From Acidobacteriaceae bacterium (GTDB lineage: Bacteria; Acidobacteriota; Terriglobia; Terriglobales; Acidobacteriaceae): a stretch of 64,000 nt of DNA. The position numbers and the translations under genes are program-made. This document shows, in pieces, positions 1 to 64,000 of the stretch; position 1 is the first letter of the stretch; every line of letters begins with the position of its first letter. The DNA lies in NCBI GenBank assembly GCA_003134655.1, contig PLBY01000077.1, forward strand, positions 95,516 to 159,515, given 5' to 3'. The notes beneath the pieces were generated by a model, which saw only the letters and a program-made list of their open reading frames with translations, did not search any database and had not been told where the DNA came from.

Positions 1-1634
1 ATGTGCAGGGCCATCGGGAGACTGAGTTCAATCTTGTCACCCGTCTTCCATACGCGGTTGAGAGCCAGATAACTGCTGGGGCTGGAAAACGCCGGTAACG
101 GGGCGCCGTTGATTTTGACGCTGCCGCCTTGGGCCCAGTACGGGATGCGAAGGTTGATCGCCAGTTGCGCCGGGCTTTTGGTGGAAACAGTAATTGTCGT
201 TCCCTGTTCCTCGGGAAAACGAGTCTCCTGTTTCAGGCGCAGACCTTTCTCAGGCCACTCCAGTTGCGAATCGATGCAGAGATTTACGTAGAGAGAATCG
301 TCGTCGTGGAAGTAGATGGTGTCGGCCAGCTTGGCGTATTCCTCTGAACCTGTGCCAGTGCAGCACCAGAACGCGTCGAGGGGCTTGCCGAACGTCTTCC
401 AATATCCCGAGGCAAGCGGCAGGTAGTACATCATTGTGCCGTCCTCCGGATTGATGGTGCCGAGGCGGTGGTTGAAGAGCGTGCGCTCGTAGTAATCCAT
501 GAGGCGGGCGTCGGGATTCCAGCCGAACAGGTGCCGGGTTAGCTTCATCATGTTGTAGGCGCAGCAGCATTCGGTGGTGCTGGGGCCAAGCTCGGTCGAC
601 AGCTTGCCGGGATCTGTGTTCCATGACTCGCCGTTGCTTGTGCCACCCGTGCAATAAGAACGCTCGCTGACCACTTCATTCCAGAAGTATTCCGCGATGT
701 CGCGATAGCGGCGTTCGCCCGTGAGTTCGTAGTAGCGCGCCGCGGCGATCACCTGCGGGATGTGCGTGTTCACATGCAGGCCTTTGAGTTCGTCACGGTG
801 AGCAGCCAGCGGATCGAAGAACTGTTTCTTGTCGAAGCGCTGCGCGATTTCGAGGTAATCCTGCTTGCCAGTGACCGCGTAGAGATTGCAGAGGAGTTCC
901 CCCATGCCTCCAAATTCGGTGCCGAGCACGCGCTGCATATGTTCGTAGCTGAGCGACTCCGTGTAGCGGTCGACCCAGGCTGCCATTTTCTGCACCATGT
1001 CGAGAGCCTGCTCGTTGCCGCAGTAGACGTACATGTCGAGAAGACCGGCCATGATCTTGTGGATGGTGTAGAAGGGAGCCCAGACCTGTTGGCGTTCGCG
1101 CAAGCGATCGAAGAATTCGATGGGGAAAGCGCTCAGGTAGCCGCTTTTCAGTGTGGCCTGGCACTGGTTGAGTCCAGCGATCACGGCGGCAGCATTGTTC
1201 TTCAGGTCTTCATCTCCGCAGGCGGCATACATGAGTGCGCACGCGGACAGATAATGGCCGCCGGCGTAGTGACCGCGGAGTTCGCAATCAGGGGCCTCCC
1301 ATCCTCCGAGCGGCTGTGCGGACGTGGGAACGCCAGCGGTGAAGCGGAAGGTATGAAGGAGACGGTCGGGAGGTAACGAGTACAGATATTGGCGGTCGGC
1401 TTCCATCGCGATCTTGCAGGGGCCGTCGCCCAGCCGTACTTGCCTTAGGGGAAAGGGTAGTGCTTTCCAGGGAACCTTCTCGCGGCTGACGGGTTTGCCA
1501 TCTTTCTGCGAGGCGTTCACGACCGGGTCTTGCATGGCGCTGGCCCTCAAGGCTCTGGGCAGGAGGGTCGATCCAGCAGCGCTCGCGGCCGCGGTCAAGA
1601 AGTGCCTGCGAGACAATGATCCGGAATGAGCCAT
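1..1634 (-). CDS. GH127 family glycoside hydrolase (beta-L-arabinofuranosidase-like, former DUF1680), 3' part outside the window
   Basis: An uninterrupted minus-strand frame gives 544 residues and runs off the left edge. The ATG at 1634 is followed by a twin-arginine-like signal (SRRHFLTAAASAAG), so the enzyme is probably exported by Tat to the periplasm. The catalytic set of GH127 is visible: a Glu-x-Cys motif (TTECCCAYN, E355 and C357) and a Cys-Cys pair (AFWCCTGTG, C424/C425). In HypBA1 of Bifidobacterium these positions bind zinc and supply the cysteine nucleophile that releases L-arabinose from beta-Araf linked to hydroxyproline. It is divergent, with a 112-bp gap, from a hydroxyproline catabolic operon, which makes a hydroxyproline-arabinoside substrate attractive. 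The family also holds other specificities, so the exact substrate is inferred. Confidence 0.88.
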   Translation of the reverse strand, partial: MAHSGSLSRRHFLTAAASAAGSTLLPRALRASAMQDPVVNASQKDGKPVSREKVPWKALPFPLRQVRLGDGPCKIAMEADRQYLYSLPPDRLLHTFRFTAGVPTSAQPLGGWEAPDCELRGHYAGGHYLSACALMYAACGDEDLKNNAAAVIAGLNQCQATLKSGYLSAFPIEFFDRLRERQQVWAPFYTIHKIMAGLLDMYVYCGNEQALDMVQKMAAWVDRYTESLSYEHMQRVLGTEFGGMGELLCNLYAVTGKQDYLEIAQRFDKKQFFDPLAAHRDELKGLHVNTHIPQVIAAARYYELTGERRYRDIAEYFWNEVVSERSYCTGGTSNGESWNTDPGKLSTELGPSTTECCCAYNMMKLTRHLFGWNPDARLMDYYERTLFNHRLGTINPEDGTMMYYLPLASGYWKTFGKPLDAFWCCTGTGSEEYAKLADTIYFHDDDSLYVNLCIDSQLEWPEKGLRLKQETRFPEEQGTTITVSTKSPAQLAINLRIPYWAQGGSVKINGAPLPAFSSPSSYLALNRVWKTGDKIELSLPMALH

Positions 1635-1676
1635 CAGTTCCTCCACGCTGAGAGTAGCAGTGCAACGGTAATGGAT

Positions 1677-1688
1677 ATTGTCTACACT
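1677..1688. promoter_or_regulatory. possible GntR-family operator in the GH127/hydroxyproline divergent promoter region
   Basis: ATTGTCTACACT lies midway in the 112-bp gap between two divergent genes and matches 10 of 12 positions of the ATTGTATACAAT type of site used by FadR-subfamily GntR regulators. Two TCGAATT copies follow at about 1694 and 1709. No regulator gene is in the window, so this rests on pattern and position alone. Confidence 0.25.
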
Positions 1689-1746
1689 AATCGTCGAATT
1701 CGCGAAACATCGAATTAGCTGCGGTGGTTTGCCTTGAGTCAATCGC

Positions 1747-2877
1747 ATGAGCGATGCGACCTTTGATGTGGTCATTGTGGGCGCCGGGATTGTGGGCGCG
1801 GCTTGTGCGGACGAGTTTGCGCGGCGCGGGATGCGGGTTGCGGTCGTGGATCGCGACGTGGTGGGCAGCGGCGCGACCGCTGCGGGGATGGGGCACATCG
1901 TCGTCATGGACGACTCCGAGGCGCAGTTTGCCTTGACTCGATACTCGCAGCAACTCTGGCAGGGACTGCGTCCCGAATTGCCAGTCGATGTCGAGTACGA
2001 ACAGTGTGGAACGATCTGGGTCGCGGCCGACGAAGAGGAAATGGCCGAGGTGCGGCGCAAGCATTCGTTTTATGCAGAGCGCGGAGTTCCGACAACGGTG
2101 CTCGACACCCAGGCTTTGAGGCGGCTGGAACCCAACCTGCGAGACGGCATGGCAGGCGGCTTGCTGGTAGGGGAGGACGTTGTGCTGTATCCGCCATGCG
2201 CGGCGCGGTTCTTGATGAAGCGTGCACAGAAACACGGCGCGGAACTTCGGCTGGGAGCAGCGGTCACAGATATTGGACAAGGGCGGATGAGGCTGTCCGA
2301 TGGTGCCGAGATCCGTGGCGCTGTGCTTGTGAATGCGGCCGGAGCCTGGGCACCGGAGCTGACCGGCGAAGTTGGGATCAAGAGGCGCAAGGGACATCTG
2401 GTGATTACCGATCGCTATCCTGGGTTTCTGAGGCACCAGTTGGTGGAACTCGGATACCTGAAGAGCGCGCACTCGGTCAGCAGCGATTCGGTCGCGTTTA
2501 ATGTGCAGCCACGGCGGACGTGGCAGATTCTGATTGGATCGTCGCGGCAATATGGGGCGGAGCATAAGGATGTGGATCAGGAAATCTTGAGACGCATGTT
2601 GCAGCGCGCTCAGAAATACATGCCGGGGCTGGGGCCGATGTCTGCGGTGCGCACATGGACTGGATTCCGCGCGGCCACGCCCGACAAGTTGCCACTGATT
2701 GGTCCGTGGCCGGGAGACAAGTCTCTGTTTCTGGCTACTGGGCATGAGGGGTTGGGGATCACGACCTCACTGGCGACGGCGAGGATTCTGGTGGATCAGG
2801 TCACCGGGGCGAAGCCCGAGATTCCGATTGAGCCGTACTTGCCATCGCGGGCGGGGAAGGAATTTACCCATGCCTGA
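1747..2877 (+). CDS. FAD-dependent oxidoreductase (DAO family), probable catalytic subunit of heteromeric D-hydroxyproline dehydrogenase
   Basis: The 376-residue protein starts with a Rossmann FAD motif (VVIVGAGIVGAACADEF, about residues 6-22) and has the overall DAO/sarcosine oxidase beta layout, ending in the FAD-proximal GHEGLGITTSLATARI segment. In the Pseudomonas aeruginosa type of D-hydroxyproline dehydrogenase a subunit of this kind oxidises cis-4-hydroxy-D-proline to 1-pyrroline-4-hydroxy-2-carboxylate and passes electrons to companion ferredoxin-like and FAD/Fe-S subunits. Both companions follow here with overlapping reading frames. The gene heads a five-gene operon. Another D-amino acid or proline-like substrate is possible, but the two downstream genes fit the hydroxyproline route well. 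Confidence 0.85.
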   Translation: MSDATFDVVIVGAGIVGAACADEFARRGMRVAVVDRDVVGSGATAAGMGHIVVMDDSEAQFALTRYSQQLWQGLRPELPVDVEYEQCGTIWVAADEEEMAEVRRKHSFYAERGVPTTVLDTQALRRLEPNLRDGMAGGLLVGEDVVLYPPCAARFLMKRAQKHGAELRLGAAVTDIGQGRMRLSDGAEIRGAVLVNAAGAWAPELTGEVGIKRRKGHLVITDRYPGFLRHQLVELGYLKSAHSVSSDSVAFNVQPRRTWQILIGSSRQYGAEHKDVDQEILRRMLQRAQKYMPGLGPMSAVRTWTGFRAATPDKLPLIGPWPGDKSLFLATGHEGLGITTSLATARILVDQVTGAKPEIPIEPYLPSRAGKEFTHA

Positions 2878-3121
2878 TTCGACGTCGGTGACGTTGAAAG
2901 TGAATGGAGTACAGGTAAGTGTGCTTGCGGGCGCAACGGTTGCGGTGGCGGTGACGGTCGCCGGACAAGCATGCCGAACCTCAGTGAGTGGCGAACCGCG
3001 CGGGCCTTTGTGCGGAATGGGGATCTGCTATGAGTGCCGGGTGTCGATCAATGGAATGCCACATTGTCGAAGCTGTCAGATCCTGTGTCAGTCAGGCATG
3101 GACGTGAGGACGGATGGGTGA
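2870..3121 (+). CDS. small [2Fe-2S] ferredoxin-like subunit of the hydroxyproline dehydrogenase (HcnA-like)
   Basis: This 83-residue protein carries the cysteine pattern of the small iron-sulfur subunit found in hydrogen cyanide synthase, opine oxidase and heteromeric proline/hydroxyproline dehydrogenases: CGMGICYECRV followed by HCRSC. The ATG at 2870 overlaps the end of the preceding gene by 8 bases, and its own 3' end overlaps the next gene by 8 bases, so the three are probably translationally coupled. It should bind one [2Fe-2S] cluster and relay electrons between the two flavin subunits. The frame is open further upstream, but residues before 2870 are antisense or shifted versions of the DAO gene and show no domain. 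Confidence 0.85.
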   Translation: MPDSTSVTLKVNGVQVSVLAGATVAVAVTVAGQACRTSVSGEPRGPLCGMGICYECRVSINGMPHCRSCQILCQSGMDVRTDG

Positions 3122-4385
3122 GGATTCGCAACCGCGCTTCGACGTTCTCGTCATCGGCGGAGGCCCGGCTGGCATCGCGGCAGCGGTGCGGGCAGCGGAG
3201 TGCGGCGTCCGCGTCGGGCTCGTGGACGACAACCCCAGCTTCGGCGGTCAAATCTGGCGAGGAGAATTTGAAAGCGGACACGACCAGAACGCCGTGCGAT
3301 GGAGTGACCTGCTGCGCAGTCCTGAGGTCACCAGGTTGTGCGGGACGAGAGTGTTTCACCAGCCGGAAGCCGGAGTCCTGCTGGCCGAGGGAAGCGACAG
3401 CGTTCGCGAATTGCGCTACCAGAATCTGGTGCTGGCAACTGGAGCGCGGGAGCGGTTTCTCCCGTTTCCCGGCTGGACCCAGCCGAACGTAATGGGGGCG
3501 GGCGGCTTGCAGGCAATGGTCAAGTCTGGATTACCGATTCGCGGCAAGCGCGTAGTCGTCGCAGGAACGGGTCCGCTGCTGTTGGCGGTAGCAGCATACT
3601 TGCATCAGCAGGGTGCCGAGGTCCCTATGATTTGCGAGCAGTCGCCGCTTGGCAGGCTGGCGCGGTTCGGCGTTGCATTGCTGGCTTATCCGGAAAAGAT
3701 CGCTCAAGGATTGCGATTGAAGAAGCAACTTGCGGGCATTCCGTTCGCCACGAACAGCTGGCCGCTGGCAGCGCACGGCGGGACGACCCTCGAAAGCGTT
3801 ACCATTTCTAGAAGCGGTAAGACGGAAGTCATCCCGTGCGACTATCTGGCTTGCGGATTTCATCTGGTCCCTAATGTGGAACTGCAGTCGCTACTGGGCT
3901 GCCAGATTAGCGGCGGCTACGTGCAGGTTGACGACCTGCAGCAGACCTCGGTCAAGCGAGTTTTCTGCGCGGGCGAGCCCACCGGTATTGGAGGCGTGGA
4001 GTTGGCGCTGGTTGAGGGGCAGATTGCCGGCCTGGCTGCTGTTGGCGAGACGAAAGCAGCGCGCAAGCTATTTGGTGAGCGGCGGAAGGCACGGCGTTTT
4101 GTGCGGATGTTGGACCGGACATTTCGCCTGCGCCCGGAACTGAGAGATTTGCCGGCAGCAGAGACGATCGTTTGTCGCTGCGAGGACGTTTCTTACTCTC
4201 GTCTGCGAGAGCATCGGTCGTGGCGCGCGGCAAAGTTGCAGACGCGGTGCGGCATGGGTCCGTGCCAGGGCCGAGTATGCGGGCCGGCCACGCAATTTCT
4301 TTTTCAGTGGAATCCAGATTCAGTGCGGCCGCCGGTGTTCCCTGCGCGCGTGGAAAGTCTGGGCGGAGTGGTTCGTACTCAGTGA
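3114..4385 (+). CDS. NAD(P)/FAD-dependent oxidoreductase with BFD-like [2Fe-2S] domain, large subunit of the hydroxyproline dehydrogenase (HcnB-like)
   Basis: The 423-residue protein has an N-terminal FAD motif (VLVIGGGPAGIAAA, about residues 10-24), a second dinucleotide-binding motif (VVVAGTGPLLLAVAA, near residue 147) and a C-terminal BFD-type iron-sulfur domain with C354-x-C356 and CGMGPCQGRVC from residue 379. This is the alpha-subunit architecture of heteromeric D-hydroxyproline, opine and cyanide-forming dehydrogenases, in which the subunit moves electrons from the catalytic flavin to the respiratory chain. The start at 3114 overlaps the ferredoxin gene by 8 bases. The final Fe-S motif is intact and no damage is visible. 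Confidence 0.85.
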   Translation: MGEDSQPRFDVLVIGGGPAGIAAAVRAAECGVRVGLVDDNPSFGGQIWRGEFESGHDQNAVRWSDLLRSPEVTRLCGTRVFHQPEAGVLLAEGSDSVRELRYQNLVLATGARERFLPFPGWTQPNVMGAGGLQAMVKSGLPIRGKRVVVAGTGPLLLAVAAYLHQQGAEVPMICEQSPLGRLARFGVALLAYPEKIAQGLRLKKQLAGIPFATNSWPLAAHGGTTLESVTISRSGKTEVIPCDYLACGFHLVPNVELQSLLGCQISGGYVQVDDLQQTSVKRVFCAGEPTGIGGVELALVEGQIAGLAAVGETKAARKLFGERRKARRFVRMLDRTFRLRPELRDLPAAETIVCRCEDVSYSRLREHRSWRAAKLQTRCGMGPCQGRVCGPATQFLFQWNPDSVRPPVFPARVESLGGVVRTQ

Positions 4386-4401
4386 TGAGGAGGGTGTATC
4401 G

Positions 4402-5325
4402 ATGAACTGGAAGGGCGTGATGCCCGCAATCACCACGTGCTTCAACAACGACCTCAGCATCGATCACGCCTTCATGGTGAAGCACTGTCGCTTGCTTCTC
4501 GACAATGGCTGCACCGGAATCGTGGCCCTTGGGTCACTGGGTGAAGGTGCAACTTTGACGGTGGAAGAAAAGGTAGCGGTGCTCCGCACCTGCGTCAAAT
4601 CCGTTCATGGGTGCGGTCCGGTGGTGGCGGCCATCTCGGCACTTTCGACCGCGGAGGCGGTGTCGCTGGCGAAAGTTGCGATGAATCTGGGTTGCGACGG
4701 GCTGATGGTTCTGCCTCCTTATGTGTACAAGGGCGACTGGCGCGAGATGAAGGCCCACGTTGCCGCGGTATTTAAGGCTACGTCCCTGCCCTGCATGCTC
4801 TACAACAATCCCGTGGCCTACGGGACGGATTTTCTTCCGGAGCAGATTCGCGAACTGGCGGCGGAGCATGAGAATCTCGCAGCGGTGAAAGAGTCGAGCA
4901 CGGATGTGCGGCGCGTTTCTGCGATCCGCGCGCTACTGGGCAGTCGGCTTGAGATTTGCGTGGGCGTGGATGACGCTGTGCTGGAGGCCATCGGAGTGGG
5001 AGCAACCGGATGGATTGCCGGCCTGGCGAATGCGCTTCCGCACGAGTCGGTGGAACTGTTCAACTGCGGAATCAATGGGGAGACCGATAAGGCTTTTGAG
5101 ATCTATCGCTGGTTCCTGCCTTTGTTGCGCATGGACACAGTCCCAAATTTCGTTCAACTCATCAAACTGGTGCAAGCGGAAGCAGGAATAGGAAATGCGC
5201 GGGTTCGGCCGCCACGCCTCGAATTGGTGGGGCAGGAACTCGATCAGACCAGGAAAATCATCCGTGACGCGTTGCAGTCCCGGCCACAGTCCGTGGGCAG
5301 CTATGCGCTACCGACAGGAAAATAA
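4402..5325 (+). CDS. DapA-family lyase, probable 1-pyrroline-4-hydroxy-2-carboxylate deaminase
   Basis: The 307-residue protein is a dihydrodipicolinate synthase/N-acetylneuraminate lyase family barrel. Visible landmarks are GSLGEGATLT near residue 45, the tyrosine in LYNNPVAYG, and the Schiff-base lysine in AAVKESS. In the bacterial hydroxyproline pathway such an enzyme deaminates and dehydrates 1-pyrroline-4-hydroxy-2-carboxylate to alpha-ketoglutaric semialdehyde. A close relative in the family, L-2-keto-3-deoxyarabonate dehydratase, makes the same product from arabinose. A strong ribosome site (GAGGAGGG at about 4387) precedes the ATG. The stop codon abuts the ATG of the next gene. Context favours the hydroxyproline function. 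Confidence 0.85.
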   Translation: MNWKGVMPAITTCFNNDLSIDHAFMVKHCRLLLDNGCTGIVALGSLGEGATLTVEEKVAVLRTCVKSVHGCGPVVAAISALSTAEAVSLAKVAMNLGCDGLMVLPPYVYKGDWREMKAHVAAVFKATSLPCMLYNNPVAYGTDFLPEQIRELAAEHENLAAVKESSTDVRRVSAIRALLGSRLEICVGVDDAVLEAIGVGATGWIAGLANALPHESVELFNCGINGETDKAFEIYRWFLPLLRMDTVPNFVQLIKLVQAEAGIGNARVRPPRLELVGQELDQTRKIIRDALQSRPQSVGSYALPTGK

Positions 5326-6921
5326 ATGCTGGCATCTAAAACAAAACTCGCAGGGCGGTCGCTGATCGGATTTCGGGAAGGAACCGGTGTGGGAGAGGCG
5401 ATGTACGCGACGAATCCCGCGACCGGCGAACGTTTGCAGCCGGGCTTCATTCCGGCCACGGCAGAAGAAGTGGACCTGGCGGCTCGACTCGCCACGGAGG
5501 CATTCGAAGTCTACCAGCGCGTTTCGGGGCGGGACCGCGGCGCCTTCCTGCGCACGATTGCAGCGAAGATCGAATCAATCGCAGGGGACGTAATCGAGCG
5601 CGCTGCGCAGGAAACAGCTCTGCCACAGGCGCGTTTGCAAGGAGAAACCGCGCGCACCTGTGCGCAGCTTCGGCTGTTTGCGCAGGTGGCGGAAGAGGGA
5701 TCGTGGGTGCAGGCGCGCATCGATCGTGCCGTTCCCGATCGCAAGCCCGCGCCCAAACCTGATATTCGCTCGATGCTGCGGCCGCTGGGGCCCGTGGTGG
5801 TGTTCGGTGCCAGCAATTTTCCAATGGCGTTCTCCGTCGCCGGAGGAGACACCGCTTCCGCGCTCGCGGGCGGCAATACCGTGATCGTGAAGGCGCACGC
5901 CGCGCATCCCGGGACCAGCGAACTGGTGGGTCGCGCCGTGCAGGAGAGTGTTCGCGAATGCGGCCTTCCCGAGGGAGTGTTCTCACTTCTGTTTGGCAGC
6001 GGCCTGCAGATTGGCACGGCGTTGATGAAGCATCCTCTGGTGAAGGCGGGGGGATTCACCGGTTCGCGCGCCGCCGGAAGAACCCTGATGGACGTGGCGG
6101 CGTCGCGCCCCGAGCCGATTCCGTTTTATGCGGAGATGAGCAGCACGAATCCGGTGTTCATTCTGCCGGGCGCGTTGCGGGAGCGTGGCGAAAACATTGC
6201 TACAGGACTGCACGGGTCGTTCACACTCGGAGCGGGACAATTTTGCACCAAGCCGGGCATGATCTTTCTGCCGCAAGGTCCCGACGCTGCCGCATTCGCC
6301 AAGAAGTTGTCGCAACTGGTTGAGGCGTCGACTTCGTTTCATCTTCTGACCAAGTCGATTCACTCTTCGTATGACGCGTCGGTTGCCACGCGCAAGAACG
6401 ACGAGTCGGTCAAACTGGTTGCGGAGGGCCCGCAAGTGGCGGCGGATGCGAGTTTCGCCGTTAGTTCCGTGCTGTTCCAAACAGATGCCGCGTCGTTTCT
6501 CGGATCGGAGTTGGATGCGGAGATCTTCGGCCCCACAACTCTTCTCGTACAGCATTCCAGCAGAGATCAGGTGCTGGCGATCGCCCGCTCGCTCGAAGGC
6601 CACTTGACGGCCACGATTCACGGCACGGAACAGGACCTGCGTGAGTTTGCCGATCTGATTGCGATTCTCGAAGGCAAAGTTGGACGCCTCGTCGTTAACG
6701 GGTTTCCGACCGGCGTTGAAGTCACGCATGCCATGGTGCATGGAGGACCGTATCCTTCGACATCAGATGGACGGTCCACGTCCGTAGGAAGCCAAGCGAT
6801 TTTCCGGTTCACGCGTCTGGTCTGTTATCAGGGATTTCCAAACAGCGCGCTGCCCGATGCGCTAAAAGACGGCAATCCGCTGGGCATTTGGCGAATGCTG
6901 GACGGGGAGATGTCACGCTAG
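5326..6921 (+). CDS. alpha-ketoglutaric semialdehyde (2,5-dioxovalerate) dehydrogenase, ALDH family
   Basis: The 531-residue aldehyde dehydrogenase shows features of the KGSA dehydrogenase subgroup: NPATGERLQPGF near the N-terminus, VVFGASNFPMAFSVAGGDTA, the catalytic glutamate in EMSSTNP and the catalytic cysteine in GAGQFCTKPG. It oxidises alpha-ketoglutaric semialdehyde to 2-oxoglutarate with NAD(P)+, the last step of both hydroxyproline and non-phosphorylative L-arabinose breakdown. The ATG immediately follows the stop of the lyase gene, so the two are coupled. It is the last gene of the operon, and convergent with the serine hydrolase gene to its right. Confidence 0.93.
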   Translation: MLASKTKLAGRSLIGFREGTGVGEAMYATNPATGERLQPGFIPATAEEVDLAARLATEAFEVYQRVSGRDRGAFLRTIAAKIESIAGDVIERAAQETALPQARLQGETARTCAQLRLFAQVAEEGSWVQARIDRAVPDRKPAPKPDIRSMLRPLGPVVVFGASNFPMAFSVAGGDTASALAGGNTVIVKAHAAHPGTSELVGRAVQESVRECGLPEGVFSLLFGSGLQIGTALMKHPLVKAGGFTGSRAAGRTLMDVAASRPEPIPFYAEMSSTNPVFILPGALRERGENIATGLHGSFTLGAGQFCTKPGMIFLPQGPDAAAFAKKLSQLVEASTSFHLLTKSIHSSYDASVATRKNDESVKLVAEGPQVAADASFAVSSVLFQTDAASFLGSELDAEIFGPTTLLVQHSSRDQVLAIARSLEGHLTATIHGTEQDLREFADLIAILEGKVGRLVVNGFPTGVEVTHAMVHGGPYPSTSDGRSTSVGSQAIFRFTRLVCYQGFPNSALPDALKDGNPLGIWRMLDGEMSR

Positions 6922-7043
6922 GATCCGCTCGTTGTTGAGTCGTTCTGTGACCCACGGGGCCTGAAGGCCTTCGCCTCCCCAATTCGCAACGCGGCCCTCG
7001 AAGGGCTGCTCTTCCACGGTCCACCCGCGCACGTTGCGCCCAA

Positions 7044-8951
7044 CTACGCCCAAGTGCGCAATCCGATGATGCCCCAGTAGGCGAGGTAGGCGGCGGCGAT
7101 CAGCAGGGCGAGCGTGACCATCCGCGAATACCTGCGCACGCCGCGCCGAACTACATCCAGCGGCGCGCGCCACACAGAGATGGCGCTCGCGAGTGAGGCG
7201 ATGGCGAAGGCAACCGTCGAAACGCACACGGCGACGGACCATCCGGTCAGGTTTCCCAGGCGATCGATCAGATCAGCACTGCACACAATGATGAGGCCCA
7301 CGAATGTGATCAGGCTAAGGACGGCCAACAATGGCCAGAGGCGCATGCCGCGCTCGGCCGGGCGACGGCGTCTTTTCCTGAGGCCGCCGAGAATCCAGAA
7401 CGGAGCATAGAGGAGGATCGACACCATCGACAGAAGAACAAACGCGGTTACTACAATCTGCGTGATGGCCATCCAGGCCGGAATGCGCTTCATCGTAGCG
7501 CCCATCCCAACCTGCAGAAATCGGCCGTCTTGGTTCGGAGTCAGCAACTCAAACGTTGCCACTCGGTCAGGCGCATCCTCTCTTTTCTTTGGCACGTGAC
7601 GGAATTGGGTACCGGACACCGGGGCGTAGGTTTCGTTCCATGCGCCGAGCAGGTCGAGAAGCAGATTGCCGTCCTTGAAGCGAACGTAGGTGACGCCCAC
7701 CAGACGCTCGAGAAAGTGCGTCAGCTCGACGCGCGGCGAATCCGGCACGTACCATCCCGCGTAGTCGGCTGCGACCGCAGGCAGCGTCGCGACAGGAGGC
7801 AGAGGCGGCTTTTCCAGTTTGCTGGCGATGTAAGCGCGAATCGCTTTGCCGACCTTTTCAAAGGCGTCTCCATTGCCGCTGTTGATGCTGAAGAAATAGC
7901 CGACGTTGTAGTCCGCCATATAGGACATTTCGGTGAGGCCGCCTTCAACGCCGCCGTCGTGTCCGTGAAACACAAATCCGTCTTCCACACTCCAGTAATT
8001 GCTCAGGCCATATCCGGCCTTCATTCCATCTTTTGCGGCCCAAGTGCTGGCGGGACTCTCGGCGCGATCGATGTCGGCGGAGGGCACGATCTGTTTCCCG
8101 CTCACCGCGCCGCGATTCAGATAGAACTGCACATATGCCGCCATGTCGTTGGCGGAAGCATTGATCGATCCGGCAGGGCGCAACAGAATGTGCCAGTACG
8201 GGTACGGAGTCTTGCCGTCGTTGTGATAGAGAGTGGTCGCAGGAGACGACTGGAAATAGTTTGCCGTCTTCATCCCGATGGGGCGGAATAGGTTCTGCTC
8301 GACGAAATCTTCAAAGCGCTGCCCGGTGATTTTCTCGACGATGTAGGCGGCAACGGGCGGCCCGGAATTGCAATAGGCCATGCGGGTGCCCGGGCGCCAT
8401 CGCGAGGTGCGCGAATGGTGGTCGTAGTCGAGGCCATCACGCAGGCTCATGGAGTCGGGAGCCTGCTTCGCATACTCACGCAGGTGCATGTCGTCCCAAC
8501 CGGTAGTGTGCTCGAGCAAATTGACGACTCGTATTGGATCAGTGGCCTCCCACTGATTCTCGAACCAGACATCGGGAACGAGTTTGTGAACCGGATCATC
8601 GAGCGACAGCTTGCCTTGATCCGCCAGCATCAGGATCGACAGGGACGCAAACGCTTTTGACGTGGAGCCGATGCGGAAGAGCGTATCTGGTGTGTTCGCT
8701 CGAGAACTGGCAACGTCCGCGGTGCCTAAGCCGGCAACCCACTCTGGTGCGTCGCGATGCACGATGGCCACGGATACTCCCGGCGTATGCGTGTCCTTGA
8801 GAATCTTTTCCAGTTGCTGGCGCAGTTCGTCGATCGATTGCGCCGGCTTCGGCTTCTCATCTTTCTTGTCGGCTTTGTCCGCCGCTTGATCCGCCGCCAG
8901 GCAGAGGGGAGTGAGCACCGCAAGCAGTACCACCGGAATCATCCATTTCAC
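7044..8951 (-). CDS. serine hydrolase of the class C beta-lactamase family with C-terminal membrane segments
   Basis: The 635-residue protein begins with a signal peptide ending near LCLAADQ, followed by a beta-lactamase/penicillin-binding fold: SxxK in GSTSKAF (S96/K99) and the tyrosine motif in YCNSG. After about residue 490 there are four predicted membrane helices separated by an arginine-rich linker (LRKRRRRPAERG). The combination is typical of acidobacterial membrane-anchored esterase/peptidase relatives of AmpC whose substrates are unknown; I do not call it a resistance enzyme. It lies 57 bp downstream of cysE on the same strand and could be co-transcribed, with no obvious functional link to cysteine synthesis. 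Confidence 0.85.
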   Translation of the reverse strand: MKWMIPVVLLAVLTPLCLAADQAADKADKKDEKPKPAQSIDELRQQLEKILKDTHTPGVSVAIVHRDAPEWVAGLGTADVASSRANTPDTLFRIGSTSKAFASLSILMLADQGKLSLDDPVHKLVPDVWFENQWEATDPIRVVNLLEHTTGWDDMHLREYAKQAPDSMSLRDGLDYDHHSRTSRWRPGTRMAYCNSGPPVAAYIVEKITGQRFEDFVEQNLFRPIGMKTANYFQSSPATTLYHNDGKTPYPYWHILLRPAGSINASANDMAAYVQFYLNRGAVSGKQIVPSADIDRAESPASTWAAKDGMKAGYGLSNYWSVEDGFVFHGHDGGVEGGLTEMSYMADYNVGYFFSINSGNGDAFEKVGKAIRAYIASKLEKPPLPPVATLPAVAADYAGWYVPDSPRVELTHFLERLVGVTYVRFKDGNLLLDLLGAWNETYAPVSGTQFRHVPKKREDAPDRVATFELLTPNQDGRFLQVGMGATMKRIPAWMAITQIVVTAFVLLSMVSILLYAPFWILGGLRKRRRRPAERGMRLWPLLAVLSLITFVGLIIVCSADLIDRLGNLTGWSVAVCVSTVAFAIASLASAISVWRAPLDVVRRGVRRYSRMVTLALLIAAAYLAYWGIIGLRTWA

Positions 8952-9008
8952 GATTTTGGATTCTCCTTGAAGCCGGGAGTCTTGGCGGCCAGGTTGCGCC
9001 CGGACGCG

Positions 9009-9719
9009 CTAAATCTGGTAGTCGATGTCTTCCATGATTCTTTGCATCGACTCCGACGGCGGTTCCCCCTGCGTTCCCGAACCTTCCAGCTGCTGCACGC
9101 GTTCGCGGAGTTTGTTTACTTCTGTCGCGACCGCGGCCAGGGCTTCCGAGAGCGGATCATTGATCTGCTTGGGATCTGTAATCACCACGCGCTTGCCTTC
9201 GCGGAAGATGATGTGTCCGGGCACGCCTACGACCGTGGAGTTTTCCGGAACGTTGCGCAGCACGACCGACCCGGCGCCGATGCGGCAGTTCTTACCGACA
9301 ATAATGTTGCCGAGAATCTTCGCGCCACCTCCGACGACGACATTGTCTTCGATCGTGGGATGCCGTTTGCCGTGCTCTTTGCCTGTGCCACCTAAAGTGA
9401 CTCCCTGGTACAGAGTCACGTCATCGCCGACGATCGCAGTTTCACCGATCACCACACCATGGCCGTGATCGATGAACAATCGTCGTCCAATCTTTGCGGC
9501 AGGATGGATTTCAATTCCGGTGAGGAAGCGGGCGGCCTGCGACAACATTCGCGCCACTAAGAACAGTCCATGATTCCACAGCCAGTGATTCATGCGGTAA
9601 AACCAGACCGCATGCAGCCCGGAGTAGCACAGGAACACTTCCAAGCTGGACTTGGCCGCGGGATCGTGCTCCACCACGTTGGCCACGTCTTCGCGAATTA
9701 GCGAGAGCAGGTGCGGCAT
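9009..9719 (-). CDS. cysE: serine O-acetyltransferase
   Basis: The 236-residue protein has the alpha-helical N-terminal part and left-handed beta-helix of the short CysE/EpsC type. [12 protein letters not shown] and [11 protein letters not shown] are the family signatures, and the hexapeptide repeats continue through [12 protein letters not shown]. It acetylates L-serine with acetyl-CoA in the cytosol to give O-acetylserine for cysteine synthase, whose gene ends 54 bp upstream on the same strand. The last 40 residues form a charged, probably coiled tail ([13 protein letters not shown]) not needed for the fold. Confidence 0.95.
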
Positions 9720-9773
9720 GGATGATCACACCGAAGTTCACAACGAAGTTCGCAACAATGTACACAACATGGA

Positions 9774-10748
9774 TCAGACGGGCGGCAGTGCGACCGTGGG
9801 AATCTGCAGCGCTTTCTCCCGCAGCTCCTGAAACAGAATGCTGCTCAAATAGCGTTCGCCAAAAGACGGCAGAATCACGACGACCAGCTTACCTTTGTTC
9901 TCCGCGCGCTGCGCCACTTTGAGCGCCGCGACCACCGCGGCTCCGGAAGAAATTCCGACGAAGAGTCCTTCTTCGAGCGGAAGCCGGCGCGCCATGTTGA
10001 TGGCTTCGTCATTGGTCACGGTGATGACTTCGTCAATGTAGTCGCGCCGCAGGATGCTGGGAACGAATCCGGCACCGATGCCTTGGATTTTGTGCGGCGA
10101 CGGCTTGCCACCGGAAAGAATCGCGCTGTCCGCCGGCTCGACGGCCACGGCTTTGAACGAAGGCTTCTTTGGCTTGATGTACTCGCAGATGCCCGTGATC
10201 GTACCGCCGGTGCCCACGCCTGAGATCAGGATGTCGACGCGCCCATCGGTGTCTTCCCAGATTTCGGGCCCTGTGGTTTCGAAATGAATCTTGGGATTGG
10301 CGGCGTTGTCGAACTGCTGCAGCATGTAACCGCCGGGAGTGGTAGCCAGAATCTCTTTCGCTTTCAAAATCGCGCCCGGCATGCCTCGAGGACCTGGAGT
10401 CAGAACGATCTCTGCGCCAAAGGCCAGCAGCAGCACGCGGCGCTCCAGGCTCATGGTTTCGGGCATCGTCAGAATCAACTTATAACCCTTCACCGCGGCG
10501 ACGAACGCGAGACCAATTCCGGTGTTGCCACTGGTCGGCTCGATGAGCACAGTCTTTCCAGGATGAATCTTGCCCTCGCGTTCGGCCTCCGTAATCATGC
10601 TCACGCCGATGCGATCTTTCACGCTGGCCAGAGGATTCTGGCTTTCGAGTTTCGCTACGACTTCGGCGACGCAGCCTTCGGTAACTTTGTTCAGCCGTAC
10701 CAGCGGCGTGTGGCCAATCAACTCGGTGACGTCTTTTGCGATTTTCAT
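9774..10748 (-). CDS. cysK: cysteine synthase A (O-acetylserine sulfhydrylase)
   Basis: The 324-residue protein is a fold-type II PLP enzyme. The PLP lysine lies in [11 protein letters not shown], the substrate loop is [11 protein letters not shown], and the phosphate-binding glycine loop is [10 protein letters not shown]. It makes L-cysteine from O-acetylserine and sulfide. The gene precedes cysE with a 54-bp spacer, the usual cysK-cysE unit. The C-terminal residues do not end in the common Ile that docks into CysE; here the end is VALPPV after a possible extension, so complex formation is uncertain. Confidence 0.95.
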
Positions 10749-11208
10749 CTGAAGTGCACGCCTCCAGCGTTTGTCGGCGGCAGTTTCCGCGCCGATTTCG
10801 TTGAGTCCAGTAATACTACCAACATAGTGGATATTGCGAGGGAGCAGTCACTGCAAAGGAAAAAATCGACAACACAGAACCCTCCCATTCCTGATCCATG
10901 ATTAGCCCGAGCGCTGGTCATTTTCGACTCTCTCGCGCCAGACAAGACGCATAAAAGTTCCGAACATTTAGCTCGGCTCCCGCTACAAATTCGGGCTCGC
11001 AATCATGCATCTCGAGCCAAATCAAACACTTACATGGAAGTCCATCGGAATACTGAATCGATACAATTACGACTTGTTTTTGTGCAGTCAATGGTGTTAG
11101 TGTTCCCGACCTATTAGCGGGTTTTCGGGTTGACCTGCACACTGTTTGCGGTTTTTCGCGCAGCGTCGATACCTGAATCCCAGGGGCCTCACAACAGCAA
11201 GACATGTT
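10749..11208. other. intergenic region between cysK and the TonB receptor gene
   Basis: About 460 bases with no coding frame that I trust. The cysK-proximal part holds an imperfect dyad at 10813-10834 (CACTA and TAGTA half-sites 6 bases apart on the minus strand), which resembles Rrf2/CymR-type sites of sulfur genes but is a weak match. The part near the receptor is AT-richer (10980-11080), and a TTGACC at about 11129 could be a -35 element. I cannot place a convincing -10 box. Confidence 0.4.
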
Positions 11209-11229
11209 TTCCGCGCGATTGGCGCGGAA
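11209..11229 (+). promoter_or_regulatory. hairpin in the leader of the TonB receptor gene
   Basis: TTCCGCGC and GCGCGGAA form a perfect 8-bp stem with a GATTG loop. The stem ends 13 bases before the AGGAGGG ribosome site of the receptor gene, so it would lie in the mRNA leader. It could affect mRNA stability or translation. There is no T-run, so it is not a terminator. Confidence 0.4.
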
Positions 11230-11255
11230 TCTCTCTCGTTCCAGGAGGGTTTGTA

Positions 11256-14200
11256 ATGCGCATGCGTCAGCAGATTTTCTCTTCTCTATCCGCAGTTCTC
11301 ATCCTCTGTTCCGCCCTGCTGTGGCTGAGCAGCGTTTCGCCCGTCTGGGCTCAATCGACATCATCGGGCACAATCTCCGGAACCGTGACCGACGCGAGCG
11401 GCGCGGTTGTGAATGGCGCCACAGTCATGCTCACCGACGTTTCCACGAAGACCAGCCACTCGGTCACTACGAACGACACAGGCCGGTACGTGATGGTCGA
11501 TATTGCCCCCGGCAACTACGACCTCGTCATCAGCAAGCAAGGCTTCTCCACTACCAAGACGCAAACGACGGTGAAGGTCGGAATCGCGACGACCGTCAAC
11601 CTGTCTCTGCAGGTCGGAGGCAGCAACATTGTGGTGGAGGTGACGGCGGTCGGTAACGAACTGCAGACGATGAACGCCACGGTTGGTAATACGATCACCA
11701 GTGCCGCGCTGGACGCGCTACCGAGCATCGGCCGCGATGTCAGCAGCTTTGTCGAACTGCAACCCGGAGTCAGTCCGGAAGGCAGCGTCGCCGGAACCGT
11801 GAATGATCAGACCTTCTTCTCGCTCGACGGCGGCAACAACACCAACGACATGGACGGCAACATGTCCACCTACACCGCTAGCTACGCGGGCGATCCGACG
11901 GGTGGTGTTGCGGCGCAAAATACTCTTTACCTGACAGGTCAGCCGACAGGCGTACTGCCGACGCCACAAGATAGCGTTGAGGAATTCAAAGTCAACACCG
12001 CGGGCCAGACCGCGGACTTCAACAGCTCCTCGGGCGCCGAAGTGAAAGTCGTCACCAAGCGCGGCACAAACTCCTGGCACGGGACGGCTTATGAATATTA
12101 TCTAGACAACAACTGGTCATCGAACTCCTGGCAGAATAACTACAATCAGGCCATTAGCGGTTCCGCGTCGGGCAATCTCCCCAGTTTCCATTACAACCGC
12201 TACGGCGGCGCAATCGGCGGGCCGATCATCCCCATGGACCTTGTCGGGGGGAAGACCTACTTCTTCTTCAACTACGAAGGATTTCACTTCGGCAACTCCT
12301 CGACCATTTACCGGAACGTACCTTCTCCCGCTCTGCAGCTGGGACTGCTGACCGATACGACGACGGGAGCGGTTTACAACCTGAATCCAACTTCAGTGAC
12401 GTACAACGGCAACACATATCCTGGCACGGCCTATGACCCGCGAGGCATAGGAATTAACTCGATGGTCCAGCAGGTATGGAGCAAGTACATGCCGGCCAGC
12501 AACTACTCTTGCTTCTACTCCCAGTGCGACGGCGTGAACGTGCTGGGGTACTCGGCCAATGTGAGTCTGCCCCAAACCAGCAAGTTCATGGTCGGGCGGT
12601 TGGATCACGACTTCTCCAAGAACTGGCACTTCATGTCGACCTATCGCTATTTCAAACTGTCGAACGCGACCGCTGACCAGGTAGATATTGGAGGCTTCTT
12701 TACGGGAGACGCAGTCGGGACACCGGTTTCCCAGTCCAGCGATCCGCAGCAAGCATGGATTTGGGTGGCAGGCCTAACGACCAACATCACTCCGAACGTT
12801 ACCAATGATTTTCATTACAGCTTTTTGCGCAACTGGTGGCAATGGGGCAGGGCCGGAGATACACCTCAACTGCCGGGGCTGGGAGGAGCACTGGAAATAT
12901 TCTCTGGCGAGTCTCACACCCAAAACCTTGGCCCCTACAACGTAAATACACAGCAAACTCGTACGCGTTTCTGGGACGGCCACGATCAGATGTTCCGCGA
13001 CGACGTCAGCATGCTGAAAGGGAATCACCTGCTCGCTTTCGGCGGCCAGTATCAGCACAACTTCAACTGGCATCAACGCACCGACAATGGCGGCGGTATC
13101 AACTATCAGCCCGTGTACCAACTCGGGCTGGGCTCTTCGGGTTCGGGCCTTGCGGCCGACCCCTCTTTCTGCGCCACGGCAAGCATCCCGAACTGCGGCT
13201 CTCTGGCGGCCGCCACTCTAGGTATCGTTTCCCTATCCCAGATCGCCTACACACGCTCCGGTTCGAATCTTACCTTGAACCCGCCGCTGACCCCCGCATT
13301 CGACCAGAGCACCATTCCGTACTACAACGTGTATCTGACGGACACCTGGCACATGAAGCCAAGCTTCACCCTGACTTACGGCTTGGGCTGGACTTTGGAG
13401 ATGCCGCCGGTCGAGAAGAACGGAAAGCAGGTCGAACTTGTAGACGGAGCCAATCAGTTGGTCAGCGAGGAGACCTACATCCACTCACGCGAACAGGCTG
13501 CTCTGCAGGGCCAGGTCTACAATCCAGTTGTTGGGTTTAACCTCGTCGGAAATACGGCGAACGGCCTGAAATACCCTTACAACCCCTATTACGGCTCGTT
13601 CAGTCCACGCATCGCCGCCGCGTGGAATCCTCACTTTGATACTAGCTCCATGATGGGCAAGATATTCGGCGGGCAAGATACCGTCATTCGTGGCGGCTAT
13701 GGGCGCGTGTTCGGACGCTTGAACGGCGTGGACTTGGTCTTGGTGCCGCTGCTGGGTACCGGATTGATTCAGCCGGTGCAATGCTTCGGCAACCTCAGCA
13801 ATGGCACCTGCGGCGCAGCAGGCAGTGCCTCCCTCACGTCTGCGTTCCGCGTCGGAACAGACGGCCTGACCGCTCCCATCCCAGCGGCCAGTCAGACCCT
13901 TCCGCAGCCAGACTTCCCCGGCTACAACGCCATAGCGGCGGGCGCGGGCGAATCTCTCGATCCTAATTTCCGACCCAACGTAGTGGACTCTTTCGACCTC
14001 ACGATTCAGCGTCAGCTGTCGAAGAAAGTGACTGTCGAGGTCGGGTACATCGGGCGCAGGATTACGCACGAATATCAACCCATCAACATCAATGCAGTCC
14101 CTTACATGATGACGCTGGGTGGGCAGAGATTCGATCAGGCGTATAAGAATGTCGTACTACAGTACTGCGGCGGCATCTCGGGGCTGGCAGGTGGAGGTTG

Positions 14201-15314
14201 TGCAAAGACCGCGGGTGCCGTCACTAGTCAGCCTTTCTTCGAGGCTGCCCTTGCCGGCACGGGTTATTGCGCTCCTGGGACCTGTACCGCGACGGTGGTA
14301 GCCAACGAGGGCGGCAACTTTGCCAATCAACAAGTCTGGACGTTGTGGAGCGATTTGGATGGTGGCGTCGGGTGCCCTGTTGCGGGCTGCTCCTCTCCAA
14401 CTGGTGGGCCAGATGCCTTTAACTTCCCTCGCAGCATGATGAATACCCCCATTCCTGGCTCCTCATTCGGCGGTCAAGGTCAGCTCACGTCGGGCGTGGG
14501 AGTAAACGCCAGTGTGGGCTATGGGAATTACAATGCGGGCTTTGTCTCGCTCAAGATGAACGAATGGAAAGGATTGACTCTGCAGTCGAACTTCACGTAC
14601 TCCAAAGCGCTAGGCACAGGTGCCCTGGTTCAAGCAACCAGCGCATATACGCCGAACGATCCCTTCAACGCGGATAACATGTATGGCCGTCAGTTCTACG
14701 ACCGCAAGTTCGTGTACAACACGTTCTTCGTTTACAGCCCGCCGTTCTACAAGGGTCAGGCGGGCGCTATGGGACGCCTGCTGGGTGGCTGGACGTTCTC
14801 CTCGATCTTTACAACAGGGAGCGGCCAACCCATCGAAATCTTCACCACCACCGGCGATGGTCAGGAATTCGGGGCCGGAGACAACGTCAACTTCTTCGGC
14901 CTGGAAACCGCGGTTCCAACCGGGCCGATTCAAAGCGGCCATGCGTACCACACGGCCGGCTCGCCCGGCTTCGGCGACGGCGGCTTGCCTGTGAACATAT
15001 TCGCGGATCCGACTAAGGCTTACGCCTCCTACCGCAATCCGGTCCTGGGGCTGGACAACAAGAACACCAGCTATCTCAACGGCCTGGCGTACTGGAATAT
15101 CGACTTCAGCGTCCGGAAAAACATAAGAATTACCGAGGGAGTTTCCTTCGAAATTCAAGGTGTCTTTGCCAACATTTTCAACCACAACCAGTGGCTCGAC
15201 CCAGTGGGCATGGGTATGTTCGCGCCAAGCTCTTTCGGGAACCTGCTCGGCTCGGCGCAAGAGAATACGGGTGGAAACCGGTCGATCCAGATAGGCGGAC
15301 GCATCCGGTTCTAG
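11256..15314 (+). CDS. Oar-type TonB-dependent receptor with carboxypeptidase regulatory-like N-terminal domain
   Basis: The ATG at 11256 sits 6 bases after AGGAGGG and begins a clear signal peptide ending at VWAQ; a TTG 126 bases upstream is open but lacks a signal. The 1352-residue product starts with a carboxypeptidase-regulatory/CnaB-like fold (SGTISGTVTDASGAVVNGA), then a plug with a glycine-rich segment and a very long outer-membrane barrel ending in an aromatic residue (IQIGGRIRF), as required for BAM-dependent insertion. In Acidobacteriota dozens of such proteins are thought to take up oligosaccharides or peptides. No substrate-specific neighbour is evident. A terminator follows at 15358. 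Confidence 0.93.
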   Translation: MRMRQQIFSSLSAVLILCSALLWLSSVSPVWAQSTSSGTISGTVTDASGAVVNGATVMLTDVSTKTSHSVTTNDTGRYVMVDIAPGNYDLVISKQGFSTTKTQTTVKVGIATTVNLSLQVGGSNIVVEVTAVGNELQTMNATVGNTITSAALDALPSIGRDVSSFVELQPGVSPEGSVAGTVNDQTFFSLDGGNNTNDMDGNMSTYTASYAGDPTGGVAAQNTLYLTGQPTGVLPTPQDSVEEFKVNTAGQTADFNSSSGAEVKVVTKRGTNSWHGTAYEYYLDNNWSSNSWQNNYNQAISGSASGNLPSFHYNRYGGAIGGPIIPMDLVGGKTYFFFNYEGFHFGNSSTIYRNVPSPALQLGLLTDTTTGAVYNLNPTSVTYNGNTYPGTAYDPRGIGINSMVQQVWSKYMPASNYSCFYSQCDGVNVLGYSANVSLPQTSKFMVGRLDHDFSKNWHFMSTYRYFKLSNATADQVDIGGFFTGDAVGTPVSQSSDPQQAWIWVAGLTTNITPNVTNDFHYSFLRNWWQWGRAGDTPQLPGLGGALEIFSGESHTQNLGPYNVNTQQTRTRFWDGHDQMFRDDVSMLKGNHLLAFGGQYQHNFNWHQRTDNGGGINYQPVYQLGLGSSGSGLAADPSFCATASIPNCGSLAAATLGIVSLSQIAYTRSGSNLTLNPPLTPAFDQSTIPYYNVYLTDTWHMKPSFTLTYGLGWTLEMPPVEKNGKQVELVDGANQLVSEETYIHSREQAALQGQVYNPVVGFNLVGNTANGLKYPYNPYYGSFSPRIAAAWNPHFDTSSMMGKIFGGQDTVIRGGYGRVFGRLNGVDLVLVPLLGTGLIQPVQCFGNLSNGTCGAAGSASLTSAFRVGTDGLTAPIPAASQTLPQPDFPGYNAIAAGAGESLDPNFRPNVVDSFDLTIQRQLSKKVTVEVGYIGRRITHEYQPININAVPYMMTLGGQRFDQAYKNVVLQYCGGISGLAGGGCAKTAGAVTSQPFFEAALAGTGYCAPGTCTATVVANEGGNFANQQVWTLWSDLDGGVGCPVAGCSSPTGGPDAFNFPRSMMNTPIPGSSFGGQGQLTSGVGVNASVGYGNYNAGFVSLKMNEWKGLTLQSNFTYSKALGTGALVQATSAYTPNDPFNADNMYGRQFYDRKFVYNTFFVYSPPFYKGQAGAMGRLLGGWTFSSIFTTGSGQPIEIFTTTGDGQEFGAGDNVNFFGLETAVPTGPIQSGHAYHTAGSPGFGDGGLPVNIFADPTKAYASYRNPVLGLDNKNTSYLNGLAYWNIDFSVRKNIRITEGVSFEIQGVFANIFNHNQWLDPVGMGMFAPSSFGNLLGSAQENTGGNRSIQIGGRIRF

Positions 15315-15357
15315 CTCATCAACCTGAAGGCGTTGCAATTACGCCATCCATAACATG

Positions 15358-15391
15358 AAGGGCCGCACCTGAGGGTGCGGCCTTTCATTTT
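15358..15391 (+). terminator. rho-independent terminator after the TonB receptor gene
   Basis: GGCCGCACC (15361-15369) pairs with GGTGCGGCC (15374-15382) around a TGAG loop and is followed by TTTCATTTT. It lies 44 bases after the receptor stop codon. Confidence 0.85.
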
Positions 15392-15415
15392 GCTTGCCCG
15401 AAGTGTATGGGAGGC

Positions 15416-15904
15416 TTACCGGTGTGCCAACCCGAAGGCCACAGCACCCGCTGAGCTTCCGATGTTGACCAGGCAGACCGCGCGCTCCAGTTTGTGATGA
15501 CCGGTTTTGTGGAAGAAGTAACTGAGACCAATCACTCCGGCGGTTTCACCAATAAAATTCACTGCCAGTCCCGCCGTGGAGGTCCCGAATACACGAACGA
15601 TCGGATTCAGTTCCTGTCCGCCACTTTGCAGGTTGGCGCGGGTCACGGCGAAGTCGGCACCGTTGAACGCGGCGGCGGCGATGAACAGTTCGCGATTCTC
15701 CCTGTCCAAGAACCTGTGCTCCGAGCTTGCGACCGGCGGTATAAGGACGACGGGCGTCACAGGCTCAAGTGCAGGGCTGGGTGCTTCCGGTAACAATGCG
15801 GATGCGAGTAGAGCTTGGGCATGGACCGTCGAACAAAGGCAGCTGCCCACAGCCAGAACGCTGACGCTGTACCCGATATACCTTGCGAATCTGCGCAGGA
15901 TCAT
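15416..15904 (-). CDS. small secreted or membrane protein, unknown function
   Basis: The frame encodes 162 residues from the ATG at 15904, or 171 from a GTG at 15931; the ATG gives a clean signal peptide (ending STVHAQA) and is preferred. After a proline-rich linker the sequence has a conserved-looking core (FNGADFAVTRANLQSGGQ, then ELNPIVRVFG) and two glycine/alanine-rich hydrophobic stretches near the C-terminus that may be membrane helices. I do not recognise the family with confidence. It stands alone between the receptor terminator and the amidohydrolase gene. Confidence 0.6.
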   Translation of the reverse strand: MILRRFARYIGYSVSVLAVGSCLCSTVHAQALLASALLPEAPSPALEPVTPVVLIPPVASSEHRFLDRENRELFIAAAAFNGADFAVTRANLQSGGQELNPIVRVFGTSTAGLAVNFIGETAGVIGLSYFFHKTGHHKLERAVCLVNIGSSAGAVAFGLAHR

Positions 15905-16066
15905 AAGTGCCCGCCGAGGTCGGCGTAGCACTCTGGAAGGGGCAAACGGGGGGCCGCCTGTCCATCATTAAAATCGCGGCAACCTCCCCGTAATCAAGCA
16001 CTTGATTGTCATTTCTAATGAGAATCGCAGGCGCCTGTGCATTGTTTTGCAGGTTGCGCCGGGCAT

Positions 16067-17383
16067 TTACCTATTGAGCGCGGGAGAGCCTATCTTGTAA
16101 ATAACGCCGCCCTTCATCACAAAGCTAACGTTCTGAAGCGCGCTGATGTCCTGTAGAGGATCCCCCGGCACGGCAACGACGTCCGCGAAGTACCCGGCCT
16201 GCAGCGCGCCGATCTGCCCGTCCCAGCCGAGTAGCTTTGCGCCGTTCAGCAGGTCCGCTTGCAACACGACGAGTGGCGACATGCCGTACTTCACCATCAG
16301 GACAAATTCACGGGCCTGCGTGCCGTGGGGAAACGGGCCGACGTCGGATCCCAAGGCCATCGGCACTCCCGCCGCGATCTGCTTTTTGAATTCCTTCGCC
16401 TTCACGTCGAGCATCTGGCGCTGGTGCGCGCCTTGTTCGGACGTGGCGGCGTGGTCGGCGAAATATTCGAAGATCGTGAACGTGGGCACCGCGAAGATCT
16501 GCTTCTCCTTCATCAGACGCATGGTCTCGTCGCTTAGCTGGTCGGCATGGTCGATCGAAACCACTCCTGCCTGCGCGGCAAAAAGCGTTCCCGGCTCTCC
16601 AGTGGCGTGTACGGCTACGCGGCGATCCAGACGCGCCGCTTCTTTCACCGCGGCCTCCAATTGTGGCTCGGTGTACTGATATGGAGTCGAGAGTCGTCCG
16701 TCCTTTAGCGAATCCGCCCCGGTCTCGTAGATCTTGATGAAGTCGGCGCCTTCCTTGAACTGCTGGCGCATGACCGCAACCAGTTCGTCGGTGCTGTCGG
16801 CGTAATTCGCGTTGGGCAGGACGTGCTGCTCGGGGTTGTAGCCGAGGGCGTCTTCGTGGCCACCGAGGATGTTGATTGCGTTGCCGCTGATGCGCAACCG
16901 CGGACCGGGGATGCGGCCTTCGCTAATCGCGTTGCGCACAGCGGTGTCGGCCGATCCCGCACCTTCGGTCCCCATGTCGCGCTCCGCGGTGAAACCGGCC
17001 ATCAGGTCATCGCGCGCCGCCAGCGTGGCCGTGATAGTGCGCTCCGGCACCGATTCCTGCACAGTCTGCAGATCTTCCGCGCCAGGATGGAGGAAAAGAT
17101 GGATGTGCGCGTCGATCAGGCCGGGAAGCAGCGTACGGTCACCCAAGTCGATGACCTCGGCGTCAGCCGGACGATTGACTGAAGTCCCCACTTCGACGAT
17201 GCGTTCGCCTTGGACGAGGATTTCACCTGGCTTGAGCATGCGTCCGGTCTTGATGTCCAGCAGGCGCGCCGCATGCAGCACGATCGGATGGGACGGCACG
17301 GGCTGAGACTGGCCGGCGACATTCGTGGCAAAAATCAAACAGAGCAGAGAGACTGAGGTGAGAGCGAGGCTTCGGTGCGTCAT
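16067..17383 (-). CDS. secreted metal-dependent amidohydrolase (imidazolonepropionase-like)
   Basis: The 438-residue protein begins at the ATG at 17383 with a signal peptide ending NVAGQ. The amidohydrolase metal site is visible: HxH in GLIDAHIHLFLH, a carboxylated-lysine candidate in FIKIYETGA, histidines in VAVHATGEPGT and SIDHADQ, and the catalytic aspartate in ALGSDVGPFPHG. Relatives hydrolyse N-acyl amino acids, Xaa-Pro dipeptides or cyclic imides; specificity cannot be read from sequence. The frame stays open upstream of 17383, but that part covers a REP-like repeat and has no domain. It is one of three similar secreted enzymes in this window (see 52570 and 55014). Confidence 0.88.
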   Translation of the reverse strand: MTHRSLALTSVSLLCLIFATNVAGQSQPVPSHPIVLHAARLLDIKTGRMLKPGEILVQGERIVEVGTSVNRPADAEVIDLGDRTLLPGLIDAHIHLFLHPGAEDLQTVQESVPERTITATLAARDDLMAGFTAERDMGTEGAGSADTAVRNAISEGRIPGPRLRISGNAINILGGHEDALGYNPEQHVLPNANYADSTDELVAVMRQQFKEGADFIKIYETGADSLKDGRLSTPYQYTEPQLEAAVKEAARLDRRVAVHATGEPGTLFAAQAGVVSIDHADQLSDETMRLMKEKQIFAVPTFTIFEYFADHAATSEQGAHQRQMLDVKAKEFKKQIAAGVPMALGSDVGPFPHGTQAREFVLMVKYGMSPLVVLQADLLNGAKLLGWDGQIGALQAGYFADVVAVPGDPLQDISALQNVSFVMKGGVIYKIGSPALNR

Positions 17384-17430
17384 GTCGCCCGGATGGTACC
17401 ACCCCGAATCAAACCGACACCAGAGCTGTA

Positions 17431-17553
17431 GAGTAGCGCCGCCGTCCCGGCGGCTGTTCGGGGGGCGTCTCGCCCGCCGAGCCGAGGTCTGGGTCGCGCT
17501 TCGACAGTTCAGGGCAGGTCTCCGTGCCAGCCGGCAAGATGCCGGCGCTACTC
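17431..17553. repeat. REP-like composite element with 11-bp terminal inverted repeats
   Basis: GAGTAGCGCCG at 17431-17441 is repeated in inverse at 17543-17553. Inside are GC-rich hairpins (GCCGCCG/CGGCGGC at 17438-17454) and GCCGGCAAGATGCCGGC. The 22 bases 17530-17551 occur again, inverted and identical, at 52501-52522. Each unit begins with GTAG, the tetranucleotide typical of REP elements mobilised by RAYT transposases. The element fills the gap between two divergent genes. Confidence 0.75.
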
Positions 17554-17557
17554 TCTT

Positions 17558-17577
17558 CCTGTGACTCAAATCACAGG
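17558..17577. promoter_or_regulatory. CRP/FNR-family operator-like palindrome
   Basis: CCTGTGA, six bases, then TCACAGG: a perfect 7-bp dyad identical in core to the CRP consensus TGTGA-N6-TCACA. It lies about 60 bases upstream of the small membrane protein gene at 17636. A second half-site (ATCACAC) occurs near 17591. Confidence 0.6.
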
Positions 17578-17635
17578 CTGCGGTAAGACAGATCACACGA
17601 TAATCCGCGTCGGACAGGCGAAACTGAATCCAGGT

Positions 17636-18043
17636 ATGAACGACTTTGGGGTCCTCAACAATCGCAAGCGCGCCTTGATCGCCCTCATTCATTCCCTGGT
17701 CTTCTTGGGGATTGCGATCCATGGCTTCGCTTCGCCCAAGGCCGGAGTCTTGCTGCGCGGGGCAGGCGGAACGGGTGACTTCATTCTGATCGGAATCTAC
17801 CTGACGGTGGCGTCGATTCTGGCCTGGCTGGTGAGTTTGGCGCGCTGCGCGAAAGAGCGCGTCTATTTCGTTCTTTGTACCGGAAGCGCGACCTTTGGCC
17901 TGCTACGCACGATTTTCGGAGACGCGTCTTTGCCCGCCGCCCAGTACCTGCGCGTGATCCTGCTGACTTCCGCGGTGGTCGTCGGCGCATGGATTTTTCG
18001 TTTTTTCTCGGCTCCCGTCACTGAAAACGTGTTGTCGGACTAG
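17636..18043 (+). CDS. small polytopic membrane protein, unknown function
   Basis: The ATG at 17636, preceded by CCAGG, gives 135 residues with four hydrophobic helices (about residues 12-34, 49-71, 79-99 and 106-128) connected by short loops. Only the basic loop between helices 2 and 3 (LARCAKERV) contains charged residues likely to be cytosolic. Upstream in-frame sequence from a GTG at 17561 lies within the CRP-like palindrome and adds no structure. I do not recognise the family. The nearby CRP-like site suggests control by carbon or oxygen status. Confidence 0.65.
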   Translation: MNDFGVLNNRKRALIALIHSLVFLGIAIHGFASPKAGVLLRGAGGTGDFILIGIYLTVASILAWLVSLARCAKERVYFVLCTGSATFGLLRTIFGDASLPAAQYLRVILLTSAVVVGAWIFRFFSAPVTENVLSD

Positions 18044-18059
18044 ATCTTCCCCCAGAACA

Positions 18060-18092
18060 AAAGAAAGCCGCCCGGGATCAACTCCGGGCGGC
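18060..18092 (-). terminator. terminator of the GcvH-like gene
   Basis: GCCGCCCGG and CCGGGCGGC pair around a short loop (18067-18092). Read on the minus strand the hairpin is followed by CTTTCTTTTG, so it serves the minus-strand gene ending at 18130. It may also block read-through from the plus strand. Confidence 0.7.
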
Positions 18093-18129
18093 TGTACAGG
18101 AGGTCGGGCGAGGCTGGTCTCGGCCGTGT

Positions 18130-18801
18130 TTATGAAAGGAAGAATTCCCTGGTCAGAGCGGCCCAATCTTCGTCGGGCATGTGCGCTGTGAGGTCGTCGA
18201 CTGCCACGCCGCCATCCTGCGCCAGCGCGCCCACTGTCATCGGCATTCTGCTATGCAGCTTGAGTGCGGATGATTCGGTCCACAGCCGCGCCAGGGTGCC
18301 GCCCATCAGGTTGCGGAAATTGATCTTCGAGTCGGGAGCCTGCACGGTCACGAGCCAGCCTTCTCCATAAGGATCTTTCCGCGCCAGTTCCGGATCGTTA
18401 ACGACTGCTTCGTTGATGGCCGTTACCGTGCCCTCGATCGGCGAAACCATGTCCACTGACTTGCCGTCGCGGAAGATGGTCCAAATCTTCTGTCCCTGAC
18501 GAACCCAGCGCCCCCGCTGCGGCAGCACGATGCTGTCAATCTTTCCGACCAGCTTCGACGCGAAATCGTCGATGCCCACCCGCACCAGTTCGTGACTCTC
18601 GCTCAGCGCCCAGGTGTGCCCGCCGTGATAGCGGAGGTTTTCTGGAACCTGAAAGCCAGCAACCACTGCCGGAACCATACGCGCCGCCGCTTCACGATTC
18701 GCAGTCTGCAGAACGGGCTGCTTCGCCAGTTGCTTTTGTCCACGCACGTAATCAATGAGTAAGAAGATTGCGAATGTCAGAAGTACCATGATGACTGTCA
18801 T
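18130..18801 (-). CDS. membrane-anchored GcvH-like (biotinyl/lipoyl-fold) protein lacking the lipoyl lysine
   Basis: The 223-residue protein has one N-terminal membrane helix (MTVIMVLLTFAIFLLIDYV) and then an H-protein-like domain (LRYHGGHTW near residue 57, GIDDFASKLVGKI, SPIEGTVTAINEAVVNDPEL, GEGWLVTV). Alignment with glycine cleavage H protein (ESVKAASDIY) puts Gly113 at the lipoylated lysine; Lys114 is one place off. The family is therefore certain but normal lipoylation is not expected. It is divergent from the HybA/HybB-like operon at 19425, and such H-like proteins recur near NrfD-type redox modules, so a scaffold or redox-coupling role is inferred. Confidence 0.8.
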   Translation of the reverse strand: MTVIMVLLTFAIFLLIDYVRGQKQLAKQPVLQTANREAAARMVPAVVAGFQVPENLRYHGGHTWALSESHELVRVGIDDFASKLVGKIDSIVLPQRGRWVRQGQKIWTIFRDGKSVDMVSPIEGTVTAINEAVVNDPELARKDPYGEGWLVTVQAPDSKINFRNLMGGTLARLWTESSALKLHSRMPMTVGALAQDGGVAVDDLTAHMPDEDWAALTREFFLS

Positions 18802-18919
18802 AACCCACCTCGCCCGGAGTTCCCTTTTGCTTCTGGGTCACTCACGCTATTACTAAGGCAATCGCCAGGCCAAACGAAAACGAAGCGAGCGCCGAACGTT
18901 GGCGATGACTGCATCTCCG

Positions 18920-18958
18920 GCGCTGTGAGCAAGATAGCGAGTCAACGGATCACAGCGC
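18920..18958. promoter_or_regulatory. spaced inverted repeat with CRP-like half-sites
   Basis: GCGCTGTGA (18920-18928) and TCACAGCGC (18950-18958) are perfect 9-base inverted copies separated by 21 bases. Each contains the TGTGA/TCACA half-site. Two bound dimers or a looped arrangement is possible; an RNA hairpin is the alternative. Confidence 0.45.
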
Positions 18959-18989
18959 AGCGCAGCTTGTAAGAAAACACCACATCGAT

Positions 18990-19007
18990 TTGCGATGAAG
19001 ATCGCAA
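18990..19007. promoter_or_regulatory. CRP/FNR-family palindrome
   Basis: TTGCGATGAAGATCGCAA is a perfect 18-base dyad with 7-base arms. It fits TGNGA-N6-TCNCA of the CRP/FNR family, with G/C in place of the FNR or CRP discriminating base. It lies between the GcvH-like and HybA-like genes. Confidence 0.5.
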
Positions 19008-19189
19008 CAGGAAAAAGGCATCAGTCTAAGCGAGTGGGCCCAGCGGCGCCCTCGAACCAGCGTGCAATCAACGATTTGGGTTGATTCCAGCTGCTGTTGC
19101 GATCCGCATCACCGTGCTGCTGCAAATAACAACGGCAAATGGGACAGGAACGAGGCCGCGAACCCTGTTGACCAGCGTCACGTGCGGAG

Positions 19190-19203
19190 GTGATGCAGGT
19201 CAC
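19190..19203. promoter_or_regulatory. CRP/FNR-like half-site pair
   Basis: GTGATGCAGGTCAC has GTGA and TCAC separated by six bases, the CRP/FNR geometry, 221 bases before the HybA-like start codon. The arms are only four bases long, so this is weaker than the two dyads upstream. Confidence 0.35.
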
Positions 19204-19424
19204 GGATGAGAAATCCTTAATTGTTGAGAATCTTAGCTGTCTGAAGCTGCTGAATTTCGCGACAGCCTCCGATCTGATGAGGTAAGCAGCTCATAAGCGG
19301 TCCGATTCCCGTCCACGGTTACGCCGGTAATCGCTCCTTTTCCCTCATTCAGCTCAGGCGTCGGTCGAAAGGATTTCCGGGCGGCTCTGGTCAGCTCGAA
19401 CAGCCATGCCCGGAGAAATACTTC

Positions 19425-20225
19425 ATGAGCAAAGCACTCTTATATGATTCCACGGTTTGCATCGGCTGCAAACAATGCGAACAGGCCTGCGCCGGCCAGA
19501 ACAAACTTCCTTATAACGACGCCATCGCGGCGGAAGAAATACAGTCGGACCACAAGATGACCGTCGTGCTCACTCGCGGCGACAAATTCATGCGCCGCCT
19601 GTGCATGAATTGCAACGACCCTTCGTGCGCGTCCGTTTGTCCGGTGGGGGCGATCCAGAAGACAGCACTTGGCCCCGTCACTTATGACGCTTCGAAATGC
19701 ATGGGCTGCCGTTACTGTATGGTCGCGTGCCCCTTCAGCGTTCCCAAATATGAATGGGGAAAGCTCGTTCCCAAGGTGCAGAAGTGCACCATGTGTCCCG
19801 ATCGCGTGGCCCAGGGAAGGCCGACCGCATGCGCGGAGATCTGTCCGACGGGCGCCACCAAATTTGGCGAGCGCGACGAACTGATCGCCGAAGCGCAGAA
19901 ACGGATCCGCGACAATCCAACCAACTACGTGGATCACATCTACGGGCTTGAGGAAGTTGGGGGCACATCGGTGCTGCTGCTCTCGTCTGTCCCGTTCGAG
20001 ACGTTCGGCTACCACAGCAATCTTTCCAAAGATCCCATGCCCATGCTTACCTACCGGGTCCTGTCGCACATTCCGGACTTTGTTCCTCTGGGCGGAATGG
20101 TGCTGGGCGGAATCTGGTGGATCACCCACCGCCGCGAGGAAGTAGCCCTAGCGGAAGGCCGCGAGGCATCCGTCGTGAAGGCGACCGATCCGAAGACTGC
20201 CAACAAGAATGGGAGGAAGCCATAA
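19425..20225 (+). CDS. HybA-like 4Fe-4S ferredoxin subunit with C-terminal membrane helix
   Basis: The 266-residue protein carries four [4Fe-4S] cysteine groups: CIGCKQCEQAC, CMNCNDPSCASVCP, CMGCRYCMVACP and CTMCPDRVAQGRPTACAEICP. A hydrophobic segment near the C-terminus (LGGMVLGGIWWIT) would anchor it to the membrane, as in HybA. HybA-type proteins pass electrons from a periplasmic oxidoreductase to an integral quinone-reactive subunit. That subunit is the next gene, whose start overlaps this stop by one base. No Tat signal is visible at the N-terminus, unlike HybA of E. coli, so the cluster domain may face the cytoplasm. No hydrogenase catalytic subunit is in the window. Confidence 0.88.
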   Translation: MSKALLYDSTVCIGCKQCEQACAGQNKLPYNDAIAAEEIQSDHKMTVVLTRGDKFMRRLCMNCNDPSCASVCPVGAIQKTALGPVTYDASKCMGCRYCMVACPFSVPKYEWGKLVPKVQKCTMCPDRVAQGRPTACAEICPTGATKFGERDELIAEAQKRIRDNPTNYVDHIYGLEEVGGTSVLLLSSVPFETFGYHSNLSKDPMPMLTYRVLSHIPDFVPLGGMVLGGIWWITHRREEVALAEGREASVVKATDPKTANKNGRKP

Positions 20226-21415
20226 TGGCCCGCACCAACTTCAAGCTAACGTTCTGGAAGCTGATCTTCCTTTTCTTGATGGCAGCCGGGGCTTATGCCA
20301 CCTTCGTCCGCTTCACCCAAGGTCTCGGCGCCTCGACAAATTTGAGCGATCAATTTCCCTGGGGCATCTGGATCAGCTTTGACGTGCTTTGCGGCGTCAT
20401 GCTAGCTGCGGGCGGATTCACTCTGACCGCCGCCGTCCACATTCTCAACATCAAGCGCCTGCACTCCATCATCCGGCCGACAATTCTCACCGCATTCCTC
20501 GGGTACATCCTGGTGTGCGCGGCCCTGATGTTCGACCTGGGCAAGCCGTACAACATATGGCATCCGCTGATCATGCGGAATCCGCACTCCGTAATGTTCG
20601 AAGTGGCGTATTGCGTCATGCTCTACAGCACGGTGCTCGCGCTGGAGTTCTCTCCTGTCGTGCTGGAGCGCTTCAACCTGCAGAAGCCGTTGAAGGTTGT
20701 GCGCGCCATCCTGATTCCGCTGGTGATCTGCGGCGTGATTCTCTCCACCCTGCATCAGTCGTCTTTAGGCACGCTGTACCTCATCGTCCCTGAGAAACTC
20801 TATCCATTGTGGTACACCCCGCTGTTGCCGGTCTTTTTCTTCCTATCAGCCATTGCGGTTGGGCTGGCAATGACGATTTTCGAATCGTCGTTGAGTTCGA
20901 AGCATTTCGGATTGCAGCTTGAGCTGCCCGTATTGCAGGAACTCGGCCGCGTTCTGGTAGTGGTGCTCGGGGTCTACGCGATCCTCCGCTTCGAGGATTT
21001 GGCAAATCGCGGCGCGCTCAAGCTGGCGCTGCATCCGGGATACGAGATGTATCTATTCTGGCTTGAAATCTCACTCTGCATCATTCTTCCCCTGGCATTG
21101 CTCGTACAGCCCAGAGTGCGAGCCAGCGCCAACGGGCTGTATCTCGCTGCGGTGCTCGTCCTTCTCGGCTTCATCACCAATCGCATGAATGTGAGCATCA
21201 CAGGATTCGAAGGATCCACGGGAGTCCGCTACTTCCCCAAGTGGACTGAATTGGCCGTCACCGGTTCGATCATCGCCGCCGGGTTCGCCTTATTTGGCAT
21301 GGCAGTGAAGTACTTGCCAATCTTTCCAAAAGAAGAACACAGTCTCGAACCTGTCACGGAAAGGGAATCCGCGCTGCCCGACGTTTCTGCGGTCATGGAG
21401 CATGCAGGAGACTGA
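20225..21415 (+). CDS. NrfD/HybB-like integral membrane quinone-interacting subunit
   Basis: The ATG at 20225 shares its first base with the preceding stop codon (TAATG). The product has 396 residues with about ten membrane helices and the HybB hallmarks: an N-terminal FKLTFWKLIFLFLMAAG helix, the GLGASTNLSDQFPWGIW segment, and an internal helix with HPGYEMYLFWLEI. HybB/NrfD proteins couple a ferredoxin-type partner to the menaquinone pool and may move protons. The operon continues with a sensor kinase whose start overlaps by 14 bases. Confidence 0.88.
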   Translation: MARTNFKLTFWKLIFLFLMAAGAYATFVRFTQGLGASTNLSDQFPWGIWISFDVLCGVMLAAGGFTLTAAVHILNIKRLHSIIRPTILTAFLGYILVCAALMFDLGKPYNIWHPLIMRNPHSVMFEVAYCVMLYSTVLALEFSPVVLERFNLQKPLKVVRAILIPLVICGVILSTLHQSSLGTLYLIVPEKLYPLWYTPLLPVFFFLSAIAVGLAMTIFESSLSSKHFGLQLELPVLQELGRVLVVVLGVYAILRFEDLANRGALKLALHPGYEMYLFWLEISLCIILPLALLVQPRVRASANGLYLAAVLVLLGFITNRMNVSITGFEGSTGVRYFPKWTELAVTGSIIAAGFALFGMAVKYLPIFPKEEHSLEPVTERESALPDVSAVMEHAGD

Positions 21416-23081
21416 ACCTACTCGCGGTCGCTGGTTGCGCCTGAGTCTCACTCTCAGCGCCAAGCTGAACATACTGTTGCTTGGCGCCATGGTCGTGATC
21501 TTCGCGCTGCTGGGATATCTCAACGTTCGCCTGCACCGCCAGCATCTTGAGCAGAACACCCTGCTCAGCGCGGAGCGTGTGAGCGACGTCATCAAGCACA
21601 GCACGACCGATTACATGCTGGTCAACGATCAGGAGGGTCTATACCGGTCGATCAAGACGATGGCGAGCGAGCCGGGCATGGAGAAGATCCGCATCTTCGA
21701 CCAGGAAGGCAGAATCACCTACACCACCGATTCGGCCGAACAGAACCACGTCGTCGATAAGACCGCCGAAGCCTGTTATGCGTGCCACGCCCAGTCTCAA
21801 CCCCTGGCGCGGCTGAATCGTCCGGACCGCTTCCGTATTTATCGTAATGCTGCAGGGTCCCGGGTCTTAGGCATCATTACTCCGATCGAGAATCAGCCGT
21901 CGTGCTCCAACGCCGCATGCCATGCGCATCCGGCAGAGCAAAAGATCTTGGGCGTGCTCGATACCAATCTTTCATTGGCGAAAGCCGACGTGCAGGTCGC
22001 CGAAAGCAGCCGCCGCATGATTGCCTACACCGGCTGCGCCCTGCTGTTGATCGCGCTTCTGAGCTGGTTCTTCGTGTGGCAGGTCGTTGGCGGCCCGGTA
22101 AAGGCGCTCGAACGCGGCACCGAACGCCTGGCAGCGGGCGATCTGGGGTACCAGATTGCAGAGCAGTCCAACGACGAGATCGGCGAACTCGCCCGGTCCT
22201 TCAATAGCATGAGCCGCCAGTTGCAAACCGAGCACAACGAGAATGTCTCCTGGACCCGCACTCTCGAAGAGCGCGTGGAGCAAAAGACGAGCGAACTCAA
22301 GCGCGCCCATGAGCACGCGCTGCACACCGAAAAGATGGCTTCCATTGGCAAGATGGCTGCGGTGCTGGCGCATGAGATCAACAATCCGCTCTCGGGCATC
22401 CTCACCTACGCCAAGCTGCTGCGCAAGTGGATTGACCGCGAGGATAGCGGTCGAGCGCACCGCCAGGAGATGTGCGACTCTCTCGACCTCATCGCCTCCG
22501 AGAGCCGGCGCTGCGGCGATCTGGTGAAGAATCTGCTTACGTTTTCCCGCACCACGCCCATGAACCTGCAGCCTGCCAACCTGAACCAGGTAGTCGACCG
22601 TTCCCTGCGACTCGTGCAACACCAGCTCGATCTCGCGGGAATTCAGGTGCAGCCACAACTCGATCCCGATCTGCCGCCGGTGTTGTGCGACGCCGCACAG
22701 ATCGAGCAGGTGATTCTCGCGCTAGTCATGAATGCTCTGGATGCCCTGCCACAGGGCGGCAATCTATGGATTGTAACGAGTTTCAGCCATGAACCCAACC
22801 ACGTACAAATCGTGGTGCGGGATGACGGCTCCGGCATTCCGGCTGAAATCCTGCCGCGCATCTTCGAGCCCTTTCTCACGACCAAAGAGACGGGACGCGG
22901 AGTCGGACTGGGCCTGGCCATCAGCCGCAGTATTCTTGAGCGTCACAACGGAAATATCGAAGTGCAATCGGAAGCCGGCCGCGGCACAACTTTTACCGTA
23001 ACTCTGCCGTGGGATGTGGACCGCGAAAAGGTCGCGGCATCCCCGGCCAACGAAATTGCCGCTGCCGCTAGCGGGAGGTGA
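21402..23081 (+). CDS. sensor histidine kinase with periplasmic c-type heme motifs
   Basis: Layout of the 559 residues: TM1 (about 18-40), an extracytoplasmic region, TM2 (about 206-230), HAMP, a coiled linker (ERVEQKTSELKRAHEHA), HisKA with the phosphoacceptor in LAHEINNPLSG (near residue 324) and HATPase_c (DDGSGIPAEILPRIF, GRGVGLGLAIS). The sensory region has a CYACH heme c motif at residue 125 and a CSNAACH motif near 168, an unusual CX4CH spacing. A covalently bound heme sensing redox state or a gas is inferred. The gene overlaps the HybB-like gene by 14 bases and precedes its probable response regulator. Confidence 0.9.
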   Translation: MQETEPTRGRWLRLSLTLSAKLNILLLGAMVVIFALLGYLNVRLHRQHLEQNTLLSAERVSDVIKHSTTDYMLVNDQEGLYRSIKTMASEPGMEKIRIFDQEGRITYTTDSAEQNHVVDKTAEACYACHAQSQPLARLNRPDRFRIYRNAAGSRVLGIITPIENQPSCSNAACHAHPAEQKILGVLDTNLSLAKADVQVAESSRRMIAYTGCALLLIALLSWFFVWQVVGGPVKALERGTERLAAGDLGYQIAEQSNDEIGELARSFNSMSRQLQTEHNENVSWTRTLEERVEQKTSELKRAHEHALHTEKMASIGKMAAVLAHEINNPLSGILTYAKLLRKWIDREDSGRAHRQEMCDSLDLIASESRRCGDLVKNLLTFSRTTPMNLQPANLNQVVDRSLRLVQHQLDLAGIQVQPQLDPDLPPVLCDAAQIEQVILALVMNALDALPQGGNLWIVTSFSHEPNHVQIVVRDDGSGIPAEILPRIFEPFLTTKETGRGVGLGLAISRSILERHNGNIEVQSEAGRGTTFTVTLPWDVDREKVAASPANEIAAAASGR

Positions 23082-23086
23082 ACCAG

Positions 23087-24448
23087 GTGGAGACACAAGG
23101 GAAGCTACTGATCGTCGACGACGAATTGAGCGTTCGCGATTCGCTGGGAAAATGGTTCCGCGAGGAAGGCTATGAAGTCGGCACCGCCGAAAGCGCCAGC
23201 GACGCGCTCACCCGCATGGCCGAGAATAAATGGGAGCTTGCTCTGCTCGACATCAAGATGCGTGGCACGGACGGCATCGAACTGCAGCGCCGCCTCCACG
23301 AGATGGATCCTGACCTCATCGTCATCATGATGACGGGCTACGCGTCCGTGGAAACCGCAGTTACAGCCTTGAAGAACGGCGCCTATGACTATGTCAGCAA
23401 GCCGCTCGATCCCGACGAGATTGCGCATCTGGTGAAAAAAGCTTTGGCCCACCGCCGCGCCGAAAAAGAAAACGTCCGCTTGCGCGAGACAGTTGCGGAA
23501 ATCACACGCCCCGGCGATCTCGTGGGGCAGAGTCCGGCGATGCGTAGAGTATTTGATGCCATCGAAACTGTCGGCCCCACCGATGCGAATGTCTTAATTA
23601 CGGGCGAAAGTGGAACGGGAAAAGAGTTGGTCGTGCGCGCCATTCATGCGGCCAGCATGCGCCGGTTCCATCCGTTAGTCGTGATTCACTGTGGCGCGCT
23701 GACCGAGACCCTGCTCGAAAGCGAACTCTTCGGCCATGAAAAAGGCGCGTTCACTGGTGCGCAGTACCGCAAGAAAGGGAAATTTGAAATCGCCGAAGGT
23801 GGCACCGTATTTCTCGACGAAATCGGCGACATCAGCCTGAAGACGCAGACCGACTTGCTGCGCGTGCTGCAGGAGCGCGAGATCACTCGCGTAGGCGGCA
23901 ATCAGGTCATTAAGGTTGACTTCCGTTGCGTGGCCGCCACCAACAAGAACCTCGAAACCATGATTGAAGAGGGCACTTTCCGTCCGGACCTGTTTTACCG
24001 GTTGAATGTATTCCGCATCGAACTGCCCCCGCTACGCGAGCGTCGGGAAGACATTCCTCCGCTCGTCGAACATTTCGTGCGCAAGTTCGCTCTCGCCATG
24101 AACAAGCACGTCACTCGCATCGCTCCCGCGGCCATGGACCAGTTGCAACAGCAACCCTGGATGGGCAACGTCCGCGAACTGGAGAATGCAGTCGAGCGTG
24201 CCATGGTCGTGGCGCAGGAGCCTGAGTTGCGCGAGCAGGACTTTATTTTCAAGACACAGGCCGCCGCGCCCGCCTCAGCCGGCAAGAGCCTCGACGAGAT
24301 CGAGCGTGCCCACATTCTCCGCGTGCTTGAAGATTGCGGCGGCAACCAGAGCCGCGCCGCGGAGGTCCTCGACATCGACCGCGTCACGCTTCATCACAAG
24401 CTCAAGCGCTATGGCTGGACGCGCACTCCGGTGGAAACTCGCAACTGA
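23087..24448 (+). CDS. sigma-54-dependent response regulator (NtrC/AtoC type)
   Basis: The 453-residue protein contains a receiver (phosphoacceptor Asp in [12 protein letters not shown]), an AAA+ domain with Walker A GESGTGKE, the sigma-54 contacting GAFTGA loop and Walker [10 protein letters not shown], and a Fis-type helix-turn-helix ([19 protein letters not shown]). The GTG at 23087 is chosen because GGGAGG lies 8 bases before it; the alternative GTG at 23078 would overlap that ribosome site. It is the cognate partner of the heme-motif kinase and should activate a sigma-54 promoter, possibly of this operon or of catalytic subunits elsewhere. Confidence 0.93.
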
Positions 24449-24469
24449 CGCTCGATGAAGCTGGCCTGA

Positions 24470-25021
24470 ATGAACCTGGTGCATCTGCTTCCGGTCGGTA
24501 AAGTGGATCTCTCACTGCTGCACGATTTGCGCGCCGCAATCCCGCGGAGTCTGCACGTGGCCTGCGAGATCTTGCCCTACGAGCTCGATCCCACTCCCTC
24601 GTATCACCCCGAGCGGCAGCAATATCATTCTTCCGAAATCCTGCAGCGCATGCAGACGCTCGTGCGCCCGCAGGACTGGCGGTTTCTGGCGGTTGCCGAC
24701 GTCGATCTTTACATCCCTATCCTGAAGTACGTTTTTGGAGAAGCCCAGATGGGCGGCCCTTGCGCCGTGGTTTCCTTGCACCGGCTGCGGCAGGAGTTCT
24801 ATGGTCTTGCCCCTGATCTCCCGCTGCTGAGCCAGCGTCTCCTTACGGAATCCGTCCATGAGTTGGGTCATACTCTCGATCTGCGCCACTGCCAGGACTA
24901 CAGCTGCGTCATGGCCTCGTCGCACTCGGTAGAGTGGATCGACCTGCGGGAAACCACGTTATGCGATTCCTGCCGCTACCAGTTGGAATCACACCCGTCC
25001 ATAGCCGAGAAGCGCGCCTAG
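24470..25021 (+). CDS. archaemetzincin-family zinc metalloprotease
   Basis: The 183-residue protein has the archaemetzincin zinc signature HELGHTLDLRHCQDYSCVM starting at residue 130: three zinc histidines, the catalytic glutamate, and the first two of four cysteines that form a second zinc site with CDSC near residue 165. The N-terminal half (LVHLLPVGKVD, VLILPYEL-like strand) matches the family. Archaemetzincins are common in archaea and patchy in bacteria; the physiological substrate is unknown. It begins 21 bases after the sigma-54 regulator and may be co-transcribed with the redox operon. Confidence 0.9.
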   Translation: MNLVHLLPVGKVDLSLLHDLRAAIPRSLHVACEILPYELDPTPSYHPERQQYHSSEILQRMQTLVRPQDWRFLAVADVDLYIPILKYVFGEAQMGGPCAVVSLHRLRQEFYGLAPDLPLLSQRLLTESVHELGHTLDLRHCQDYSCVMASSHSVEWIDLRETTLCDSCRYQLESHPSIAEKRA

Positions 25022-25108
25022 ATGCGTTGCACACCCGTGCGGCGCGCGCACTGGTACCCGCAGTTCCGCTATGATCTCTTCGCCGTAAACTTGTTGATTG
25101 AGGTGACT

Positions 25109-25885
25109 ATGCAGGGCCAGACAGCACTGGTAACCGGAGCCAGCCGGGGAATCGGAAAAGAAATTGCCCTTGAACTGGCGCGAAATGGATACCGCGTCGC
25201 GGTCAATTACTACAACGATCCGGCGCCTCTGGTGGAGGCGACCATCGGTGAGATTCGCGCCCTTCAAGCCCCGCAGCAAGACGGTGTGCTGCCCATTCAG
25301 GCCGACATCCGGTCGAGCACGCAGGTCACGGCGATGTTCGAGCGCGTCATCAGCACGTTCGGCGGGCTTGATCTTTTGGTGAACAACGCCGGAGTACAGA
25401 CCTGGAAGCCACTCCTTGATGTAACTGAAGAAGAGTGGGACCTAGTCGTCGACACCAACTTGAAGGGTTGCTTCCTGTGCACGCAGCAAGCCGCCAGATA
25501 CATGAAAGACCACGGCGGCGGCTCGATCGTGAACCTGGGCTCGGGATGCAACAAGCTTGCGTTCCCCTCTTTGGTGGCTTACACGGCGAGCAAGGGCGGA
25601 ATTGAGATGTTCACCAAAGAGGCCGCGGTCGAACTGGGCCAGTACAACATACGCGTGAACTGCCTGGCGCTGGGGTCGATTGAGTCCGAGCGCACCCGAG
25701 CCGAAGATCCAGACTACGCCGGCACGTGGTCCAAGCTGACGCCTTTGGGGCGGGTGGGAACGGCCGCCGACATCGCGCCCACGGTGGTTTTTCTCGCCAG
25801 CAAGGGCGCATCGTTCATCAGCGGACAGACCATCTGGATCGACGGAGCGCTGTTCACGAAGGCGCAGTGGCCATACAAGAAGTGA
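25109..25885 (+). CDS. short-chain dehydrogenase/reductase (3-oxoacyl-ACP reductase-like)
   Basis: The ATG at 25109 with GAGG a few bases upstream gives 258 residues starting right at the Rossmann strand (MQGQTALVTGASRGIGKE). Classical SDR motifs are present: TGASRGIG, NNAG, a Ser in NLGSGCN and the YTASKGG catalytic Tyr/Lys. The usual helical C-terminal part ends in WIDGALFTKAQWPYKK. Substrate cannot be deduced; FabG-like and sugar dehydrogenase activities are both common in this group. Confidence 0.85.
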   Translation: MQGQTALVTGASRGIGKEIALELARNGYRVAVNYYNDPAPLVEATIGEIRALQAPQQDGVLPIQADIRSSTQVTAMFERVISTFGGLDLLVNNAGVQTWKPLLDVTEEEWDLVVDTNLKGCFLCTQQAARYMKDHGGGSIVNLGSGCNKLAFPSLVAYTASKGGIEMFTKEAAVELGQYNIRVNCLALGSIESERTRAEDPDYAGTWSKLTPLGRVGTAADIAPTVVFLASKGASFISGQTIWIDGALFTKAQWPYKK

Positions 25886-25941
25886 TGGGCATCGCGACGC
25901 GGTCACGGCACGAACCCGGTCCTCGTAGTACACTTTCCGGC

Positions 25942-27090
25942 ATGATGCCAAAACATTTCACGACCGTATTCGTTACCGTCCTTTTAAGCCTGACGATCGG
26001 CGGCTTCGCCCTCGCGCAGGCCAGCAAGCGACATGAGCAGGCAGTGCAGCAAAAACCTTTTGGCACGCAGGATGGGAGGCCCGTCACCTTGTACACGCTC
26101 ACCAACGCTAACGGTGTCGAAGTCGACACCATGAATTACGGCGGCATCATTCTTTCTATCCGCGTGCCTGACCGCAAAGGGCAGTTCGCTGATATCGTCC
26201 TCGGTCACGAGAGCCTTGAAGGCTATGTTCCAAATCCTCCGTACATCGGCGCCGTTGTCGGACGCTATGCCAACCGCATCGCTAACGGCACCTTCACGCT
26301 GGACGGCAAGACCTACACTTTGCCCAAGAACGATGGCCCCAATACTCTGCACGGCGGCACCGACAAGACATTCAATAAAGTTGTTTGGGATGGCGAGCCC
26401 CTGAAGGGCAAGGCTGGCGTCACCTACACCTATCTCAGCAAAGACGGTGACGACGGCTTCCCCGGCAATCTGAAGCTTCGAGTGACCTACACGCTGACTA
26501 ACAGCAACGAACTGGTCATCGACTACGAAGCCACGACGGACAAGGCCACGCCTATCAATCTGAGCCAGCACAGTTATTTCAACCTGGCCGGAGAAGGTAC
26601 CAGCGACATTCTGAATCACGAGCTCACGCTCAACGCCGATCGCTTTACCCCGGTCGACAAGAATCTGATCCCGACAGGCGAACTGCGTCCCGTCAAAGGA
26701 ACGCCGATGGATTTCACTACCGCGACCAAAATCGGCGCCCGCATCGACGACAACTACGACCAACTCGTGCTGGGCCACGGCTACGACCACAACTGGGTCA
26801 TCAACGGTAAAGGCGACGGCCTTACTCTGGCTGCCCGCATGTACGAACCGACCAGCGGACGCGTGCTGGAAGTCTCAACGACGCAGCCCGGGGTCCAGTT
26901 CTACACGGGAAACTTCCTCGACGGGACAGTTACAGGAAAGCAGGGCCACGTTTACAAGCGGCGCTACGGCTTCTGCCTGGAGACGCAGCACTTCCCGGAC
27001 TCACCGAATCATCCGGACTTCCCCACCACAATCCTGAAACCGGGTGAGACGTTCAAATCGACGACGGTGTTTAAGTTTTCGACAAAATAG
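25942..27090 (+). CDS. galM: secreted aldose 1-epimerase (galactose mutarotase family)
   Basis: From the ATG at 25942 the 382-residue product has a signal peptide ending ALAQA and the mutarotase fold: GRYANRIANGTF, PNTLHGG with the catalytic-site histidine, SQHSYFNLAG, GYDHNW and the C-terminal glutamate in LETQHFPDSPN. It interconverts alpha and beta anomers of hexoses, here presumably in the periplasm before uptake. It is 56 bases after the SDR gene. The upstream open frame into the SDR gene is a shadow. Confidence 0.9.
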   Translation: MMPKHFTTVFVTVLLSLTIGGFALAQASKRHEQAVQQKPFGTQDGRPVTLYTLTNANGVEVDTMNYGGIILSIRVPDRKGQFADIVLGHESLEGYVPNPPYIGAVVGRYANRIANGTFTLDGKTYTLPKNDGPNTLHGGTDKTFNKVVWDGEPLKGKAGVTYTYLSKDGDDGFPGNLKLRVTYTLTNSNELVIDYEATTDKATPINLSQHSYFNLAGEGTSDILNHELTLNADRFTPVDKNLIPTGELRPVKGTPMDFTTATKIGARIDDNYDQLVLGHGYDHNWVINGKGDGLTLAARMYEPTSGRVLEVSTTQPGVQFYTGNFLDGTVTGKQGHVYKRRYGFCLETQHFPDSPNHPDFPTTILKPGETFKSTTVFKFSTK

Positions 27091-27103
27091 AGTTGGGAGC
27101 GAT

Positions 27104-28915
27104 CTACTTCGGTCCGATAGCCTGCGCCACCACGGCCGCCAGCGGAATCTCCAGAGTCCCAGCCTTGCTGGAGCCCTGATCGTAGACACCAGAGCGCAGG
27201 TAGACAGCCGCCGTGGGCACGTCGATCTCCAGGCTGAACGAGACGCCTTTTGCCTGCGCCACGGAGTAGCGATCAGGCGGCAATGTCAGCTCCAGCATCC
27301 GCACCATCCAGTTCAGCGGCTTGCCGTCGCGGTCGTAACCGAGCAGCGTCACTTCGAGATTGCCGTGGCGCGCTCCGTCAGGAGCAGGCTCGAGGGTCAG
27401 ATGATCGGCCGCGACGTTGAAACTCACGCTGTAGCGCGTCACCGGCCCTTTCATATTCTCGTTGTCGCCAGCGCGCTGCGCTCCCGCCGCTGGTTGCGGG
27501 CTCGCGGCCAGCACGCGCATCGTATACACAATGGAGGTCGAGTCCGGCGTCCCATGGTCCATCAAAGGCCGCAACGGATCGCCCGTGGGCTTCGACTGAG
27601 CCGATTGCACAAATGTCTCGTTCGTAGCGTAGTAGCCCCGGCGATATGAGAGCTGGTAGCTGCCTCCACTCACCTTCACTTCGATGTGGCGCAACCGGCC
27701 ATCCATATTTTTGTTAGTCGGTGAATAAGTGATCGTGTAGTAGTGCGTTCCGTGGTTGAGCACATGGGCCAAGGCGTCGTTCAGTCCGTTCGTGTTGTAG
27801 AGCGCTTCGCCGCCGGTGTCCTTTGCCAACTCATCCATCGCAGCGAAGCTGGCATTGCGTTCCGTGCTTCCCGCTTGCAGATCGTTTACCTGGTACTGCG
27901 TCATCTGCTGCTCGGCCTTCACGCCGGCAATCTTGGGCAGCTGTGGGCCGCTGAAATCGTATTGGCGGTCTACGGCAATGCCTTGCGCACCGATAGGATA
28001 GATCGCGACTTGCGCTGCAGTCAGCAGATTCGCCGTCCTCGCCACATCGGCCTGGTATTGCCGCATCACTTCCGCTCCTCCTAGACTGAAGTCGCCGAAG
28101 ATACTGAGTGGGAAAGAGCCCGAGAACCAGATCACATTCTTGCGTCCCGGAATTCCCTGCAGATAGCGGGCAAGCTGCTGCATCGCCTCCAGGGTAATCT
28201 GGACGCGCGCGTCCGTCTGAGACGAGGCGGTCTCTTGCTGAAACTGTTTGAGAGCATCGGCCGACGCCTGAATCTGCGCCGATCCCGTCGATGCCGCCAT
28301 TTCTTGCATCTGAGCGACCATTCGCGCGTTGGCATCCACTTCGGTGCTCGTCTGCAGCAGCGGCGACAATTGCGGGTTGCCCGCCGACTTCTGTCCATTC
28401 ACAGCCGCCATCAGCACCGCGGGATCGCCCGTGAATCCCTGAACGAAGCGCAGTCGCGCCCCGAGGGTGAAGATCGCGAGCCGGGTACCTGGGCGGATTC
28501 CCTTGATGTACTTGATCATTTGCGCGTGCACGTAGCTCTGATCGGACATCTGGGTGTTGAGCGCGTCCAGCAACAGAATGTTTGCCGCGTCGCCCGTCTT
28601 GGCCAACGGCAGGTTGGAGAACGTATTGGGCGGCAGCTTGGCTTGGAGAGCTGACATGTCGGGCAGCCCCGCATGCTCCTCGAAAGACGTTAAGGCCTGA
28701 GGTTTACCATCCTCGAAGATTAGAAACTGTTCCTGAGGCAGCCCGGTGACGGGCTCGTCCTTACTGTTGGTGACGACTACGTCCACCAGAACCCTGCGCA
28801 CATTGGCACGGAAGGTCGGTTGTTGGCTGGAGGAATCAGGATTGGAAGTTTGAGAATAGGCAGGAAAAACCGAAAGTAGAACGACACCGAGCAGGCAACC
28901 GCGGGTCGCGAACAT
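27104..28915 (-). CDS. secreted VWFA-related protein of the acidobacterial type (TIGR03436-like)
   Basis: The ATG at 28915 follows AGGAGG and begins a signal peptide ending AYSQ. The 603-residue protein shows the layout of the acidobacterial VWFA-related family: an N-terminal strand region (RVLVDVVVTNSKDEPVTGL, FLIFEDGKPQ), a von Willebrand A-like domain (ILLLDALNT in place of a full MIDAS DxSxS motif, VIWFSGSFPL), and a C-terminal beta-rich part (YYTITYSPTNKNMDG). A coiled, glutamine/alanine-rich insertion occurs near residue 215-260. The role is unknown; these are abundant in Acidobacteriota. It is convergent with the epimerase gene, 13 bases apart. Confidence 0.88.
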   Translation of the reverse strand: MFATRGCLLGVVLLSVFPAYSQTSNPDSSSQQPTFRANVRRVLVDVVVTNSKDEPVTGLPQEQFLIFEDGKPQALTSFEEHAGLPDMSALQAKLPPNTFSNLPLAKTGDAANILLLDALNTQMSDQSYVHAQMIKYIKGIRPGTRLAIFTLGARLRFVQGFTGDPAVLMAAVNGQKSAGNPQLSPLLQTSTEVDANARMVAQMQEMAASTGSAQIQASADALKQFQQETASSQTDARVQITLEAMQQLARYLQGIPGRKNVIWFSGSFPLSIFGDFSLGGAEVMRQYQADVARTANLLTAAQVAIYPIGAQGIAVDRQYDFSGPQLPKIAGVKAEQQMTQYQVNDLQAGSTERNASFAAMDELAKDTGGEALYNTNGLNDALAHVLNHGTHYYTITYSPTNKNMDGRLRHIEVKVSGGSYQLSYRRGYYATNETFVQSAQSKPTGDPLRPLMDHGTPDSTSIVYTMRVLAASPQPAAGAQRAGDNENMKGPVTRYSVSFNVAADHLTLEPAPDGARHGNLEVTLLGYDRDGKPLNWMVRMLELTLPPDRYSVAQAKGVSFSLEIDVPTAAVYLRSGVYDQGSSKAGTLEIPLAAVVAQAIGPK

Positions 28916-29036
28916 TGCGAACCTCCTCTTAACAGGGAAGGGTACCACGAATGCGGAACCGGCTATGTCGAGATGCGGTATAGACTTGCATAGAAGTGTG
29001 TAAACGTGCCTTAACAGGACCAATCGTGAGGGTGCA

Positions 29037-31655
29037 TCACTCCCCGCGCAACTCCTCGACCAGCGCCTTCTCCACTCGCTTGCAATGTTCCGCCTTGAGC
29101 TTTTTCCCGCCCGACGTCAGATAAAAAGTATCGATTGCCATCTGCCCTTCGGTATCGATCAACGCGATCTCAATATTGCATTCCTGATCTGACAGGCATG
29201 AAGCAATCCGATGCAGCAGCCGCGGACGGTCTTGCGTAATCACCTGCACCAGGGTGCTCGTCGACGAGGACGAATCGTCAAAATCAATCTTGGTTTCAAC
29301 TTTTACCTTCGCGATTGCTCCCTTTTCCGCGCGCTGGCGGTCGCGGAGCATCTTCTCCAGATCAGCTTCGCCCAGAAGCACATCGGTCACGCTGCGCTTG
29401 AACCGTTCCCACTCGGAAAGATTCAACTCCAAAGTGCGGAACCGGTCGGTGAAGTAGAGAGTATCCACTACCGTTCCCGCCTCATTGGAGAACGCGTTGG
29501 CCTTCACAATGTTCATTCCCCACGCCGCCAGCACGCCGGCCAGCTTGGCAAACAGAAACGGACGATCTCTGGTCACCAGCGTTAACTCATACCAGTGCCG
29601 CCCGCGTTTCAAGTCAACCTGCACCGGATCTTCGCCGAGTTCGTCGGCCATTCCCATGTGGCGCATCACTTCTTCGGCGGTATGCACCAGCAAATAGCGC
29701 TGCGGGAATCCCTCGAGAAACTCTTTGAACTTGCTGCTGGTCACTGGCGCCAGCGACCGCAACCGCGCCAACTTTTCATCGTTCACATCCGCATGCACGC
29801 GCTGATCGGCGCTGCGGTTCAGATAGTTCTCGGCGCCCATGTAGAGCTGCCAGACGTTCTCCGCTTTCCACGGCGTGAGCGCCTCCGGATTCACGGCCTT
29901 GATGTCGGCGTATGTCATCAATGCGAGCATTTTCAGCCGTTCGGGTGTTCCCATCTTCTCGGCGAAGGCCGCCACTGTCTCCGGATTGAAAATGTCACGC
30001 CGCAGCGCCGCCGACAGTTCGAGGTGACTCGCGATCAGAAACAGCACCTCTTCCCGTTCCTTGGGATCCATGTCGAGCCGGTCCATTGCGTGATTCGCAA
30101 TGTCGAGGCTGGCCTCCACGTGGTTGCCGCCGGGCACGCCTTTGCCGGTATCGTGCAGCAACAACGCCAGGTACAACAACTCTGGATCTTCCAGTTCACC
30201 GAGCAGTTCCGCGTAACGCTTGTCCCACTCCGACTGCGACTGCTTCAGGCGGTGCAGGCTTTCGATCGCGAGAAAGGAATGTTCGTCCACGGTGAACCGG
30301 TGATAGAAATCGCGCACCACCAGCGAGTCGATCAACTTGATTTCCGGCAGTAAGAGAGTCAACAGACGAAGCGATTGCATGGCGCGCAGCGCGTCCGCCG
30401 CATGCGGCTGCAGCAAGGTCTCCTGCAGGTACAGCCACAGTTCCGCTCCCCGGGGCGGCATCGAGGCCAGCGCCGGAAGCGCCTGCTCGATTCGGTATTC
30501 GGTGGTTGCGCTCAACTTCAGCCCGTGGTGCGCCATGAAATGGAACAGCCGCAGCAGCACTTCAGGATCCTGTAGCGCCGAAGGCTGTTGCAGAAAAATG
30601 AGGCCATCCACCACCGAAAAATCCGGCGTGGTGAGCCGCGACCGCCAGCTTTGCACCTGCCGGTACAGCGCCGACCACGCTTCCGGAATTTCTTCCAGCA
30701 GTTGCGTGACAGTCCGCTGGACCGCGCGCGCGTGCCCGAAATAAAGCCGCATCCAGTCGGCGGCCGAGAGTTCACCAGAGTCCGCGCCTCCAGTCGGCGA
30801 TCCGACAATGGTCGCTCCAACCTTCCGCGCCGCCGCTTCATCCTGGGCCTCCCAGCTCAGCGTGTTGTCATCGCGTCCGTGGCGGAAGTGCAGAAAACAG
30901 CGTGCCGACATCAGGAAGTCCAGCGCCGCATCGAGTTGCTTGCGCACCGGAGCGCGCAGCGAACTGGAGTCGGGCCAGTCGTGGAGCTTGTCCATTGCCG
31001 AAATCAGGGCAAGCCAGCTGGCGACGTTGCAGTCGCGCAACCCTCCCGGCGCCTCCTTCAGATTCGGCTCCAGGTGATAGAGCGTCATTCCGTATTTCGC
31101 ATGACGCTCGCGAGTGACCTCCGCCAGCCCCTGCAGCAGTGCCTTGGACTCGCGCATCACCAGCTTGGGAATGACCTTGTCGTGAAGCCGCCGGAATAAA
31201 TCGTGATTCCCCGCGAGGTACCGGCAATCGAGAAGAGAAATCGTGAACTCAGTATTGTTCGGGTCGTAGCGGTCGCACTCGCCCAAGGTCCGCGAAGCTG
31301 GACTCAGCTTCAGCCGTAAGTCCCACAATTCCTGCGAAAAACGGCGGACAGGATCTTTGAAGGCCTTCTCCGCCTCGCGATCCCCAAAAAGAAAAAGCAG
31401 ATCGATGTCGGAATAGGGGAACATCCATCCCCGGCCGAATCCTCCGGTGGCGATGAGGGTAAAGTTGGCGGGCTTGGCAGGGTCGGGCGATACGAGGTCG
31501 CGCCACAGCCGTGCCAGAATGTCTTCCACCAGCCGGGTGCGTTGCGCCACGGCCGAGCGCCCGTCCCCGGAGACCTCGAACTCCCGCTGAATGCGCGCCG
31601 ATTCGTCGCTCAGGGAGCCGCGCAGTTCGCTGATCAATGAGGACGCTGCCATCAT
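29037..31655 (-). CDS. glnD: bifunctional PII uridylyltransferase/uridylyl-removing enzyme
   Basis: The 872-residue protein has the complete GlnD order: nucleotidyltransferase domain (GGFGRGWMFPYSDIDLLFLFG is its signature, about residues 70-90), the GlnD PII-uridylyltransferase helical region, an HD hydrolase domain (LLLHDTGKG) and two C-terminal ACT domains that sense glutamine (RPFLFAKLAGVLAAWGMNIV and RPRLLHRIASCL). It uridylylates PII when glutamine is low and reverses this when it is high. Its target gene glnB lies 129 bases upstream on the same strand. Two consecutive ATG codons mark the start. Confidence 0.95.
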   Translation of the reverse strand: MMAASSLISELRGSLSDESARIQREFEVSGDGRSAVAQRTRLVEDILARLWRDLVSPDPAKPANFTLIATGGFGRGWMFPYSDIDLLFLFGDREAEKAFKDPVRRFSQELWDLRLKLSPASRTLGECDRYDPNNTEFTISLLDCRYLAGNHDLFRRLHDKVIPKLVMRESKALLQGLAEVTRERHAKYGMTLYHLEPNLKEAPGGLRDCNVASWLALISAMDKLHDWPDSSSLRAPVRKQLDAALDFLMSARCFLHFRHGRDDNTLSWEAQDEAAARKVGATIVGSPTGGADSGELSAADWMRLYFGHARAVQRTVTQLLEEIPEAWSALYRQVQSWRSRLTTPDFSVVDGLIFLQQPSALQDPEVLLRLFHFMAHHGLKLSATTEYRIEQALPALASMPPRGAELWLYLQETLLQPHAADALRAMQSLRLLTLLLPEIKLIDSLVVRDFYHRFTVDEHSFLAIESLHRLKQSQSEWDKRYAELLGELEDPELLYLALLLHDTGKGVPGGNHVEASLDIANHAMDRLDMDPKEREEVLFLIASHLELSAALRRDIFNPETVAAFAEKMGTPERLKMLALMTYADIKAVNPEALTPWKAENVWQLYMGAENYLNRSADQRVHADVNDEKLARLRSLAPVTSSKFKEFLEGFPQRYLLVHTAEEVMRHMGMADELGEDPVQVDLKRGRHWYELTLVTRDRPFLFAKLAGVLAAWGMNIVKANAFSNEAGTVVDTLYFTDRFRTLELNLSEWERFKRSVTDVLLGEADLEKMLRDRQRAEKGAIAKVKVETKIDFDDSSSSTSTLVQVITQDRPRLLHRIASCLSDQECNIEIALIDTEGQMAIDTFYLTSGGKKLKAEHCKRVEKALVEELRGE

Positions 31656-31784
31656 GAAAGTAATTCACCCCGCGCCGCTTGCCACTGGGGGAGGCCACTT
31701 CAATCGCTGCCTGTCAGATGCTTTCCGGTCGCGTCCCGGTCGTATTTGTTCTAACGTCTTTGCGCCAACCCGCGTGCTGCGAGC

Positions 31785-32123
31785 CTACAGTGCGCCTTCG
31801 CCGCGCTCGTCATTGCGGATGCGAATTGCCTCATCCACGCGGGACAGAAAAATCTTCCCGTCACCGATCTTGCCCGTGCGCGCGGCTCCCAGAATGGCCT
31901 GCACAGCTTTCTCGACCATCGTGTCGGCCAGCACCATCTCGAGCTTCGTCTTGGGGATCAAATCGACGCTGTACTCACGTCCGCGGTAGACCTCGGTATG
32001 CCCCTTCTGCCGTCCGTGACCGCGCACCTCAAGGACGGTCATGCCTTCGACGCCGATTTCATGCAGCGCAGTTTTGACCGCTTCCAGCCTGGAGTTTTGA
32101 ATGACCGCCTCAATCTTCGTCAT
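31785..32123 (-). CDS. glnB: nitrogen regulatory protein P-II
   Basis: The 112-residue protein is a standard PII: N-terminal MTKIEAVIQNSRLEAVKTAL, T-loop with the uridylylation target Tyr51 in RGREYSVDL, and the B- and C-loop regions (ARTGKIGDGKIFL). PII integrates glutamine, 2-oxoglutarate and ATP/ADP signals and controls glutamine synthetase and ammonium uptake. It precedes glnD without an amtB or glnA neighbour. The link to 2-oxoglutarate made by the operon at 1747 is only conceptual. Confidence 0.95.
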   Translation of the reverse strand: MTKIEAVIQNSRLEAVKTALHEIGVEGMTVLEVRGHGRQKGHTEVYRGREYSVDLIPKTKLEMVLADTMVEKAVQAILGAARTGKIGDGKIFLSRVDEAIRIRNDERGEGAL

Positions 32124-32383
32124 AATGTCGTCAAGTCCTGTTGTGCGTTCTTGAACATCATCGCCGGGTCAGAATGCTCCAGCATCTCTCCCTGGCCAGC
32201 CTCTACGCCGACGCTTCCCAATAATATCCCTCTTCGCCGTATCGGGAGGCGATCCTTGCCCGTCCTGCTACCCAAAACCCGCGATTCTTTCCGTTCCAAG
32301 ACCGCCTCAATGTACCGTCCACGACAGTTTCACGGAAATCGAAACTATTTATCGTGCCTATCAGGTTTTGTTATTGATTGGGC

Positions 32384-35026
32384 TCAGAACTTGAATTGCA
32401 CGTCCAACTGCATGCGCCGTGGAGGCAGGGCCGCGACCGGCTGGCCGAACAGAGGCGAGGATTGCGTTCCGATGTAGGTGACGTAATTCGGGTGATTCAG
32501 CACGTTAAAGGAATTCAGTGAGACCGAGAGGACCTTGGCTTCTTTCTTCGCCTTCGAGAGCGGGAAATCGTGGGACAGGTTCAGGTCCAGAGTGATCTGG
32601 CCCGGGCCAGGCATCGTGTTGCGCGCGATACCCGCGGGACGATCGTTGAGAATGCCGTCGTGATTATCGTCGCCCCCGGTAGTGATATCGACGGGCTTGC
32701 CCGCGTAGAGGGAAAGCGCCACACCTAGCGTAAAGAACCGGGTGGGTTGCGTCGATGCCAGTAGATCGAACTTCTGGAGGCGGTCGTTGTCGGCGCGTCC
32801 CCAATCCGCCGCGGCGTTGTAGCTGTTGGCGGGGAAGTATGTGATGCCGCTGGTGTTGTTGTTGGTGCGGCTCAGCGAGTATTGAATCTGTCCAGAGAAA
32901 TATTTGCTGGGCTTGCCGCGGAAGGTAAGTTCCAGCGCGTTGCCCTTCAGGTATCCCAGGGACTGCATTTCCCGCACCTGCCCGAGAGCAGGCTTGGGAA
33001 AGACATAGGCTCCCCCGGCCAGCACCGGAGCATTCGCGTCAATGGACCGGAAGGAGCCGATGCCGCGCGTGCCGATATAAACCGCGCTAAACGTGCTCTT
33101 GGCGGTGACCTGGCGCTCCATCCCTGCGCTGTACTGCAGAACATAGGGAATATGCGCGTGAGGATCCAGCACCACCACGCTGACGGGAATTTGCGACAGA
33201 ACCGCAGGGTTGATGGGGTACGAAACCAGCGGCTGGTCGACGATGAAGCGCAGCAGGTTAACGCCATTGAAGTGCAGCAGATCGCCGATCGGGCTGGGGC
33301 CGGTCCGGTCGTAGAAGATGCCCGCGCCCCCGCGGATTACGGTTTTGCTCTTTGCGCTCGGGGCCCACGCAAAGCTGGCTCGCGGCGCAAAGTTGTCGGG
33401 ATCGTCGTAAAAATAGTTCTGCCAGTAGTAGCGCAGTCCGAGGTACAGAGAAAAAGTCGGGCGGACGCGGATATTGTCTTCCACGAACGCGCAGATAACC
33501 TTTTCCAGAAAAGCCACGTGCCCCTGGCCCGTCTGCACCAGGTAGGTGGCCGGCGTCGCCGCGGTATAGTCGGCGGAACTCGCGAAGGTGTAGGTACCGG
33601 CGCGATTCGTAAAGTCGTCGAGTCCCCGTCGGCTGATGTCCGGGATATCGACTCCAAAGCTGAGCTGATGCTTCCCGTTGGCGTAGGTTGAGAAGTCGGT
33701 CCCGTCGAAATGGAATTCCGTTCGCTGGGTATCAGCCTGCGCGCCGCCCGCGGTAAACAGTCCCGAGACCGCGATCTGTGCCTCAGGTTGAATACTGGAA
33801 ACCTGCGAGTCGAAGTGTCCCACTAGAAATCGCAACTGATTGACCCAGTGTGGCGAAAACTGGTGCAGATGGCTGATGTTGAGTTCGTGTTCCAGAAAGC
33901 TCGCGTCGGTGCCTGTGCTGGGAAGCATCGTGCCGCCGACGTTTGAATTCTGGCTCGAGCGATGCTCGTACGAGTATCCAATCCAGAACTGATCTCCATT
34001 GGCAAAATCGTGAAACACGCGGCCAGAGCCGAAGAAATGGCGCGAGGGATTGGGAACGGTCTGGGCGATCGGACCGAAGCCCAGCGACTCCGCGGCCGCA
34101 ATGGCGTTCGCATCGACGATGCCTTGCAGGTCCACCATGTCGTAGTCGAGTGACGCCAGAAAACTGGTGTGCTTGCTGTGGCCGATCGGCCCGGTCACCG
34201 AGCCCTCGTAGTATTGCCGGCTCTCGGAAGGCTTCACGACGGCGAAGGCGTTGCTCGCGTCGAAGACCGAGTTACGAAACATGAAGTTCAACTCGCCGTG
34301 ATAGTCGGAAGTCCCGCTCTTCGTAACGATCTCCAGGCGGGCGCGACCTGGCCGCGAGAAGCGGGCAGAGTAGGGATTGTTGTTGATCTTCACTTCCTGA
34401 ACGGCGGACGGCGTAACGCCCGGTCCGTTGGCTTCAATCCCATTCACCACCAGGCTCACGCCGTTCGTCCCGATCGCGTTATCGTCGAGGAAGCGGGACA
34501 TAGTTGTGATGTAGTCCTGGTCGAAGACGGGGACGCGGTCGAGCGCATCGCGATCAATGGCGTTGGCGTTCTGATTCTCGGAGATTTCGGTGCTCACGAG
34601 CGGAACATTGATTCCAGTCGCCACGGTGACGTTTTCGGTGTCGACGGAAATCTGCATGACGGTACGGATCGGCGTGGACCGCTTGTTCGTGACCACGGCC
34701 GGAACGCTGGCATCGCGAAAGCCCTCCGCATGACACTCCAACGTGTATTTTCCGATAGCAATGTTGTCGAACCGGAAGGCGCCGACTTCGTCAGTCGCTG
34801 TCCGGGCGAGGACCTCAGCCTTCGCGCTCAGCAGGGAAACGTCCGCCTTGACGATCGCTGCTCCCGAAGGATCTAACAGGGTTCCACTGATGGAATGGGA
34901 GGCCGTTCGATCTGCGGCAGACCCGGAATTGGTGGCCTGATCGGGTTCCTGGGCAAAAACATGGGAGGGTTTCGCCAGGCCAAGGAGCGCCGCAAGCAGC
35001 AGGCAGAGAAGGCGGCCTTTCGACAC
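32384..35026 (-). CDS. Oar-like TonB-dependent receptor, shorter type
   Basis: The preferred start is the GTG at 35026, preceded by AAGGAT at a 5-base distance, which begins a compact signal peptide (MSKGRLLCLLLAALLGLAKP...VFAQ); an ATG at 35059 has no ribosome site. The 880-residue product has a carboxypeptidase-regulatory-like domain (SISGTLLDPSGAAIVKADV), a plug and a barrel ending in a phenylalanine (LDVQFKF). It is about 470 residues shorter than the receptor at 11256, which fits a different Oar subgroup. Ligand unknown; the gene stands alone. Confidence 0.88.
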   Translation of the reverse strand: MSKGRLLCLLLAALLGLAKPSHVFAQEPDQATNSGSAADRTASHSISGTLLDPSGAAIVKADVSLLSAKAEVLARTATDEVGAFRFDNIAIGKYTLECHAEGFRDASVPAVVTNKRSTPIRTVMQISVDTENVTVATGINVPLVSTEISENQNANAIDRDALDRVPVFDQDYITTMSRFLDDNAIGTNGVSLVVNGIEANGPGVTPSAVQEVKINNNPYSARFSRPGRARLEIVTKSGTSDYHGELNFMFRNSVFDASNAFAVVKPSESRQYYEGSVTGPIGHSKHTSFLASLDYDMVDLQGIVDANAIAAAESLGFGPIAQTVPNPSRHFFGSGRVFHDFANGDQFWIGYSYEHRSSQNSNVGGTMLPSTGTDASFLEHELNISHLHQFSPHWVNQLRFLVGHFDSQVSSIQPEAQIAVSGLFTAGGAQADTQRTEFHFDGTDFSTYANGKHQLSFGVDIPDISRRGLDDFTNRAGTYTFASSADYTAATPATYLVQTGQGHVAFLEKVICAFVEDNIRVRPTFSLYLGLRYYWQNYFYDDPDNFAPRASFAWAPSAKSKTVIRGGAGIFYDRTGPSPIGDLLHFNGVNLLRFIVDQPLVSYPINPAVLSQIPVSVVVLDPHAHIPYVLQYSAGMERQVTAKSTFSAVYIGTRGIGSFRSIDANAPVLAGGAYVFPKPALGQVREMQSLGYLKGNALELTFRGKPSKYFSGQIQYSLSRTNNNTSGITYFPANSYNAAADWGRADNDRLQKFDLLASTQPTRFFTLGVALSLYAGKPVDITTGGDDNHDGILNDRPAGIARNTMPGPGQITLDLNLSHDFPLSKAKKEAKVLSVSLNSFNVLNHPNYVTYIGTQSSPLFGQPVAALPPRRMQLDVQFKF

Positions 35027-35263
35027 TAAGATCCTTAACGGTGATTTGTCGCCCCGCATCGATAACGAGGGTACCTGAGGAACCTGAAAGCGCTCTGAAA
35101 AACGACCTGCGGGCTCCGGTTGGCTCAGAGCGGGACGGGCGGCTTCTACAGTGTTTCCCGGATGGCGCGTACTTGAAACACCGGAGAGAATCGTGCTTCG
35201 TCGCTTCAAGGTTTTTTGCCGAGAACGCGTTGGAAGCGCGCCAAGGGGCAGTGGAGGGTTATC

Positions 35264-35545
35264 GTGTCGAGTGAAGTATCCAAGGCAAGTACTACGCTCC
35301 CTGGGAGAGTCGAAAAGGTAATTCACCCTCATCCCAGTTCCGGCGAACCGGAAAAGGCTCAGATCGCCGTCGAGGGAGCCGATCACCTCTATCGAGAGAT
35401 CCGTGTTCCGAACCGTCTCACCGACGCGAATGGGAAAAAAGTAAAGCTCAAAGAGGGAGCCGAGGTCGAAGTCAAAATCGAAGCGGAATCCGTAGTCACC
35501 AAGACGGTGCCGCATCATGACGACGGCGTAAATCCGAGGCCGTGA
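35264..35545 (+). CDS. conserved small acidic/basic protein, unknown function
   Basis: A GTG at 35264, preceded by GGAGGG at 7-8 bases, starts a 93-residue protein. The sequence (GRVEKVIHPHPSSGEPEKA, ADHLYREIRVPNRLTDANG, KEGAEVEVKIEAE) alternates polar and valine/isoleucine residues as in a small beta-barrel and lacks signal or membrane segments. The glutamate/lysine-rich pattern suggests a cytosolic protein. I do not recognise a named family. It is divergent from the receptor at 35026 and convergent with the cytochrome gene. Confidence 0.65.
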   Translation: MSSEVSKASTTLPGRVEKVIHPHPSSGEPEKAQIAVEGADHLYREIRVPNRLTDANGKKVKLKEGAEVEVKIEAESVVTKTVPHHDDGVNPRP

Positions 35546-35557
35546 TTCCCTGGCTGC

Positions 35558-36715
35558 CTATTTTGCCGGCGGCTTTTGCTCCTCGGCAGGCTTGGCGAAC
35601 TTCGCGTCGTCCACGGGGACGTTCTGCTTCACCTCGCTTACCTGAATCGTGAACCGCCCGCTTGGCCGCGCCAGCGTCCAGCGATATGGAATCTTCACGC
35701 CATTCGTGTCGCGGTAATCCGCGTAATCGATTTGCGTTGGAAGCCAGCCCAACGCGGTCTCTCCGTAGCGCACCAGCCGCACCAGGAGCCCTGATTGCTC
35801 GTCAAAATATAGCTGAATCGGAGGCTTCCCCTCACGCTGGCCCACCACGAGGTAAGCCTCGTGGTCCCCGACCTTCTCCGTCCCTTGCAGCCGCAGCTCG
35901 CTGAACATCGGCTTCAGATGCGTCGCCAGGTGCAGGTCCGCGTCCATCGACGCCGCGTCCAGTTCACTGCCTTGCATCGGACGCACACCCGGCCGCCCCG
36001 GCGCAGCCAGCCACCCCTCGTGTCCATTAAATGCGGTGACGCTATCCCCCTCGGGCAGGTGAGTGAACCATATGCGCTGGTCCGGATCCTTCGAATAGAT
36101 ATCGATCGGCAGCGACTTCCCGCCAAAATCGATCGTGCCCTTCATGATGCGGGTGGTCACCTTGTCGATCGCCGCCGCTCCGCCTGCCGCCTGCACATAT
36201 TTGTCGAGCAGCTGGTCGGGCGACAGCCCAGCGTTTTCTTTCGCGTCAGCCAGCTTTGGTGCGCCCATCGGTTCTTTAGGTTCCTCGGTCATGACCACCG
36301 GAATCGGTTGGGGCTTCGCGTTGCCGCGATGGCACGAGTTGCACGTCACTGCACGGTGTCCGTCGAAATTGTCTTTGTTGATGGCGAACATCATCTCCAT
36401 CATCTTGCGTGCCGTCTGCTTGGTCTTCTTGTCGTCCTTCTCAAACGCACCCTGCACGTGGCAGAAGTCGCACTGGACGCCCAACGACGCCGCGATGAAC
36501 TGCATGGTCGGGAATAGTTCCTCGGCCGGGATTCCCTTGAGCACCTGGATGTTCTTAAATTGCTCCTCGGCCTTCTTCCCTGCGGGATTTGTGACCTGTC
36601 CTGGAGCCGCGGAATGTGGAGTCGTGCTCGACTGCGTCTTTGCCGTCGCGATCATGAGTCCCGATGCCAGAAAGAACACAATACCTGCCAGAACGTCCAC
36701 GCGCCTTGCGTTCAT
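35558..36715 (-). CDS. secreted diheme c-type cytochrome related to photosynthetic reaction-centre cytochrome c subunit
   Basis: From the ATG at 36715 (a TTG lies directly before it) the 385-residue protein has a signal/anchor helix and two CXXCH motifs, CDFCH at residue 82 and CNSCH at 125. Methionine-rich helices preceding each (FPTMQFIAASLG, TARKMMEMMFAINK) match the reaction-centre cytochrome domain, where they supply the axial ligand. A C-terminal beta-rich region of about 220 residues follows (GGKSLPIDIYSK, TQIDYADYRDTNG), resembling outer-membrane lipoprotein-type domains. No photosynthesis genes are present, so it more likely serves periplasmic electron transfer. Confidence 0.85.
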   Translation of the reverse strand: MNARRVDVLAGIVFFLASGLMIATAKTQSSTTPHSAAPGQVTNPAGKKAEEQFKNIQVLKGIPAEELFPTMQFIAASLGVQCDFCHVQGAFEKDDKKTKQTARKMMEMMFAINKDNFDGHRAVTCNSCHRGNAKPQPIPVVMTEEPKEPMGAPKLADAKENAGLSPDQLLDKYVQAAGGAAAIDKVTTRIMKGTIDFGGKSLPIDIYSKDPDQRIWFTHLPEGDSVTAFNGHEGWLAAPGRPGVRPMQGSELDAASMDADLHLATHLKPMFSELRLQGTEKVGDHEAYLVVGQREGKPPIQLYFDEQSGLLVRLVRYGETALGWLPTQIDYADYRDTNGVKIPYRWTLARPSGRFTIQVSEVKQNVPVDDAKFAKPAEEQKPPAK

Positions 36716-36829
36716 CAAATGTCTGCCTCGGTTGGAATCTTAAAGAGTTTAGCAAACGCTTAGGGCTTATCAGCCAGAGACCCAACCACGACCCGTACAC
36801 CGTCGACGACCCGCGCCATTTTTTCGAAG

Positions 36830-39124
36830 CTACCGCCAGGCTGGTTTCGGAGCCGGCGTCCACTCCGCGCCCATATCGTCGTCGGTGATAAGACGACGCG
36901 GCCCCAGCCGTCGGGCGAGTTCATCACCAGACTCCATGCCCAGCATCCGGGGGGCCTGTCGCACGGTCTCGGCGAACGCATCGTAGGCAGCAAGCACCAG
37001 TTGTCCGCGGGGGGTGCGCGCATCAAAAATCTTCTTCCCATCGATCTCGTACCGGTTCAATACCGAGAACCAGCGCGCTTTGTCCAGACCAATTGGCGAA
37101 TCGCTGACCATCAGGAAGGTGATGACTCGCAAGCCGTAGTTGTACTCGTGAAGCCCCGTGATAAATACATCCGCAGACTCCGTAGCATTGTAGTAATAGA
37201 CTCCGCCGGGCAGAAGGTGCTGTTTCACGATCTGCAGGAACTCCGTGGAGAGCACCTGCGAACTGTGATCGCGCCAGTGGAACGAGGTATTGGCCACCAT
37301 GACGTCATATTTGACGTCAGGATGTGCCAATAACCACCTGCGGCAGTCGTCGATGTAGATGTGGACTTTAGGATTGTGAAGCAGAGAGCGTACCTCAGGA
37401 TACTGCGCGACTAATGGAAGATAGCCGGGATTGATTTCTACAATATCCAGGCTCTCCACTTCAGGATTATTTGCAACGACCTGGGCCCAAGAGCCGGACG
37501 CAAGGCCCAACATGAAAGCACGCTTCGGGTGAGGATGCAACAAGCTCAGAACGTATGCCCGGATGACAAAGTTTCGATCGTTGCCGGGATCAACATTGAA
37601 ATGGCCGTCATACACTCCGCCTCCAAAGACCGCATCATCGGCCGTGACAGCGATAACGCCATTTCGGTTTTCGACCACATGCTTCATGTAGCCGACTTCA
37701 GCAGCCTTGGGACCGAAAATCATCTTCCCATAAAGATTGCGGTAGGTTGGGGCAGCAAGGGCGATGGCCGCGACGGCGACAATTGCGAGCGCCGAAACCG
37801 CTTTTGGCGGGGCTTGGACGTGTCCGCTACGAAACAGGACCACAATCAAGCCCGTGAGCGCGGTTGCCAGAGCCAGTTGAGTCGAGATCGCCTGCGTGCC
37901 GAAGTGGTCCATCAAAATGAATCCGATCACGAGGCTGCCCAGAGTTGATCCAACGATGTTGGAGAGATAAATCAGGCTCACGCTGCGGCCGGCCGAATTG
38001 TTGACCGAAACCGAGGACTGACACAGTAAAGGCAAAACGGACCCAAGCAAGCCAGCGGTCAGGAAAAATGCGGGAGCACTCATCAGCACCGGAATGTTCC
38101 GCCAGGAGAGATCCGCCATCAGCGGCGGCAGGTACACAGAAATGGCCCCTGCCACGAGCATCGCGGCACCCGCCAGGGTGACCGGATTGATGTTCTTCCT
38201 TCGGGATAAGGTTTCACTCAGAAAAGATCCCGCTGCGATCCCCGCAAGATAGGTAGAGCGGAGGAGTGCGAATGCGGGAGCCCGGTCGAAGGTAGCCAAC
38301 GCAAAGATGCGAAACCACGCAATCTCGAACCCAAGGGCAAGAAAGCCGGCAACTCCGGCAATCAACGCAGCAGTTCCAAGACTCAACACTTTTTCGGAGA
38401 TTGCGCCAGCAGCGCCATCACTCGCCTCAGCTTCTTCCGGCTTAAATCGCTGGCTTCGTCCATAAAGAAATGCTGTCGCGCCCACAGCGGTGTTCAAACA
38501 CGCCGCAAGCGTCACCGAACCAGACTGCCCGAAGCTCCGAAGCAAGACCTGAGCGCACACGTAACAGGCGACGGCCGAACCGAGCGTGTTGACAAAGTAA
38601 AGAGTTGCAACCGAGTAGCCGACACTTCGAGAGCTTCGCACCAACTGCTCGACCAGAAGCGGTAATGTTGCTCCCATGAGCATCGTGGGCAGGATGAGCA
38701 GCAGAAAGCTGAAGAGAACGGTATAACCTAGACTGGTTCCTGCCGTGAATCCCGAGGCCCAGTGGAACAGGCGCAACGAAATCAGCCCAAAGCCTGCTAT
38801 GGCCAACTCACAGATGCCGAAAATCGAAATGCCGCGATCAGGGAACCTTTCGGACAGGCGCCCGCCGACAAGGCTGCCGATTCCAAGCCCAAGCATGAAC
38901 GCGCTCACCACCACCGCGACCGATTGAACATTTACGCCATAAATGGCAAACAGCACGCGTTGCCACACGATCTGATAGATCAGCGCCGGAAACCCGGAAC
39001 AGAAGAACAGCGCTGCGATCAAGGCGGACTGCGCTCGGCTACCCTTCGTCCGGGAGCCAAAAAGCACAACCAGCAACAAGAGAAAATCAAAGACCAACAC
39101 TGCAGCGACTGGCGCGCCTTCCAT
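36830..39124 (-). CDS. polytopic membrane protein fused to a spermidine synthase-like domain
   Basis: The 764-residue protein has a long hydrophobic N-terminal part of roughly 12 or more helices resembling a transporter-like module (CSGFPALIYQIVWQRVLF, FMLGLGIGSLVGG) and a C-terminal Rossmann domain of the spermidine synthase family from about residue 480 (GLASGSWAQVVANNP, LDIVEINPGYLPL, IYIDDCRRWLL). The aspartate pair of true spermidine synthases is not conserved clearly, so aminopropyl transfer is unproven. Such fusions are frequent in environmental bacteria and uncharacterised. It is 114 bases upstream of the cytochrome gene on the same strand. Confidence 0.85.
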   Translation of the reverse strand: MEGAPVAAVLVFDFLLLLVVLFGSRTKGSRAQSALIAALFFCSGFPALIYQIVWQRVLFAIYGVNVQSVAVVVSAFMLGLGIGSLVGGRLSERFPDRGISIFGICELAIAGFGLISLRLFHWASGFTAGTSLGYTVLFSFLLLILPTMLMGATLPLLVEQLVRSSRSVGYSVATLYFVNTLGSAVACYVCAQVLLRSFGQSGSVTLAACLNTAVGATAFLYGRSQRFKPEEAEASDGAAGAISEKVLSLGTAALIAGVAGFLALGFEIAWFRIFALATFDRAPAFALLRSTYLAGIAAGSFLSETLSRRKNINPVTLAGAAMLVAGAISVYLPPLMADLSWRNIPVLMSAPAFFLTAGLLGSVLPLLCQSSVSVNNSAGRSVSLIYLSNIVGSTLGSLVIGFILMDHFGTQAISTQLALATALTGLIVVLFRSGHVQAPPKAVSALAIVAVAAIALAAPTYRNLYGKMIFGPKAAEVGYMKHVVENRNGVIAVTADDAVFGGGVYDGHFNVDPGNDRNFVIRAYVLSLLHPHPKRAFMLGLASGSWAQVVANNPEVESLDIVEINPGYLPLVAQYPEVRSLLHNPKVHIYIDDCRRWLLAHPDVKYDVMVANTSFHWRDHSSQVLSTEFLQIVKQHLLPGGVYYYNATESADVFITGLHEYNYGLRVITFLMVSDSPIGLDKARWFSVLNRYEIDGKKIFDARTPRGQLVLAAYDAFAETVRQAPRMLGMESGDELARRLGPRRLITDDDMGAEWTPAPKPAWR

Positions 39125-39276
39125 GGAACCTCACGGGGATATGTGTAACTGAATTGATGAGTTCAGTTTGTTATAGCTCAGAGGAAGCCATCGAAAACAG
39201 TAACAAAGGTTATGCGATGCACTTTGGTTAGAACAGCACTCACGGCAGGCTTGGTATGTTATTCGGACTTAGATAT

Positions 39277-40605
39277 CTATTTCCGCTGCCCCGAGCCTTC
39301 CTTCCCGGGCCGCACAAAGAATTTCCACTTGTCCATCCCCGCAGCAACCGCAACGTCGAAGAAGCCCACCATCATTTCGTCGGAAGTCTGATCGCCCCAC
39401 GTCACCGTCTTCGTCGGATCGGGATTGTGCGGATTGTTCTTCGAATTGTCGTACCAGGCAATCGCCCGCAGTCGCGTTCCCGCCTTCAGCGGCCGCGGCT
39501 CGGCCAGACGGTAGCTCAACTGCCAGTGAAAGTGATAGTTCACGCGCAACAGCACCTCGACGCTGCCATCGTCGTGCACAATGTCGTACTCAAACCGCTT
39601 ACCGCGCAGATGCATATGCGGAAACAAGCTCAGAAGCGTGGCGTCATTGGGCAGCGTTCCGTGCACTTCCACGCGAAAGTCATCCGCGCCCGGAGGAATG
39701 ATCAGCGCATGATTGTTCAACTGCAGCGTGATCACCCTTTGCTTCGGCGCCGTCTTCGCGAACACAAGTCCAATGCTGGTCTGATCCTGATCCGCCGTGC
39801 CGTTGGTGGTGTAGTGCATCTGAAACACAAGGTCCGAGCCCGCCGGAACAAACTTCGCCATCCCGTCCGGCCACTCGTCCGGAGAACTTCCCGGCGCGTA
39901 TACCAGCAGCAAGTCGCTGGTGGTCTCGTGCGCCTCGCGCTGTTCCAGAGGATCGTTCAACGTCGAGGCCGTAAACGGCGCACCCAACGGCGCGTGCCGC
40001 AACCACTGCGAGGCCGGCGGGCGAATATATACGACCGCGTGATGCACATGTGCCGGGCTGCCCGGCCGGAACTCCGACATCTGCACCCACCGGTCCTGCG
40101 TAAAATGCGTGGGCACAATCTCGTACGTGTACTCAACCTGACCAAGCGCGGGAATCTGCACGGCCTTGGGCATTTTCACCACCAGATCAGGCTGCGGAAT
40201 ATTCCAGCCCTCTGCCCACTTCTGCGGTACGGGGGCATCGTGCGCATCCCCCGCAGGCGCACCAGCCTCCGCCCATGCAACCATCGTCGCAATCTGCTGC
40301 GGAGTCAACGAAACATCGTTAGAAAAATGTCCGTAGCGAGGATCGGCAAACCAGGGCGGCATCATCTTCATCTCGACCGCATGCGCCATCGCGCCCGCCC
40401 AGGGCCGCGTCTGCTCGTACGTCACCAGCGGCATGGGCGCGACCTCGCCCACCCGATGGCAACTCTGGCAGTGATCTTGCAGGATCGGCAGCACACCTTT
40501 ATAAAACGTAGGCGCCGCAGGCACTCCTGTCTTTTGAGAAGAAGCGCTTCCCAGGCAGACGACCAACCCAATCAACCCGATCGTGCCGAGAACGCTGCAA
40601 TTCAT
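39277..40605 (-). CDS. secreted cytochrome c with PHM-like copper monooxygenase-type domains
   Basis: The 442-residue protein has a signal peptide, a short cytochrome c domain with CQSCH (residues 46-50) and the distal motif MPLVTYEQTRPW, then a region resembling the two-domain fold of ascorbate-dependent type II copper monooxygenases: a histidine cluster HVHHAVV and FPHMHLRGK, the two kinds of copper ligand sites. A heme domain joined to this copper fold is seen in several Acidobacteriota and Planctomycetes proteins of unknown activity. It may oxidise an extracellular substrate with electrons delivered through the heme; that is inference. Confidence 0.8.
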   Translation of the reverse strand: MNCSVLGTIGLIGLVVCLGSASSQKTGVPAAPTFYKGVLPILQDHCQSCHRVGEVAPMPLVTYEQTRPWAGAMAHAVEMKMMPPWFADPRYGHFSNDVSLTPQQIATMVAWAEAGAPAGDAHDAPVPQKWAEGWNIPQPDLVVKMPKAVQIPALGQVEYTYEIVPTHFTQDRWVQMSEFRPGSPAHVHHAVVYIRPPASQWLRHAPLGAPFTASTLNDPLEQREAHETTSDLLLVYAPGSSPDEWPDGMAKFVPAGSDLVFQMHYTTNGTADQDQTSIGLVFAKTAPKQRVITLQLNNHALIIPPGADDFRVEVHGTLPNDATLLSLFPHMHLRGKRFEYDIVHDDGSVEVLLRVNYHFHWQLSYRLAEPRPLKAGTRLRAIAWYDNSKNNPHNPDPTKTVTWGDQTSDEMMVGFFDVAVAAGMDKWKFFVRPGKEGSGQRK

Positions 40606-40631
40606 AACGTGATTCTACAAGCCTAAGGTTT

Positions 40632-40662
40632 CCCTCTGTGTACTCTGTGTCCTCTGTGGTGG
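40632..40662. repeat. CTCTGTG-rich interspersed repeat, single arm
   Basis: A run of CTCTGTGTACTCTGTG followed by TCCTCTGTGGT, nearly the same as the right arm of the inverted repeat at 58158-58241. It sits in the gap between the copper protein gene and hemE. Confidence 0.6.
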
Positions 40663-40722
40663 AGTTGCCTTGCAGCCCAGATCACAGCGCCTGCCCCGAA
40701 AAAGTGCTACATTCAAGAATTC

Positions 40723-41763
40723 ATGTCTGCCCCTAATTCCAGCTTCGTTCGCGCTTGCAAGTCTCAACCCGTCGATCGCACGCCAGTCTGGTTCATGCGC
40801 CAGGCCGGACGTTACATGCCCGAGTATCGCGCGGTCCGCAAACAGCACTCGCTTCTGGAGATCTGCAAGAAGCCCGCGCTCGCCGCCGAGGTCACCATCA
40901 CGGCTGCGGAAATACTTGGCATCGACGCCGCCATCATCTTTGCTGACCTTCTGCTGCCCCTCGAAGTCATGGGCCTGCCCTTTCATTTTTCAGCAGGAGA
41001 AGGCCCGGTCATCGAAAAACCCGTGCGCAGCAAAGAAGACATCGCGAACCTGCGCACCGACCGCGCCTCGGAACTAGGCTATGTGTCCGAAGCCGTCGCT
41101 CTGGTTGCGAAGCATTTCGGCGATCGGCTGCCTGTAATCGGTTTCTGCGGCGCTCCCTTCACGCTCGCCAGCTACATGATCGAAGGCGGAGGCTCGCGCA
41201 ACTACATCCACGCGAAGAAGATGATGTACAACTCTTCCGCCGAGTGGGACGCGCTGATGCGCAAGTTGGTTGCCGTGACCGCTGCCTACTCCGCCGATCA
41301 GGTGCATGCGGGAGCCGACGTCATTCAGATCTTCGACAGTTGGGTCGGATGCCTCAGCGTGGAAGACTATCGCCGCTACGTGCTCCCCCACGTCACCGGC
41401 ATGGTAAAGCAGTTGCAGAAGACCGGAGTGCCCATCATTTATTTCGGCACAGATAGCGCGACGCTACTTCCCGCGATGAAAGAGACCGGAGCCGACGTCA
41501 TCGGGCTCGACTGGCGCATCCCGCTCGACGAAGGCTGGGCACGCCTCGATCACAAATGCGGCGTGCAGGGCAATCTCGATCCGGTGCTGCTCTTCGCCGA
41601 CTGGAAAGAATTGAAGTCGCGCGCGGCAGACATTCTCCGCCGCGCCGCCGGACGCCCCGGCCACATCTTCAATCTCGGCCACGGTATCCTGCCCGAAACG
41701 CCGGTCGACAATGTAAGGGACCTGGCGCGATTGGTGCAGGAATATTCCGCACCGAGGCGATAA
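40723..41763 (+). CDS. hemE: uroporphyrinogen decarboxylase
   Basis: The 346-residue protein carries the N-terminal signature PVWFMRQAGRYMPEYR and the second signature region (GFCGAPFTLASYMIEGG), plus the catalytic-site aspartate in DIFSDLL-like AAIIFADLLLP and the C-terminal NLGHGILPETP. It removes four acetate carboxyl groups from uroporphyrinogen III to give coproporphyrinogen III in the cytosol. The gene is followed after a repeat-filled 152-base gap by a HemY-type oxidase, so both belong to heme synthesis. Confidence 0.97.
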   Translation: MSAPNSSFVRACKSQPVDRTPVWFMRQAGRYMPEYRAVRKQHSLLEICKKPALAAEVTITAAEILGIDAAIIFADLLLPLEVMGLPFHFSAGEGPVIEKPVRSKEDIANLRTDRASELGYVSEAVALVAKHFGDRLPVIGFCGAPFTLASYMIEGGGSRNYIHAKKMMYNSSAEWDALMRKLVAVTAAYSADQVHAGADVIQIFDSWVGCLSVEDYRRYVLPHVTGMVKQLQKTGVPIIYFGTDSATLLPAMKETGADVIGLDWRIPLDEGWARLDHKCGVQGNLDPVLLFADWKELKSRAADILRRAAGRPGHIFNLGHGILPETPVDNVRDLARLVQEYSAPRR

Positions 41764-41798
41764 ATGGCGCGGCTGCGCACCTCGCGCCTGCAGCAGTT

Positions 41799-41860
41799 CT
41801 GGGTGGTGCAGTTTTTGGGTGGCGCAGTTTTGGGTGGCGCAGCGCTTCCAGCGCTGCGAT
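41799..41860. repeat. tandem and hairpin repeat between hemE and hemG
   Basis: TTGGGTGGCGCAG occurs three times in tandem (first copy with one mismatch) from about 41799. The last copy continues into a hairpin, CGCAGCGCT-TCC-AGCGCTGCG. The 33 bases at 41828-41860 are identical to 60102-60134. A degenerate copy is at 49601-49625. Confidence 0.8.
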
Positions 41861-41915
41861 TAGAATCTGCTTTCAGTTGCGGCTTTAGCCGGTGAGGTAC
41901 TTAGCGCTCAGCTCC

Positions 41916-43307
41916 ATGACTCGCATCGCCATCATCGGTGGAGGCATCTCCGGCCTCGCCGCCGCCTTTGCGCTCGAAGAACACCGCCGCGCCGGCGTCG
42001 ATGTCGACTACGTTCTTTACGAGGCGTCCGCGCGACTCGGCGGCGTCCTCCGCACCGAATACATCGACGGGTGCGTCGTCGAAGCCGGACCAGACTCTTT
42101 CATTACCGAAAAACCGTGGGCTGCCGACCTCTGCCGCGCGCTCGGTCTGGGAGATCAGCTCATCGGTTCCAACGACGCCGACCGCAAGACCTACATCCTG
42201 ACCAAAGGACACCTCGTCGTCATGCCCGACGGCTTAATGTTCATGGTTCCCACAAAAATTCTGCCCACGGGCCTCTCGCCGCTGCTTTCGTGGAAGGCCA
42301 AACTGCGCATGACGCAAGAGCTGTTCCACCCTCCGCGCGCCGTCGATCACGACGAGTCCGTCGCGGCGTTCGTGGAACGCCACTACGGGGCTGAGATGGT
42401 TGACCGCCTCGCCGATCCGCTGCTCTCCGGCGTTTATGGCGGAGAAGCCGCCAGCCTCAGTGTCCGCGCCGTTCTTCCGCGGTTTGCGGAAATGGAACGC
42501 ACGCACGGCAGCCTCGGCCGCGCGATGCTCGCCGCTCGCAAGAAAACCTCAGCCGGACCGCGCAGGCCCGCGCCGCCTCTGTTCACTTCTCTGAAGAATG
42601 GAATGCAACACCTGGCCGAGACCGTGGTCTCACGACTTACGCCAACTGCGCTGCTGACTAACGCACCGGTGCAAGCCCTGCAACGCGAAGCGGGAAGCTG
42701 GGTCGTCTCTGCGGGCATGCAATCCGACGAATTCGATTCGGTGATCATCGCTCTGCCTGCACCGGCTGCCGCTCAGGTCCTTCGCATCGTCAGTCCCGAG
42801 CTTTCGGCCGAACTCGCCGCCATTAAGTACAGCTCCTCCATCACCGTGGCTCTGGGATACGATCGCAATGTTCGCCAGTCGCTTCCACCCGGTTTCGGAT
42901 TCCTCGTACCCCGCAGTGAAGGGAAGAAGCTGCTGGCCGCGACGTTCGTGCACAACAAATTCCCGCATCGCGCCCCGGAAGACCGCGCCCTGCTCCGTTG
43001 CTTTTTCGCCGGAAACAGTGCGGAAGACGTCTGGCCCCTCAGCGACGATCGCATCATCGGAATCGTGCGCAACGAACTGCAGCAGATCCTTGGCCTGCGC
43101 GCAGATCCGCTCTTCGCCCGGGTCTACAAATGGAAATCAGCCATGGCGCAATACGGCGTGGGGCATCTCGAGCGCCTCGACCGCATGGAACGCCTGCGCC
43201 AGCAGTTGCCCGGACTCGCTCTTGCCGGCAACGCCTACCACGGCATCGGCGTGCCTGATTGCGTCCGCTCCGGCCGCGACGCCGCAGAGCAACTCGTAGA
43301 GACGTAG
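41916..43307 (+). CDS. hemG: protoporphyrinogen oxidase, FAD-dependent (HemY type)
   Basis: From the ATG at 41916 the 463-residue protein opens with the FAD motif MTRIAIIGGGISGLAAAFAL, followed by the PPOX middle domain (LIGSNDADRKTYIL, AGVYGGEAASLSVRA-like YGGEAASLSV) and the C-terminal FAD segment (PGLALAGNAYHGIGVPDCVRSG). A GTG 24 bases upstream would add eight residues before the FAD strand. HemY-type enzymes oxidise protoporphyrinogen or coproporphyrinogen with oxygen. The C-terminal stop codon lies inside a small palindromic repeat (43299-43320). Confidence 0.93.
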   Translation: MTRIAIIGGGISGLAAAFALEEHRRAGVDVDYVLYEASARLGGVLRTEYIDGCVVEAGPDSFITEKPWAADLCRALGLGDQLIGSNDADRKTYILTKGHLVVMPDGLMFMVPTKILPTGLSPLLSWKAKLRMTQELFHPPRAVDHDESVAAFVERHYGAEMVDRLADPLLSGVYGGEAASLSVRAVLPRFAEMERTHGSLGRAMLAARKKTSAGPRRPAPPLFTSLKNGMQHLAETVVSRLTPTALLTNAPVQALQREAGSWVVSAGMQSDEFDSVIIALPAPAAAQVLRIVSPELSAELAAIKYSSSITVALGYDRNVRQSLPPGFGFLVPRSEGKKLLAATFVHNKFPHRAPEDRALLRCFFAGNSAEDVWPLSDDRIIGIVRNELQQILGLRADPLFARVYKWKSAMAQYGVGHLERLDRMERLRQQLPGLALAGNAYHGIGVPDCVRSGRDAAEQLVET

Positions 43308-43320
43308 CGTGCTACGTCTC
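43296..43320. repeat. GTAG-led palindromic repeat overlapping the hemG stop codon
   Basis: GTAG followed by GAGACGTAGC-GT-GCTACGTCTC, a perfect 10-base-arm hairpin. The hemG stop codon (43305-43307) lies inside it. It has the same GTAG-plus-hairpin plan as the elements at 17431, 52501 and 60047. Confidence 0.65.
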
Positions 43321-43370
43321 GGCGCGTCCAGATAAGCAGCCCTTCACGCATAGCCAACTGGTCGCTCGAA

Positions 43371-43412
43371 ATAAAAGGCCATCAACCGATAGGTTGATGG
43401 CCTTATTCTTTT
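43371..43412. terminator. bidirectional terminator between hemG and the radical SAM gene
   Basis: AAGGCCATCAACC and GGTTGATGGCCTT form a 13-bp stem with a GATA loop (43375-43404). It is flanked by ATTCTTTTG on the right and AAATAAAA on the left, so it can terminate both convergent transcripts. Confidence 0.9.
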
Positions 43413-43436
43413 GTCTTTGTTCTGAAGCCGTGAATT

Positions 43437-45011
43437 CTAAGCGCTCACCTGTGATTCCGGCACCGCAGCCTTCTCAAACAGTACCTCACCCTCGGGATGC
43501 CGCGGCCGCTCCTTGCGTCCGAACACAGCCTCGACCACGAGCTTGAAAATGGTGTGCCGGTTCTCCGCCACTACTTTCAGCCACGCCAGTTTCCCCAGCA
43601 TCGGGAAGTAGATCCCGCGGAAACAGATCCGCGCCAGGAAAATGTTGACGCGATACCCCAGCGGCTGGTCGTCCAACGAATCGACTGCCTGCGCCACCGC
43701 TTCGGGGCTGTAGGCGTGCGCCCATCCGTATTTCACTTCCGCGTGCGCCTCTTCAATGCTCATCTTCAATGGCGTATGCGCCATGGCGAAGGGAATAAAC
43801 TCCTGCCAGTGCTTCACGCGCGTCAGCCGCCCCGCAGCTTCCAGCCGCTTGTAAAGCGGTGTCGCCGGCAACGGCGTCAGCAGCCCAAAAATGGGCAATC
43901 CCGGCGGCCATGTTCGCACCTGCGCCAGTGTGCGCTCGGCCACGCCAGTCGTGTCATTGTCCATGCCAAAAATAAACGACGTAATCGCGTACACGTTGCG
44001 TTTCGCCAACCGCTCCAGCACTTCGGCATACTCCCCGGGCTTGTTGAATCCTTTGTTCACGTCTTTCAGGTTCGCCGGATCGATCGATTCCATGCCGATG
44101 AATACCCACTTGCCCCCTGACGCCGCGATCAAATCGATCAGTTCCTCATCGCGCAACAGGTTCGCGCTGATCTGCGCCACCCAATGCACCTGCGCCCCGG
44201 CGGCAATAATGTCGCGCAGCAGCGACTTGGTGCGCTTCACGTTGATGGCAAAATTGTCATCGATGAAGAACACCGCCATCTGTCCCTTTTCTCTGCGCGC
44301 GCGCGCCTTCAGCAGCAGAAGTTCGTTGACGACGCTCTCGTTGGTGCGGAAACGAATCGAGTCGCCGAAGAATCCGGTCACCGTGCAGAACTCGCAGCCA
44401 TAGGGACATCCTCTCCCCGACTCGACGGGGATAATGCGAAACGTTCCCCAGCCTTCGCCGATCTTCTGCAGCATTGCCTTCGCGGCCTTGGGCACCAGGT
44501 TGAATTGCTCAAGATCGATCGACTGCCACGGAATCACGGGATATTGCTTCAAAGACGGTTTGCGTTCTTTGCCCGTCTCATCGACTGGCGTATAGATTTC
44601 TTTCAGCTCGCCGCGCACTGCGTCGTTCACGATCTGCGGCCAGGTTTCATCGGCCTCGCCCAGAGCGACAGCATCCGCGTGACGCGGCCCGCCATCGCGC
44701 CCCAGTGCTTCGTCGGCCAACTCGGTGACGTGCGGCCCGCCCATCACCACTTTCACGCCGGTGGCTCGAATCGCGTCGGCGATGCGGTAGGCCTTCGCGA
44801 TCATTCGCGTCATCGCCCCGATGCCGACTAAATCGATCTTTTCGTCGCGGACATATTGCGCAATTTGTGCCTCGTCCATGGGCTTGGCGTTGCCGTCAAT
44901 CAGCAGCACCTCATGTCCCGGCGGAGTCAGCGACTGGAGCAGAAACATCCAGAGGTGTGGCATAAAATTGCGAGTTACACCATTGTCGGGGTTATACAAA
45001 AGAATTCTCAT
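43437..45011 (-). CDS. B12-binding domain radical SAM protein
   Basis: The ATG at 45011 follows GGAG and gives 524 residues. An N-terminal cobalamin-binding Rossmann domain (MRILLYNPDNGVTRNF, VGIGAMTRM, VKVVMGGPHVTELAD; no DxHxxG motif) is followed by a radical SAM core with C202-x3-C206-x2-C209 (CPYGCEFC), SRGRFR-like IRFRTNESVV, and FFIDDNFAIN. The C-terminus of about 120 residues has a membrane-associated look (NIFLARICFRGIYFPML). The family includes hopanoid and bacteriochlorophyll methylases as well as many unknowns; I cannot assign the substrate. A perfect palindrome 24 bases upstream suggests repression of this gene. Confidence 0.85.
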   Translation of the reverse strand: MRILLYNPDNGVTRNFMPHLWMFLLQSLTPPGHEVLLIDGNAKPMDEAQIAQYVRDEKIDLVGIGAMTRMIAKAYRIADAIRATGVKVVMGGPHVTELADEALGRDGGPRHADAVALGEADETWPQIVNDAVRGELKEIYTPVDETGKERKPSLKQYPVIPWQSIDLEQFNLVPKAAKAMLQKIGEGWGTFRIIPVESGRGCPYGCEFCTVTGFFGDSIRFRTNESVVNELLLLKARARREKGQMAVFFIDDNFAINVKRTKSLLRDIIAAGAQVHWVAQISANLLRDEELIDLIAASGGKWVFIGMESIDPANLKDVNKGFNKPGEYAEVLERLAKRNVYAITSFIFGMDNDTTGVAERTLAQVRTWPPGLPIFGLLTPLPATPLYKRLEAAGRLTRVKHWQEFIPFAMAHTPLKMSIEEAHAEVKYGWAHAYSPEAVAQAVDSLDDQPLGYRVNIFLARICFRGIYFPMLGKLAWLKVVAENRHTIFKLVVEAVFGRKERPRHPEGEVLFEKAAVPESQVSA

Positions 45012-45034
45012 GACAGCTCCCTTCGACGAGCAAC

Positions 45035-45052
45035 GTACGTTACGGAACGTAC
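45035..45052. promoter_or_regulatory. operator-like palindrome upstream of the radical SAM gene
   Basis: GTACGTT-ACGG-AACGTAC is a perfect dyad with 7-base arms and a 4-base centre, starting 24 bases before the start codon. The shape and sequence fit a TetR-family operator. An AACGT half copy lies just to the right (45053-45058). No TetR gene is within the window. Confidence 0.5.
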
Positions 45053-45312
45053 AAACGTGCTTCACCGCACGGAAGCGTCACGAGCGATGCCAAGAATTGG
45101 CAGATCTACTTATGTTTCATGATTAGATTGGATGGGATATAGAACCCAAGAAATTGTACACCCTGCAGGCAAGTATTCCAGGAAAGTTCACTTCACCCAT
45201 GCCGCCCGCCCCAAGGATGCGACGATCTCGTATAGCCCGAGTCTTCCTCCTGTAGCAAGCCCCATCTTTCCGTGGGATCATACGTCTGATCTTTGGATTT
45301 ACGGGATTCCCG
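45053..45312. other. intergenic region between the radical SAM gene and recQ
   Basis: About 260 bases with no supportable gene; an open plus-strand frame from 45132 runs antisense into recQ and shows no domain. The promoter of the radical SAM gene presumably lies at the left end. Nothing else is recognised. Confidence 0.4.
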
Positions 45313-47196
45313 CTACGCGGGAATTTCAGCCCTATTCTGGCTCTTTTTCCGGCGCAGGCAAGCCAAGACTAGGCGTATTTCGTCGTACGTTATTTCTGGT
45401 GGCAACGCTTCTTTCAGCGGCTTCAGGCGTTCCAGGTTGTCCAGACCCATTTTCGCGCAAGCCGCCTCGATCACGGCCACCTTGTTGCGGTCGATCCACT
45501 CTGGGCGAAATTCCAGCTCGCCTTTCTCGACCAGATTGGCGACCGCGTTTACCACCGTCGAGATCTGACGCCCGCGGATCTGGGCAATCTCCTCGAAGGT
45601 TTTGCCCGCCGTAAGGAGTTGCAAGGTTTCCAGCGCTGGAGCCGTCTTCATTGCCAGAGGCACCGAAGCGCGCGCGCCTTCGCGATACTGTCGCAGCGCG
45701 GAGAGAATCCCTTGCCCGTACAGATCCGCTTTCCGCTCGCCGATTCCTGTGATGTTCAATAATTCCGCAACTGAGTTCGGCTTCGATCGACAGATCTCAT
45801 CCAGCGAAGTATCGTGCAGCACCACATACGCGGGCGTTCCCTTTTCTTTGGCGGTCGTCCGGCGCCACTCGCGCAGATACTCACGCAATCCCTGATCCGC
45901 GTCGGCCACTGAGTTCGCACTAACTCCTGCGCTCGAAACGGCGCGGCGCACGACTGCGGGGGTCATGGGTTCGGTCAACCATGGGGGTGCGGCGCCGCAG
46001 ACATCGCAGCCTCCACATGACGTCCACTTCGGAGTCTCGCCAAAGTGCGTGCAGATCTGGCGGTGACGGCATTTCCCCGACTCGGCAAATGCGCGGATCG
46101 TCCGATATCGATCCCAGGCGCGGTCGCGCTCTGCGGCGTCCAGGATCTGATTGGCAAAGTATCCGAGCAGCCCGGCGTCCTGCTTGCGCCACAACAGAAT
46201 GCAGTCGGCAGGCTTGCCATCACGGCCCGCGCGGCCTGCCTCCTGATAAAACTGCTCCACCGACTTCGGCAGCGCGAGATGGATGACAGCGCGCACGGTC
46301 GCCTTGTTGATTCCCAGGCCGAAGGCAATCGTGCCAACGAGCACGCGCACTTCATCTGACATCCAGCGCTCCTGATTGCGACGGCGGTCGGCGCTATCCA
46401 TCTTTGCGTGATAACCAACTGCGGCGATTCCCTGGTCCTCCAGAAAGTCCACGGTCTCTTCCACCTTGCTGATGGTGGGCGAATAGACGATTACGTTTCC
46501 CTCGTCATAACGTCGCAACGCCGTCACTAGCAGGGCGGTGTGCTCGACGCTGTCGCACTGCCGCACCAGATAGCGCAGGTTTGGGCGATGGAAACTGGCA
46601 ATGTACTTATCGGGACTGCGCAGCTCGAGTTGGTTGAGAATGTCGTGCCGCACGTGGCGCGTCGCGCTTGCCGTAAACGCCGCGATGGGACGATCCGGGA
46701 ACTTTCCGCGCAGGCTGCTCAGCTGCCGGTACTCCGGACGGAATTCGTGTCCCCACTCGGAAATGCAGTGTGCCTCATCGATTGCGAAGAATGAAATCGG
46801 CACCTGCTGCAGCCAACTGAGCGTGTCCGCCCGCTGCAACCGCTCGGGCGAAAGATACAGCAACCGGAAAGCTCCCTCGCGCGCCTGCCGCATCACGCGG
46901 GTTTGCTCTTCGTTACTGACGGAACTGTTGAGAACCGCAGCGGGAATCCCCATCTGCGCCAGCTGCGCCGCTTGATCCTGCATGAGTGCGATCAGCGGAG
47001 AGATGACCACCGTTGTGCGGTCCGACACGACTGCGGGTAACTGGTAGCAAAGAGACTTGCCTCCTCCGGTAGGCATCACGACGCAGGTGTCGTGTCCAGC
47101 GAGCAGGCTGCGCACGATGCGTTCCTGCAAGGGCCGAAACGAACTGTATCCCCAATAGCGACGCAACGGGGTTAGCAGGTCGGCTTCTGGGATCAT
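45313..47196 (-). CDS. recQ: ATP-dependent DNA helicase RecQ
   Basis: From the ATG at 47196 the 627-residue protein has helicase motif I (TGGGKSLCYQLPA), the DEAH box in FFAIDEAHCISEWGHEFRPEY, motif VI (QEAGRAGRDG), the RecQ zinc site (CRHRQICTHFGE, CGGCDVCG), an HRDC domain (YVVLHDTSLDEICRSKP) and a C-terminal helix-turn-helix region (KTFEEIAQIRGRQISTVVNAV) seen in longer RecQ proteins. It unwinds recombination and fork structures. A further in-frame upstream extension to 47295 has no similarity. The plus-strand shadow frames here are not genes. Confidence 0.95.
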   Translation of the reverse strand: MIPEADLLTPLRRYWGYSSFRPLQERIVRSLLAGHDTCVVMPTGGGKSLCYQLPAVVSDRTTVVISPLIALMQDQAAQLAQMGIPAAVLNSSVSNEEQTRVMRQAREGAFRLLYLSPERLQRADTLSWLQQVPISFFAIDEAHCISEWGHEFRPEYRQLSSLRGKFPDRPIAAFTASATRHVRHDILNQLELRSPDKYIASFHRPNLRYLVRQCDSVEHTALLVTALRRYDEGNVIVYSPTISKVEETVDFLEDQGIAAVGYHAKMDSADRRRNQERWMSDEVRVLVGTIAFGLGINKATVRAVIHLALPKSVEQFYQEAGRAGRDGKPADCILLWRKQDAGLLGYFANQILDAAERDRAWDRYRTIRAFAESGKCRHRQICTHFGETPKWTSCGGCDVCGAAPPWLTEPMTPAVVRRAVSSAGVSANSVADADQGLREYLREWRRTTAKEKGTPAYVVLHDTSLDEICRSKPNSVAELLNITGIGERKADLYGQGILSALRQYREGARASVPLAMKTAPALETLQLLTAGKTFEEIAQIRGRQISTVVNAVANLVEKGELEFRPEWIDRNKVAVIEAACAKMGLDNLERLKPLKEALPPEITYDEIRLVLACLRRKKSQNRAEIPA

Positions 47197-47291
47197 GCAG
47201 TCAGTATAGGGGGTGTGGGAAGGAGTAGATTTGCACCGCAACGGTTTTTGGCGCGGCGCTCCCAAACCGGAACAACTCCCTTCATTGCTCG

Positions 47292-48305
47292 TCATTCCGA
47301 GAAGCGCAGCGACGAGGAACCTGTTTTCGCCGGCAGTGGCGCTGGTGCGTCATCACCGCGAATAGCCGACCTCGGATAGAGCTGGTCGAACGCAATCCAA
47401 ACCACCGCAATCACCGCGAAGCAGAGAACGCTGCCTTCAGGTCCGACGGACCCTCCGCTGAGCCAGTCCGGACCGCGGTGTGACGAACTCAGCAGATGAC
47501 CGGGCCAAACCGATCCGCTGTCGGGGACGGAGTAGAAAAAGGTCTCTCCCCAATCCCAAGCCGCGTGAAAGCCCACGGCAAACCAAAGAGTGCCCGTGCG
47601 ACGCAGGGTCAGACAGAAAAAGAAGCCGATCAGTGCAGCAGCCAGAAGGCCTCGCCATTGCTCACCGCCGTTTCGCAAGTGAATTAGTCCGAAGGCACAC
47701 GACAGGACCAATGCCGCAGGCCAGAAGCCGATCCCGCGCGTCAGCGTGAATTGCGTATAGCCGCGCACCAGAAATTCTTCGAACAGTCCGACCAGCAGAA
47801 ACATCACTGCCCAGAAGGCTGCGAATCTCGCCAGGCGAACGCCATGCAGCACAAGATGACCGAACGAGAACGCATGCAGTCCGTAGAGCGCGCCCATCAG
47901 TAAACTGATTCCAGCAAATCCCCACAACGTACCAATCCAGAACAACCGCCCGAAGGCTTGCTTTCCCGGCAGTCCATACGCTCTCCACGGACGGCGCTCA
48001 ACTCCCATCAGTACCAACGCTGGAATTACGGCCGCGACAAGAGTGTAAAACTCCTCCAGCATCATGGACCACAAGCCGCTCGGGCCGAGGTTCCGCGACC
48101 ATGCCAATTCCACCGCCAGTTTCTGCAGCGGCAGGAACACGGCCAGATAGAAAGTAATTCCCCAACCTGCGCGCAGTCCCTCCGGGCCCAGAAACAAAGT
48201 GCGAGCGTACGACGGCTGGTGTACCACGGCAAACTCAGGACCTGACGGCGAAGTCGCTGGAACGGCCGGCGGACCGCTGTTTGTTTTGACTTCAAGCTCA
48301 CTCAT
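47292..48305 (-). CDS. CPBP-family intramembrane protease (Abi/Rce1-like)
   Basis: The ATG at 48305 gives 337 residues with about eight membrane helices and the CPBP motifs: motif 1 glutamates in LFEEFLVRGY, motif 2 in FGLIHLRN and the motif 3 histidine in GFHAAWDWGE. These are membrane-embedded glutamic-type or metal-dependent proteases whose bacterial roles range from bacteriocin immunity to unknown. The in-frame sequence upstream to 49412 is antisense to the next gene and is not part of it. It is divergent from the 48360 gene with 54 bases between. Confidence 0.88.
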   Translation of the reverse strand: MSELEVKTNSGPPAVPATSPSGPEFAVVHQPSYARTLFLGPEGLRAGWGITFYLAVFLPLQKLAVELAWSRNLGPSGLWSMMLEEFYTLVAAVIPALVLMGVERRPWRAYGLPGKQAFGRLFWIGTLWGFAGISLLMGALYGLHAFSFGHLVLHGVRLARFAAFWAVMFLLVGLFEEFLVRGYTQFTLTRGIGFWPAALVLSCAFGLIHLRNGGEQWRGLLAAALIGFFFCLTLRRTGTLWFAVGFHAAWDWGETFFYSVPDSGSVWPGHLLSSSHRGPDWLSGGSVGPEGSVLCFAVIAVVWIAFDQLYPRSAIRGDDAPAPLPAKTGSSSLRFSE

Positions 48306-48359
48306 TGCGGAACTTTCCCCAAACCGCCTCCGACATGGTAAAACACTCGGCTCGACCTT

Positions 48360-49592
48360 ATGCGTCCATATTTCACACGCGAGCGCTTCGGACGGCCCCA
48401 GTTTCTCTCCGGACTGCTGCTGCTGTGCTTTCTGGCGCAAGCCGTCTGGCTGGCACGCGCCGAGTTGCGTACGGCTCACGATCCTGACGGTCAGGAAGCG
48501 GTCCGCATTGGCGAAGGGTGGAAGCAGTGGCATGGACACGGGACTGCCGCGGCTCCGCTGCTCGACGCGGCTGTGACTGACCGAGACCCGTTCCGCGCCG
48601 ACGACAGCGGCTTTGATACTGAGCATTCGCCCCTGCTTTACGTTGTTTCGGCCGCTCCGCTGCTGGCTTGGCCGCGGGACTTCGCGGCCGACTCCGCAGC
48701 GTACTGGCGCTGGCTTCCGCGGATTCCGTTCCTCGCCTGCGGACTGTTCCTGGGCGCGTCGCTGTGGTATGTGGCGCGTCGTCTCTGCGGGAATACGGGA
48801 GGCTTTGTCGCACTCACCTTCTACTGTTTTTCGCCATCGATGATTCAGGCAAGCGCGGTCTGGCATACCGAACCGGAGATTGTTGCAGCCTGGGGAGCAT
48901 TTGGCACCATCTTTACTGCCATAGCAGTCGCGCATACGCTTTATGCCCCTCGTGAAGTAGTGCTGTGGAACTGGCGCCGCATTGTGCTGCTGGGCATTTC
49001 GCTCGCGATTGCCGTGGGATCGCAGTTCTCGCTGATCGTGCTGGTTCCGATGGCGCTGGGATTTCTTCTTTATGTCGCTCCGGTGCGAAGGCAGGCTGGA
49101 TTCGTGATCTGGATCGCGGCGTTCGTTGTGGGATTTGTGCTGCTGTTCGCGATGTACTTCTTTCATGCGCATGCATTCGCAGAGAGCATGCGACACGCCG
49201 AGTTCTGGGGAGCGACATGGCGCGGGTTCACCGTGCTTGGTGTATACAAGCAGGTCGCGGTGCGAATTGGTCGCGCGTGTCCCGCGCTGGCGCTGGGCCT
49301 TCCGGTCGCAATGATGACTTACGCTGCGTGGCCGCGCACGCGCTACTTTGGCAACACTGCGCCGCTGCTGGTCGCGGTGCTGTTCCTCGGTCTGGGGATG
49401 GCGCATCCGCACCTGGCGGGCGCGGGCTTTCTACTGGCAGCCGTACCGTTCCTGTTCATCTTCGTCTCGGGAGTGCTGGCTGACCTGCTCGAGACGAGTT
49501 ATCGTCCCTTGGTGATGGCGTGCGTTGTGGGGATGATGGCCGCTTATGTGGTCTGGAGCGTGGTGAACCTGGCGCAGGTGCCGCAGGGATGA
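48360..49592 (+). CDS. polytopic membrane protein, possibly a GT-C fold glycosyltransferase
   Basis: The 410-residue protein contains roughly nine to ten membrane helices. The first loop after helix 1 is long and carries acidic residues (TAHDPDGQEAVRIGEGW, DAAVTDRDPFRADD) as in ArnT/PMT-type glycosyltransferases, where they bind the lipid-linked donor. The usual DE or ED motif is not distinct, so the assignment is tentative. It is divergent from the CPBP protease gene and 67 bases upstream of folK. Confidence 0.7.
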   Translation: MRPYFTRERFGRPQFLSGLLLLCFLAQAVWLARAELRTAHDPDGQEAVRIGEGWKQWHGHGTAAAPLLDAAVTDRDPFRADDSGFDTEHSPLLYVVSAAPLLAWPRDFAADSAAYWRWLPRIPFLACGLFLGASLWYVARRLCGNTGGFVALTFYCFSPSMIQASAVWHTEPEIVAAWGAFGTIFTAIAVAHTLYAPREVVLWNWRRIVLLGISLAIAVGSQFSLIVLVPMALGFLLYVAPVRRQAGFVIWIAAFVVGFVLLFAMYFFHAHAFAESMRHAEFWGATWRGFTVLGVYKQVAVRIGRACPALALGLPVAMMTYAAWPRTRYFGNTAPLLVAVLFLGLGMAHPHLAGAGFLLAAVPFLFIFVSGVLADLLETSYRPLVMACVVGMMAAYVVWSVVNLAQVPQG

Positions 49593-49600
49593 GCGGGGAC

Positions 49601-49625
49601 TTTTTGGTGGCGCAAATTGCGCTCC
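49601..49625. repeat. degenerate copy of the TTTTGGGTGGCGCAG hairpin repeat
   Basis: TTTTTGGTGGCGCAAATTGC GCTCC shows the same start and a shortened hairpin (GCGCAAATTGCGC). It fills the gap before folK. Confidence 0.5.
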
Positions 49626-49659
49626 GGAATTCCGCAGCGTACAACTGAACTGCACGCGA

Positions 49660-50148
49660 ATGCCGCACCTCGTCTATCTTTCGCTCGGATCGAACCTCGG
49701 AGATCGCGAAGCGCACTTGCACGAAGCCATCACTCGCCTGGGGGCGAGCGGCCATATCGTCTCGGTGTCTTCGCTCTACGAGACCGAGCCAGTCGAGGTC
49801 ACCGATCAGGCGTGGTTCTTAAACTGCGCAGTCGCTCTCAAAACGGCGGCGTCTCCCGAGGAACTGATGGCGGCCATTCTCCGCATCGAGCAACAGATGG
49901 GCCGGAAGCGCATCCAGAGAAAAGGCCCCCGCATCATCGACATCGACATTCTGCTTTTCGACGATGCCATCCTCGATTCGCCCGCGTTGACCATTCCTCA
50001 TCCCGCGATGCTTGGTCGCCGTTTCGTGCTGCAGCCTTTAGCAGAAATCGCGCCCGAGGTCCGGCACCCGGTGCGGAAAAGAACAATCCAGGAATTGCTC
50101 GACGCGTTGCCGGCGGGACAAACTGTACGGCGATATCAAAACAACTAG
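49660..50148 (+). CDS. folK: 2-amino-4-hydroxy-6-hydroxymethyldihydropteridine pyrophosphokinase
   Basis: The 162-residue protein has the HPPK hallmarks: LSLGSNLGDREAHL, SSLYETEPVEV, the metal-binding RIIDIDILLF and IPHPAMLGRRFVLQPL. It transfers pyrophosphate from ATP to the pterin alcohol in folate synthesis. No folP or folB is adjacent. The stop is followed by an inverted repeat. Confidence 0.95.
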   Translation: MPHLVYLSLGSNLGDREAHLHEAITRLGASGHIVSVSSLYETEPVEVTDQAWFLNCAVALKTAASPEELMAAILRIEQQMGRKRIQRKGPRIIDIDILLFDDAILDSPALTIPHPAMLGRRFVLQPLAEIAPEVRHPVRKRTIQELLDALPAGQTVRRYQNN

Positions 50149-50156
50149 CCATGGAT

Positions 50157-50236
50157 CCCACGGATTGTCACAGATCAAGCAGAAAGAAGATCAAGCAGAA
50201 GAATTCAGAACCGTGGAGATCCGTGAAAATCCGTGG
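50157..50236. repeat. inverted repeat element with CCACGGATT/AATCCGTGG arms
   Basis: CCCACGGATTGTCACAGATC at the left pairs with ATCCGTGAAAATCCGTGG at the right. Between them AGATCAAGCAGAA is repeated twice. The element fills the gap between convergent folK and the cysteine-rich protein gene; its right arm ends 10 bases before that gene's stop codon. Confidence 0.7.
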
Positions 50237-50245
50237 CAAAGATTT

Positions 50246-50902
50246 CTACGGCAGGATGATCCGGCTCCCAGCCTCCGCCGGCGTGACCACCGCAGATTCC
50301 TTCTCCGGAAACTGGGCAAAGAGAAATTCCACAAAAGCCCGCGACTTTGGACGCCCCGACGTCCGCCCGTTCGCCAGTCGCACCAGAAAAACCAGGGCTT
50401 TCAGCACGTCGGAATCCCGCAGACTCGAATATCCAGTGTGCTTTTGCTCCGCCTCCCGATATTCCTTCACCATTGTTTCAATCTCGGATGCAACCCTGCG
50501 CTGCGAGTCGCTGGTCAGCGGTTGCTCATAGTGCAGTCCTGAGTTCACCCGGCGCTCGTAGCTTGTGGACAACATCGCAAGAGCCGCAATCAGATCCTGA
50601 TCGTGCAGGCTCCGGTCGGCACGCGCCGCCTTAGCCAGCGCAAAAGTCAGTCCCATGAGCAGATGTTCCTTCTCATACATGAACTGGTCGGAAAGCTCGA
50701 CTTGCAGAAACAGTCCGGCCGGGTCAATCTGGTCGGCCGAACGCGGCTTCTCGTGCTCGTGCGCCTGCAGAAGGTACGGGCAATCGCTGGGACAATCGAG
50801 CGTCACTTCGCGCTGTTCACCACAACACTGCGGGCAAATACGCCCGTGAACAGCGGGGCAAAAGCGCTTCTCCTTGCGGATTTCACAAATCGCACAACTC
50901 AA
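50246..50902 (-). CDS. cysteine-rich conserved protein with N-terminal zinc-binding cluster, unknown function
   Basis: The only usable start is a TTG at 50902, supported by GGAGGAG seven bases upstream. The 218-residue protein begins with a dense set of cysteines (CAICEIRKEKRFCP, ICPQCCGEQRE, CPSDCPYL, about residues 3-43) that could bind two zinc ions or an iron-sulfur cluster. The remaining alpha-helical part (LLMGLTFALAKAARADRSL, ERRVNSGLHYEQPL) has no motif I know. No signal peptide, so cytosolic. I cannot name the family. Confidence 0.75.
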   Translation of the reverse strand: MSCAICEIRKEKRFCPAVHGRICPQCCGEQREVTLDCPSDCPYLLQAHEHEKPRSADQIDPAGLFLQVELSDQFMYEKEHLLMGLTFALAKAARADRSLHDQDLIAALAMLSTSYERRVNSGLHYEQPLTSDSQRRVASEIETMVKEYREAEQKHTGYSSLRDSDVLKALVFLVRLANGRTSGRPKSRAFVEFLFAQFPEKESAVVTPAEAGSRIILP

Positions 50903-51121
50903 TCGCGGACTCCTCCAGGTAGGACCACTCTTCGCAGGTTACCACGCTGGTACGCATACCAGGCCCGTGCCAGCATCCCGAGACACAGAAAGCCCTGTAG
51001 AAATGGCCTCTCCCGCGTTGGTAAATTAGAAAACCCTTGTAAAATAAGGTGTTTTCCACAGGCCTGCGGGTATAAGATAGGCCCCGCTGGTATTAAACCG
51101 ATTTTTCTGAGGAGGAATTAC

Positions 51122-51415
51122 ATGGCTGTAGGTTTGACAAAAACACAGCTCATTCGGCATCTCGCCGAGAAAACCGAGCTTCCCAACAAAACCGCGGCGG
51201 CGTTTCTGGAGCACCTGGCCGACACCGCTATCAAAGAAACAAAAAAGAACGGCATTTTCGTTGTGCCCGGCCTCGGCCGTCTGGTGAAGGCGCACCGCAA
51301 GGCCCGCGTGGGACGTAACCCGCAGACCGGCGAACCCATCCAGATCAAGGCTAAGACCGTCGTGAAGTTCCGCGTCGCCAAAGCCGCGAAGGACGCGATC
51401 GCCCCCAAGAAGTAG
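51122..51415 (+). CDS. HU/IHF-family DNA-binding protein
   Basis: The ATG at 51122, preceded by GAGGAGGAATTAC, starts a 97-residue protein: dimerisation helices (MAVGLTKTQLIRHLAEK, AAAFLEHLADTAIKETK), the beta-arm segment (GRLVKAHRKARVGRNPQTGEPIQI with the conserved NPQTGEPI tip) and the closing strand/helix (KTVVKFRVAKAAKDAI). It bends DNA and acts as a nucleoid protein. A strong terminator follows at 51438. The longer upstream open frame is antisense to the preceding gene and spurious. Confidence 0.95.
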   Translation: MAVGLTKTQLIRHLAEKTELPNKTAAAFLEHLADTAIKETKKNGIFVVPGLGRLVKAHRKARVGRNPQTGEPIQIKAKTVVKFRVAKAAKDAIAPKK

Positions 51416-51437
51416 TTCCTGTTTGAGTTCAAATTCG

Positions 51438-51467
51438 AAGGCCGGCCTAGGCCGGCCTTTGGTTTTC
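51438..51467 (+). terminator. terminator of the HU-type gene
   Basis: A perfect 22-base palindrome (AAGGCCGGCC-TA-GGCCGGCCTT, 51438-51459) is followed by TGGTTTTC. It lies 22 bases after the stop codon. Confidence 0.85.
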
Positions 51468-51475
51468 TGGAACAC

Positions 51476-51569
51476 AGGTTTCAAAGTTTCAAGGTTTCAA
51501 AGTTTCAAGGTTCCCCCCGCGGCGATTCGGCCGCTGCGAAACCTTGCAACTTTGAAACCTTGAAACCTG
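51476..51569. repeat. TTTCAAAG/TTTCAAGG repeat with inverted arms
   Basis: The left arm (51476-51512) alternates TTTCAAAG and TTTCAAGG; the right arm (51539-51569) is its inverse with TTTGAAACC and CTTGAAACC. A GC-rich centre (CGCGGCGATTCGGCCGC) separates them. The right arm contains the start codon of the following gene. Confidence 0.75.
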
Positions 51570-52504
51570 TCCGCCACAACTGGATCCTCAGCGGCATCGG
51601 CGACATCGCCACGCGCCGCGTCATCCCAGCGATTCAAGCTGAGCCTCGCAGCCGCCTGTACGGCCTGGTCACGCGCGATCCCGCGAAGGCTGTTCCGTAC
51701 GGAGTACGCGTTTGGGAAACTCTCGACGAAGCTCTCACTGATCCCGAAGTTCACGCCGTCTACGTCGGCACCCCGGTGTTTCTCCACGCGCCGCAGACGA
51801 TTCAAGCCCTGCGCGCGGGCAAGCACGTGCTCTGCGAAAAGCCCATGGCCATGAACGAGCCCGAGGCTCGCACCATGCTCCAAGCTGCTGACGAGAGCGG
51901 CAGGACTTTCGGCGTGGCCTACTATCGCCGCTCTTACCCGAAGGTGCAGCGCGCGAAACAGTTGCTCGCAGCCGGCGCAATCGGCAAGCCCGTTCTGGCT
52001 GAAGTCACGAACCACATGTGGTTCGACGGCCAAGGCAGCCGCGGTTGGCTGGTCGATCCCGCGAAGGCCGGAGGCGGCCCTCTCTTCGACATCGCCTCGC
52101 ACCGCATCGATGTTTTGAATTTTCTTTTTGGCCAGCCGCTGCGAGTGACGGGCCAACTCTCGAACGTGGTGCATCACTACGCAGTGGAAGACAACGCCAC
52201 CGTTTTGATCGAGTACGCCGGCGGAGCCCGCGGCATCATCGACGTCCGCTGGCATTCGAAAGTGGTCCGCGACGAATGCCGCATCCGTGGCACCGACGGC
52301 GAGATGGAACTGACTCCGCTGAACGGTCCCGATCTCGTCTATCCCGGCGCCCGCGAAAATCTCCCTACCCACGCCAACTTGCACTATCCCATGCTGGAAA
52401 ACTTCGTGGACGCGGTGGAAGGCAAGGCCCCGCTGCTCGCAAGTGGCGCATCCTCCTACTGGACGGACTGGGTCACGGAGAGAGCCCGTCGAGCAGGTTC
52501 GTAG
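51560..52504 (+). CDS. Gfo/Idh/MocA-family oxidoreductase
   Basis: The 314-residue protein has the Rossmann start (NWILSGIGDIATRRVIPAI), the EKP motif (GKHVLCEKPMAMN) and the C-terminal alpha/beta domain with GGGPLFDIASHRIDVLNFLFG. These NAD(P)-dependent enzymes act on sugars, inositol or related alcohols; the substrate is not clear. The TTG at 51560 is the only start in reach of the conserved strand and has no ribosome site; it lies in the right arm of the repeat at 51476. The stop codon lies in the repeat at 52501, so repeats provide both ends of the gene. Confidence 0.82.
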   Translation: MKPVRHNWILSGIGDIATRRVIPAIQAEPRSRLYGLVTRDPAKAVPYGVRVWETLDEALTDPEVHAVYVGTPVFLHAPQTIQALRAGKHVLCEKPMAMNEPEARTMLQAADESGRTFGVAYYRRSYPKVQRAKQLLAAGAIGKPVLAEVTNHMWFDGQGSRGWLVDPAKAGGGPLFDIASHRIDVLNFLFGQPLRVTGQLSNVVHHYAVEDNATVLIEYAGGARGIIDVRWHSKVVRDECRIRGTDGEMELTPLNGPDLVYPGARENLPTHANLHYPMLENFVDAVEGKAPLLASGASSYWTDWVTERARRAGS

Positions 52505-52548
52505 CGCCGGCATCTTGCCGGCAGTAGCGAGGGCGTCTCGCCCTCGCA
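52501..52548. repeat. double REP-like hairpin unit
   Basis: Two GTAGCG-led hairpins in a row: GCCGGCATCTTGCCGGC (52506-52522) and GCGAGGGCGTCTCGCCCTCGC (52527-52547). The first 22 bases equal the inverse of 17530-17551. The stop codon of the oxidoreductase gene (52502-52504) is inside the GTAG tetranucleotide. Confidence 0.75.
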
Positions 52549-52569
52549 GTCGGCGGCAGGATGGAACTC

Positions 52570-53868
52570 TTACTTTCCATATTCATTCTTCACCACCTCG
52601 CCGCCCTTCATCACAAGCTTCACGCGCTCCAGAGTCGTGACGTCCTTCACCGGGTCCCCATCCACCGCAACCATGTCGGCCCACGCTCCCGGCTCCAGGC
52701 TCCCAACCTTGCCCGACCACCCCAGCAGATCTGCGGCATTGACCGTGCCTGCTTGAATGGCCTGCAGCGGCGTCAGCCCCAGCCGCACCATCACTGCGAA
52801 CTCGTGGCCGTTCATTCCGTGCGGATACACTGCGGCGTCAGTGCCGAGCGCGACCTTCACTCCGCTGGCAAACGCGTGTGCAATGTTCTTGCGCGCCGCG
52901 GGAATTACGTCCTTGGCCTTGGCGAGCAGAGGAGGAGGCAGGCGCGTCAGTCCCGCATTGTCGATCATCCAGTCACCCAGATAGAGCGTCGGCACCAGAT
53001 AAGTACCGTGTTCCTTCATGGCCGCAATGCCGGCATCGTCAATGTAAGAGCCGTGCTCAATAGAATCGACGCCGGCCTCTGCCGCCCAGCGAATGCCTTC
53101 CGCCCCGTGCGCGTGCGCCGCGACCTTGCGGCCGAGCCGGTGCGCGTCGGCAACAATCGCTTTCATCTCTTCCAATGTGTATTGCGAGGCCTGCGGATTG
53201 TCTCCCAGGGACAACACGCCGCCAGTCGCACACACCTTAATGAGATCCGCGCCGTACTTGATGTTCTCGCGAACTTTGTGTTGCACACCCGCAATGCCGT
53301 CCGCGACGCCATCGCTGACTGCGTGATATTCGGACGGGAGCATGTTGTTGTCGCAATGCCCACCCGTAATGCTCAGAGCCGGCCCGCTGACCAGCATCCT
53401 GGGCCCAGGTACGTCGCCGGCGTTGATGGCGTCGCGCAGAGCGACGTCACTGAAGCCACTGGCGCCTACGTTGCGAACCGTCGTGAATCCCGCCAGCAAC
53501 GTGGCCCGCGCATTCTTGGCGCCGATGAGCGCCTCTCGAGGCACAGAGATTGCCAGCCGGTCGTAGCCGAACCTGGGCTCCATCGTCAGGTGCGTATGGG
53601 CATCGATCAAGCCCGGCAGCACGGTCGCATTTGGAAGATCGACGCGCACTGCATCCGGGGGAATTTTCGCCTCCGTAGTGGCGCCCGTGCTGATGATCCG
53701 CCCGTCCTCGATCACCAGCGTCTGGTCGGTGAGCAGCTTGCCCGTCTTCACATCGAGCAAGTGTCCCGCGTGAACCACAACGTGGCGCGACGTTTGTGCG
53801 ATGCCCAGCGTCCCCAGACAAAACAACGCCGCTGCAACCACAGTGGTTCCGATCTTCCTGATGCTCAT
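52570..53868 (-). CDS. secreted metal-dependent amidohydrolase (imidazolonepropionase-like)
   Basis: The 432-residue protein has a signal peptide ending LGIAQ and the amidohydrolase sites: GLIDAHTHLT (HxH), LIKVCATGG (lysine ligand), VAAHAHGAEG and SIEHGSYID (histidines), and VALGTDAAVYPHG (aspartate). It resembles 16067-17383 and 55014-56330 throughout. Activity on acylated or cyclic dipeptides is known in the family but not predicted here. Downstream of DoxX and CBS genes on the same strand, 39 bases after DoxX. Confidence 0.88.
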   Translation of the reverse strand: MSIRKIGTTVVAAALFCLGTLGIAQTSRHVVVHAGHLLDVKTGKLLTDQTLVIEDGRIISTGATTEAKIPPDAVRVDLPNATVLPGLIDAHTHLTMEPRFGYDRLAISVPREALIGAKNARATLLAGFTTVRNVGASGFSDVALRDAINAGDVPGPRMLVSGPALSITGGHCDNNMLPSEYHAVSDGVADGIAGVQHKVRENIKYGADLIKVCATGGVLSLGDNPQASQYTLEEMKAIVADAHRLGRKVAAHAHGAEGIRWAAEAGVDSIEHGSYIDDAGIAAMKEHGTYLVPTLYLGDWMIDNAGLTRLPPPLLAKAKDVIPAARKNIAHAFASGVKVALGTDAAVYPHGMNGHEFAVMVRLGLTPLQAIQAGTVNAADLLGWSGKVGSLEPGAWADMVAVDGDPVKDVTTLERVKLVMKGGEVVKNEYGK

Positions 53869-53907
53869 GCTCTCCCTTTCCCCAGATTGTTTGTTTGATG
53901 ATAGCGC

Positions 53908-54396
53908 CTACCCGCGACTGGCCTGCCCGCGCTGTCCGTCGAGACCCCAGACCCGTCCAGCATCAGCCGCGAAGAAGATGATCAAGAGCAGTAACAATGG
54001 CAGATGATCAAGTTCGTTGCCGAAATAACGCCAGACCGGCACTCCGTGGCCTGGTTCCCACCATGTGGCGAGAAGCATGTTGATCAGAAACAGAATACCT
54101 AGAACACACGCGGGACGGACCCACAGCCCGATCAGCAGAGAAATGCCGATCAGCAGCTCGACCACTCCAACCACATAACCGAAAAACACCGCATGGGGCA
54201 GAACCACTCCCGCCAAAAAAGGGCGGTAGAAGCTGACCGTACCGTTCGCAATGTAGTCCTGCAGATACGTCTGAAACCCACCGTGAGCAAAGCCCGGCCC
54301 TACCACCTTGTATTCGCCAAATAAGAGAAAGAAGACGGACGCGGCCATGCGCACGCCGGCGATTGTCCGGGACAAGGCGGAGGAGGGCGCTGTCAT
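53908..54396 (-). CDS. DoxX-family membrane protein
   Basis: From the ATG at 54396 the 162-residue protein has four membrane helices and the DoxX pattern: ARRTI-like RTIAGVRMAASVFFLLFGEYK, a central helix (GYVVGVVELLIGISLLIGL) and LATWWEPGHG before the last helix. DoxX proteins are linked to thiosulfate or quinone oxidation and to oxidative stress complexes, without a defined role in this clade. It lies 29 bases after the CBS gene on the same strand. Confidence 0.8.
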   Translation of the reverse strand: MTAPSSALSRTIAGVRMAASVFFLLFGEYKVVGPGFAHGGFQTYLQDYIANGTVSFYRPFLAGVVLPHAVFFGYVVGVVELLIGISLLIGLWVRPACVLGILFLINMLLATWWEPGHGVPVWRYFGNELDHLPLLLLLIIFFAADAGRVWGLDGQRGQASRG

Positions 54397-54425
54397 TTCA
54401 GGATTGAGCGGCCGGGCGAAATGCG

Positions 54426-54863
54426 TTAGCCTCCGGGCCCGTCGTTGGACACGTATTGCTCGAGTGAGTCGAGTTCGTGGCTCAGGTCGTCGACGCGCCA
54501 CTCCAGCAGATTCCGTATGGAAAGAATGCCCAGCAGTTTGCCGTTGTCATCGGCCACCGGCAGATGGCGGAAATGCCGCTCCAGCATGATGCTGAGGGCC
54601 TCGCCGGCGCCTGTGCCCCGTGTGGCCATCTCGACCGGCGTGGTCATCAGTTCGCGCACCGATGTTGTCCTCGGGTCCACATGGCTCAGTGCCATCTTCC
54701 GGAGCACGTCGCGCTCAGTAAAAATCCCTGCCACCCGATACTCGCTGTCGACCACCGCGACGGCTCCGACGTGATGATCCAGCATCTTATGAATTGCGTC
54801 CGCGACGGTTGCTTCCAACCCCACCGCGGCGATCTCCCGGTCACATAACTCGAGCACGCTCAT
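54426..54863 (-). CDS. CBS-domain pair protein
   Basis: The 145-residue protein consists of two CBS motifs (ATVADAIHKMLDHHVGAVAVV, near residues 18-38, and ATRGTGAGEALSIMLERHFRHLPV, near residues 82-105) with the typical GIFTERDVLRKM and GILSIRNLLEW ends. Stand-alone CBS pairs bind adenosyl nucleotides and regulate partners; none is known here. It is the first gene of a probable CBS-DoxX-amidohydrolase transcription unit. Confidence 0.88.
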   Translation of the reverse strand: MSVLELCDREIAAVGLEATVADAIHKMLDHHVGAVAVVDSEYRVAGIFTERDVLRKMALSHVDPRTTSVRELMTTPVEMATRGTGAGEALSIMLERHFRHLPVADDNGKLLGILSIRNLLEWRVDDLSHELDSLEQYVSNDGPGG

Positions 54864-55013
54864 AAATACCTCCTTCGGTCCGACCGCCCTGAACCGAATT
54901 CAACGCAAACTGGATTGACGCATTATGATCCCGCCGAAACGCTTGTCAAGGAAATTTGCACTAAATCTGCATATAACTACTGGGGAGTCTGCATGATCCC
55001 TTCGGGAATACCC

Positions 55014-56330
55014 TCACCTCGCCCGAAAAACCTGCCCATCCTTCATAACGAACTGAACGCTCTCGAGCGCCTGGATGTCGTGCAGTGGGTCGCCACTGAC
55101 CGCGACGATGTCAGCAAACGCGCCCGGAACCACCACGCCGATCTTGCCCTCCATGTCGAGCATCGCAGCCGCACGCGAAGTGGCGCTCTGAATGGCGTCC
55201 ATCGGCGGCATGCCGAATTCCACCATGCGCGAAAATTCCTGCGCGATCGGCTCGGTCCATGGGATTCCGCCCATGTCGGTGCCAAACACGATCTTTACTC
55301 CTGCCTTCAGCGCCTTCTTGAACGACACTTCGTGCGCCGAGGCCCGCAAGCGATCCCGCTGTCCGCCCGGCGTCTCGGCCGCGGCCCAATCCGTGTAGTA
55401 AACGCTGAGCGTCGGGACATACCACGTGCCCTGCTTCAGCATCTGCGCGATCTGTGCGTCGTTGATGTCGAGCCCGTGCTCGATGGAGTCGCACCCTCCG
55501 TCGAGCGCACGCTGCAGTCCGATTCCGCCGTACGCGTGGCAGGCCACCTTCTTGCCCCAGCCGTGCGTCTCATCCACAATCGCCCGCAGTTCCTCGACGG
55601 TGAGCGTCGGCTGCGAGACCAGTTCCCCGTTCTTTCCCACCCACGAGCGGTGCGTCATGTAGACCTTGATCCAGTCGGCTCCGTGATCGAGTTGTTCGCG
55701 CGCAGCCTTGCGCGCCTCCACGGGTCCATCGATGATCTGCGCGCCCTTCGGCATTTCCAGTTCGGGCGCGTACCCTTCCAGCGGATATCCACCGGTAGTC
55801 GAGATCGCACGCGTGGAGACGAGCAGTCGCGGCCCGGGAATATAGCCACCCTCAATCGCCTGCTTGATGCCGACGTCGCCGTAGCCAGCACCTTCGGTTT
55901 CCACGTCGCGCAATGTGGTGAAGCCCTGCTCCAGCGCCCGCCGCGCCGCCACCGTAGCTCTCGCCGCCCTCATCGCTAAGGGCGCCGTCAGAATGTTGGC
56001 ATCGTACCCGCCCTGCGCGGGATCTTCTCCCTGCAGAAAGATGTGCGTATGAGAATCGATCAGCCCAGGCAGCACAGTCTCTCTCGAGAGGTCGATCACC
56101 GTGGCCCCGGCGGGGATCTTCGCGCTCGCCGCGTCCGAGACGCTCTCAATCCGATTGCCGCGAATCAAGATCACCTGATCGCGCCGGGGCTTGTCGGACT
56201 TGCCGTCAATCAGCGTGCCCGCGCGAATCACTGTGACTTGCGCCGACGACGGAGCGGCCTGTTGCGCGCCCACAAGCGCGGTGAACATAGCGGTGAACAT
56301 CAGACACAAAATCACAGACAGGTGCTTCAT
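55014..56330 (-). CDS. secreted metal-dependent amidohydrolase (imidazolonepropionase-like)
   Basis: The ATG at 56330 follows GGGGAGAGG and starts a signal peptide ending ALVGAQ. The 438-residue protein has GLIDSHTHIFL (HxH), WIKVYMTHRSW (lysine ligand), VACHAYGGIGL and SIEHGLDI (histidines) and VFGTDMGGIPW (aspartate). It is the third paralogue of this type in the window, after 16067 and 52570. The upstream in-frame extension to 56582 is the antisense of the GNAT pseudogene region and is not included. Confidence 0.88.
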   Translation of the reverse strand: MKHLSVILCLMFTAMFTALVGAQQAAPSSAQVTVIRAGTLIDGKSDKPRRDQVILIRGNRIESVSDAASAKIPAGATVIDLSRETVLPGLIDSHTHIFLQGEDPAQGGYDANILTAPLAMRAARATVAARRALEQGFTTLRDVETEGAGYGDVGIKQAIEGGYIPGPRLLVSTRAISTTGGYPLEGYAPELEMPKGAQIIDGPVEARKAAREQLDHGADWIKVYMTHRSWVGKNGELVSQPTLTVEELRAIVDETHGWGKKVACHAYGGIGLQRALDGGCDSIEHGLDINDAQIAQMLKQGTWYVPTLSVYYTDWAAAETPGGQRDRLRASAHEVSFKKALKAGVKIVFGTDMGGIPWTEPIAQEFSRMVEFGMPPMDAIQSATSRAAAMLDMEGKIGVVVPGAFADIVAVSGDPLHDIQALESVQFVMKDGQVFRAR

Positions 56331-56442
56331 GCCTCTCCCCCCAAGCCGCCCGTTGAGATTCACAGGATGGCCTACTCGCTGCTGCCTAAGATGATTTAGC
56401 GGGATGGATTCTATACCCTCAATAGCGATATCCTGCTTCGCG

Positions 56443-56922
56443 ATGGAGCAAGACGTCGAACCCGGCCATACCGAGGGTTTCCGACTGCGTATCGCAGATA
56501 TCCGGGATGCGGAAGCGATCGTGTCCGTGATCAACGCCGCGTTTCGCAAGGCGGAAGGCTTTCTCGTCGATCGCGACCGCATCGACTTGCAGACGGTTCG
56601 GGAATTGTTACAGAAAGGAAGCTTCCTGGTTACGGAGGACAGCTTCCTACGTGGCTGCGTTTACCTCGAGCAGAGGGGAGAACGGTCGATCCGAGACTCC
56701 AGAAGTCGGGACTCGGCTCCCGCTTGATGACCGCCGCTGAAGCCTACCGCGTCAAGGCGGGCAGCCGCTTCATGGATTTGCAAATTGTAAGTGTGCGCAC
56801 GGAGTATGCCAGATTTCTACCATCGCCGTGGATACGCCGAAACAGGCACTGCTCCCTTTCCTGCCGGCTTGAACCCGAAGCTGCCTTGCCATTTCATATT
56901 GATGTCGAAACCGTTGACCTGA
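56443..56922 (+). pseudogene. GNAT-family N-acetyltransferase, frameshifted
   Basis: Three frame segments together make a GNAT enzyme. Frame 1 (56443 to about 56683) encodes MEQDVEPG, IRDAEAIVSVINAAFRKAEG and GCVYLEQRGER. A deletion of about seven codons then removes the core strand, and the frame shifts to VDPRLQKSGLGSRLMTAAEA, the acetyl-CoA loop and helix, through VRTE. A second one-base shift near 56805 leads to DFYHRRGYAETGTAPFPAG and the family end LPCHFILMSKPLT, with a stop at 56922. Two separate lesions make a real pseudogene more likely than a sequencing error. Confidence 0.8.
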
Positions 56923-56936
56923 TCCCAGCCTGCGAT

Positions 56937-57323
56937 TCACGACACCACTGCGTCCGCCTCAACCTCCACCAGAATCTCCGGAGAGATCAGCGCACTCACC
57001 TGCACCATCGACGTAGCGGGGCGAATATCGCGGAAGAATTCTCCGTGCGCCTTCCCGACCTTCTCCCACTCCGCAATGTTCGTTACGTACATGCGGGTGC
57101 GCACCACATCTTTCATGCCGGCACCAGCCTTCTGCAATGCGCTCTCGATGTTCTTCAAGGTTTGCACCGTCTGCGCATACACGTCTCCTACGCCGACGAT
57201 CTTCCCGTCTGGCCCAGTCGCGGTTGTCCCAGATACATGTACGTTCGATCCCACCTTCACCGCACGAGAGTAACCGACGACGGGCTCCCATGCCGTACCG
57301 CTCGAAATATTCTGCCGCTCCAT
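56937..57323 (-). CDS. RidA-family (YjgF/YER057c/UK114) protein
   Basis: The 128-residue protein shows the family pattern: N-terminal [17 protein letters not shown], the helix [19 protein letters not shown], the conserved arginine in [11 protein letters not shown] and the C-terminal [17 protein letters not shown] with the glutamate typical of imine/enamine deaminases. It hydrolyses reactive 2-aminoacrylate-type intermediates or an unknown relative. It is the only intact gene between the pseudogene and the divergent 57601 gene. Confidence 0.9.
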
Positions 57324-57600
57324 TGAATCCTCCGTGGCCGCTCATTCTACAAGGTGAAGGGACGAACAGGGCGCAAATTGGCAGCCGCCATCTTCGACTG
57401 CCAGCAAACTACAGCGAAGTGTACCCACTATCTAACGGATTCCGTGCACAACGTCATTCCCCTGCCACACCTTCTAACTGATTGGAAAAACGAATCGTGC
57501 CGATAAACAAAAGTCACTTGCGTTTCAACATCAAAGTAAGGTATCAACACTCGCAGGTGGCTGAAACTCCGTGCGCCATGCGGAGTTCAGGGGGCTCAGA

Positions 57601-58152
57601 ATGATTCCGGAATCGCATCCGCTGCAGGAGTTGTTTCAGGACCTAGTGGGACGGCACTACGCTACTGAAATTGGCATCCGCGACCCGCAGATCGTCGCTT
57701 ACGTTTCGCATCTGCTCGCTGAGTTCTGCGAAGCTGATCAACTCTTCAAGGTTCACGATGCGTCGAATCGTCCGCTGGCCGACGTCGGCGAGATGCTGCT
57801 GGAATCCGATCCGGTCTACGGCCCTGCGCCTTCGTTCGACCGCGAGCGCCAAGTACGCAAACACATCGGCGACTACACATTATTCCTGGCGGGCATGTTT
57901 CCCGAAAGCATCAACCACTTCCGGCTGCGCCGCCAGCGCCTGGAAAATTTTGTCGAGTGGGTCAAGGCCGGCAAGGAAAGCTACTATATTGTCTCCAAGT
58001 TCGAGCACTTCGAGTACGCCAAGGTCGCCCCTCTCTTTGCGAGTCTCTCCAAGAATTTCGAGCAATGCGTTTACGGGTTGAACATGGTGAAGAACGATCT
58101 GGAGGAGATGCAGCATCCCATCGTTCGCCGCACCAACGACTTGATCATGTAG
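57601..58152 (+). CDS. conserved hypothetical protein
   Basis: The ATG at 57601 has AGGGGG six or seven bases upstream; an in-frame GTG lies at 57571. The 183-residue protein is alpha-helical and cytosolic with no signal or membrane helix. Notable blocks are HPLQELFQDLVGRHY, DPQIVAYVSHLLAEFCEAD, VRKHIGDYTLFLAGMFPE and KESYYIVSKFEHF. A nonribosomal or carrier role cannot be guessed; I do not recognise the family. It is followed by a long inverted repeat. Confidence 0.75.
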   Translation: MIPESHPLQELFQDLVGRHYATEIGIRDPQIVAYVSHLLAEFCEADQLFKVHDASNRPLADVGEMLLESDPVYGPAPSFDRERQVRKHIGDYTLFLAGMFPESINHFRLRRQRLENFVEWVKAGKESYYIVSKFEHFEYAKVAPLFASLSKNFEQCVYGLNMVKNDLEEMQHPIVRRTNDLIM

Positions 58153-58157
58153 TGTTT

Positions 58158-58241
58158 AACCACAGAGGACACGGAGCACACGGAGGACACAGAGGAGGCT
58201 TCAAAGCGAATGCCTCTGTGCTCTCAGTGTCCTCTGTGGTT
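58158..58241. repeat. inverted repeat of AACCACAGAGGACAC type
   Basis: The left arm starts AACCACAGAGGACACGGAGC and contains a second GGACACAGAGG; the right arm (58212-58241) is the inverse, ending CCTCTGTGGTT. About 30 bases pair with few mismatches. The same arm occurs singly at 40632. It lies between convergent genes and may terminate transcription. Confidence 0.75.
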
Positions 58242-58260
58242 ATGAACGAGTGGACGAGTC

Positions 58261-58848
58261 TTATACCCGCAGATCCCCCGCGCTTCCCATGCGGTAAAAG
58301 CTCAGCGCCGCACTGCCCTGGGCCAGGTGACGGAACCTGCGCAGCGCACCAAATTCCTCGCCCGGATCGAATCGCTTTTCATGCTCGGCAATCACGACCG
58401 ACATCGCCCACACCAGCGACGAATCCGCCAACGCCCGTAGCGTCTTTATATAAGCGTCCTGCATGCGATACGGAGGATCGATAAACACCACGTCAGCCGC
58501 CACATGCTGGCGCTCCATCCGCCAAAACGCGCGCGGCAATTCTTCCTCCAGGATCTTGAAGCCTTGGTCGATGCCCAGACCTTCCAGATTGCCGCGGATC
58601 GCATCCGCCGCTGCCGCGGAGTGCTCGACGAAATACACTTCCTTGGCGCCCCGGCTGAGCGCCTCGATTCCGACCGCTCCCGTTCCCGCGAACAGATCGA
58701 GCCACACGCTGCCCTCGAGCGCTGCCGGATTCCCCGCCGTCAGCACGTTGAATAATGTTTCCCGCAACCGGTCCGACGTCGGACGCACGTCCATCCCGCG
58801 CAGCGAACGCAACGGCCGGCTTCGATATTTCCCCGCGATCACTCGCAT
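58261..58848 (-). CDS. rsmD: 16S rRNA (guanine(966)-N(2))-methyltransferase
   Basis: From the ATG at 58848 the 195-residue protein has the RsmD start (MRVIAGKYRSRPL, RPTSDRLRETLFNVL), the SAM motif LDLFAGTGAVGIEALSRGA and the catalytic DPPY in VVFIDPPYRMQ. It methylates G966 of 16S rRNA. Longer upstream frames on this strand overlap the promoter of the M50 gene and have no domain. Confidence 0.93.
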   Translation of the reverse strand: MRVIAGKYRSRPLRSLRGMDVRPTSDRLRETLFNVLTAGNPAALEGSVWLDLFAGTGAVGIEALSRGAKEVYFVEHSAAAADAIRGNLEGLGIDQGFKILEEELPRAFWRMERQHVAADVVFIDPPYRMQDAYIKTLRALADSSLVWAMSVVIAEHEKRFDPGEEFGALRRFRHLAQGSAALSFYRMGSAGDLRV

Positions 58849-58914
58849 GGCTCTGTACTCTCGGCTCCCGCACTCACTATATCCATCCATGTAGAATAAA
58901 AGTAGCGAAGGCTT

Positions 58915-60042
58915 ATGCGAAGCTGGTCCATCCCGATAGGACGTCTGTTCGGCGTTGACGTCCGCATCCACCTTACGTTTTTCATTCTGCCCATTTTTAT
59001 CGTTTGGACGGATTACGTCGCCCACAAGGACAGCGCCACCGGACCCCGCGATCTGGTAATCGTGGGCATCATTCTGGCGTGTGTGGCTGCCCATGAGTGC
59101 GGACACATGTTTGCCGCCCGCCGCGTCGGGCTTATCCCGAAGGCAGTGATCTTGCTGCCCCTCACCGGCGTCGCATTGTACGACGAGCCGCGCACGGAAA
59201 AGCCGCAGGCGGCGGGTCTGGTGTGGCAGCGGGAGGTCCGGCTCGCCCTGATCGGACCGCTGGTGAGCCTGGCACTCGCGTGCCTGGCGGCTGCGGTTGT
59301 AACCGCCTCTGGGCGCGGCGTCGAGCTTTGGAAGTGGCCTTTCCTGCAAGCGACAAATCTGCCGAAGAGCCTGGTCTGGGCGAATCTTTATCTGGCGATT
59401 TTCAATCTGATGCCCGCTTATCCGCTCGATGGCGGACGCATCCTGCGAGCGTTCCTGTCGCGCACGCTCGATGCTTCCACTGCCACGCGGCGCGCGGTTT
59501 CCATCAGCAACGCCATCGCCATGGTCCTGATGCTAGCCGGCCTGTTCAGCGACAGCTGGCTGACGATGGTTGGCGTGATCGTCTTCTCTGCTGCGCAGTT
59601 AGAGGAGCGCGCGCTCGTATTCCAGTCCGTGCTCGACAACGTCCGCCTCGAAGAAGTCATGCTCACCGACTTCGCCACGCTCTCTCCGGCCGACACTCTG
59701 GAAGATGCGCTGGAGAAGGCCGTCCACTCCCTGCAGGATGATTTCCCCGTGGTTCGCGGCAGCGATATGGTGGGAGTAATTTCGAAGCAGCGGATTCTCG
59801 ATGCTCTGCGCGCGGAAGGGAACGGCTACGTGCAGGCAGTGATGAACAAGATTTTCGAAGTTTCACTGCGCCAGGACACGCTCGGATCGGCCTTCCGCAA
59901 GCTCACCGCACGCAATTCCAGCATTATCCCCGTGGTGGAAGACCAGCGCCTGATTGGGATCGTCACCCTGCAGAACCTGATGCACTCCATGGCCCTGCTG
60001 GCCGAAAGCCGCAAACTGCAGAGGGAAGAAGCGGAATCGTAA
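58915..60042 (+). CDS. M50 site-2 protease with C-terminal CBS pair
   Basis: The 375-residue protein has about five membrane helices, the zinc motif HECGH at residues 60-64 (a cysteine in place of the usual small residue), the second motif NLMPAYPLDGGRILRA, and two CBS motifs from about residue 240 (VMLTDFATLSPADTLEDA, IIPVVEDQRLIGIVTLQNLM). This is the Rip3/MJ0392 class of intramembrane proteases, in which CBS domains gate access, perhaps by nucleotide binding. The substrate, often an anti-sigma factor, is not evident. It is divergent from rsmD. Confidence 0.9.
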   Translation: MRSWSIPIGRLFGVDVRIHLTFFILPIFIVWTDYVAHKDSATGPRDLVIVGIILACVAAHECGHMFAARRVGLIPKAVILLPLTGVALYDEPRTEKPQAAGLVWQREVRLALIGPLVSLALACLAAAVVTASGRGVELWKWPFLQATNLPKSLVWANLYLAIFNLMPAYPLDGGRILRAFLSRTLDASTATRRAVSISNAIAMVLMLAGLFSDSWLTMVGVIVFSAAQLEERALVFQSVLDNVRLEEVMLTDFATLSPADTLEDALEKAVHSLQDDFPVVRGSDMVGVISKQRILDALRAEGNGYVQAVMNKIFEVSLRQDTLGSAFRKLTARNSSIIPVVEDQRLIGIVTLQNLMHSMALLAESRKLQREEAES

Positions 60043-60046
60043 TTAT

Positions 60047-60134
60047 GTAGAGACAGCCGCCTCGGCTGTCTGGCCAAGGCGAACCCGCCCTCACGCTGTC
60101 CTTTTGGGTGGCGCAGCGCTTCCAGCGCTGCGAT
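60047..60134. repeat. GTAG-led hairpin and TTTTGGGTGGCGCAG hairpin repeat
   Basis: GTAGA plus GACAGCCG-CCT-CGGCTGTC (60052-60070) is followed by the 33-base element 60102-60134, identical to 41828-41860, with its CGCAGCGCT/AGCGCTGCG hairpin. A further GGGCTTTATAGCCC hairpin occurs at about 60155. They fill the gap between the protease gene and serA. Confidence 0.75.
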
Positions 60135-60196
60135 AGATCGGTGTCTGTTCTGTTAGGGCTTTATAGCCCCTGAGTTACATAGTATGTGCTGGACGT

Positions 60197-61810
60197 CTAG
60201 AGCAGCCTTACCGCCTTCGCCTTCTGCACTGCCGGAATCGTCCTCAGCTTGGCCAGCACTTCCTCCGGCACCCGCCCGTCGACGTGCACCACTGCGATCG
60301 CCTCACGAGGCTGGTCCGACTCTTTCTGCACATCTTTCTCAACCGCACGCCGTCCCAGCGAGAAGTCAGCGATATTGATCGACTCTTCTCCCAGAATTGT
60401 GCCCACCTTGCCGATCACGCCCGGCACGTCGCGGTTCCGCAGATAAATCAGGCTGCGCTCCAGCGGCGCTTCCACGTCGATGCCATCCACGTGCAGCAAC
60501 CGCGGAGCCGCGCCGTGCAATACCGCGCCTTTCACCATGTGCTCTTCCGTCGCAGTCTTCAGGAAAATCGACAGTACGCTCCCCGCGCCTCCGGTCGACG
60601 ATTTCGGCTTGTGCGATTCCAGCACGCGCAGCCCGCGCTCTTCCGCAATCGTGGCCGCGTTCACCAGATTCGCTTTTTCCTCCAGCGCCTCGTTCAGAAT
60701 GCCCTTGATCGCCCCGTTGCGGATGAGTTCCGTCTTCCATTCCGCAATGTGCCCGCCGTACCGGATCGAAATTTCTTCGATGCTTCCCTCCGAAACCTGC
60801 GACAGAAACGATCCCATTCGTTCCGCCAACACGATATAGGGCTGCATGGTGGCATATTCTTCCGCCGAGACCGAGGGCACGTTCACCGCGTTCTGAATCA
60901 CGCCGTGCTTCAGATACTCCTTCACCTGCTGCGCAATTTGCACGCCCACCGCTTCCTCCGCCTCGAAGGTCGATCCCCCCACGTGCGGCGTGAGGATCAC
61001 ATTTTCCAGCGCCGTCAAAGGCGAGTTCTTCAGCGGCTCTTCCGTGAAAACGTCGAGCGCCGCCGCGGCCACGTGTTTCGTCTTGAGTGCCGCAGCCAGA
61101 TCCGCCTCATTCACCAGTTCGCCGCGAGCGCAGTTCACCAGCCGCACACCCTTCTTCATTTTCGCGATGGACGCCGCATTGATCATTCCGGTCGTCTGCG
61201 GCGTCAACCCGACGTGCAGCGTGATGTAATCCGCCACGGCATAAATCTCGTCGAGTCCCGCCAGCCGGATTCCCTGCTCCTTCGCCACCGCGACCGACAC
61301 AAACGGATCGTGCGCTACCAATTCCATCCCAAATGCCCGCGCCCGCCGAGCCACCTCCATCCCAACCCGTCCCAGCCCGACAATGCCCAGCGTTTTCGCG
61401 CGCAGCTCCGTACCCTGCAGCGATTTCTTCTCCCACTTGCCCGCGTGCATGAGTGCATCGGCGCGGCATAAGTGACGAGCCATGGCCAGCATCATCCCCA
61501 GGGTCTGCTCCGCGACGGCCACCGCGTTGGCGCCCGGCGTATTCATGACCGCGATCCCTTTGTGCGTCGCCGCCTCGAGATCGATGTTGTCCACACCCAC
61601 GCCGGCCCGCCCGATCACGCGCAACTTCTTGGCGTGCTCGAGCAGCTTGGCGTCGGCCTGCACCGCCGAGCGCACAATGAGTGCGTCCGCAGTCTCCAAG
61701 TGCTGTTCCAGCTTGCCGTCCAGTTGATCCGCAGTAAGGACGGTCCAGTCTGGTTCCTGCAGTTGTGCTACCGCTGATGCTGAAATCTTTTCCGCTACGA
61801 TGATTTTCAC
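60197..61810 (-). CDS. serA: D-3-phosphoglycerate dehydrogenase
   Basis: The GTG start at 61810 has AAAGGA eight bases upstream. The 537-residue protein is the long SerA type: catalytic residues in GRAGVGVDNIDLEAA, NAD motif GIVGLGRVGMEVARRA, the catalytic His in ILTPHVGGSTFEA, an ASB intervening domain and a C-terminal ACT domain (RDVPGVIGKVGTILGEESIN) for serine feedback. It oxidises 3-phosphoglycerate in serine synthesis. The next gene but one (62415) encodes a class V aminotransferase that may carry out the following step. Confidence 0.95.
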   Translation of the reverse strand: MKIIVAEKISASAVAQLQEPDWTVLTADQLDGKLEQHLETADALIVRSAVQADAKLLEHAKKLRVIGRAGVGVDNIDLEAATHKGIAVMNTPGANAVAVAEQTLGMMLAMARHLCRADALMHAGKWEKKSLQGTELRAKTLGIVGLGRVGMEVARRARAFGMELVAHDPFVSVAVAKEQGIRLAGLDEIYAVADYITLHVGLTPQTTGMINAASIAKMKKGVRLVNCARGELVNEADLAAALKTKHVAAAALDVFTEEPLKNSPLTALENVILTPHVGGSTFEAEEAVGVQIAQQVKEYLKHGVIQNAVNVPSVSAEEYATMQPYIVLAERMGSFLSQVSEGSIEEISIRYGGHIAEWKTELIRNGAIKGILNEALEEKANLVNAATIAEERGLRVLESHKPKSSTGGAGSVLSIFLKTATEEHMVKGAVLHGAAPRLLHVDGIDVEAPLERSLIYLRNRDVPGVIGKVGTILGEESINIADFSLGRRAVEKDVQKESDQPREAIAVVHVDGRVPEEVLAKLRTIPAVQKAKAVRLL

Positions 61811-61977
61811 GAATGATTTCCTTTAAATGAAGAATCCGGATACAAAACATGTCGCCTGACAAAATGTTGACGAGATCGTGACCAGAAAATGACGGGCAGA
61901 TGACGCCCCTCTGACACGCCCGTCCACCGGGCTTTCTAGACTCTTTCTCACTGGGCCCTAGCCCTTGGGAGAACACT

Positions 61978-62397
61978 ATGAAAACTCTGCAACCACTGAA
62001 ACCCGTCAAAACAGCCTTGCTAGTAGCGCTGATCGCCATTTCCGTCGCGTGCGGCTACAGCTCCAAGGTGACCCCGCCCGTCGCCGGGACGATGCCCACC
62101 GTCTCTGCGTTCTCGCCCAATAGCGCGACCGCAGGCGGCGCGGCGTTTACCCTGACTGTCAACGGAACCAACTTTGCCGCCAAGGCAGTTGTGAACTGGA
62201 ATGGCGCCGCTCAAACCGCGAACACCACTTTTGTCAGCGTCAACCAACTGACAGTGGCCGTGCCGGCCTCGGCCATCGGGACCGCGGGCGCCATCTCCGT
62301 TACCGTGACCAATCCCGCCACCTCGGGAACTGGGCTCTACGGAGGCGGTGGAACGCTAGCCGAGGCTTCAGCCGCCATGAGTTTCACGATCAACTAG
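61978..62397 (+). CDS. small IPT/TIG-domain surface protein, probable lipoprotein
   Basis: The 139-residue protein starts with GGGAGAACACT before the ATG and has a signal helix ([14 protein letters not shown]) whose cysteine could be lipidated, although Ser at -3 is atypical. One IPT/TIG immunoglobulin-like domain follows ([41 protein letters not shown]). Threonine/serine and glycine content is high. It is divergent from serA and convergent with the aminotransferase gene, 17 bases apart. Function unknown. Confidence 0.75.
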
Positions 62398-62414
62398 ACG
62401 CTGGACGCCGTCCT

Positions 62415-63608
62415 TCACGCGCCAACCAGCTGTTGCTTGCTGGACTGGGTGCGGGCATAGACTTCCTGCGCTGCCCGCACCGCCGCGCCATACTCGATGC
62501 TCTTGCCGGTGACCTTGGCCAGAACGTGTTCGAGCGCGCCCAGAATTCCGATTGTGTCGAGGTAGTCGTAGTACCCAATGTGCGCGATGCGGAACAGCTT
62601 GCCTTTCATCTCGCCCTGCCCGTTCGCTACGACGGCGTCAAACCCTTCGCGGAACTCCTTTACAATCTTGCTCGAGTCGATGCCATCCGGCGCGCAAATC
62701 GCGGTCAGCGCGGCCGCCGGAGACGCAGCATACAGCTTCAAGCCCAGAGCCTTCGCGCCAGCTCGCGTCATCTCCGCACAAATCTCGGCATTGTTGACCA
62801 GCTCTTCGCGCCCTTTGGCCAGATCACCATTCCCCATGCCGCGCACGAATTCCAGCGCAGCTCCCAGCGCTGCAAACAACGACGTCGCAGGCGTGTAGGC
62901 AGTCTCGCCCTTCGCCGCCGACTTCCGCTCCTTGCGCAGATCGAAGTAATAGCGCGGGGAAAGGGTCTGATCCATGCGCTTCCACGCGCGCTCGCTCACG
63001 GCGCAATAGGCCAGTCCCGGAGGCATCATCAGCGCCTTCTGTGAGCCACCGATGATCACGTCCACGCCCCAGCCATCAACATCGAGATGCGTGGTACCCA
63101 GCCCGGTGATCGCGTCTACCACCAGCAGGGTCTCGTCACCGTGCGCCCGCACGATTTTCGCAATCCCCTCGATGTCATGCCGGGCCCCGGTGGAGCTTTC
63201 GGTCGCCTGCACAAACACTGCGCGCACCTGATGGTTCAGCCGCGCCCGGACGTCATCCAGAGAAAACGTTTGGCCATAGGGGACTTCGAGTACCTCCACG
63301 TGGCAGCCGAATGCCTTGGCAAGCCCCGTCCAGCGCTCGCCGAACTTCCCCGCGGTCAGCACAAGCACCTTGTCGCCGGGCGAGGTCAGGTTCGAGACCG
63401 ACGCCTCCATCACGCCTGTGCCGGAACAAGCCAGCACCAGCACGTCGTTCTTGGTGCCGATGAATTCCTTCATGTCGGCCAGCACGCGCTGAAACAGCGC
63501 GCGGAAGTCGGCCGTCCGATGATGCGCCGTGAACGAAGCCATGGCCGTCTGCGCCGCCGGCAGCAGCGGCGTTGGCCCGGGAGTAAAAAGACGATTCTTA
63601 TGCAACAT
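62415..63608 (-). CDS. class V pyridoxal-phosphate aminotransferase (alanine-glyoxylate/serine-pyruvate type)
   Basis: The ATG at 63608, preceded by AAGGA at eight bases, gives 397 residues (a TTG two codons upstream is possible). The fold type I features are LFTPGPTPLLP, ACSGTGVMEASVSNL, VVDAITGLGTTHLDVDGWG, the PLP lysine in GGSQKALMMPPG and a C-terminal RIAHIGYYD. Family members in Moorella, Synechocystis and others act as serine-forming transaminases beside serA. No serC is visible, and the closeness to serA supports that use. Alanine-glyoxylate transamination is the alternative. Confidence 0.85.
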   Translation of the reverse strand: MLHKNRLFTPGPTPLLPAAQTAMASFTAHHRTADFRALFQRVLADMKEFIGTKNDVLVLACSGTGVMEASVSNLTSPGDKVLVLTAGKFGERWTGLAKAFGCHVEVLEVPYGQTFSLDDVRARLNHQVRAVFVQATESSTGARHDIEGIAKIVRAHGDETLLVVDAITGLGTTHLDVDGWGVDVIIGGSQKALMMPPGLAYCAVSERAWKRMDQTLSPRYYFDLRKERKSAAKGETAYTPATSLFAALGAALEFVRGMGNGDLAKGREELVNNAEICAEMTRAGAKALGLKLYAASPAAALTAICAPDGIDSSKIVKEFREGFDAVVANGQGEMKGKLFRIAHIGYYDYLDTIGILGALEHVLAKVTGKSIEYGAAVRAAQEVYARTQSSKQQLVGA

Positions 63609-63730
63609 AGGCAAAGTCCTTATGAGTAGGGATGGTCTTTAAGTTTACCGGAACCGCGCCCTCACAGCACATCTTCGCGAGCAATTGTCTATCGCAAAAT
63701 CGCGATGCCCGCCGTGACCACCATCACACC

Positions 63731-63763
63731 AAAAACGAAGCCCCGGACGCATTCGTCCGGGGC
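63731..63763 (-). terminator. terminator of the ABM monooxygenase gene
   Basis: GCCCCGGACG-CATT-CGTCCGGGGC (63740-63763) is flanked on its left by AAAAACGAA, i.e. TTCGTTTTT on the minus strand. It lies about 60 bases downstream of the stop codon at 63824. Confidence 0.85.
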
Positions 63764-63823
63764 CGTGGTGAGTCAGGCTATTGAGCGCGACGCAGGACTG
63801 ATTCCGCGCCACTGATTTTGCAT

Positions 63824-64000
63824 CTACCCGCGTCCCGTTTTTGACGCGAGGATCTCCGGCTTGTCAATCTTGGGCGGAGTTGCGAGCAGATCTTTCGCCT
63901 TGGCGAACAGCGCCTTGGCGATCTCGCCATTGAGATGTGCGTTGCGTCCATTTTCATCGGCAAACGTATCGAAGATGCCGTATTTTCCCGGCCCCATTTT
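63824..64000 (-). CDS. ABM-family (putative quinol/antibiotic biosynthesis) monooxygenase, 3' part only
   Basis: A minus-strand frame enters at the right edge and ends at the stop 63824-63826, giving 58 residues: KMGPGKYGIFDTFADENG, AHLNGEIAKALFAKAKDLL, and KIDKPEILASKTGRG. This is the C-terminal half of a small ABM-domain ferredoxin-like protein, normally about 100 residues, so roughly 40 residues lie outside the window. It likely handles quinols or small reactive carbonyls; activity not predictable. Confidence 0.75.
   Translation of the reverse strand, partial: KMGPGKYGIFDTFADENGRNAHLNGEIAKALFAKAKDLLATPPKIDKPEILASKTGRG

Follow-up and report, generated by a model that had tools for sequence, protein, structure and literature searches.

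The stretch of DNA that we analysed, called the window here, covers 64,000 nucleotides of one contig (C145) in the draft genome of an acidobacterium. At its left end a minus-strand gene (positions 3 to 1634) encodes the N-terminal and catalytic parts of a predicted GH146-type β-L-arabinofuranosidase with a twin-arginine signal, matching PF07944 (388.6 bits) and PF20736 (94.6 bits) in Pfam. On the plus strand, a unit for hydroxyproline breakdown (1747 to 6921) reads away from it. The first-pass annotation had described an arabinosidase gene divergent from such a unit, and the genes were confirmed in the sequence, 112 bp apart. A scan of this intergenic region (1635 to 1746) for a sigma-70-type promoter gave no match, and one terminator-like match was seen at 1743 to 1759, with 0.4 expected by chance.

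The arabinosidase had been described as a GH127 enzyme with all HypBA1-type catalytic residues. The residues held, while the family had to be changed. E355, C357, C424 and C425 align with the ETC and CC motifs of the solved structure 5opj (BT0349), consistent with a Cys3-Glu zinc site and a catalytic cysteine, and they were invariant in an alignment of 14 sequences, as were R9 and R10. The best match in the PDB was 5opj (1.5e-94), compared with 1.6e-13 for HypBA1 (3wkw), and HypBA1-type GH127 was therefore rejected as the nearest characterised family. With a profile of 14 relatives, the values were 1.1e-146 for 5opj, 3.3e-95 for Bll3HypBA1 and 7.5e-25 for HypBA1. Judged by its sequence, the enzyme is of the GH146 type, nearer to GH146 than to GH127 among the members compared (5opj, Bll3HypBA1 and HypBA1), and HypBA1 (GH127) is a remote relative. 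The catalytic residues cannot single out hydroxyproline arabinosides as the substrate, because the same residues are described in members of GH127 and GH146 that act on other substrates (PMC10850190). Among GH146 members, XeHypBA1 and Bll4HypBA1 have reported activity on Araf-β1-Hyp (PMC10850190); GH146 members with this activity are also described in PMC6085000.

The reading of the GH146 gene continues to the left past the window edge, across a two-N scaffold gap just outside it (L007, 10514 to 10515). Beyond the gap, a 94-residue reading (C145, 95274 to 95555) matches the C-terminus of the GH146 family. About 23 residues are concealed at the gap, as read by eye against the relative L076. Since the C-terminal reading resumes with only these residues hidden, the interruption looks like an assembly gap, and a broken gene was ruled out. 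Left of the window, beyond GH146, lie genes for ribulokinase, an isomerase, a symporter and L-ribulose-5-phosphate epimerase.

The plus-strand unit begins with the three subunits of a D-hydroxyproline dehydrogenase: a β subunit of the DAO family (1747 to 2877; PF01266, 237.4 bits), a 2Fe-2S (Fer2_4) γ subunit of 83 aa whose start was placed by eye (2870 to 3121; PF13510, 71 bits), and an α subunit of the NAD/FAD oxidoreductase type (3114 to 4385; PF07992, 101.8 bits). Their domain order is that of SCO6289-6291. A DHDPS family deaminase (4402 to 5325; PF00701, 193.4 bits) follows, as in SCO6289-6292, and then an aldehyde dehydrogenase (5326 to 6921; PF00171, 161.8 bits), assigned by context as α-ketoglutarate semialdehyde dehydrogenase. 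Successive genes overlap by 8 bp or are separated by 0 to 16 bp, and no gene of this genome other than that of the β subunit matched this subunit at E ≤ 1e-40. Several of the more specific matches fell short. The BFD domain of the α subunit (PF04324) scored 20.4 bits, under the cut-off of 26, and the soxA-like match of this subunit in the NCBIfam search was also under its cut-off. The deaminase scored 183.9 against the dapA model, under the cut-off of 206. For the aldehyde dehydrogenase, the best NCBIfam model was α-ketoglutaric semialdehyde dehydrogenase, far below cut-off, and the best PDB match was 1eyy (7.8e-139).

No epimerase gene was found in or beside the hydroxyproline unit of the window. 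Elsewhere in the genome, hydroxyproline epimerase is represented by two PF05544 genes, on contigs C68 and C55. The C68 copy is closest to PA1268 (3.9e-123) and 4j9w (5.9e-117), compared with 6.4e-44 for proline racemase, and scored 440.2 bits against the 442 cut-off of the 4-hydroxyproline epimerase model. Alongside it on C68 lie genes for GH146, GH27, DPP-IV and an outer-membrane barrel, as well as genes of the uncharacterised families DUF5695 and F41. The window is a fragment of the system, and the fuller gene set is on C68. The first-pass annotation had joined sugar release and amino-acid use in the window itself; the link between them is upheld by the conserved linkage described below, while the window proved incomplete. 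The draft genome has a contamination of 5.23%, and membership in it is all that connects C68 with C145. Their tetranucleotide correlation is 0.959, and same-genus regions span 0.945 to 0.977. C68 could still stem from contamination.

We surveyed 150 genomes of the order, 57 of which bear the dehydrogenase. The GH146 copies in these 57 were separated into those close to the window enzyme (clades A and B) and distant paralogues, which served as the control. Half of the close copies (22 of 44, in 13 genera) lay within 25 kb of the dehydrogenase, against 0.47 expected. This applied to both clade A (15 of 32 copies, 0.35 expected) and clade B (7 of 12, 0.12 expected), whereas only 2 of the 46 distant paralogues were so placed (0.44 expected). 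Counted by genome, 21 of the 57 had a close GH146 linked in this way, again in 13 genera, and the linked loci differed in gene order. The first-pass annotation had set synteny in other genomes as a test beforehand. The neighbourhood is not private to this genome, as seen from these 21 genomes and from DUF5695 loci with hydroxyproline genes in other phyla; genes, domains, gene order and linkage were observed directly over genera and phyla. Within the genus of the window, the only other linkage was in G087, whose GH146 copy is 84% identical, at 20.7 kb, and the tight divergent pair of GH146 and hydroxyproline unit was seen only in this genome. Co-occurrence with the dehydrogenase per genome was also seen for the control paralogues (odds ratio 6.2 versus 8.6) and was therefore dropped as proof.

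Gene neighbourhoods were compared in 54 of the 57 genomes, several of the regions being cut by contig ends. The other three (G025, G100 and G139) have their matches at contig ends and were for this reason not used. The linkage counts came from a separate distance table. The gene clustering itself missed the GH146 of the window, because its long 5' reading overlaps DAO. In 47 of the 54 regions an epimerase gene lay directly upstream of the dehydrogenase. As the dehydrogenase trio also precedes the deaminase and aldehyde dehydrogenase pair, an oxidative arabinose pathway was rejected for this pair. A GntR regulator was present in 26 regions, DPP-IV in 16, a permease in 15, DUF5695 in 13 and GH27 α-galactosidase in 8, the last a modest enrichment over the 2.42 expected. 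The loci of relatives carry further proline-type peptidases (aminopeptidase P, M1 and DUF885), and some carry GH43. A plasmid of Granulicella tundricola holds GH127-annotated genes, the hydroxyproline unit, aminopeptidase P, M1 and peptidylprolyl isomerase in a single stretch. A GH42 gene was seen in one Flavobacterium locus. Arabinose genes accompany the dehydrogenase in no more than 3 of the 54 regions, and beyond these they find no support as a conserved part of the locus.

DUF5695 and F41, two protein families without a described function, recur with the locus. All 20 genomes with DUF5695 have the dehydrogenase, 13 of them within 20 kb, and 17 DUF5695 copies lie within 20 kb of a GH127/146 match. 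DUF5695 loci with hydroxyproline genes also occur in Verrucomicrobiota and Bacteroidota, and 28 of 80 DUF5695 loci had neither GH146 nor a hydroxyproline gene in the DNA examined. The predicted DUF5695 model folds like the PL27 rhamnose-glucuronate lyase BACCELL_00875 (PMC8377490), sharing a β-sandwich followed by (α/α)6-type helices (Foldseek E=4.4e-29; TM 0.61 by query and 0.78 by target). In sequence the two match weakly (E=0.029 with a 13-sequence profile, 16% identity). F41 weakly resembles (α/α)6 glycosidases; its fold matches are weak because the mean pLDDT of the model is 69.

We consider it probable, at roughly two chances in three, that the window carries one of two loci that jointly let this acidobacterium exploit plant glycoproteins that are rich in hydroxyproline and arabinosylated, foremost extensin. 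Extensin is described as carrying Ser-α-Gal and Hyp-β-Araf chains (PMC7933510). We infer the substrate, the order of the steps and the roles of DUF5695 and F41 as follows. Exported glycosidases would remove the glycan, GH27 taking the Ser-linked α-Gal, GH43 in some relatives the terminal α-Araf, and GH146 the β-Araf, down to the hydroxyproline-bound one. DUF5695 and F41 may carry out further glycan steps. The bared chain would be cut by proline-type peptidases, such as DPP-IV and the additional ones of the relatives. L-Hydroxyproline would then be epimerised by the product of the C68 or C55 gene, oxidised by the three-subunit dehydrogenase of the window, deaminated, and oxidised to α-ketoglutarate. 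The released arabinose would be channelled through ribulokinase and ribulose-phosphate epimerase, whose genes lie left of GH146.

GH146 might instead serve arabinan, RG-I/RG-II or other β-Araf glycans, its position beside the hydroxyproline unit being a local accident or that of an abutting arabinose cluster. BT0349, which gave the best match among solved structures, reportedly comes from an RG-I locus and acts on arabinan-derived oligomers (PMC10850190). Among unlinked clade A copies, 16 of the 20 examined had no DUF5695, F41, GH27 or DPP-IV nearby, and three of four probed loci of such copies contained an α-L-arabinofuranosidase (PF06964) gene. In G070, of the same genus, the dehydrogenase has AraD, symporter and isomerase genes next to it but no GH146. 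However, recurrent linkage of the close copies over 13 genera in varied gene orders, absent from the distant paralogues, makes this account unlikely. Linkage, at 7.8 to 20.7 kb, was also seen for each of the four enzymes nearest to that of the window (G087, G118, G146 and G109), whereas the next two (G007 and the C9 copy of this genome) are not linked.

Somewhat less likely still is that the loci mainly target arabinogalactan proteins and not extensin. DUF5695 would then act on rhamnose-glucuronate caps as a PL27-like lyase, side chains would be trimmed by GH146 and GH27, and hydroxyproline would come from the same proteins. This would fit the structural match of DUF5695 to BACCELL_00875, which is reported to free rhamnose from gum arabic (PMC8377490), and the degradation of arabinogalactan proteins described for the GH146 member Bll3HypBA1 (PMC10850190). 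Yet no β-1,3-galactanase, glucuronidase or rhamnosidase was present among the Pfam names of 20 annotated conserved neighbour families (a sample), a GH42 gene being present in one Flavobacterium locus, and GH27 suits the Ser-α-Gal of extensin. That the hydroxyproline unit is there for the free amino acid or for collagen from animals, with unrelated glycosidases nearby, is very improbable: a putative collagenase is described in the S. coelicolor hydroxyproline regulon (PMC6608401) and 20 of the 57 dehydrogenase genomes lack both clade A and clade B, but linkage with GH146 and DUF5695 is recurrent and collagenase is absent from the same 20-family sample.

The extensin reading overlaps with several described systems. 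The HypBA system of Xanthomonas euvesicatoria (xehypBA1, xehypBA2-AA) and Bifidobacterium longum (HypBA1, HypBA2, HypAA, Bll4HypBA1) likewise uses GH146 for Araf-β1-Hyp and aims at Hyp-linked arabinan chains; however, as presented in PMC6085000 and PMC10850190, it ends at free arabinose, and hydroxyproline degradation, proline-type peptidases and DUF5695 are not described with it. Its HypBA2 (GH121) was not among the genes that annotation identified here. SCO6289-6293 of Streptomyces coelicolor, under HypR, has the same order of DAO, Fer2_4, α subunit and DHDPS deaminase (PMC6608401), and the upstream epimerase in most relatives of the window and the GntR regulator add to the likeness. The unit of the window differs in having no epimerase, and the S. 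coelicolor operon is described as partnering the putative collagenase (PMC6608401), whereas the Acidobacteriota loci partner glycosidases. In hydroxyproline neighbourhoods of the proline racemase superfamily, too, an epimerase is accompanied by DAO, DHDPS and aldehyde dehydrogenase families, but the account in PMC4113996 mentions no glycosidase link. A proposal of extensin use by Latescibacteria similarly reads a genomic GH127 as an extensin arabinosidase; it rests on the presence of GH127, and its account describes no cluster with hydroxyproline degradation (PMC4454575).

Extensins and similar glycoproteins rich in hydroxyproline form a tough component of the plant wall that contains nitrogen. 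The odds seem about even that a locus for their utilisation, combining deglycosylation, proline-type proteolysis and hydroxyproline catabolism, extends across several phyla, with DUF5695 (PL27-like fold) and F41 cutting Hyp- or Ser-linked plant glycans. A search of the open-access literature for such a locus found none. The finding suggests candidate substrates for DUF5695 and F41, and candidate organisms are Granulicella tundricola MP5ACTX9, Granulicella mallensis X5P3, Mucilaginibacter species and Flavobacterium pectinovorum. If the reading is true, sugar removal would be coupled to peptide cleavage and hydroxyproline use, showing a way for bacteria in soil to obtain carbon and nitrogen from these glycoproteins.

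The window (C145:95516-159515) belongs to an 8.05-Mb draft genome (164 contigs, 99.52% complete, 5.23% contamination). At its left edge (3-1634, minus strand), Pfam domains PF07944 and PF20736 marked an enzyme gene of which the window covers the N-terminal and catalytic part, with a twin-arginine motif at the beginning. A two-N scaffold gap just left of window position 1 (10514-10515 of locus L007) interrupts the 3' part of the gene; the C-terminal part was matched by family beyond it, and comparison with a relative (L076) indicated that about 23 residues are hidden at the gap. Across 112 bp, on the plus strand, sequence and Pfam matches defined a five-gene unit: D-hydroxyproline dehydrogenase beta subunit (DAO), Fer2_4 protein, NAD/FAD oxidoreductase, DHDPS-family protein and aldehyde dehydrogenase, with 8 bp overlaps or 0-16 bp gaps. 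A serine beta-lactamase-like hydrolase (PF00144, 7044-8951) follows on the opposite strand. An outer-membrane barrel protein with a carboxypeptidase-regulatory domain lies at 11130-15314; we claim no tie to the system, because its close relative occurs near DAO in one genome only (G135).

The first-pass annotation had described a HypBA1-type GH127 gene divergent from a hydroxyproline operon. The genes and the divergent layout are present, but judged by sequence the glycosidase is GH146-type: it matched 5opj (BT0349) at 1.5e-94, Bll3HypBA1 at 2.6e-52 and HypBA1 at 1.6e-13, and a profile of 14 relatives gave 1.1e-146, 3.3e-95 and 7.5e-25, respectively. E355, C357, C424 and C425 were invariant across 14 aligned sequences. 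Reported activities within GH146 include Araf-beta1-Hyp for XeHypBA1 and Bll4HypBA1, arabinan-derived oligomers for BT0349, and beta1,3-Araf for Bll3HypBA1 (PMC10850190, PMC6085000). Family membership is compatible with a Hyp-arabinosidase, and is no proof of one.

The hydroxyproline unit has the same domains in the same order as SCO6289-6292 of S. coelicolor, in which deletion of the neighboring epimerase gene SCO6293 is reported to abolish growth on L-Hyp (PMC6608401). None of the window proteins of the unit reached the cut-off of a named NCBIfam family, so the deaminase and semialdehyde dehydrogenase were assigned by context. DAO was present in 57 of 150 genomes; the DAO regions of 54 were retrieved, and 47 of these have an epimerase gene immediately upstream. 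The window's unit lacks this gene. Two PF05544 genes are found elsewhere in the genome, on contigs C55 and C68; the best matches of the C68 protein are PA1268 (3.9e-123) and 4j9w (5.9e-117), the latter treated as a hydroxyproline epimerase (PMC4364671), and its score falls 2 bits short of the NCBI 4-hydroxyproline epimerase cut-off. The window DAO is the sole match in its genome at E<=1e-40.

The association of the two functions extended beyond this genome. Using bit-score thresholds of our own, we divided relatives of the window enzyme into clade A (at least 540 bits), clade B (270-540 bits) and distant paralogues (<200 bits). The GH146 query found 42 clade A copies in 39 of 150 genomes. Within 25 kb of DAO lay 15 of the 32 clade A copies in DAO genomes (from 14 genomes; 0.35 expected), 7 of 12 clade B copies (0.12 expected) and 2 of 46 distant paralogues (0.44 expected), the expectations coming from a random-placement model that ignores genome kinship. 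Linkage was seen in 21 genomes, which bear 13 genus labels from two families, and gene order varies. The joint neighborhood anticipated from the window therefore recurs, but the exact divergent pair was seen in this genome alone, the next nearest pair being 1.1 kb apart (G071). Of the relatives of the window enzyme, the four nearest (G087, G118, G146, G109) are linked to DAO at 7.8-20.7 kb; the next two, in G007 and on contig C9 of the window's own genome, are not. Against the link, 20 of 57 DAO genomes had neither clade. Among 20 of the 27 unlinked clade A loci, three carried DUF5695, one more carried DPP-IV and GH27, and 16 had none of DUF5695, the recurrent neighbor family F41, GH27 or DPP-IV; Pfam analysis of 10 proteins found an alpha-L-arabinofuranosidase (PF06964) in three of four such loci; one locus encodes an S15 X-Pro dipeptidyl-peptidase. 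Clade A thus occurs in more than one kind of setting.

Neighbors were counted 20 kb on each side of DAO in the 54 regions, some clipped by contig ends, with each family named from one representative. Deaminase (49), epimerase (47), aldehyde dehydrogenase (28) and GntR (26) were followed by GH146 (17, the window's own copy having been missed by the gene caller), outer-membrane barrel (16), DPP-IV (16), amino-acid permease (15), DUF5695 (13), DUF885 (12), GH27 (8), sortilin/BNR (7), GH31 (6), GH43 (6) and F41 (3). GH27 is common across these genomes, and its eight occurrences compare with 2.42 expected. The window's genome holds a second hydroxyproline set (C68:63577-86006; L011, L176, L177) of epimerase, deaminase and aldehyde dehydrogenase, accompanied by barrel, DPP-IV, F41, GH27, GntR, GH146 and DUF5695; a family search found no DAO there. 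Adjoining its barrel gene are FG-GAP/ASPIC-UnbV and TPR genes (C68:86101-91036) that recur in related loci (families F20, F21) and perhaps encode barrel partners. On one stretch of plasmid pACIX901 of Granulicella tundricola MP5ACTX9, the annotated genes are those for a barrel-type protein, DUF885, M1, two beta-L-arabinofuranosidase/GH127 genes, aldehyde dehydrogenase, proline racemase family, three dehydrogenase subunits, dihydrodipicolinate synthase family, M1, peptidylprolyl isomerase (L264 23976-24644), aminopeptidase P (next but one to the isomerase), GntR, second barrel-type protein, Tat protein, DUF885 and TIM-barrel protein. The isomerase and aminopeptidase P are signs of a proline-rich substrate.

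Of the 150 genomes, 20 carried high-scoring DUF5695 (PF18951 >1200 bits); every one of these has DAO, which is present in 57 of the 150 (Fisher p=3e-10). Thirteen copies lay within 20 kb of DAO and one at 34 kb; 17 lay within 20 kb of a GH127/146-family match, one of these a distant paralogue. A wider phylum sample contained DUF5695 at E<=1e-100 in 9 of 199 genomes, five beyond the window's family. A GTDB contig scan yielded 325 relatives. Among the best 80 of these, many on short loci, with score thresholds and phylum labels that we set, 20 had at least two of four hydroxyproline genes: Acidobacteriota 13/49, Verrucomicrobiota 3/6, Bacteroidota 3/13 and unclassified 1/2, with none in Gemmatimonadota (0/5), Armatimonadota (0/3), Aminicenantes (0/1) or Planctomycetota (0/1). 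GH146 was present in 37 of the 80, and 52 carried GH146, one or more hydroxyproline genes, or both; the other 28 had neither in the stretch available. DAO scores beyond Acidobacteriota were often weak (about 80-110 bits). A Mucilaginibacter locus (L240) combines GH146, deaminase, aldehyde dehydrogenase, epimerase, DAO-type protein, AraC, DUF5695 and M1, and one of Flavobacterium pectinovorum (L259) has permease, DPP-IV, GH146, DUF885, DUF5695, GH42 and M24 peptidase; the latter also encodes a 731-residue protein (14957-17152) that matches no Pfam family at E<=1e-5. Several Granulicella-type genomes carry, beside the main copy, a second and divergent DUF5695-like protein (~150 bits; G028, G084 and G137, and L246 6711-9905). 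The predicted DUF5695 model (pLDDT 85.4, pTM 0.88) resembles BACCELL_00875 (E=4.4e-29, TM 0.61 and 0.78, 16% identity), a PL27 lyase with reported activity towards the rhamnose caps in gum arabic (PMC8377490). Fold matches of the F41 model (pLDDT 69) include GH78, GH94, GH127 and GH121; they have E values from 1e-7 to 1e-4 and TM <0.45.

Left of the window, contig C145 carries AraD (336.1 bits, above the subfamily cut-off of 257 and below the stricter TIGR00760), AraB (545.5 bits, above 428 and below the stricter TIGR01234), a sodium-solute symporter and an isomerase classed only by its Fucose_iso_C domain, separated as a group from GH146 by an acyltransferase-SGNH gene. In the same-genus genome G070, DAO is adjoined by AraD, symporter and isomerase, without GH146. 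Across the 54 regions, isomerase and symporter occurred near DAO in three, AraD in two and AraB in one; the arabinose genes are a suggestive pointer for the window's genome, and no general rule.

Titles and abstract openings in an open-access library yielded no locus combining these glycosidases with the breakdown of hydroxyproline. Of the earlier ideas found, the closest is a proposal for extensin use by Latescibacteria, based on GH127 presence (PMC4454575). Extensin is described as having Ser-Hyp3-5 repeats, Hyp-beta-Araf chains with an alpha-1,3-Araf end, and Ser-alpha-Gal (PMC7933510), and the gene set fits it piece by piece. Arabinogalactan proteins and arabinosylated peptides are possible alternative substrates. 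With extensin as substrate, GH27 would act on Ser-Gal, GH43 (in relatives) on the terminal Araf and GH146 on the beta-Araf of the chains, and proline-type peptidases, permease and hydroxyproline degradation would complete its use.
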